From contig JAURQA010000145.1 of the NCBI GenBank assembly GCA_030836345.1, forward strand, positions 1 to 23,207: DNA of 23,207 nucleotides, in the 5' to 3' direction. This DNA comes from Bacteroidota bacterium. Its GTDB lineage: Bacteria; Bacteroidota; Bacteroidia; NS11-12g; UBA955. The notes under the pieces were generated by a model that saw nothing but the letters and a program-made list of their open reading frames with translations, was not told where the DNA came from and made no database searches. Position 1 is the first letter of the stretch. Every line of letters begins with the position of its first letter. This document shows, in pieces, positions 1 through 23,207 of this stretch. The position numbers and the translations under genes were made by a program.

Positions 1-1
1 G

Positions 2-832
2 ATATTCTTCATGTTTGTGTTGGCCGTATCTCTAGGGATTGTAAGCTTGGAAAGTTGTAAAAAGTGCAAGTGCCAAGATCCTGGTAATCCTGATTGCGAG
101 AACTATGATCCTTGCCATGGGAAGTCTGAGGTAAAAGCGACTTTCATAAAAGGGAATCAATGGACTCCAGCCGAAACTTTTTTCGGAACATTTGATTATG
201 TACACGACAAAGATTCCGTTTATAGCAATAGTTCCCGATTTCGATTCTCAGCATTGACACCAAATGCGAAATATACATGGAAACTAGGTGCAGAAACCAT
301 TACTGACAGCACTTTTGTGAGAAGTTTCTCAAATGTTCCTGAAGGCTGGTATGAGGCGCGCCTTGTTGTTGAGTCTGAACCTAACAAGCAATGCTTTCCA
401 GACGATAATGGAAAAGACACTTTGGTTAAAAGATGGTATATGATGCCGAGAAACAAATTTCCTATCATTGGGGCATATAAAGTTCTTTTTGAAGGAGCTA
501 CGGACAGCAGTATAATTCAAGTGAGGCCATGGGAAATCTCTGCAGCAACTCAAACTGGCAATTATAAAGTAATAGACTTTCAATCAGAGTTTGCCATCTG
601 CCTTCTTAATTTCAGAAATGGGAAAGATACACTTACTCATTTCTCTTTTAAAAGAGATGCTCAAATAATAAGTGGCCATTGGATAGGGTTCAATGATAAA
701 CCAAATCGTGGATTTCCTTTTCAGGGTTATGTGCGTTTAGATGGAAATCAGGTGGAGGCAGAATATCAATTTGAAGAATTTAGTCAAACCGAGCCTCGGC
801 TCATAAAATTTAAAGGAAGAAAAATAGAATGA
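2..832 (+). CDS. Lipoprotein-like protein, 5' end beyond window
   Basis: I do not recognise this family. The first in-frame ATG is at 11, but the frame is open to the window edge and reads I-F-F before that Met. A start at 11 would give a signal peptide with no positive charge, so the true start probably lies upstream. The visible N-terminus is a hydrophobic stretch ending in a lipobox-like LESC, followed by a Cys-rich segment (CKKCKCQDPGNPDC) and then about 220 residues of beta-rich, polar sequence. This suggests an exported, membrane-anchored lipoprotein. The stop codon overlaps the start of the next gene (ATGA at 829-832), so the two are probably translationally coupled and may act together at the cell surface. 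No catalytic motif is visible. Confidence 0.7.
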   Translation: MFFMFVLAVSLGIVSLESCKKCKCQDPGNPDCENYDPCHGKSEVKATFIKGNQWTPAETFFGTFDYVHDKDSVYSNSSRFRFSALTPNAKYTWKLGAETITDSTFVRSFSNVPEGWYEARLVVESEPNKQCFPDDNGKDTLVKRWYMMPRNKFPIIGAYKVLFEGATDSSIIQVRPWEISAATQTGNYKVIDFQSEFAICLLNFRNGKDTLTHFSFKRDAQIISGHWIGFNDKPNRGFPFQGYVRLDGNQVEAEYQFEEFSQTEPRLIKFKGRKIE

Positions 833-3768
833 AAAAAATAATAATTTATACAATAACAATTTTACTGGGTGTACATGTTTATGCCCAATGCACGCAGGAC
901 GCATCAACCGATCCCGCAAATCCAGTCAATAATGATTTAACACCTATTATGAAAACTGGCCAAAATACGGTTAACGAGTTTAAAAATACCTTTGATTGGG
1001 GAGCACATTCAAATACCTCATTTCATAGCATTCCGCTAAACCTAGATGCCAATTGGTCATTAGGTTCACATGGAGGATTAATGCATTCACCTTTTAGCAC
1101 TAATATGCCATCGGGGTATTCTTATCTGCACCAAGGAGGGGCTTTACCCGATGATTGTGATTGGCACTGGGAAGATGGCTGGGAGCTGATGTGGACGCAT
1201 TTAGGAAATTACCCAAATGGAGAAGGGGTAGAAACCACCAATCCAAATCGAATTATTGCGGGTCAAAATGGTTTGGCAAACCCCAATACACCATATTTTG
1301 TTTTGTACAATAGATATTCGGGTAAGTTGCGATTTTTTGGGAATATGTTTCAAGAGATAAATGCAACCAATAATGACCATATTCAATTATTTCTACGACA
1401 CGATCCACCAAATGATCAAGCTCCGGTAAGTGGTGTTTTTCGACATGTTTCTGGTTATGATCGTCCCTTAGATCAATCTACTATTAATACATTTATTAGT
1501 AGTAATAACAAAAGTCCAGGGAATAACAATGCCTGGTTTTCCTCCGATTTTCAATTAGGGTTTGATCCCTGTGTCTGTGATAATCCAACCCTCTGGGAAC
1601 TGGAGTATCAACTAATCACACAATGGGATGTTAAACTTTATGGCCGAGAAGTAAATAAAGAACTTCCCGTTAATAAGTTTGATGGTGATTATTTAAGCAA
1701 TACCAGTATTGATGCAACCGGTTCAAGTGGTGGAACATTACTGTACAAGTCTTTTGATGGGTTATACACCAATTATTTGGCTGAAATGGATGCCTACAAC
1801 CAAAAAATGGCTACTTACAATAGACCAGCAAATGCCATATTGAGATCTATCGTCTCTAAAAGTGCAGACCTCTCAACAAAAGCGGCCAATTTTGTTTTAC
1901 CATCAGCGGCGGTAACCAGCTTTGTTTCAGATTTTATGACACCCATTTACCCTCACTTTAGCACACAAAATGCGGAATGGATGGCCAGAGGTATAAAGAA
2001 GGCAGGTGATGCACAACTAGCCAGAGGTTTAGACTTTTTGGTAAAAGAAACCATTAATCCTGATGCACTTACTGAACCAGATAAGCCAACCATGCCTACG
2101 GCAACCTTTGCTGAGTCCAGAATAGGGGGAGATATTGCGAGAAACAACAGAATTGCTTTAACGGGTCTCTACAATCCCGGCAGTTTTAAACCTAATGTTA
2201 ATCAAATAACTCCTTACAATTATCCTTTATGGAATAAACCAGTTGGGTTGTTTGCCATGCTTAGAACTCCACACCTAAAGTTATATCACAACCAAAACGC
2301 CACCGGTGTTTGGGGTAATTTTTCAGATGACTATAGTGGATATAGTAAATGGTTTAATTTTATTCCTGGGGATATAGAGCATGGCCTAGATAACGAATAT
2401 GGTTATATGAGTCAGAAACAACACAGAATACAAAACATCGCTAAGATTTGTGAATACAAGTATGAGCAAGACATCAACTTTAAAATAGGCGAAAAGCTGT
2501 TTTATAAATTCAACGACAATTTAGATTTTGATAAAGATTTAACGAACACAAGGTACAGTATTCAAATTACCCTAGAATCGGAGGCAGGTGATGATTTATA
2601 TTGGGATGAAACGGGATTTGGTTTTAATAAATTTCAAACACTTGATGTAAGCAAATCTAATCTTGAAGTTTTCCGTCATCTTAGAAAGACAGCAGACCAA
2701 AATGAACAAGTAACTTTAGTTACAGAATGGTTAAACATGAAGGATGCCCAAGAGCAAAATTTTGGTGGAAGAATTCGATCTGCTGCTAAATTTCAAGTTC
2801 AAGAAGGGACGGTAACATATGTTAAATTTCACAGTTCCACGAAAGGGGGCATGGTGCATTTAGAGCCAGTTTTTGAGTTTGGTACACCTTGGCCGAATGT
2901 CGTAAATACTTCAGGAGGCCAACTCGTTGTGAAGCCCGAAGTAGTAGATTTTCTTAAATTTAAAATAAAGAAGGTTGTTTTAAAAGTTATGCCGGATATG
3001 TACTTCAAACAAGTTGGAAGCAATGGCGGGAAGGTAAATACCACACAAGTATTTTCTTATTTGTTATTCGACAATGACAAGGGAGTTGACCTTATAGCCT
3101 CTCATGGCCAATGGTTGGATGAAGGCAATAGAAAAAGCCAAGCGCAAAAATACCTTCCGTATACACTGGTTTTAGACAATGAAACCATTACCACGACTTC
3201 TGATTATGTAAATTCAGTTGTGGCTGGAACAATAGTAGTAAATGCTCAGGAGATTGAAGTGAAAAATGGATTAACAGTTCAGCCGGGTTTTGCACTAACC
3301 TTAAATGCGGTGGATAATATTAGTGTTACCAATACTTCAGTTTCTCCAGTAGTTAGTTTTAATATACGAAAGAACTATTACGGATTAGGTCAGATATCTG
3401 AAACTACCCAAGCGGAGGTAGATGCTTTTTGTTCTGGAGGTAATAAGGAATATTCAGCTGATGTAGCCGCCAATTCACCAATAGGTCAAAAGGATACTGA
3501 CCCAATTGATTCAGAAGACTTTGATCAAAGAATTGATGTTTTTCCTAACCCTAGCTCTGGCAAGGTTACATTTAAATTCTTGAAGGGATTTGCAGAAGGA
3601 GCATTTATTCTTACCGATTTAAATGGACGAAAAATTCTGAATGAAAAGCTTTCTTTAGAATTAACGCAAACTTTTGATTTATCTAACTTATCTGATGGTT
3701 TATACATTGTGAAGATAAGTACAGATAATGAGGTTCACACTCAAAAGCTAATTCTGAGAAAGAACTAA
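829..3768 (+). CDS. Large secreted protein with T9SS type A sorting domain
   Basis: This 979-residue protein is predicted to be exported by Sec and then across the outer membrane by the type IX secretion system. It has a signal peptide (MKKIIIYTITILLGVHVYAQ). From about residue 902 to the end it has the T9SS C-terminal domain: VFPNPSSGKV, then LTDLNGRKI, then LSDGLYIVKIS, ending in LILRKN. Just before that, around residues 800-830, the phrase ALTLNAVDN sits in a segment resembling the short beta stretches often found before these tails. I recognise no enzymatic domain in the large central part, which is rich in aromatic residues, Asn and Asp. The start ATG overlaps the upstream lipoprotein stop (ATGA), and a hairpin terminator follows. 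It may be an adhesin, binding protein or unusual enzyme; the sequence does not decide. Confidence 0.85.
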   Translation: MKKIIIYTITILLGVHVYAQCTQDASTDPANPVNNDLTPIMKTGQNTVNEFKNTFDWGAHSNTSFHSIPLNLDANWSLGSHGGLMHSPFSTNMPSGYSYLHQGGALPDDCDWHWEDGWELMWTHLGNYPNGEGVETTNPNRIIAGQNGLANPNTPYFVLYNRYSGKLRFFGNMFQEINATNNDHIQLFLRHDPPNDQAPVSGVFRHVSGYDRPLDQSTINTFISSNNKSPGNNNAWFSSDFQLGFDPCVCDNPTLWELEYQLITQWDVKLYGREVNKELPVNKFDGDYLSNTSIDATGSSGGTLLYKSFDGLYTNYLAEMDAYNQKMATYNRPANAILRSIVSKSADLSTKAANFVLPSAAVTSFVSDFMTPIYPHFSTQNAEWMARGIKKAGDAQLARGLDFLVKETINPDALTEPDKPTMPTATFAESRIGGDIARNNRIALTGLYNPGSFKPNVNQITPYNYPLWNKPVGLFAMLRTPHLKLYHNQNATGVWGNFSDDYSGYSKWFNFIPGDIEHGLDNEYGYMSQKQHRIQNIAKICEYKYEQDINFKIGEKLFYKFNDNLDFDKDLTNTRYSIQITLESEAGDDLYWDETGFGFNKFQTLDVSKSNLEVFRHLRKTADQNEQVTLVTEWLNMKDAQEQNFGGRIRSAAKFQVQEGTVTYVKFHSSTKGGMVHLEPVFEFGTPWPNVVNTSGGQLVVKPEVVDFLKFKIKKVVLKVMPDMYFKQVGSNGGKVNTTQVFSYLLFDNDKGVDLIASHGQWLDEGNRKSQAQKYLPYTLVLDNETITTTSDYVNSVVAGTIVVNAQEIEVKNGLTVQPGFALTLNAVDNISVTNTSVSPVVSFNIRKNYYGLGQISETTQAEVDAFCSGGNKEYSADVAANSPIGQKDTDPIDSEDFDQRIDVFPNPSSGKVTFKFLKGFAEGAFILTDLNGRKILNEKLSLELTQTFDLSNLSDGLYIVKISTDNEVHTQKLILRKN

Positions 3769-3792
3769 TTTTCAAACAACAGATTAACCAAA

Positions 3793-3830
3793 GAAAGAGG
3801 TCATCCTAAAGGTGGCCTCTTTTTGGTTTT
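3793..3830 (+). terminator. Rho-independent terminator
   Basis: The arms at 3796-3805 and 3811-3820 form a stem of about 10 pairs (AGAGGTCATC against GGTGGCCTCT, with G-T pairs) and a short loop. A T-rich run follows at 3818-3830. The A-rich bases before the left arm could pair with the T run. It lies 24 bases after the T9SS protein stop and ends the lipoprotein-T9SS operon. Confidence 0.8.
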
Positions 3831-4037
3831 CTTGAATTAGGACAAAACCATTGATTTATAGTTTTTATACAATTCATATAAATAAAAACAAGGAATTGTA
3901 AATTTAACATGTGGGTGATTGAGATATTGCAAATAACCAATTTTGTAAATCCACAGTATATCAGCAATTATTAATTGAGTCTATATAATTGACTGCTAAT
4001 ACAATAAAAAAAATATACTTTCTATATTGGCAAACTA
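3831..4037. other. AT-rich intergenic stretch, no gene seen
   Basis: This is very AT-rich sequence with stops in all frames. I find no clear TAnnTTTG box on the plus strand and no RNA gene. It probably carries the promoter of the downstream membrane protein. TATACTTT near 4013-4020 is an imperfect candidate for the -7 element. Confidence 0.4.
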
Positions 4038-4110
4038 AACGACCAGAGATTATTGTTTATGGACAAACAATAATTGTAAAGTCCTTTTAATTTATTCTCG
4101 TCTAGTCGTT
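4038..4110 (+). repeat. Nested inverted repeat before start codon
   Basis: The inner arms are TTATTGTTT (4050-4058) and AAACAATAA (4065-4073), nine perfect pairs around a six-base loop. Outside them, GAGA (4046-4049) can pair with TCTC (4096-4099), and AACGAC (4038-4043) with GTCGTT (4105-4110). The structure ends three bases before the proposed TTG start at 4113. It could be a folded 5' leader or an operator. The inner stem is clear; the outer stems are short and could be chance. Confidence 0.5.
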
Positions 4111-4112
4111 AT

Positions 4113-5624
4113 TTGCACCAACTGAGAACATCTATTTTCAACTATATAAACCCACGCAATATATTCACTTTACTGGGCTTTTTATTTATTGCCCAACAAG
4201 TTTTTGTTCTCTTTTCATTTTCATTGAACCAATCTGACACGGATCAAATGCTCATGTGGGAGGCCGCGAAAGATATGAGTCAGGGGCATTTTTATACGCC
4301 CTACTTCTATGGGCAACAATACAATTCAATGGCTGAGGCAGTATTGGCAACTCCCTTAATCCTTCTTGGGTTAAAAGTATATTATGCTGTTCCTCTAGCT
4401 ACTTGGGTTATGTCTCTATTCCCTTGGATTATAATTTTTCTTTATTGTAAAAAGCATACGTTATATTCTGGTGGCATTCTAATATTGCTCCTTCTTTTTT
4501 CCTTGTCTCAACAATACGCCATTCTTACCCATATGAGTCGGGGTTTTGTACAGGCCATTTTCTTCACATTTATTGGTCTAGGCTTTTGGTGGTTTGGCTC
4601 GAAAAAACCCATTCACTTCTTCTTACTCCTTTTTTTGACCTTACTTGGATCTCTGCAGGTACCAAATAATGTATTGCTATACCCCTCAATTGTACTTCTA
4701 TTTTGGGATAAATTATGGCTAAGAAGATGGTATCTTATTTACGGAACAATTGCTTTTTTCATGGTTGGAGTCATTTATTTCGGAGTAGAGAATATTTACC
4801 TCCACCATCCAGAGTATGTCGTTCATCCCAAACCACTAATAAAAGCCAATATTAGTCAATTTTTATCTAATATTAAATCCATTCACCTTCTGTTTATACA
4901 TATTTTCAAGGGGCAAGAAAGTGCACATCTAGCATGCATTTTTTGCGGAGTACTGATTGGAATAATTACCAAGAAATATTGGCAAATGCTCATTTTCCTC
5001 TTTATTGTATTATTGAGTATATCAATAAATAAAGTAGCAGATGTAACAGAATCGGTATTCTTTAGTGGTGGAAGATTCTACATGGCCATTCCTCTTGTTT
5101 TTGCTCTTTTTCTGTTGAAAAAGTTCTCTCTTAAACCAAAAGTACTTTTGGCTATTGCCTTTGTAGGCATAGGGTTAAGTTTTATACAAACTGCTGGCTT
5201 TAGTAAAGATATTACCACCAAACCATGGAGAGGGAAAGAGGCTCCTGTGCTGTCCTTTACACTGGATGAAATTAACTGTGCCTGTGATAGCATTCAAAAA
5301 ATTACAGAAGCATCTGAGGCGCTTATTATTTATGATCATTATTTTGTTGAAGCCGTAAGCTTAGGTTGTCCCATATTAAAAAAAGAATTTCCGCTAAGTT
5401 CCAGATACAGATATGAAAGAAGGTCTTGGTTAAAGTCAAAAATGGATTGCATGATACCTAAAAGGTACACTGTAATGGACCGTTTCTCAAGCCCTGATTC
5501 AGTAAGAACACTATTTCCCACTATTGAACTTCAGTGGATTGAAGGCCAGGCATATAGAATAGAAAACAAGAGAGCATTGCGTTTAGATTCTATCATGAGA
5601 CTATGGAATCAGGTACCGAGATAG
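4113..5624 (+). CDS. Polytopic membrane protein, GT-C glycosyltransferase-like
   Basis: This 503-residue protein has about nine or ten hydrophobic segments in residues 12-345 and a soluble C-terminal part of about 150 residues. The layout resembles GT-C (GT39/ArnT-like) transferases, which use polyprenyl-phosphate sugars to glycosylate substrates on the periplasmic side. After the first membrane segment there is an acidic loop (QSDTDQMLMWEAAKD), where GT-C enzymes keep catalytic acids. It is followed by YFYGQQYNSMAEAVLATP, similar to the GQ-Y motif of this group in Bacteroidota. The start is uncertain: the frame closes upstream at 4077-4079 and the first in-frame ATG falls after membrane segment one, so TTG at 4113 is the only good choice. 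It appears monocistronic. The sugar and acceptor are unknown. Confidence 0.72.
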   Translation: MHQLRTSIFNYINPRNIFTLLGFLFIAQQVFVLFSFSLNQSDTDQMLMWEAAKDMSQGHFYTPYFYGQQYNSMAEAVLATPLILLGLKVYYAVPLATWVMSLFPWIIIFLYCKKHTLYSGGILILLLLFSLSQQYAILTHMSRGFVQAIFFTFIGLGFWWFGSKKPIHFFLLLFLTLLGSLQVPNNVLLYPSIVLLFWDKLWLRRWYLIYGTIAFFMVGVIYFGVENIYLHHPEYVVHPKPLIKANISQFLSNIKSIHLLFIHIFKGQESAHLACIFCGVLIGIITKKYWQMLIFLFIVLLSISINKVADVTESVFFSGGRFYMAIPLVFALFLLKKFSLKPKVLLAIAFVGIGLSFIQTAGFSKDITTKPWRGKEAPVLSFTLDEINCACDSIQKITEASEALIIYDHYFVEAVSLGCPILKKEFPLSSRYRYERRSWLKSKMDCMIPKRYTVMDRFSSPDSVRTLFPTIELQWIEGQAYRIENKRALRLDSIMRLWNQVPR

Positions 5625-5724
5625 TAGCTTTTACGCAATAATAATAGAGTGCGCTAATTAGGCGAATATTAATTGTTAAATGTTACAAAAAAAAGTGGTT
5701 TTGTTTAAACATCGCATTTTTTTT

Positions 5725-5756
5725 CTGTACAAATTAAAAAAATACGCTTAAATTTG
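5725..5756 (+). promoter_or_regulatory. Putative promoter of the cobalamin operon
   Basis: A TAnnTTTG box (TAAATTTG) lies at 5749-5756. A TTTTCTG stretch ending at 5727 lies about 21 bases upstream, a reasonable position for the -33 element of Bacteroidota promoters. Transcription would begin just before the riboswitch. The -33 match is weak. Confidence 0.55.
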
Positions 5757-5774
5757 TTTCGTTAGTTTTTCAAA

Positions 5775-5950
5775 TAGTCTTAGCCGATTAGGAGAAAATT
5801 AAAAGGGAACTCCAGTATCATATTCTGGGACTGTACCCGCAGCTGTACTCTCAAGCAAAATAATTTTGCAAGGGTTTCGTAAACCACTGACATATCGCTA
5901 ATGTCGGGAAGGTGAAATCTTACAGAGAAAAGTCAGAAGACCTACTAACA
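5775..5950 (+). ncRNA. Cobalamin (AdoCbl-type) riboswitch
   Basis: The conserved core of the RF00174 family is readable in order. It begins with AAAAGGGAACTCCAGT (5801-5816), then GGGACTGTACCCGCAGCTGTA (in 5828-5848), a variable hairpin, ACCACTGAC (near 5883) and CGGGAAGGTG (5905-5914). The B12 box AGTCAGAAGACCTACT is at 5931-5946. This RNA binds a cobalamin and typically lowers expression of transport or synthesis genes when the vitamin is plentiful. The next gene is a TonB-dependent receptor, the classic target. About 90 bases separate the B12 box from the receptor start, with no strong terminator hairpin. Control may therefore be translational, which I infer rather than see. Exact ends are approximate. 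Confidence 0.93.
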
Positions 5951-6043
5951 AAAAGGAAATGCTTTCGGGAAGAAAAGTGAGCCTGTAGATCTTAATAGCG
6001 AGAACTCAGACTTGTATCATTTGGCCCGGAAATATTGAATTAT

Positions 6044-7825
6044 ATGCTTTTGGCCTTGATATATATAGCACTTACCCCAAAACCCAGTGACAGTGTCGCT
6101 GTAATGGATAGCGTGCACATGTTTTCACATCCGCATTACATGGCCCACAACGGAAGCAGAGTCGTTCAATTAAACGAAGGGAACACATTGAATGAGCGCC
6201 TATCATTTTCCCCTTACTTTACAAAGAACTATGGTCCCAGCGGAATTAGCACTTTGGGTTTGCGAGGAACTCAAGCCTCTCAAACACAAATTATTTGGCA
6301 TGGAATACCATTAAATAATCCAATGTTAGGTGAGACTGACCTTCAAACTTTAACGCTTAACCCAGCAGACCATTTGTCTATTAACCAAAGTGGAAACTCT
6401 TCTGTATACGGCTCTGGAGCCGTTGGTGGCTCCCTAATCATTCATAACGAACCCACATTTAACGAGGATGGGTATAAGCAAGAGTTGGATTTAAGTATGG
6501 GCAATTTTGGGTATTCTCGATTTTTAGGCCAATCTACCTATTCAACAAAAAAAATGAATCTTTCATTCGGGTTGAATAAATCACGAAGTACAAATAATTA
6601 CCAGGTATTTATTGATGAACAAAAAAAGGAATTAAAACATGCAGAATTAAACCGATTAAATCTGAACATCCTTGCTGCCTTTAAACTCAAAAATAAATCT
6701 CAAATAAAAACCATTTTAGAATGGAACACTACGAACCGGAATTTACCGGATTTTTTCACGAATGTGGGTACGGACAAACTTGAAATAAAGAGCTTAAGGT
6801 GGATGACTGAGGGGTTATTTAACCATGAAAAGATTAGTCATGGGTTTAATGTGGGATATATTCATGAGGACTACCTTTTTATAAGCCAAGCAAATCCAGA
6901 GGGAAGTAAAAGTAGTAGTGATTTATTGGTAGCTAAATATTGGGGAAAGAAACAGTTTTACAAGGTCTTTCGGCTAGACCTGATTACAGAAATGCAATAC
7001 CAGAGTGGAACGACTCAGTCATACTCATCAACACAAGAACAGATCTTACCATCTACGGTGTTATCCCTGAATTATGAAAAGAAAGGACTTATTATTGGAA
7101 CTCAGAATAGATTCGATTTTAAAGCTTCCAAACGCATTAGTAAGCTTTATTTTGATTACTCTTATAAGAACTTAAGGGTATATTCAAATATTGGAAACGC
7201 CTTTCGAAGACCCACCTTAAACCAACTTTATTGGGGCAGTCCAATTGCCCGAAACCTGCAAGTGGAGGAAGGAATTTTTCGAGAAATTGGCGGTGCTATT
7301 GCACTTAAAAAACTAACTGTAGATGTTTCTCTTTATTCTCGAGCTTTGTCCAATGAAATTATTTGGGTTCCGGATGGCAACTCAAGTAAGGCCATTAATT
7401 TAAATAGGACCAGAGCCCTTGGGCACAGTTCAACCCTGAACTATCGATTTAGAATTAAGACGACTCCGATTACCCTTATGGGTCAATATGAATTTGTGCA
7501 AGCAGAAACATTAAGAAAAGAATCTAACGAATGGGAAAACACTTTATTTATCCCAAAGCACAGTTATTTAATTGGCTTAAAAACCACACTTAAAAATATA
7601 ACTATAGGTATTAGAAATCGGTTTACAAGTTACAGATATACAAATTTTGACTCTGATGACTACTCAGAGGGATTTTTCCTCTGGAGCGGTTACATTAACT
7701 ATACTCATAAAGATTTAAGTGTACGTCTGACCACAAACAACGCTTTAAATACGAGGTATTACATACAACCTGCTCAGCAAATGCCAATGAGGCAATATCA
7801 ATTAGGATTAAATTTAACACTATAA
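6044..7825 (+). CDS. btuB: BtuB-like TonB-dependent receptor (cobalamin uptake)
   Basis: This is a predicted outer-membrane beta-barrel receptor that imports a cobamide using TonB energy. A plug domain covers about residues 40-135, with STLGLRGTQASQTQIIWHG, GIPLNNPMLG and SVYGSGAVGGSLIIHNEP. A 22-strand-like barrel with alternating aromatic residues follows, ending in a typical hydrophobic last strand (QYQLGLNLTL). At about 593 residues it is close to enterobacterial BtuB and lacks the extra N-terminal CarboxypepD_reg-like domain of many Bacteroidota receptors. The cobalamin specificity comes from the riboswitch upstream, not from the barrel. The N-terminus is odd: the frame opens at 5999, the choices are TTG 6035 or ATG 6044, and both give a short signal peptide without a positive charge. 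DSVAVMDSV is a possible Ton box. It is separated by one base from the next gene. Confidence 0.88.
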   Translation: MLLALIYIALTPKPSDSVAVMDSVHMFSHPHYMAHNGSRVVQLNEGNTLNERLSFSPYFTKNYGPSGISTLGLRGTQASQTQIIWHGIPLNNPMLGETDLQTLTLNPADHLSINQSGNSSVYGSGAVGGSLIIHNEPTFNEDGYKQELDLSMGNFGYSRFLGQSTYSTKKMNLSFGLNKSRSTNNYQVFIDEQKKELKHAELNRLNLNILAAFKLKNKSQIKTILEWNTTNRNLPDFFTNVGTDKLEIKSLRWMTEGLFNHEKISHGFNVGYIHEDYLFISQANPEGSKSSSDLLVAKYWGKKQFYKVFRLDLITEMQYQSGTTQSYSSTQEQILPSTVLSLNYEKKGLIIGTQNRFDFKASKRISKLYFDYSYKNLRVYSNIGNAFRRPTLNQLYWGSPIARNLQVEEGIFREIGGAIALKKLTVDVSLYSRALSNEIIWVPDGNSSKAINLNRTRALGHSSTLNYRFRIKTTPITLMGQYEFVQAETLRKESNEWENTLFIPKHSYLIGLKTTLKNITIGIRNRFTSYRYTNFDSDDYSEGFFLWSGYINYTHKDLSVRLTTNNALNTRYYIQPAQQMPMRQYQLGLNLTL

Positions 7826-7826
7826 A

Positions 7827-8801
7827 ATGAATATAAAATTTACACTATCAGCCATAGCAATGGCAACTTCAATCGCTTTAAGCGCACAAACATTTACTTT
7901 GGAGAGCATTTTGGTGCCCGCAGAAAAGGTAGCTAAGGGATTAGATGGGTCGACCATGAATACCGAGCTAGATAATGGGGTTACTTTAAATCTCCCTGTA
8001 AAATGGGATACCAGTTTTGGAGGATATTGGGCAAATGGCTGGGCTATCTCCCAAAAATATGATAGCACTCGAGAAGCTAGCGATGCGACGAAACACCAAT
8101 TTAGCGCTATTACTTACAAAGGGTACATGGCTTCAAATACATTTGCCATTGGCCAGAGAGGGGCATATGCAAGCCTAAATAATGGAAGCAATAGAAACTT
8201 TGAAACCATCCAAATAACTAATAGTACTTATACTACTAATTCTATGTTAAAAGGAGATCGATTCGCCAAACCTTTCGGGGGTACAACGGGCAACGATGAA
8301 GATAGCTTGGTTCTTATCATTGACTGTTTTGATAAAACCAATAGTCAATTGCTTAAAACCGTAAGAGTAATTTTAGCAGATTTTAGATTTACTGATAACT
8401 CAAAGGATTTTATTCTTGATACATGGAAAGAAGTTAAAGTAACTGGTGATTCACTCGTTTTTAATATGATAAGTAGTGATAATAACATGTTTGGGATGGT
8501 AACTCCTGGCTTTTACGCAGTAGATCAATTTAGTACTTCAGGAAAAGCAAGTGTTTTAAGTAATAGAATAATTCAATCGGAAGTATTTCCAAATCCAAGT
8601 AAGGGAGAAATTACCATTCGAAGCCAAGCAAATATAAATCAAGTAATCATTCGCGATTTAAATGGGAAATTGATATTTACTACTACGGGAACTCAAGAAA
8701 AGAGCATGACTTTGAACCTGGCCTCTTTAGCTAATGGCATATACTTTATCGAAATAGCTACACCCAATGGATCAGGAATACAAAAACTAATAAAAAAATA
8801 A
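7827..8801 (+). CDS. DUF4465-like secreted protein with T9SS tail
   Basis: This 324-residue protein has a signal peptide (MNIKFTLSAIAMATSIALSAQ), a globular domain at about residues 25-240 and a T9SS type A tail at about 251-324 (VFPNPSKGEI, IRDLNGKLIF, LANGIYFIEIA, QKLIKK). The globular domain resembles DUF4465: VKWDTSFGGYWANGWAISQKY is followed by YKGYMASNTFAIG and later GTTGNDEDSLVLIIDCFD. The fold expected for such domains is a carbohydrate-binding-like beta sandwich. Its place between a BtuB-like receptor and a BtuG-like propeller, under a cobalamin riboswitch, points to a surface cobamide-binding or receptor-accessory role. That role is inference. It starts one base after the receptor stop, and its own stop directly abuts the next start. 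Confidence 0.8.
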   Translation: MNIKFTLSAIAMATSIALSAQTFTLESILVPAEKVAKGLDGSTMNTELDNGVTLNLPVKWDTSFGGYWANGWAISQKYDSTREASDATKHQFSAITYKGYMASNTFAIGQRGAYASLNNGSNRNFETIQITNSTYTTNSMLKGDRFAKPFGGTTGNDEDSLVLIIDCFDKTNSQLLKTVRVILADFRFTDNSKDFILDTWKEVKVTGDSLVFNMISSDNNMFGMVTPGFYAVDQFSTSGKASVLSNRIIQSEVFPNPSKGEITIRSQANINQVIIRDLNGKLIFTTTGTQEKSMTLNLASLANGIYFIEIATPNGSGIQKLIKK

Positions 8802-9806
8802 GTGCCAAAAATCCTTCGCAACATAACAGTTTGTATACTTTTACTATTTTTGGGTTCTTGTAAACCTAATGGTGAGAAAAAAAGCAATGCTGTTAGTGCT
8901 GGAAGTAAACTAATTATATGTTGCGAAGGAAATTTTGGTTGGGGAAATTCAGATTTTGATATTTATAATCTAAGAGATAATGAGCTCAACTTAAAGGTGT
9001 ATAAGGCATTGAACAATGCTTCGCTAGGCGACGTTTTGCAATCTGCCAGTATATGGAATGGATATCTCTACTTGGTAGTAAATAATTCTGGAAAAATTGT
9101 AGCTCTTGATACCGTTAATTATATTAAGCAAGACGTTATTTTTGGGTTTAATTCGCCGAGGTATATGCAGGCTATAACGAACCAAAAAGCATTGGTAACA
9201 GATTTATATGCCAATAAAATATACCTTATTGATCGGACGGAGGGTATAGAACAAACTTTCCCGGTAAAAGGGTTTTGTGAGGGCATGGCTGCATCCGATG
9301 ATGAGATTGCCATTGCATGTACAAAAGGTACCGTTTACTTTTTTAACAAGAGCCGGATGCATCTTAGCGATTCGGTTGAGTTAGAAAAAGGCAGTAAGAA
9401 GGTAATTCATATAGGCAACTCATTTTATACTATGTGCTCGAAAGGGTCAAAAAGTATAATGTACGAAATTCAGAATAAGCAAGCCACTGTTACATGGGAT
9501 ACTTCTATCCATGAAAATCAATATGTAAGTTTTGCATTTAACAAGATTAAAAATGAGTGGCTTTTTATGCAGAGCAATAAGCTCTATAGCATGAGTCGAA
9601 ATTTTAAGAACCTGAAGGTTGAATACTCAAATCCCTCAGCTAATTTCTATTCCATTAGCGTGAATCCTACGAATGGTGAAGTTTATATATCAAATGCCAA
9701 AGATTATGTGAGCGCGGGTGAAATCATTCGGCTATCTTCGGAATATCAATTTATGCACTCGGCTGCAACAGGAATTATTCCTGGATTTACTCTTTTGATT
9801 GAATAA
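8802..9806 (+). CDS. btuG: BtuG-like beta-propeller lipoprotein
   Basis: This is a 334-residue predicted lipoprotein with signal peptide and lipobox LFLGSC (lipidated Cys20). The mature part resembles the YncE/DUF5074 propeller family to which the Bacteroides cobalamin-capture protein BtuG belongs. Seen in order are GNFGWGNSDFDIYN, LGDVLQSASIWNGYLYLVVN, SGKIVALD, SPRYMQAITNQKALVTDLY and repeated blade-like segments to the end. In Bacteroides, BtuG sits on BtuB and binds B12 extremely tightly; the same job here is inferred from fold and operon. There is no obvious surface-export signal after Cys20 (KPNGEKK). The only available start is GTG at 8802, directly after the upstream TAA and in the same frame. 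A strong terminator follows. Identity as BtuG rather than another propeller lipoprotein is likely but unproved. Confidence 0.75.
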   Translation: MPKILRNITVCILLLFLGSCKPNGEKKSNAVSAGSKLIICCEGNFGWGNSDFDIYNLRDNELNLKVYKALNNASLGDVLQSASIWNGYLYLVVNNSGKIVALDTVNYIKQDVIFGFNSPRYMQAITNQKALVTDLYANKIYLIDRTEGIEQTFPVKGFCEGMAASDDEIAIACTKGTVYFFNKSRMHLSDSVELEKGSKKVIHIGNSFYTMCSKGSKSIMYEIQNKQATVTWDTSIHENQYVSFAFNKIKNEWLFMQSNKLYSMSRNFKNLKVEYSNPSANFYSISVNPTNGEVYISNAKDYVSAGEIIRLSSEYQFMHSAATGIIPGFTLLIE

Positions 9807-9818
9807 AGACTAAATGAT

Positions 9819-9848
9819 AAAGCTCTGCCTTTCGGCAGAGCTTTTTTA
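9819..9848 (+). terminator. Rho-independent terminator, possibly bidirectional
   Basis: The perfect stem AGCTCTGCC (9821-9829) and GGCAGAGCT (9834-9842) has a TTTC loop and a T run through 9847. It ends the cobalamin operon on the plus strand. The flanking A and T bases extend the stem, and on the other strand it could also stop recA transcription, although the T run there is poor. Confidence 0.92.
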
Positions 9849-9876
9849 TCAAAACCTCAAAAAAAACATTGAGTTC

Positions 9877-10914
9877 TTATTTACTCTCCGCGGCTTCTCC
9901 AGAGCCCGGTTCCATATCAACTGCCTCTGCGCCTATTCCTTTTACTTTCGATTCAATATCGGCTAACATTTCGGGATTATCCTCTAACAAACTTTTTAAA
10001 GCATCTCTTCCTTGACCTAATTTGGTCCCGTCATAACTGTACCAGCTTCCACTCTTTTTAACAATATCTGCATCTACAGCAATATCTAAAACTTCACCCA
10101 CACGGCTAATTCCTTTGCCATACATAATATCAAACTCGACTACCCTAAACGGTGGAGCCACTTTATTCTTAGCTACTTTAACTCTTGTTCTATTTCCTAG
10201 AACTTCATCATTCCCTTTAATTTGACCAATTCTCCGAATATCTAAACGTACCGATGCATAAAACTTAAGTGCATTACCTCCAGTTGTTGTCTCGGGGTTA
10301 CCAAACATGACCCCAATTTTTTCTCTCAATTGATTAATGAAGATACATACACAACCTGTTTTATTAATTGAGCCAGTTAATTTACGTAAGGCTTGACTCA
10401 TGAGTCTTGCATGTAAACCCATTTTGCTATCTCCCATATCCCCTTCTAATTCAGCTCTAGGAACTAAGGCTGCTACCGAATCTATTACCATTACATCAAT
10501 CGCGCCACTACGAATTAAATTATCTGCTATTTCCAATGCTTGTTCCCCATCGTCCGGCTGAGATATTAGTAAATTGGATGTATCTATTCCAAGTTTTTCA
10601 GCATAAAATTTATCAAAGGCATGTTCTGCATCTACAAAAGCACAAACCCCTCCAGATTTTTGAGCCTCGGCTATCGTATGCAGGGCAATGGTTGTTTTAC
10701 CACTGCTCTCTGGACCATAAATTTCTACAACTCTTCCCTTTGGAAAACCGCCAACGCCTAAGGCTAAATCTAATCCAAATGAACCCGTGGGTACAACCTC
10801 AATGTCTGCCGCTACATTGGCATCCATTTTCATTACAACGCCTTTACCGTAACTCTTCTCTAAACGTTCAATGGTTTGTTTTAATGCTTTTGCTTTTTGA
10901 TCTTGTTCACTCAT
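9877..10914 (-). CDS. recA: Recombinase RecA
   Basis: RecA forms ATP-dependent filaments on single-stranded DNA for strand exchange and SOS induction. The protein is 345 residues. The Walker A motif GPESSGKT is at about 67-74, followed by FVDAEHAFD, the Walker B region [22 protein letters not shown], and [27 protein letters not shown] covering loop L2. It ends in an acidic tail. I chose the ATG at 10914 (MSEQDQ). A longer reading to 10950 (MYHQNK) would begin inside the predicted promoter box and lacks similarity to RecA. It is divergent from radC. No LexA-like operator is recognisable in the gap. Confidence 0.98.
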
Positions 10915-10947
10915 TGTTTTGTTTCTTATATTTTTGTTTTGATGGTA

Positions 10948-10980
10948 CAAATATATACTAAATGATTAATATGTTAACAA
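10948..10980 (-). promoter_or_regulatory. Putative recA promoter
   Basis: On the minus strand, TATATTTG at 10955-10948 fits TAnnTTTG, and TTG at 10980-10978 lies 22 bases upstream as a possible -33 element. The implied transcript would begin near 10942, giving a leader of about 28 bases before the ATG at 10914. This supports the shorter RecA start. Confidence 0.55.
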
Positions 10981-11017
10981 TATTTTGATAATATTACTAA
11001 CAACAATTATTTTTGAA

Positions 11018-11025
11018 TACCTTTG
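11018..11025 (+). promoter_or_regulatory. Putative -7 promoter box of radC
   Basis: TACCTTTG matches TAnnTTTG and lies nine bases before the radC ATG at 11035. The leader would be only a few bases long. No convincing -33 TTG is found at the usual distance. Confidence 0.45.
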
Positions 11026-11034
11026 TGATGATTT

Positions 11035-11760
11035 ATGAAGAGTAATAGCATTAAGATGTGGAAGAATGATGAACGGCCAAGGGAAAAAATGATTGACTAC
11101 GGCAAGAATGCACTATCTCTAGCAGAATTATTGGCTATTCTTATTGGTACAGGTGTTAATATTAGAAATAAATCCAATGAACATTACAGCAAATCTGCCG
11201 TTGATTTAGGCAAAGAAATTCTTGCTTTAGGCAATGGAAGAATTGATAAAATTAGTAGGCTTAGCATTGAAGAACTACAACAAATTAATGGCATTGGCCC
11301 AGCAAAAGCAATTAGTATAACTGCTGCGCTTGAACTCGGACAACGCCGGTATAAAGCAGGAACAAAACAAGTTATAAAAAAAATAGCAAGCAGTAAGGAC
11401 GCCTATGAAGTCTTACGAAACCATGTGGAAGATTTACAAATTGAGCAATTCTGGGTGCTTTTTTTAAGCAGGAGTAACTGTGTCATCCGAACTGAGCTTA
11501 TTAGTCAAGGGGGTTTAACGGCCACATTGGTTGACCCTGGCCCTTTATTTAAGAAGGCCATTCTAAATAATGCAAGTGCCATAATCCTATGCCACAATCA
11601 TCCAAGTGGAAACTTAAATCCAAGTAATGCAGATTTAAAACTAACTCAAAAAATAGTAAATGCTGGGAACCTTTTAGATATTGATGTTTTGGATCATCTT
11701 ATTATTACGAGTACTTATTATACCAGTTTAAATGATCAAGGTAAAATGAAACTTAGTTAA
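11035..11760 (+). CDS. radC: RadC family protein (JAB/MPN metalloprotease-like)
   Basis: This 241-residue protein belongs to the RadC/UPF0758 family. A helix-hairpin-helix region at about residues 76-100 contains LQQINGIGPAKAISITAALELG. The C-terminal JAB/MPN domain has the metal-binding pattern HNHPSGNLNPSNAD (H187, H189, D200), preceded by the conserved ISQGGLTATLVDPG. The family was named for a supposed repair role in E. coli that was later questioned; its function remains unsettled, with DNA metabolism or natural transformation suggested in some species. All residues expected for metal binding are present. It is divergent from recA, and its stop region overlaps the tsaE stop region by eight bases on the opposite strand. 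Confidence 0.93.
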   Translation: MKSNSIKMWKNDERPREKMIDYGKNALSLAELLAILIGTGVNIRNKSNEHYSKSAVDLGKEILALGNGRIDKISRLSIEELQQINGIGPAKAISITAALELGQRRYKAGTKQVIKKIASSKDAYEVLRNHVEDLQIEQFWVLFLSRSNCVIRTELISQGGLTATLVDPGPLFKKAILNNASAIILCHNHPSGNLNPSNADLKLTQKIVNAGNLLDIDVLDHLIITSTYYTSLNDQGKMKLS

Positions 11761-12166
11761 TATGACTTATCTCATAAGACCTTACACCTATGCCATGATT
11801 AATTTTCACATGTACATATGGTTTTGGAATATATGGTAGTCCTACCTCGGGCCATTCTATAATAAATAGTCCCGGCATGTTAAAGTATTCCATAATTCCA
11901 GCATCGTATAATTCTTCTACTAATTTTACTCTGTACCAATCACTGTGGTAAATCATTCCTTTTTCTGTTTGATATTCATTGAGTAAACTAAATGTTGGAC
12001 TAGAAACTTCTGAAAAAGACCCCATATGACGAACTAAATCACGTATTAAGGTTGTTTTTCCAGTGCCTACCTCACCTGAAAAGAGTAGTACGCGTAAATC
12101 TGTTTCCAAAAGAAAATCTATGACTTTTTGAATTTCATTCTCTTTTAGTTCTTCAAATTGTTTCAT
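11753..12166 (-). CDS. tsaE: tRNA t6A synthesis ATPase TsaE
   Basis: TsaE is the ATPase partner of the TsaB-TsaD complex that makes N6-threonylcarbamoyladenosine at position 37 of tRNAs decoding ANN codons. In this 137-residue protein, Walker A GEVGTGKT is at about 31-38. It is followed by SSPTFSLLNEYQ and the conserved IYHSDWYR, then FIIEWPEVG. I place the start at 12166 (MKQFEEL), where ATGA overlaps the porX stop. The longer reading to 12193 adds nine residues encoded inside porX. The ATGA overlap suggests translational coupling to porX. At its 3' end it overlaps radC by eight bases. Confidence 0.95.
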   Translation of the reverse strand: MKQFEELKENEIQKVIDFLLETDLRVLLFSGEVGTGKTTLIRDLVRHMGSFSEVSSPTFSLLNEYQTEKGMIYHSDWYRVKLVEELYDAGIMEYFNMPGLFIIEWPEVGLPYIPKPYVHVKINHGIGVRSYEISHIN

Positions 12167-13719
12167 CGAGACTTTAATGCAACAAAAGGACACATCATTT
12201 CTTCCATGCTTACTCCTCCATGTTGAAAGGTGTTTTTATAATAATTCACGTAGTAATTATAGTTGTTCGGGTACGCAAAAAAGTCATGATTCTTGGCAAA
12301 TACAAATCCTGAACTAATGTGTTGTGTGGGCAAGGATAAATCTTTCGGGCTTTTTACTTCATATACGTCTTTGGCATCATAGGACATTTGCTTGGCAGTT
12401 TTATATCTGAGATTCGTAGTCATGTTTTTATCGCCCATAATCTTAATTGGATCTTTTACCTTAACTGAACCATGATCTGTAGTAATAATTACTTTTGCCC
12501 CTCTAGCTGCCATAATTTGCATGGCTTCCCAAAGTGGAGAATGCTCAAACCAACTCGCTGTTACGCTTCTGTAAGCCGCCTCATCATCGGCTAGTTCACG
12601 CACTATTTTTACATCTGTTCTAGCATGGCTAAAGGCATCCACAAAATTGTAAACGATAACATTTAAATCATTGGAAAACATATTTTGAACGGCTCCAAGC
12701 AAATCTTTTGCCTTATTCAAGTTGGTGATTTTAGTATAACTCGTTTTTGCGTCAATGCGCAAGCGTTTTAATAAATCCTCTAAAAAATCCTTTTCATAAA
12801 GATTCTTTCCACCTTCATCTTCATCATTACTCCACTTATCTGGAAATCGTTTCTCAATCTCTAAAGGCAATAAACCACTGAAAATAGAATTTCTACAATA
12901 TTGAGTGGTTGTAGGCAAGGTACTTAAATAAATTTCATCGCGATCTACCCTAAATTTTGTATTGATTAAAGGTTCTATAGCCTTCCATTGGTCGTACCTC
13001 AAATTATCCATTAAAATAAAAAATACGGGTGCATCTTCTTTTATGCTATTGAGAACATTTCTACGCATGAGATTATGACTCATTACTGGAGCAGTTTCTC
13101 CTGCTTCTGACAAGAAGCCTTGGTAGTTATCGCTGATAAATTTACCAAAAGTTCTGTTGGCGTCAATTTTTTGCGTTTCAAAAACTTCTTGCATTCCTGT
13201 TTGTTCTGCATCTTGCAGGCTCATCTCCCAGTATACAAGCTTCTTATATATATCGCCCCATTGAGCTAAGTTTAAATTATCGCTTAATGTCATGCCTATT
13301 TGCATGAATTCCCTTTGATAGCCTTGGGTTGTTTTTTCGCTAACAATTCTATTTTGATCTAAGTTCTTTTTTATGGATAATAGAATCTGTGCTGGATTCA
13401 CTGGCTTGATAAGATAATCTGCAATTTTGCTTCCAATGGCGTCTTCCATAATGTGCTCTTCCTCGTTTTTGGTAATCATGATTACGGGAAGATTCGGTAA
13501 CTTTTGCTTAATCTCTGAGAGCGCGTCTAGACCGCTACCTCCTGGCATATTCTCGTCTAAAAAAACAAGATCATATTGTTTCTGACCAATTTTTTGAACT
13601 GCTTCATTTCCATTGATGGCAGTATCGACTTGATAGCCTTTGTTTTCTAAGAAAAGAATATGTGGCTTGAGCAAATCAATTTCATCATCGGCCCAAAGTA
13701 TCTGCGGTTTATTATTCAT
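12163..13719 (-). CDS. porX: PorX, T9SS response regulator with PglZ phosphatase domain
   Basis: PorX is the response regulator of the PorX-PorY system, which controls T9SS gene expression and function in Porphyromonas and Flavobacterium relatives. In this 518-residue protein, the receiver domain (1-120) has the acidic pocket D11/D12, phosphoacceptor D55 (LVFLDENMPG), T83 and K105 (DYLIKPVNP). The C-terminal PglZ domain of the alkaline phosphatase superfamily has FILMDNLRYDQW (D238), the nucleophile threonines of STLPTTTQY (T270-T272), VDAFSHAR (D361, H365) and TTDHGSV (D415, H416). All expected metal and catalytic residues are present, so it should be active. There is no DNA-binding domain, as usual for PorX. 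The window also encodes two T9SS cargo proteins. It overlaps tsaE by four bases. Confidence 0.95.
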   Translation of the reverse strand: MNNKPQILWADDEIDLLKPHILFLENKGYQVDTAINGNEAVQKIGQKQYDLVFLDENMPGGSGLDALSEIKQKLPNLPVIMITKNEEEHIMEDAIGSKIADYLIKPVNPAQILLSIKKNLDQNRIVSEKTTQGYQREFMQIGMTLSDNLNLAQWGDIYKKLVYWEMSLQDAEQTGMQEVFETQKIDANRTFGKFISDNYQGFLSEAGETAPVMSHNLMRRNVLNSIKEDAPVFFILMDNLRYDQWKAIEPLINTKFRVDRDEIYLSTLPTTTQYCRNSIFSGLLPLEIEKRFPDKWSNDEDEGGKNLYEKDFLEDLLKRLRIDAKTSYTKITNLNKAKDLLGAVQNMFSNDLNVIVYNFVDAFSHARTDVKIVRELADDEAAYRSVTASWFEHSPLWEAMQIMAARGAKVIITTDHGSVKVKDPIKIMGDKNMTTNLRYKTAKQMSYDAKDVYEVKSPKDLSLPTQHISSGFVFAKNHDFFAYPNNYNYYVNYYKNTFQHGGVSMEEMMCPFVALKSR

Positions 13720-13733
13720 GAGTTTATAGAACG

Positions 13734-13741
13734 CAAATCTA
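13734..13741 (-). promoter_or_regulatory. Putative -7 promoter box of porX
   Basis: On the minus strand, TAGATTTG matches TAnnTTTG, 14 bases before the porX ATG. A clear -33 TTG is not seen at the usual distance. Confidence 0.45.
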
Positions 13742-13896
13742 CGTAGAATATTTTGGCATGATATGCTCTTATGACCAAGGGGGGTTTTTGTTAGCTAAAC
13801 TATACATTTAATGGATAATAAAATATCGCTTTACAATGTACTTTGATACGTTAGAACCTGTAAGTACAGCATATAAAAAGGACGAAATAAACATGC

Positions 13897-13904
13897 TACC
13901 TTTG
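13897..13904 (+). promoter_or_regulatory. Putative -7 promoter box, leaderless start likely
   Basis: TACCTTTG matches TAnnTTTG and ends only five bases before the ATG at 13910. Initiation at the usual distance would fall at or next to the start codon, giving a leaderless thiamine pyrophosphokinase mRNA. Confidence 0.5.
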
Positions 13905-13909
13905 TCACC

Positions 13910-14569
13910 ATGTCCTCGCACCATGTTGTTAAAGAGAAACAAGAACCTGCACTAATTATAGCTAATGGTGCTGAATGCGAGTGGGACCTGATGGGTCAAG
14001 TTCTAGAATGGAGTCCATTTATTATTGTACTGGACGGCGCCGTGAAACGAGTGTTGGAATTAGGCCTTCACTTTGACGCAGTACTTGGAGATTTTGATAG
14101 TTTCTCTGATTTGAATTCCTTAAAATTTGCGAGGCCTGAACTGGAAATTATTCATGCTCCTGATCAGTCTAAAACAGATTTGGAAAAGGCTATGGATTTT
14201 TTAATAGCAAAGGAATTCCCAGCAGTTAATATTCTTTGGGCTACAGGAAAACGCACAGATCATACGTTTAATAATATTATAAGTATGACTAAGTTTACCC
14301 CAAAAATTACATGGAAACTTATTGATAATTATGGATTAATCTATCCAGCACCTTTGAAATATAAAAAATTCTTTAATCAGGGGGCTATTATCAGCTTATT
14401 CGGGATTCCTGAGGCTCTTGAGATAAACTCTAAAAATTTAAAATATCCTTTGCATCAGATGGACTTGAGATTGCCGTCTAGTGGAAGTAGCAATGAAGCT
14501 GCTGAAGATGGCATTGTTGAACTCAGCTACCGTTCGGGTTGTTTAATAATAATGGAGAGTAAAGATTAG
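13910..14569 (+). CDS. Thiamine pyrophosphokinase
   Basis: This enzyme transfers pyrophosphate from ATP to thiamine, giving thiamine diphosphate, the active cofactor. In this 219-residue protein the family motifs appear in order: LDGAVKRVLELG, AVLGDFDS (GDFDS at 60-64), APDQSKTDLEKAMDF (from about D85), ATGKRTDHTFNNI (113-122) and the C-terminal LPSSGSSNEA (about 189-197), which lines the thiamine site. The lengths of the alpha/beta and beta-sandwich domains are normal. The start lies five bases after a TAnnTTTG box. Its stop overlaps the stop of the opposing gene (TTAG at 14566-14569). No TPP riboswitch is visible upstream. Confidence 0.9.
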   Translation: MSSHHVVKEKQEPALIIANGAECEWDLMGQVLEWSPFIIVLDGAVKRVLELGLHFDAVLGDFDSFSDLNSLKFARPELEIIHAPDQSKTDLEKAMDFLIAKEFPAVNILWATGKRTDHTFNNIISMTKFTPKITWKLIDNYGLIYPAPLKYKKFFNQGAIISLFGIPEALEINSKNLKYPLHQMDLRLPSSGSSNEAAEDGIVELSYRSGCLIIMESKD

Positions 14570-15576
14570 TTTACAGAAAATTCAACGATTTGTTTAATTT
14601 TATCTCTGCTTATTAATTGAATAATATAGGTGCCTTTGGAGAGCCGATCTTGCAACTCTTCGTCTTCTGGGAACCATAGCACTTGAGGTGCACTGCCTTG
14701 CATTTTTGCCTCTATCTGTATTTCATCTTTTAAGGTATATACTTCATCGCTACTCATCATTTTACCGTTGAGTTCTGTTGTGCTAAGCACAGCACCTGAT
14801 TCACTTATAACTCTAATGATAATCTCTTCTTTTATGGGTTTAATAATGAGTGGATTTTCTAAAATATCAAAGCTAAACCGAAGCCTCTTTATCTTTTTAC
14901 TTTTTACACTTGTATTAAAAATACCATCTTCCGTAGCACCTCCTTTAACCATAAAATTACTTAATTGAGGAACGGCTCCTTTTTCAAATCTATCTTTTAG
15001 TTCGTTGTTCTCTAATCTTAAGTTATCGTATTGACCTTGAATTTCTGTGGAATGATCGGTTGCGTATTTTTCTCTACTGACTTGTAGTTCTTCTATCTCT
15101 GATGTTAGAGCAACTATTTCTTTTTGTTTTGATTCAACCAACGTTTTGTAGGTATCAATAGCCTCTAGATCGCTTGACGATAGGGGCTTATTGCCTGAGC
15201 TAGCCATTAACTCATTGACTGGTTTAGAGGCTTCTCTCAACTGCTTTTGCAATGATTTAATCTGTTTCATGAGTCCCAAGGTTTCTTTATTGGGATCAAT
15301 GGTGTTGGTTCTAATGATGGTCTTAGGTGAACGCGCTTCTAACTCAGCAATAGCAGCTACCATCTCTTTATTATCATTTTGTAAAAGAGCCATATGTTCC
15401 AATGAGAACTCTAGGTCTGCAATGACTTTATTGACTGAATCTTTAAAATTACGGATGGATAATCGACTCATCGCACTTTTGTCTGTCTCACGTTTTCTAT
15501 AATACTGGTATGCATTGATTCCCAAGGATACCAATAGCACCAACCAAACGAGAACTAAAATGGACTTCTTTTTCAT
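14566..15576 (-). CDS. Membrane-anchored coiled-coil protein, unknown function
   Basis: I do not recognise this 336-residue protein. It has a single N-terminal membrane segment (about residues 5-22, with KKK before it). A long alpha-helical, probably coiled-coil part follows at roughly 45-200, rich in Leu, Glu, Lys and Gln heptads (for example MKQIKSLQKQLREA and ESKQKEIVALTSEIEELQ). The C-terminal beta-rich domain at about 215-336 contains IKRLRFSFDILENPL and ends in GTYIIQLISRDKIKQIVEF. The topology suggests a periplasmic, inner-membrane-anchored scaffold or spacer. It has its own likely promoter and appears monocistronic. The stop overlaps that of the thiamine pyrophosphokinase by four bases in convergent orientation. 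Confidence 0.85.
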   Translation of the reverse strand: MKKKSILVLVWLVLLVSLGINAYQYYRKRETDKSAMSRLSIRNFKDSVNKVIADLEFSLEHMALLQNDNKEMVAAIAELEARSPKTIIRTNTIDPNKETLGLMKQIKSLQKQLREASKPVNELMASSGNKPLSSSDLEAIDTYKTLVESKQKEIVALTSEIEELQVSREKYATDHSTEIQGQYDNLRLENNELKDRFEKGAVPQLSNFMVKGGATEDGIFNTSVKSKKIKRLRFSFDILENPLIIKPIKEEIIIRVISESGAVLSTTELNGKMMSSDEVYTLKDEIQIEAKMQGSAPQVLWFPEDEELQDRLSKGTYIIQLISRDKIKQIVEFSVN

Positions 15577-15597
15577 TAAGGGATTTGTTTTGTTTTA

Positions 15598-15605
15598 CAA
15601 AAGTA
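15598..15605 (-). promoter_or_regulatory. Putative -7 promoter box of coiled-coil gene
   Basis: On the minus strand, TACTTTTG matches TAnnTTTG, 21 bases upstream of the ATG at 15576. No clear -33 TTG is seen. Confidence 0.45.
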
Positions 15606-15654
15606 GAGAAACTGCAGGGGTAACGAAAAAATAATATCCCCAACTATTTTGGAC

Positions 15655-16419
15655 TTACATTTTAAGGCTCATTCTAATTTTAAAGAGTATTCGCCGCAAT
15701 AGAATATACCCATGAGCCAATATATTAGGCCATCTCCCATAGTGCTCTCTTAGTACCTTATACCTTTCTTTCCAGGCTTCGTTCGTATTCTGATAGCTGC
15801 TACCCCCTGTTTCAAAACGGCTTAGAATGTAGTTACAGCAGATACTACTCGGCGAGTTTTTTAGTATCGTAATAACCCAATCAATATCTGAGGCCAACCG
15901 ATACTCTGTATTATATTTAGAAGCCTCTTTTTTCTTTACCACAAAACTCTGATGGCAAACATTCATCCCAAATCTAAAACTGTTGGGGACTAACCTTTTG
16001 GGAAGGCGCTGTGGCTTTAATTGACTAATTAGGCCTATTTCTACACCCTTTTGATCAATAAACATAGTATCTGAGAAGTATATATCTTTCCCAGATTCTA
16101 AGTCTTGCAATAGGAGGTGAGCGGTATTTAAATCAAATATGGCGTCCCCTGAATTCATAAACCATAGGTATTCTCCCGAGGCTATTTCCATGCCCTTATT
16201 CATGGCATCATAAATTCCATTATCGGGCTCTGATATCAATACATCAACATTTGATTTATTTTTTTTTATCCAATCTTTAGAAGAGTCTGAACTATCCCCA
16301 TCCACAATAATCCACTCTATATCGCTTCTAGAGGTTTGGTTAATTACTGATTCTGCAGTTCTAATTAGACCCGAATAATTATTGTAATTAATGGTAATAA
16401 CAGTCAGTTTTTTAGGCAT
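15655..16419 (-). CDS. Glycosyltransferase family 2 protein
   Basis: This is a 254-residue GT-A fold transferase that moves a nucleotide-activated sugar to an acceptor at the cytoplasmic side. The N-terminus is typical (KLTVITINYNNYSGLIRTAESVINQTS), followed by IIVDGDSSD (38-45), ISEPDNGIYDAMNKG (62-76) and the metal-binding DXD-like region YLWFMNSGDAIFD (about 84-96). LASDIDWVI, further on, is in the usual place of the catalytic acid. No transmembrane segment is present. The start overlaps the upstream YfhO-family stop by eight bases (ATGCCTAA), so the two are translationally linked and probably work in one pathway for a surface glycan or lipid-linked sugar. Donor and acceptor are unknown. 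Confidence 0.9.
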   Translation of the reverse strand: MPKKLTVITINYNNYSGLIRTAESVINQTSRSDIEWIIVDGDSSDSSKDWIKKNKSNVDVLISEPDNGIYDAMNKGMEIASGEYLWFMNSGDAIFDLNTAHLLLQDLESGKDIYFSDTMFIDQKGVEIGLISQLKPQRLPKRLVPNSFRFGMNVCHQSFVVKKKEASKYNTEYRLASDIDWVITILKNSPSSICCNYILSRFETGGSSYQNTNEAWKERYKVLREHYGRWPNILAHGYILLRRILFKIRMSLKM

Positions 16420-18913
16420 TCACCCCCTTTATTTTTTTTCCTAGGGTTTCTAGAATTAGCACTCCAATTAATCCAAATAACAAAATACCAGAAGCAGCTT
16501 TTTCGAGGGGTACAAATTGCTTTTTTGCCGGGTTAAATACAAATTCAATAGTATGCTCTCCTGCGGGGATTTCCATAGCCCTCAGCAGATAATTCGCCTT
16601 CAATATTGAGGCCTCCTTATTGTCTATTGTAGCTATCCATCCGGAGCCTTCTATAGAATAAAACACTTCGCTAAACACTGCTAAACCTAAATTGGCATTT
16701 GAACTTTTATAGCGAATCGTATCTGGACTAAAATAGGTTTGACGAATGGAGGCTGTTGCAGAATCTACCAAATAGCTGGTTGCACTAGGCTGCTTATTTT
16801 CTTTGGAGAATATGGCTTCTTTGGAAAGGTTTAAAGTGTTGACCATTTCCATCTCATCTTTTGCTGAATCTGCTACACGAACTGTCGCAACAAACCAAGA
16901 GTTTCCCAGTGCCGTTGAACGCGGAATCACTTCCGTTGACTTTGTTTGGGGGTTAGAAGTTAGCACGTATGCGCAATTCATCATATCGAGCGCATTGTTA
17001 TTATTAATAACTTCCGTATTGAATTGACCCCCATTTGGAGTTACTCCATAACTAATTAAGTCTTGATACGCACTTAATTTGGCGGGATGATACCCCCCTA
17101 TATTTCTATGATATGGAACGGATGTGTTACTGTTGAATGGGTCTGTTCTTAAATCTAAGACTCTGGCTTTATCTTTATTTACAGCTTGTAATTTTAGATC
17201 AAATGGTGTTGGAGGTGCTACAGTTTGATCTTCTTTATATTCCCAATTATCCTCTGACAAGTATCTCTTACTCACCCCAATCATATCAATACTACATAAA
17301 GCAACTAGCCCAATCCAGGCTACATTTTTAGGAATTGTCTTTTTTATTGTTAAATAGATAAGTAATAGTGCGGCGGCGGCAAAGCCAAAGGTCCGCAAAA
17401 AGTCATCGGTTGCTGCGGACTCTCTGAATTCCTTAAAAAGGTTTATTGTTTGGTAGCTTCCGGCTCCCTCTCCGGCAATCTGAGCATCTCTTAACCCGCC
17501 GTATTCCTGCATTTTTACAGTTAAAAAGGTAAGCATAAGAATGGAACCAACACTTATTAATACGGGTTTAAAAAGCTTAGAACTGGCTTTTGAATCGGAT
17601 TGTTCAAACATGAGATGAAGGCCATACATACTATAAAATGGGATAAGCATTTGGGCAATGCATAGTGCCATCATAGGCGTTCTAAATTTATTGTAATAAG
17701 GAAGCGTATCAAAGAGCCAGGTGTTGATACTCACATACTTTCCTAATCCTAATATTACCGAAGCAATAAAGGTCAAAGCCACTGCAGCAGTAATGATGAG
17801 CACAACCTTTCGGTTTTCGCCCTCTTTGTTATCTTTAAGAAACCTGATGCATATAACAAAGGCTGCAATAAAAAGGACCATGAACACCGCGCCTATATAG
17901 ATGGGGCCTGCAGTACTTGCGAGGTTTCCGTGGTATAATGGAAGTATCTCTGTACCAAATTCTTCATTATATCCAACATTTTCGGCGCTACTGCCTCCCA
18001 TAAAGCGGGGAACAATAAGTGTAAATAATTCTTTGGGCATATAACTCCAGGAATAGGCATAATCCAAGCTTAGTCCTTTAACGTTTGTGTTATTTTCCGC
18101 TCCAGCTTCGGGTAAATCACTGCTCAGTTTACTTCCCCCACGCATAGTCTCAGCTGAATAATTTTTAGTATCAATAATTTTTTGTGAATTGGAGGCCACT
18201 GTTAATAAGCTTGCTAAAAAAAGTCCGCCTATAGTTAGACCAATATACTTCCAATCTTTATTTATGAAACCTGTAATTACTATTACCAAGCCAAATAGGG
18301 CTAGGCAAATGCCCACGTAGTAAGCAATTTGATAATGAAAAAAACCCAGGCAAGATGTAAAAAACATACCGGTAACTAGTGTTCCCAGGAGGTATTTCCT
18401 GCGAATGAGAAGCATTAATCCTGCGAGCACTCCTGGCATCATAGCCATTGCCTGTACTTTAGTTATGTGACCTGCCTCGTAACTCACAATAGTAAAGGTC
18501 ATAAATGCATAACCTATAGCTCCTGCAGCGGCCAACCAATTATTTATCTTGGCCGATTTCAGCAATACGAACATGGATAGCATGGCCAGAAATAGAAAAT
18601 CGAAGGGAGAACTTACCAAATGAAATATTCTAAAAATACCGGAACGATAAATGAGATTTCCTCCGGGCTTACCTAAAATTAAGTCTGACGGCATTCCTCC
18701 AAAAATATTTGGAGCCCAATCCATCACTTCGCCTGTTTTTTCCTGATATTGTTGCAGATCGGCGCGCATCAAACGAGACTGTGTCATATCTCCTTGACGA
18801 ATCATCATGCCGTCTAGTGCTGGACTTAAGTAAAGTAAACTTATCATCCAAAACCCAAGTACAAAAAGAGCAAATATGCCTGTTTTCTTTAAAAATTCTT
18901 TATTCCAACTCAT
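16412..18913 (-). CDS. YfhO-family polytopic membrane protein
   Basis: In this 833-residue protein about 12-13 hydrophobic segments fill residues 10-540. A large extracytoplasmic domain follows, then one last membrane helix near the C-terminus (ASGILLFGLIGVLILETLG). It matches the YfhO layout: an early loop with LSPALDGMMIRQGDMTQ and WAPNIFGGMPSD, and later YYNKFRTPMMAL and YHRNIGGYHPAKLSAYQDLI. In Bacillus, YfhO works with the GT2 enzyme CsbB to decorate surface polymers, and the family is thought to be GT-C-like. I chose the ATG at 18913 (MSWNKEF); a reading to 18964 adds a charged stretch with no family similarity. The downstream GT2 gene overlaps its stop, which supports a CsbB/YfhO-like pair. 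Confidence 0.87.
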   Translation of the reverse strand: MSWNKEFLKKTGIFALFVLGFWMISLLYLSPALDGMMIRQGDMTQSRLMRADLQQYQEKTGEVMDWAPNIFGGMPSDLILGKPGGNLIYRSGIFRIFHLVSSPFDFLFLAMLSMFVLLKSAKINNWLAAAGAIGYAFMTFTIVSYEAGHITKVQAMAMMPGVLAGLMLLIRRKYLLGTLVTGMFFTSCLGFFHYQIAYYVGICLALFGLVIVITGFINKDWKYIGLTIGGLFLASLLTVASNSQKIIDTKNYSAETMRGGSKLSSDLPEAGAENNTNVKGLSLDYAYSWSYMPKELFTLIVPRFMGGSSAENVGYNEEFGTEILPLYHGNLASTAGPIYIGAVFMVLFIAAFVICIRFLKDNKEGENRKVVLIITAAVALTFIASVILGLGKYVSINTWLFDTLPYYNKFRTPMMALCIAQMLIPFYSMYGLHLMFEQSDSKASSKLFKPVLISVGSILMLTFLTVKMQEYGGLRDAQIAGEGAGSYQTINLFKEFRESAATDDFLRTFGFAAAALLLIYLTIKKTIPKNVAWIGLVALCSIDMIGVSKRYLSEDNWEYKEDQTVAPPTPFDLKLQAVNKDKARVLDLRTDPFNSNTSVPYHRNIGGYHPAKLSAYQDLISYGVTPNGGQFNTEVINNNNALDMMNCAYVLTSNPQTKSTEVIPRSTALGNSWFVATVRVADSAKDEMEMVNTLNLSKEAIFSKENKQPSATSYLVDSATASIRQTYFSPDTIRYKSSNANLGLAVFSEVFYSIEGSGWIATIDNKEASILKANYLLRAMEIPAGEHTIEFVFNPAKKQFVPLEKAASGILLFGLIGVLILETLGKKIKGVNA

Positions 18914-19059
18914 GCTAAGAAATATTTCCAGACAAAAGTCGCCATTTTTTTCTATTGTACCCAAAATATTTTTACTCGAGGCGCATGGGCGTTTTTGGCT
19001 GATTAGAGCATGAAAATTCTTTATTTTATAGGAGTTTTAGCGCCGTTGAGGACGCTTCT

Positions 19060-20259
19060 TTATTCCCCTTCTACGAAATCTTGCAAATAGGCATACCTAT
19101 CTGTGAGCTTACCATTTTTTGTCATGGTGCCGTTGGTTAAAATAGACTTTCCCCCCTCAATGAGTGCAGGTAAACAAAACTCAAGCATTTTTTCACCAAA
19201 GGTTGTGCTTGCATCTCTTGGTAATTCATTAGGTAAATTTCCAACGGCCATTATATCGATGGTATTCTTTGATGATGACTTGGCAGACTTTTGAAGGGAT
19301 GAATCCCAAAAAATAATCGGATCTGAAACACTAGTATCTTTAAATGTAATTGGTATACTCCCCTCTATATCACAGGTTATATCTGCAATCACTTTAATCT
19401 TAAACTCGGGTTTTAGAGTATCTTCTTTGGTAAAAAGTTGTGGCATATCAAACTCCCAGTATATTCCATGAATAAGAACATCTGTGTTTTTATAGAATGC
19501 CTCAAATTGACTTTGGTATTGGCTATGGTTCGCATAAAAATGTTGATTATCCCATTCTTCTCCATCTTTTCTTGCAAATAAATCTGAGTTATCTAAATGG
19601 GTATATACCGCTTCGGTATATGTTTGAGATAAAAAATCTTGAGGGCTTACCTTTTTAATTTCCAATTTCTCCATTACTTCTATGGACCCTTTTCCAACTC
19701 TACCCGTTCCACTAACCGCTATTTTTATAGGTTTTAGATTCACTTTTAACCCTTCTTGAATCATTTCATCAAAATCCTGGCATTGGTTTGCTGGTTTTAA
19801 GTTAAAATCGCCTGATTTTAAGCCATAGGTCAGTATACCATTATAGGCTCCTACAATTCCAGCCCAATGTCCAAAACCAAGAACCCTTTGGCCATTGTCC
19901 CAATTAATAACTTCGTAGTCTATGAGTGTAATGTTCTTTTTAAGTATAGTTTGCAATAATGTTTTGTTGTACTCTTGCGCTTTTATGGTGTGCGAAAAGA
20001 ACATATACGTTTTATTTGGAATAAGTGTTTCTACTGGTACTTCTTTAACTCCCAGGAGTACATCACAGTCGGCCATATCCGTTTGAATATGAATCCCTAC
20101 GGCTTGGTATTCGGCATCGGAAAAACATCGGGTTGGAGATGCTTCAACTACTAACTGAACATTTGGGAATCTCGTTTTGAATACTGCTGCCTGATTTGGA
20201 GTTAAAGGAACTCTATTATCGAGCGGGCTTTTTCTTTCCTGGATTAGTCCAATTTTCAC
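19060..20259 (-). CDS. LYS1-type saccharopine dehydrogenase-like oxidoreductase
   Basis: This 399-residue protein belongs to the alanine dehydrogenase/transhydrogenase N-domain superfamily and is closest in pattern to lysine-forming saccharopine dehydrogenase (LYS1). Seen are IGLIQERKSPLDNRVPLTP (3-21), VLLGVKEVP, MFFSHTIKAQEYN (about 86-98), GFGHWAGIVGAYNG, and the nucleotide-binding loop VSGTGRVGKG (182-191). ADITCDIEGSIP, followed by a C-terminal NLPNELPRDAS, is also family-like. Bacteroidota members are variously annotated as saccharopine or alanine dehydrogenase, so the substrate is not settled here. I place the start at GTG 20259, because a TAnnTTTG box ends four bases before it. The longer reading to 20298 would run through that promoter. 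Confidence 0.78.
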   Translation of the reverse strand: MKIGLIQERKSPLDNRVPLTPNQAAVFKTRFPNVQLVVEASPTRCFSDAEYQAVGIHIQTDMADCDVLLGVKEVPVETLIPNKTYMFFSHTIKAQEYNKTLLQTILKKNITLIDYEVINWDNGQRVLGFGHWAGIVGAYNGILTYGLKSGDFNLKPANQCQDFDEMIQEGLKVNLKPIKIAVSGTGRVGKGSIEVMEKLEIKKVSPQDFLSQTYTEAVYTHLDNSDLFARKDGEEWDNQHFYANHSQYQSQFEAFYKNTDVLIHGIYWEFDMPQLFTKEDTLKPEFKIKVIADITCDIEGSIPITFKDTSVSDPIIFWDSSLQKSAKSSSKNTIDIMAVGNLPNELPRDASTTFGEKMLEFCLPALIEGGKSILTNGTMTKNGKLTDRYAYLQDFVEGE

Positions 20260-20263
20260 GAGG

Positions 20264-20271
20264 CAAAGATA
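20264..20271 (-). promoter_or_regulatory. Putative -7 promoter box, leaderless start likely
   Basis: On the minus strand, TATCTTTG matches TAnnTTTG and ends four bases before the proposed GTG start of the LYS1-like gene. Transcription would begin at about the start codon. This box decides the start choice against the upstream ATG at 20298. Confidence 0.5.
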
Positions 20272-20449
20272 CGTATCATTATAAAAAACGATACACATAT
20301 CTTGTTTACCATGCTTATGACATGATGTGGATATCCGTTAAACATTAGCTTGAAAAGCCTTAATAATTTGCGGCAATTAACCTATACACTTGGCTACTAT
20401 ATTACAGAAAAAAATGCATTGAGCTGAACTCTTTTCATATACATCTGTC

Positions 20450-21016
20450 CTATAAAAAATCGACTTTACCTGTATCTAAATTGTAATATGCAGGTACAAT
20501 TTTTACATCTCCTTGGGAGACAGCATCTCCTATAATTGAGGAACGAATGCTGAGTTCTTTGGCAGTTAGATTTGCATTAGTTTTTATTACATTGCTTATG
20601 TCGGCTTGATTGCCTGAGGCCTCTATTGCGGGTGTTATATGGGCTAATAGGTGATTTAAGTTATATCCATTGTCTCCTCCATTTACAGCGGCTGTGACCG
20701 CACCACAACTTTGATGACCCAAAACTACAATTAATTTAGAACCACAATGTGCCACAGCATATTCAATACTCGCCATAGATGAGGTATTTGCAATATTTCC
20801 GGCTATACGAACGACAAATAATTCACCTAAACCTGTATCAAAGGCAAGCTCTGGAACAACTCTACTGTCAGCACAACTTAAAATAATTGCATAGGGTTCT
20901 TGGCCACTGGTTAAACTTTTTCGTCTTTCCGAATCTTTCAATTTCCCTTCTAACTTATCTTCAACAAAGCGGTTATTCCCTTCTATTAATCTTTTTAAAG
21001 CGGTATTACTATTCAT
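20450..21016 (-). CDS. Beta-class carbonic anhydrase
   Basis: This zinc enzyme interconverts CO2 and bicarbonate in the cytoplasm. In this 188-residue protein the zinc ligands and partners are all present: C48, D50 and R52 in SCADSRV, and H101 and C104 in LGHQSCGAV. FVVRIAGNIAN and SIEYAVAHCGSKLIVVLGH are also characteristic. It lacks a signal peptide. It is slightly short for the family but complete, ending in YYNLDTGKVDFL. It lies 68 bases downstream of pntB on the same strand, with no terminator or TAnnTTTG box between, so it may be read from the transhydrogenase operon. A 14-base palindrome lies in the gap. Confidence 0.94.
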   Translation of the reverse strand: MNSNTALKRLIEGNNRFVEDKLEGKLKDSERRKSLTSGQEPYAIILSCADSRVVPELAFDTGLGELFVVRIAGNIANTSSMASIEYAVAHCGSKLIVVLGHQSCGAVTAAVNGGDNGYNLNHLLAHITPAIEASGNQADISNVIKTNANLTAKELSIRSSIIGDAVSQGDVKIVPAYYNLDTGKVDFL

Positions 21017-21041
21017 TCTATTATTTCTTACTTTTATTTAC

Positions 21042-21055
21042 ATCACATATGTGAT
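21042..21055. promoter_or_regulatory. Perfect 14-base palindrome, possible operator
   Basis: ATCACATATGTGAT reads identically on both strands and lies 26 bases upstream of the carbonic anhydrase ATG, between it and pntB. Size and symmetry suit a dimeric regulator site. It is not the CRP order of half-sites (TGTGA first), so I assign no regulator. Confidence 0.4.
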
Positions 21056-21084
21056 CTGATCCTAGATATTTGTTAAAATCCTAA

Positions 21085-22476
21085 TTACAAGACTTTCATT
21101 TCATTCACTAATTTTTGAATACTATCCTTGGCGTCTCCAAATAACATTCCTGTTTTATCTTTAAAGAAAAGCTCATTTTCAATGCCTGCATAGCCTGCTT
21201 TCATGCTTCGTTTTAGCACAATGACCTGTTTGGCATTCTCCACATCAAGAATGGGCATTCCATAAATAGGGCTTGCTGGGTCTGTTTTTGCTGCTGGATT
21301 CACAACGTCATTAGCTCCTACTACGAGCACAACATCTGTGGTAGCAAACTCACTATTTATATCATCCATTTCAACTAGTTTATCATAGCTCACATTACTT
21401 TCGGCTAACAAAACGTTCATGTGTCCTGGCATTCTTCCTGCTACGGGATGAATAGCATACTTCACATCAACTCCTTCTGCATCTAACATTTCTTCTAACT
21501 CGTGACACACGTGTTGAGCTTGAGCTACGGCAAGACCATAACCGGGAACCACGATTACTTTTGATGCATACTTCATCATGATGGCAACATCGGTAGCTTG
21601 GACTTCTCTCACAGTTCCTCCACTGGCACTGGTTGAAGCTTGCGCTGTATTTCCTCCACCAAAATTACCGAGAAGCACATTCTTTAAGCTTCTATTCATG
21701 GCCTTACACATGACTATAGTAAGTATTGTACCGGCACTTCCAACCAAAATACCACCCATAAGCATTACTTTATTATCATACATAAAACCACCACAGGCTG
21801 CGGCCATTCCGGTAAATGAATTAAGTAAAGATATTACTACAGGCATATCCGCTCCCCCAATTGGGAAAACAAAAAGGAGGCCATAAATACCTGAAAGAAT
21901 CAAAACAGCATAGAAATAAATATCTGATCCCGTTTGATATAGCAATATAGAAACTGCAGTTATCGCAGCTAGGACAACAAAGTTTACCAACTGTTGCCCG
22001 GGCAAAAGAATATCTTTTAACGATCCGTTTAGCTTACCCCAGGCTACCATGGATCCAATAAATGAGATGGTTCCAATGATAAGACCTGCTAGAATAGGAA
22101 GATAATGTAATACTTCTATCCCATCACCTGAGCCAGCTATATGTCGCCATTCTATAATTGAAATAAGTGCGGCACATAAACCACCCATACCGTTAAACAA
22201 ACTTACCATTTCAGGCATTTTTGTCATTTGAACTCTTTTAGCCATCACAAACCCTATAATGGTACCAACGGCAATCCCTGCCATAATCCACCCAAAATTT
22301 GGAATAATACAAAGTCCTTGACTATTAAAAAATAAGGTACCTAGAACGGCCAATGCCATTCCAGCTCCTGCCACAAGGTTCCCTTTTCTTGCTGAATCGG
22401 GTTTCCCCATCATTTTTAAACCAATTACAAAACCTAAAGAGGCGAGGAAGTAAAAAATTTCTAATAAATACTGCAT
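21085..22476 (-). CDS. pntB: NAD(P) transhydrogenase subunit beta
   Basis: This subunit carries most of the membrane channel and the NADP(H) site of the proton-translocating transhydrogenase, which uses the proton gradient to make NADPH from NADH. In this 463-residue protein about nine membrane segments fill residues 1-270. The C-terminal NADP(H) domain follows with VIVVPGYGLAVAQAQH, YAIHPVAGRMPGHMNVLLAE, VLVVGANDVVNPAA and IVLKRSMKAGYAG. All hallmark motifs are present. It starts three bases after the pntAB stop. The membrane residues of the proton path are in the usual order (for example SLFNGMGGLCAALIS). Confidence 0.96.
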   Translation of the reverse strand: MQYLLEIFYFLASLGFVIGLKMMGKPDSARKGNLVAGAGMALAVLGTLFFNSQGLCIIPNFGWIMAGIAVGTIIGFVMAKRVQMTKMPEMVSLFNGMGGLCAALISIIEWRHIAGSGDGIEVLHYLPILAGLIIGTISFIGSMVAWGKLNGSLKDILLPGQQLVNFVVLAAITAVSILLYQTGSDIYFYAVLILSGIYGLLFVFPIGGADMPVVISLLNSFTGMAAACGGFMYDNKVMLMGGILVGSAGTILTIVMCKAMNRSLKNVLLGNFGGGNTAQASTSASGGTVREVQATDVAIMMKYASKVIVVPGYGLAVAQAQHVCHELEEMLDAEGVDVKYAIHPVAGRMPGHMNVLLAESNVSYDKLVEMDDINSEFATTDVVLVVGANDVVNPAAKTDPASPIYGMPILDVENAKQVIVLKRSMKAGYAGIENELFFKDKTGMLFGDAKDSIQKLVNEMKVL

Positions 22477-22479
22477 GGC

Positions 22480-22782
22480 CTATTTCTTCTTCTTCTTAAA
22501 CATTTCCAACATTCGGTCGGTTACCACAAAGCCACCAATCACGTTAAGCGTTCCAACTATTACGCCGATGAAGCCAACAATTAAACTAAAATAATCATTG
22601 AACTCTGCTTTGCCTAGGACAATTATTGCTCCAATTAAAACAACTCCGTGAATGGCATTTGCACCACTCATTAGCGGCGTATGCAGTACCGATGGTACAT
22701 GCGATATTAACTCAATCCCTACTATTATCATAAGTACGATGAGGTAGAGAAAGGTGATATTATTTGAGATAAATTCTAACAT
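22480..22782 (-). CDS. pntAB: NAD(P) transhydrogenase subunit alpha 2 (membrane part)
   Basis: This 100-residue protein has three to four hydrophobic segments and the family signature VPSVLHTPLMSGANAIHGVVLIGAI. It corresponds to the membrane domain at the C-terminus of fused PntA in E. coli. Here it is a separate gene, as in the three-subunit enzymes of Rhodospirillum. The C-terminus is a short Lys tail (MFKKKKK). It sits 43 bases after pntAA and three bases before pntB, so it is clearly co-transcribed with both. Confidence 0.95.
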   Translation of the reverse strand: MLEFISNNITFLYLIVLMIIVGIELISHVPSVLHTPLMSGANAIHGVVLIGAIIVLGKAEFNDYFSLIVGFIGVIVGTLNVIGGFVVTDRMLEMFKKKKK

Positions 22783-22825
22783 TTGATAATTATTACTTTT
22801 TGATTAAGAGAATTAAACGATTCGG

Positions 22826-23207
22826 TTAAGAAGTAGCTGATGACTGATTATTACCCACAATTAGTGCTTGGCTCACTATTTCGTCTTCCATATCTAAGTG
22901 TAACTTTTCTTCTTTTATGATAAGTTTCAATAAAGAATCGATGTTCTTGGCAAACAGTTCACTGGCGTTTGTAGAGACAGAACTTGGTAGATTTAGCGCT
23001 CCTATTATTTTGACTCCACCCACTTCTGCTATCTCTCCAGAAACACTCCCCTCACAATTACCTCCTTGTTCAGCTGCCATATCAACAATAACACTTCCTC
23101 TTTTCATTAAAGAAAGTTGTTCTTTATCAATAAGCACTGGAGCTTTTCTCCCGGGCACTTGTGCTGTGGTTATAACTAAGTCTGCATTGGCTAAACTTTT
23201 ATTTACA
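22826..23207 (-). CDS. pntAA: NAD(P) transhydrogenase subunit alpha 1, partial
   Basis: The soluble NAD(H)-binding subunit is cut by the right edge, so only the C-terminal 126 or so residues are visible. The frame continues past the internal GTG at 23158: it reads NKSLANADLVITTAQVPGRK from the window edge, matching the conserved region of this family. MKRGSVIVDMAAEQGGNCEGS, the AlaDH/PNT signature, and GALNLPSSV follow. It ends in a short extension (EDEIVSQALIVGNNQ). The gene is first in a pntAA-pntAB-pntB operon, and its promoter lies outside the window. Confidence 0.94.
   Translation of the reverse strand, partial: VNKSLANADLVITTAQVPGRKAPVLIDKEQLSLMKRGSVIVDMAAEQGGNCEGSVSGEIAEVGGVKIIGALNLPSSVSTNASELFAKNIDSLLKLIIKEEKLHLDMEDEIVSQALIVGNNQSSATS

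Follow-up and report, generated by a model that had tools for sequence, protein, structure and literature searches.

A conserved cobalamin riboswitch-led operon of BtuB-like, T9SS-tailed BtuJ-type (DUF4465) and BtuG-like proteins in a Bacteroidota genome

Microbes contest cobamides, and the surface-capture studies that we found concern gut Bacteroides, apart from a survey of the DUF4465 family. The locus described here raises the question of what a protein bearing a C-terminal sorting tail of the type IX secretion system (T9SS) does between genes for a BtuB-like transporter and a BtuG-like lipoprotein, behind a cobalamin riboswitch. The locus lies in contig C101 of a 1.77 Mb genome that is 67% complete and divided among 300 contigs, from an uncultured Bacteroidia bacterium (the DUF4465 protein of the locus is 97% identical to one recorded under 'Bacteroidia bacterium'); this contig, 23,207 nucleotides long, is the whole stretch of DNA that was analysed and is called the window below. 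The original prediction had described a riboswitch followed by three tightly packed genes and a terminator, and this description was accurate; the RF00174 match, the open reading frames, the domains and the fold all agree with it. The features are the following.

5746..5963, + strand: cobalamin riboswitch aptamer (RF00174), 82 bits (gathering score 31.5), E 4.3e-19, matched over the whole model (1-189)
5964..6034, + strand: leader from aptamer to btuB, 71 bases, with a hairpin TTCGGG...CCCGGAA near the start codon
6035..7825, + strand: BtuB-like TonB-dependent transporter, 596 aa, TTG start (in-frame ATG at 6044), from PF07715 and solved relatives
7827..8801, + strand: BtuJ-type DUF4465 protein, 324 aa, with a signal peptide (by eye), a jelly-roll at about 17-240 and a T9SS type A tail at about 249-324
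8583..8792, + strand: T9SS C-terminal sorting domain of the BtuJ-type protein (PF18962, residues 253-322)
8802..9806, + strand: BtuG-like beta-propeller lipoprotein, 334 aa, GTG start, lipobox LGSC, from the 8bmx_D match and the lipobox pattern
9820..9847, + strand: intrinsic-terminator-like hairpin, stem GCTCTGCC/GGCAGAGC, loop TTTC, then six T

The three open reading frames behind the riboswitch are separated by gaps of 1 and 0 bases. That they make up a single operon, led by the riboswitch and encoding outer-membrane or surface proteins, was borne out, and the arrangement is conserved in relatives, as described below; a chance grouping of riboswitch and genes is ruled out by the E value of the RF00174 match together with this recurrence. 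The match is the only one in the incomplete assembly of this genome. A cobalamin riboswitch has been described before a TonB-dependent transporter gene of Flavobacterium psychrophilum (PMC9723704). The leader (5964-6046) is predicted to fold at -17.1 kcal/mol and its counterpart in a relative of the same genus, G039, at -17.2 kcal/mol; leader folds differ among relatives, for which start codons were assigned mechanically. Since a hairpin lies near the start codon and no U-run terminator was seen in the window leader, our guess is that the riboswitch output is translational control. At the other end of the operon, the region 9805-9850 holds a GC-rich hairpin followed by a T run, with a predicted fold of -20.6 kcal/mol. 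A generic terminator scan of the window did not return the 9820..9847 hairpin, probably because the stem takes in part of the T run. The next gene to the 3' side, by reading of the open reading frame list, is recA, on the opposite strand. The same list, read by eye, contains no btuF-, btuC- or btuD-like frame within the window, as had been predicted; the 67%-complete genome encodes a single FecCD-type permease, located on a different contig, along with domains of B12-dependent enzymes (MM-CoA mutase and B12-binding).

The first gene carries the plug domain PF07715 (34.9 bits, cut-off 23.9), and its PDB relatives are chains of 8p97 and 8p98 ('Vitamin B12 transporter BtuB') and of 8bmx, with E values from 1.2e-18 to 6.8e-18. 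Its score against the BtuB equivalog TIGR01779 is 51.4 bits, below the cut-off of 599.7 bits, and it is therefore named BtuB-like only, from its solved relatives and its context. The third gene matched 8bmx_D (E 2.8e-26), which is named a YncE family protein and which we take to be a BtuG, and 8blw_B (E 4.9e-6), from an entry titled 'BtuB1 with lipoprotein BtuG1'; because its PF16819 score is slightly below the cut-off (26.2 vs 27.2 bits), it is labelled BtuG-like. Of the eight residues that follow the lipobox cysteine (CKPNGEKK...), a single one is acidic, so that the canonical acidic signal for surface export is weak. By our own sequence pattern, used in place of SignalP, a lipobox was found in 64 of 74 BtuG-like frames, and nine of the ten misses have, by eye, a cysteine past the hydrophobic stretch. 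Genes 1 and 3 thus have sequence relatives in the BtuB-BtuG complexes of gut Bacteroides (8bmx, 8p97, 8p98, 8blw) and share their operon partnership, although the BtuB chains of those complexes are longer (693-713 aa against 596 aa) and the window operon adds a T9SS-tailed protein.

This added protein, the product of the middle gene, matched the DUF4465 model PF14717 at 106.2 bits (cut-off 25), and the DUF4465 alignment profile A4 gave E 5.8e-41 against D5EK51 and E 3.5e-35 against BtuJ1. Its predicted fold is the augmented beta-jellyroll of BtuJ1. The tail scored 52.9 bits against PF18962 (cut-off 27) and there is no lipobox, so that a lipoprotein (gene 3) and a T9SS-tailed protein are indeed mixed in one operon. 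The window holds a second T9SS type A tail, on a 979-aa protein encoded at 829-3768. The host appears to possess a T9SS, as judged from a SprA gene (TIGR04189, 2103 bits, cut-off 200) and from 53 T9SS-tail matches in its genome, 48 of them over the curated cut-off; with its own tail and this SprA gene, the DUF4465 protein would be exported by the T9SS. All 64 full-length DUF4465 frames of the surveyed loci (three of 67, cut at the 3' end, were left out) are tailed according to an HMM built here from the window tail and its relatives, and one of the 64 also fits the lipobox pattern. The role of the middle protein had been drawn from the operon alone; this has been superseded, because DUF4465 proteins have been demonstrated to bind B12 (PMC12751083, PMC13398666). 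Eight members of this cobalamin-binding family, one of them from Fluviicola taffensis, are reported to bind cobalamin tightly (PMC13398666); BtuJ1 and BtuJ2 are named as DUF4465 proteins, and DUF4465 genes often adjoin genes for TonB barrels, plugs and PF16819 propellers (PMC13398666, PMC12751083).

We read the gene order at 100 of 103 riboswitch places (99 and the window), and at one DUF4465 locus, in G011, that lacks a riboswitch match; three places (G086, G027 and G020) were left out, contig ends being close by. RF00174 matches occur in 97 of the 108 genomes of the window's order. DUF4465 occurs in 77 of these 108, as against 11 (9 over the cut-off) in an even sample of 392 genomes from the phylum, requested at a completeness of at least 90% and with the window's own genome included. 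With B for BtuB, J for DUF4465, G for BtuG, and X and K for two further families, the 63 loci of the window's family read BJG in 32 (window included), BJXG in 4, BKXG in 2 and BG in 10; the other 15 are 11 with B only and one empty before the contig end, two BJ loci that run into a contig end, and G069. The 37 riboswitch loci of the sister family read BJJXG in 17 (one with a second G match), BXG in 6, BG in 2 and JJ in 7, with 5 cut off; J here consists of two domains within a single protein, with open frames mostly of 528-593 aa. DUF4465 lies between btuB and btuG in 36 of the 48 loci of the window's family, and in 17 of the 25 of the sister family, that show both, denominators which leave out 15 of 63 and 12 of 37 loci that are truncated or that lack btuG or the btuB-btuG pair.

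The predicted order is accordingly conserved in relatives, but 10 of the 48 loci, from two genera (nine and one), are BG loci without DUF4465, and the G069 locus (L043:2608-4619), which is not cut off, has riboswitch-btuB with neither DUF4465 nor btuG, followed by what appear by eye to be btuF/btuC-like genes. On these grounds the DUF4465 gene is common but dispensable in the window's family. In one btuB-btuG locus lacking it (L055:3430-4503), the next gene is, by eye, BtuF-type-lipoprotein-like. A different arrangement was seen in the seven genomes of genus g16 (L050, L054, L066, L068, L078, L079, L080), where JJ stands behind a riboswitch of its own without btuB or btuG, and a second riboswitch leads btuB-X-btuG in six of the seven; the gene next to JJ, on the same strand, reads as ABC transporter-like. 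Of the genomic evidence, these riboswitch-JJ operons speak most strongly for J as an independent member of the cobamide regulon.

The nearest described system is operon 1 of B. thetaiotaomicron (btuK1-btuK2-btuH1-btuB1-btuGH-btuJ1), which, like the window, combines a cobalamin riboswitch, a BtuB, a BtuG propeller and a DUF4465 BtuJ, and which likewise has no btuFCD in Table 2 of PMC12751083. The two differ in that the window places DUF4465 between btuB and btuG and has no btuH or btuK, and in that the BtuJ described for B. thetaiotaomicron is a vesicle-enriched lipoprotein, whereas the window's BtuJ-type protein has a T9SS tail and no lipobox (PMC12751083). The share of DUF4465 proteins reported as lipoproteins itself varies, from more than 70% predicted (PMC13398666) to 33% (PMC12751083). 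To speak of a different surface apparatus, as the original prediction did, was too strong, because the operon keeps to the known BtuB/BtuG/BtuJ set and differs in the delivery signal of one member. We take IPR026444 to denote the sorting domain of the T9SS and IPR013424 to denote that of PEP-CTERM proteins. IPR026444 is found on 229 of 824 DUF4465 (IPR027828) members (PMC12751083, PMC13398666), and PMC12751083 refers to 'C-terminal extracellular targeting motifs', the words 'T9SS' and 'type IX' being absent from its main text. Tails of T9SS type on BtuJ-like proteins are already in print as a count, given in the parts of these sources cited here without an operon or an export mechanism. In short, the operon is real and conserved, its parts are of known kinds, and T9SS delivery of BtuJ is a variant partly documented as that count.

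We consider it very probable that the window operon is a cobalamin-controlled cobamide capture operon, btuB-btuJ-btuG, in which a T9SS-exported BtuJ-type protein passes cobamide to BtuG-BtuB. When cobamide is scarce, the riboswitch would permit expression of the three genes. BtuB would reside in the outer membrane, capped by the BtuG lipoprotein, which would take up cobamide; the BtuJ-type protein would cross the inner membrane by its signal peptide and the outer membrane by the T9SS, with loss of the tail, and would then bind cobamide outside the cell and pass it to BtuG-BtuB for TonB-driven import. In relatives, the BtuH-like family X perhaps also binds external cobamide. Published work on relatives has shown that DUF4465 proteins bind B12 (PMC13398666, PMC12751083), that BtuB and BtuG form a complex, and that control in B. 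thetaiotaomicron is riboswitch-linked (PMC12751083); for the window we infer that the BtuJ-type protein binds B12, is exported, may stay anchored and hands its ligand over, and likewise in which direction and by which mode the riboswitch acts. Points against the capture-operon reading are a phenylalanine at position 229 (see below), the absence of the gene from 10 of 48 loci and from G069, the weak acidic signal of the BtuG-like protein, and the lack of an inner-membrane importer gene in the operon.

We give somewhat less than an even chance to the possibility that the BtuJ-type protein is shed into the medium once its tail has been cleaved, and there carries cobamide in the diffusible manner of a siderophore instead of capturing it at the cell. 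T9SS type A cargo may be either released or anchored. Two further observations would fit such a carrier: bacterial extracellular vesicles (BEVs) with BtuJ1 or BtuJ2 of B. thetaiotaomicron carry cobalamin away from the producing cell and deliver it elsewhere (PMC12751083), and seven sister-family genomes keep the gene in a separate riboswitch operon, apart from btuB-btuG. The packing of the window gene between btuB and btuG, however, fits a co-made surface partner, as the capture-operon reading would have it.

The predicted binding pocket bears on whether this partner would bind B12 at all. In the alignment with BtuJ1, Tyr146 of the DE-helix corresponds to window Tyr135 (tyrosine in 44 of 47 aligned rows), and Tyr245 of the HI-loop corresponds to window Phe229, so that the hallmark tyrosine is not kept; it is retained in 97% of DUF4465 homologs (PMC13398666). 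Every one of the 47 rows has an aromatic residue at position 229 (26 Tyr, 21 Phe), and this residue is Phe in 32 of the 38 matched domains of the window's family, the same-genus G039 having Tyr. A sequence pattern applied to the sister family caught 41 domains, 32 with Tyr and 9 with Phe, although three of the 41 (RSPYFN or similar) probably represent another site and more than ten domains escaped the pattern. Trp68 is kept in 43 of 47 rows, and in both the window protein and that of G039 the NTP motif has V where N is expected. The HI-loop tyrosine is frequent in the family (IPR027828) and not part of its Pfam definition; the filing of the window protein under DUF4465 therefore rests on the domain score and predicted fold, which it shares with the family. 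The change from Tyr to Phe in much of the clade weakens, but does not overturn, the predicted B12 binding, and we have lowered our claim of binding because of Phe229.

It is improbable that the DUF4465 domain of this family has lost strong binding or has changed its ligand, the new one being for instance a different corrinoid or a breakdown product: the Phe in most family domains and the V in the NTP motif would accord with such a change, but Trp68, Tyr135 and the aromatic character of position 229 are kept and the riboswitch linkage persists. Far less probable still is that the middle gene plays no part in taking up cobamide and is a bystander, as the 10 complete loci without it might suggest; we reject this on account of the riboswitch-DUF4465 operons without btuB or btuG in seven genomes, and the published B12 binding of the family and the keeping of the gene order across many genera also speak against it.

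The most interesting outcome is that T9SS-tailed BtuJ and BtuH-like proteins are frequent in cobamide loci, of which we found no description in the open-access literature. The BtuH-like proteins form family X, which is named in neither Pfam nor NCBIfam and of which the window's own genome has a member.

G000:C53 (L180:4779-5492), - strand: family X, T9SS-tailed, BtuH-like, no Pfam name (alignments A1 and A3)

The predicted fold of family X is that of the BtuH C-terminal domain. Its profile matched a BtuGH-type fusion (E 3.3e-4) and a BtuH2-type protein (E 0.027) that itself matches 7biz at E 1.3e-206; hhalign gave a probability of 60% over 40 columns, or 35% with a smaller alignment, and since only 39-40 columns are aligned the link to BtuH rests mainly on the fold. 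BtuH (7biz) has a lipoprotein signal where family X has a T9SS tail, and identity in the alignment with it is 15%; B12 binding by family X is a prediction. PDB sequence searches with family X and K proteins returned T9SS tails and weak matches, with no BtuH or BtuJ relative among them; in Pfam and NCBIfam they matched the tail model, DUF3244 below its cut-off and, over part of the tail, further T9SS models, and two of three X proteins also had a sub-cut-off match to the LIC_13355 lipoprotein model.

J and X occur together in 73 of the 108 genomes of the order, with J only in 4, X only in 8 and neither in 23 (Fisher p 5e-13, uncorrected for relatedness). Family X was also found in at least 40 of the 392 phylum-sample genomes (E up to 1e-10), a lower bound given that at most five candidates per genome were scored, and with many of the matches partial. 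In many other Bacteroidota it adjoins btuB-btuG-like genes or lies behind a cobalamin riboswitch; the figure of 54 of 80 from the family X scan, in which the best 80 matches were kept, is biased upwards because the seed (A1) came from 11 riboswitch loci and some matches (L200, L203, L278) are of the same order. At 11 of the 80 named X loci we saw no riboswitch and no btuB/btuG-like gene.

The T9SS is best known for delivering enzymes, adhesins and virulence factors. We regard as evenly balanced the proposal that T9SS-bearing Bacteroidota deliver cobamide-capture proteins by a second branch, in which BtuJ-type and BtuH-like X proteins are exported as T9SS cargo and are maybe shed as protein cobalophores, whereas gut Bacteroides show these accessory B12-binding domains as lipoproteins. 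If environmental Bacteroidota do export binding domains in this way, vitamin capture would be a physiological output of the T9SS, and whether the exported binders are tethered or shed as public goods would be a testable question. Family X also provides a large unnamed protein set whose proposed function is concrete enough to be tested.

Family K was seen at the following places.

L069:2437-3621; L042:5402-6538 (- strand); L223:5128-6930; L230:2768-4363: family K, T9SS-tailed, repeats of about 130 aa by reading, no Pfam name

At two loci of the order it stands in the place of DUF4465, and L223 shows it as a fusion with family X. In L278, from the window's genus, family X occurs without an RF00174 match; a TPP riboswitch (L278:5455-5543, - strand, 62.3 bits) adjoins it on the opposite strand.
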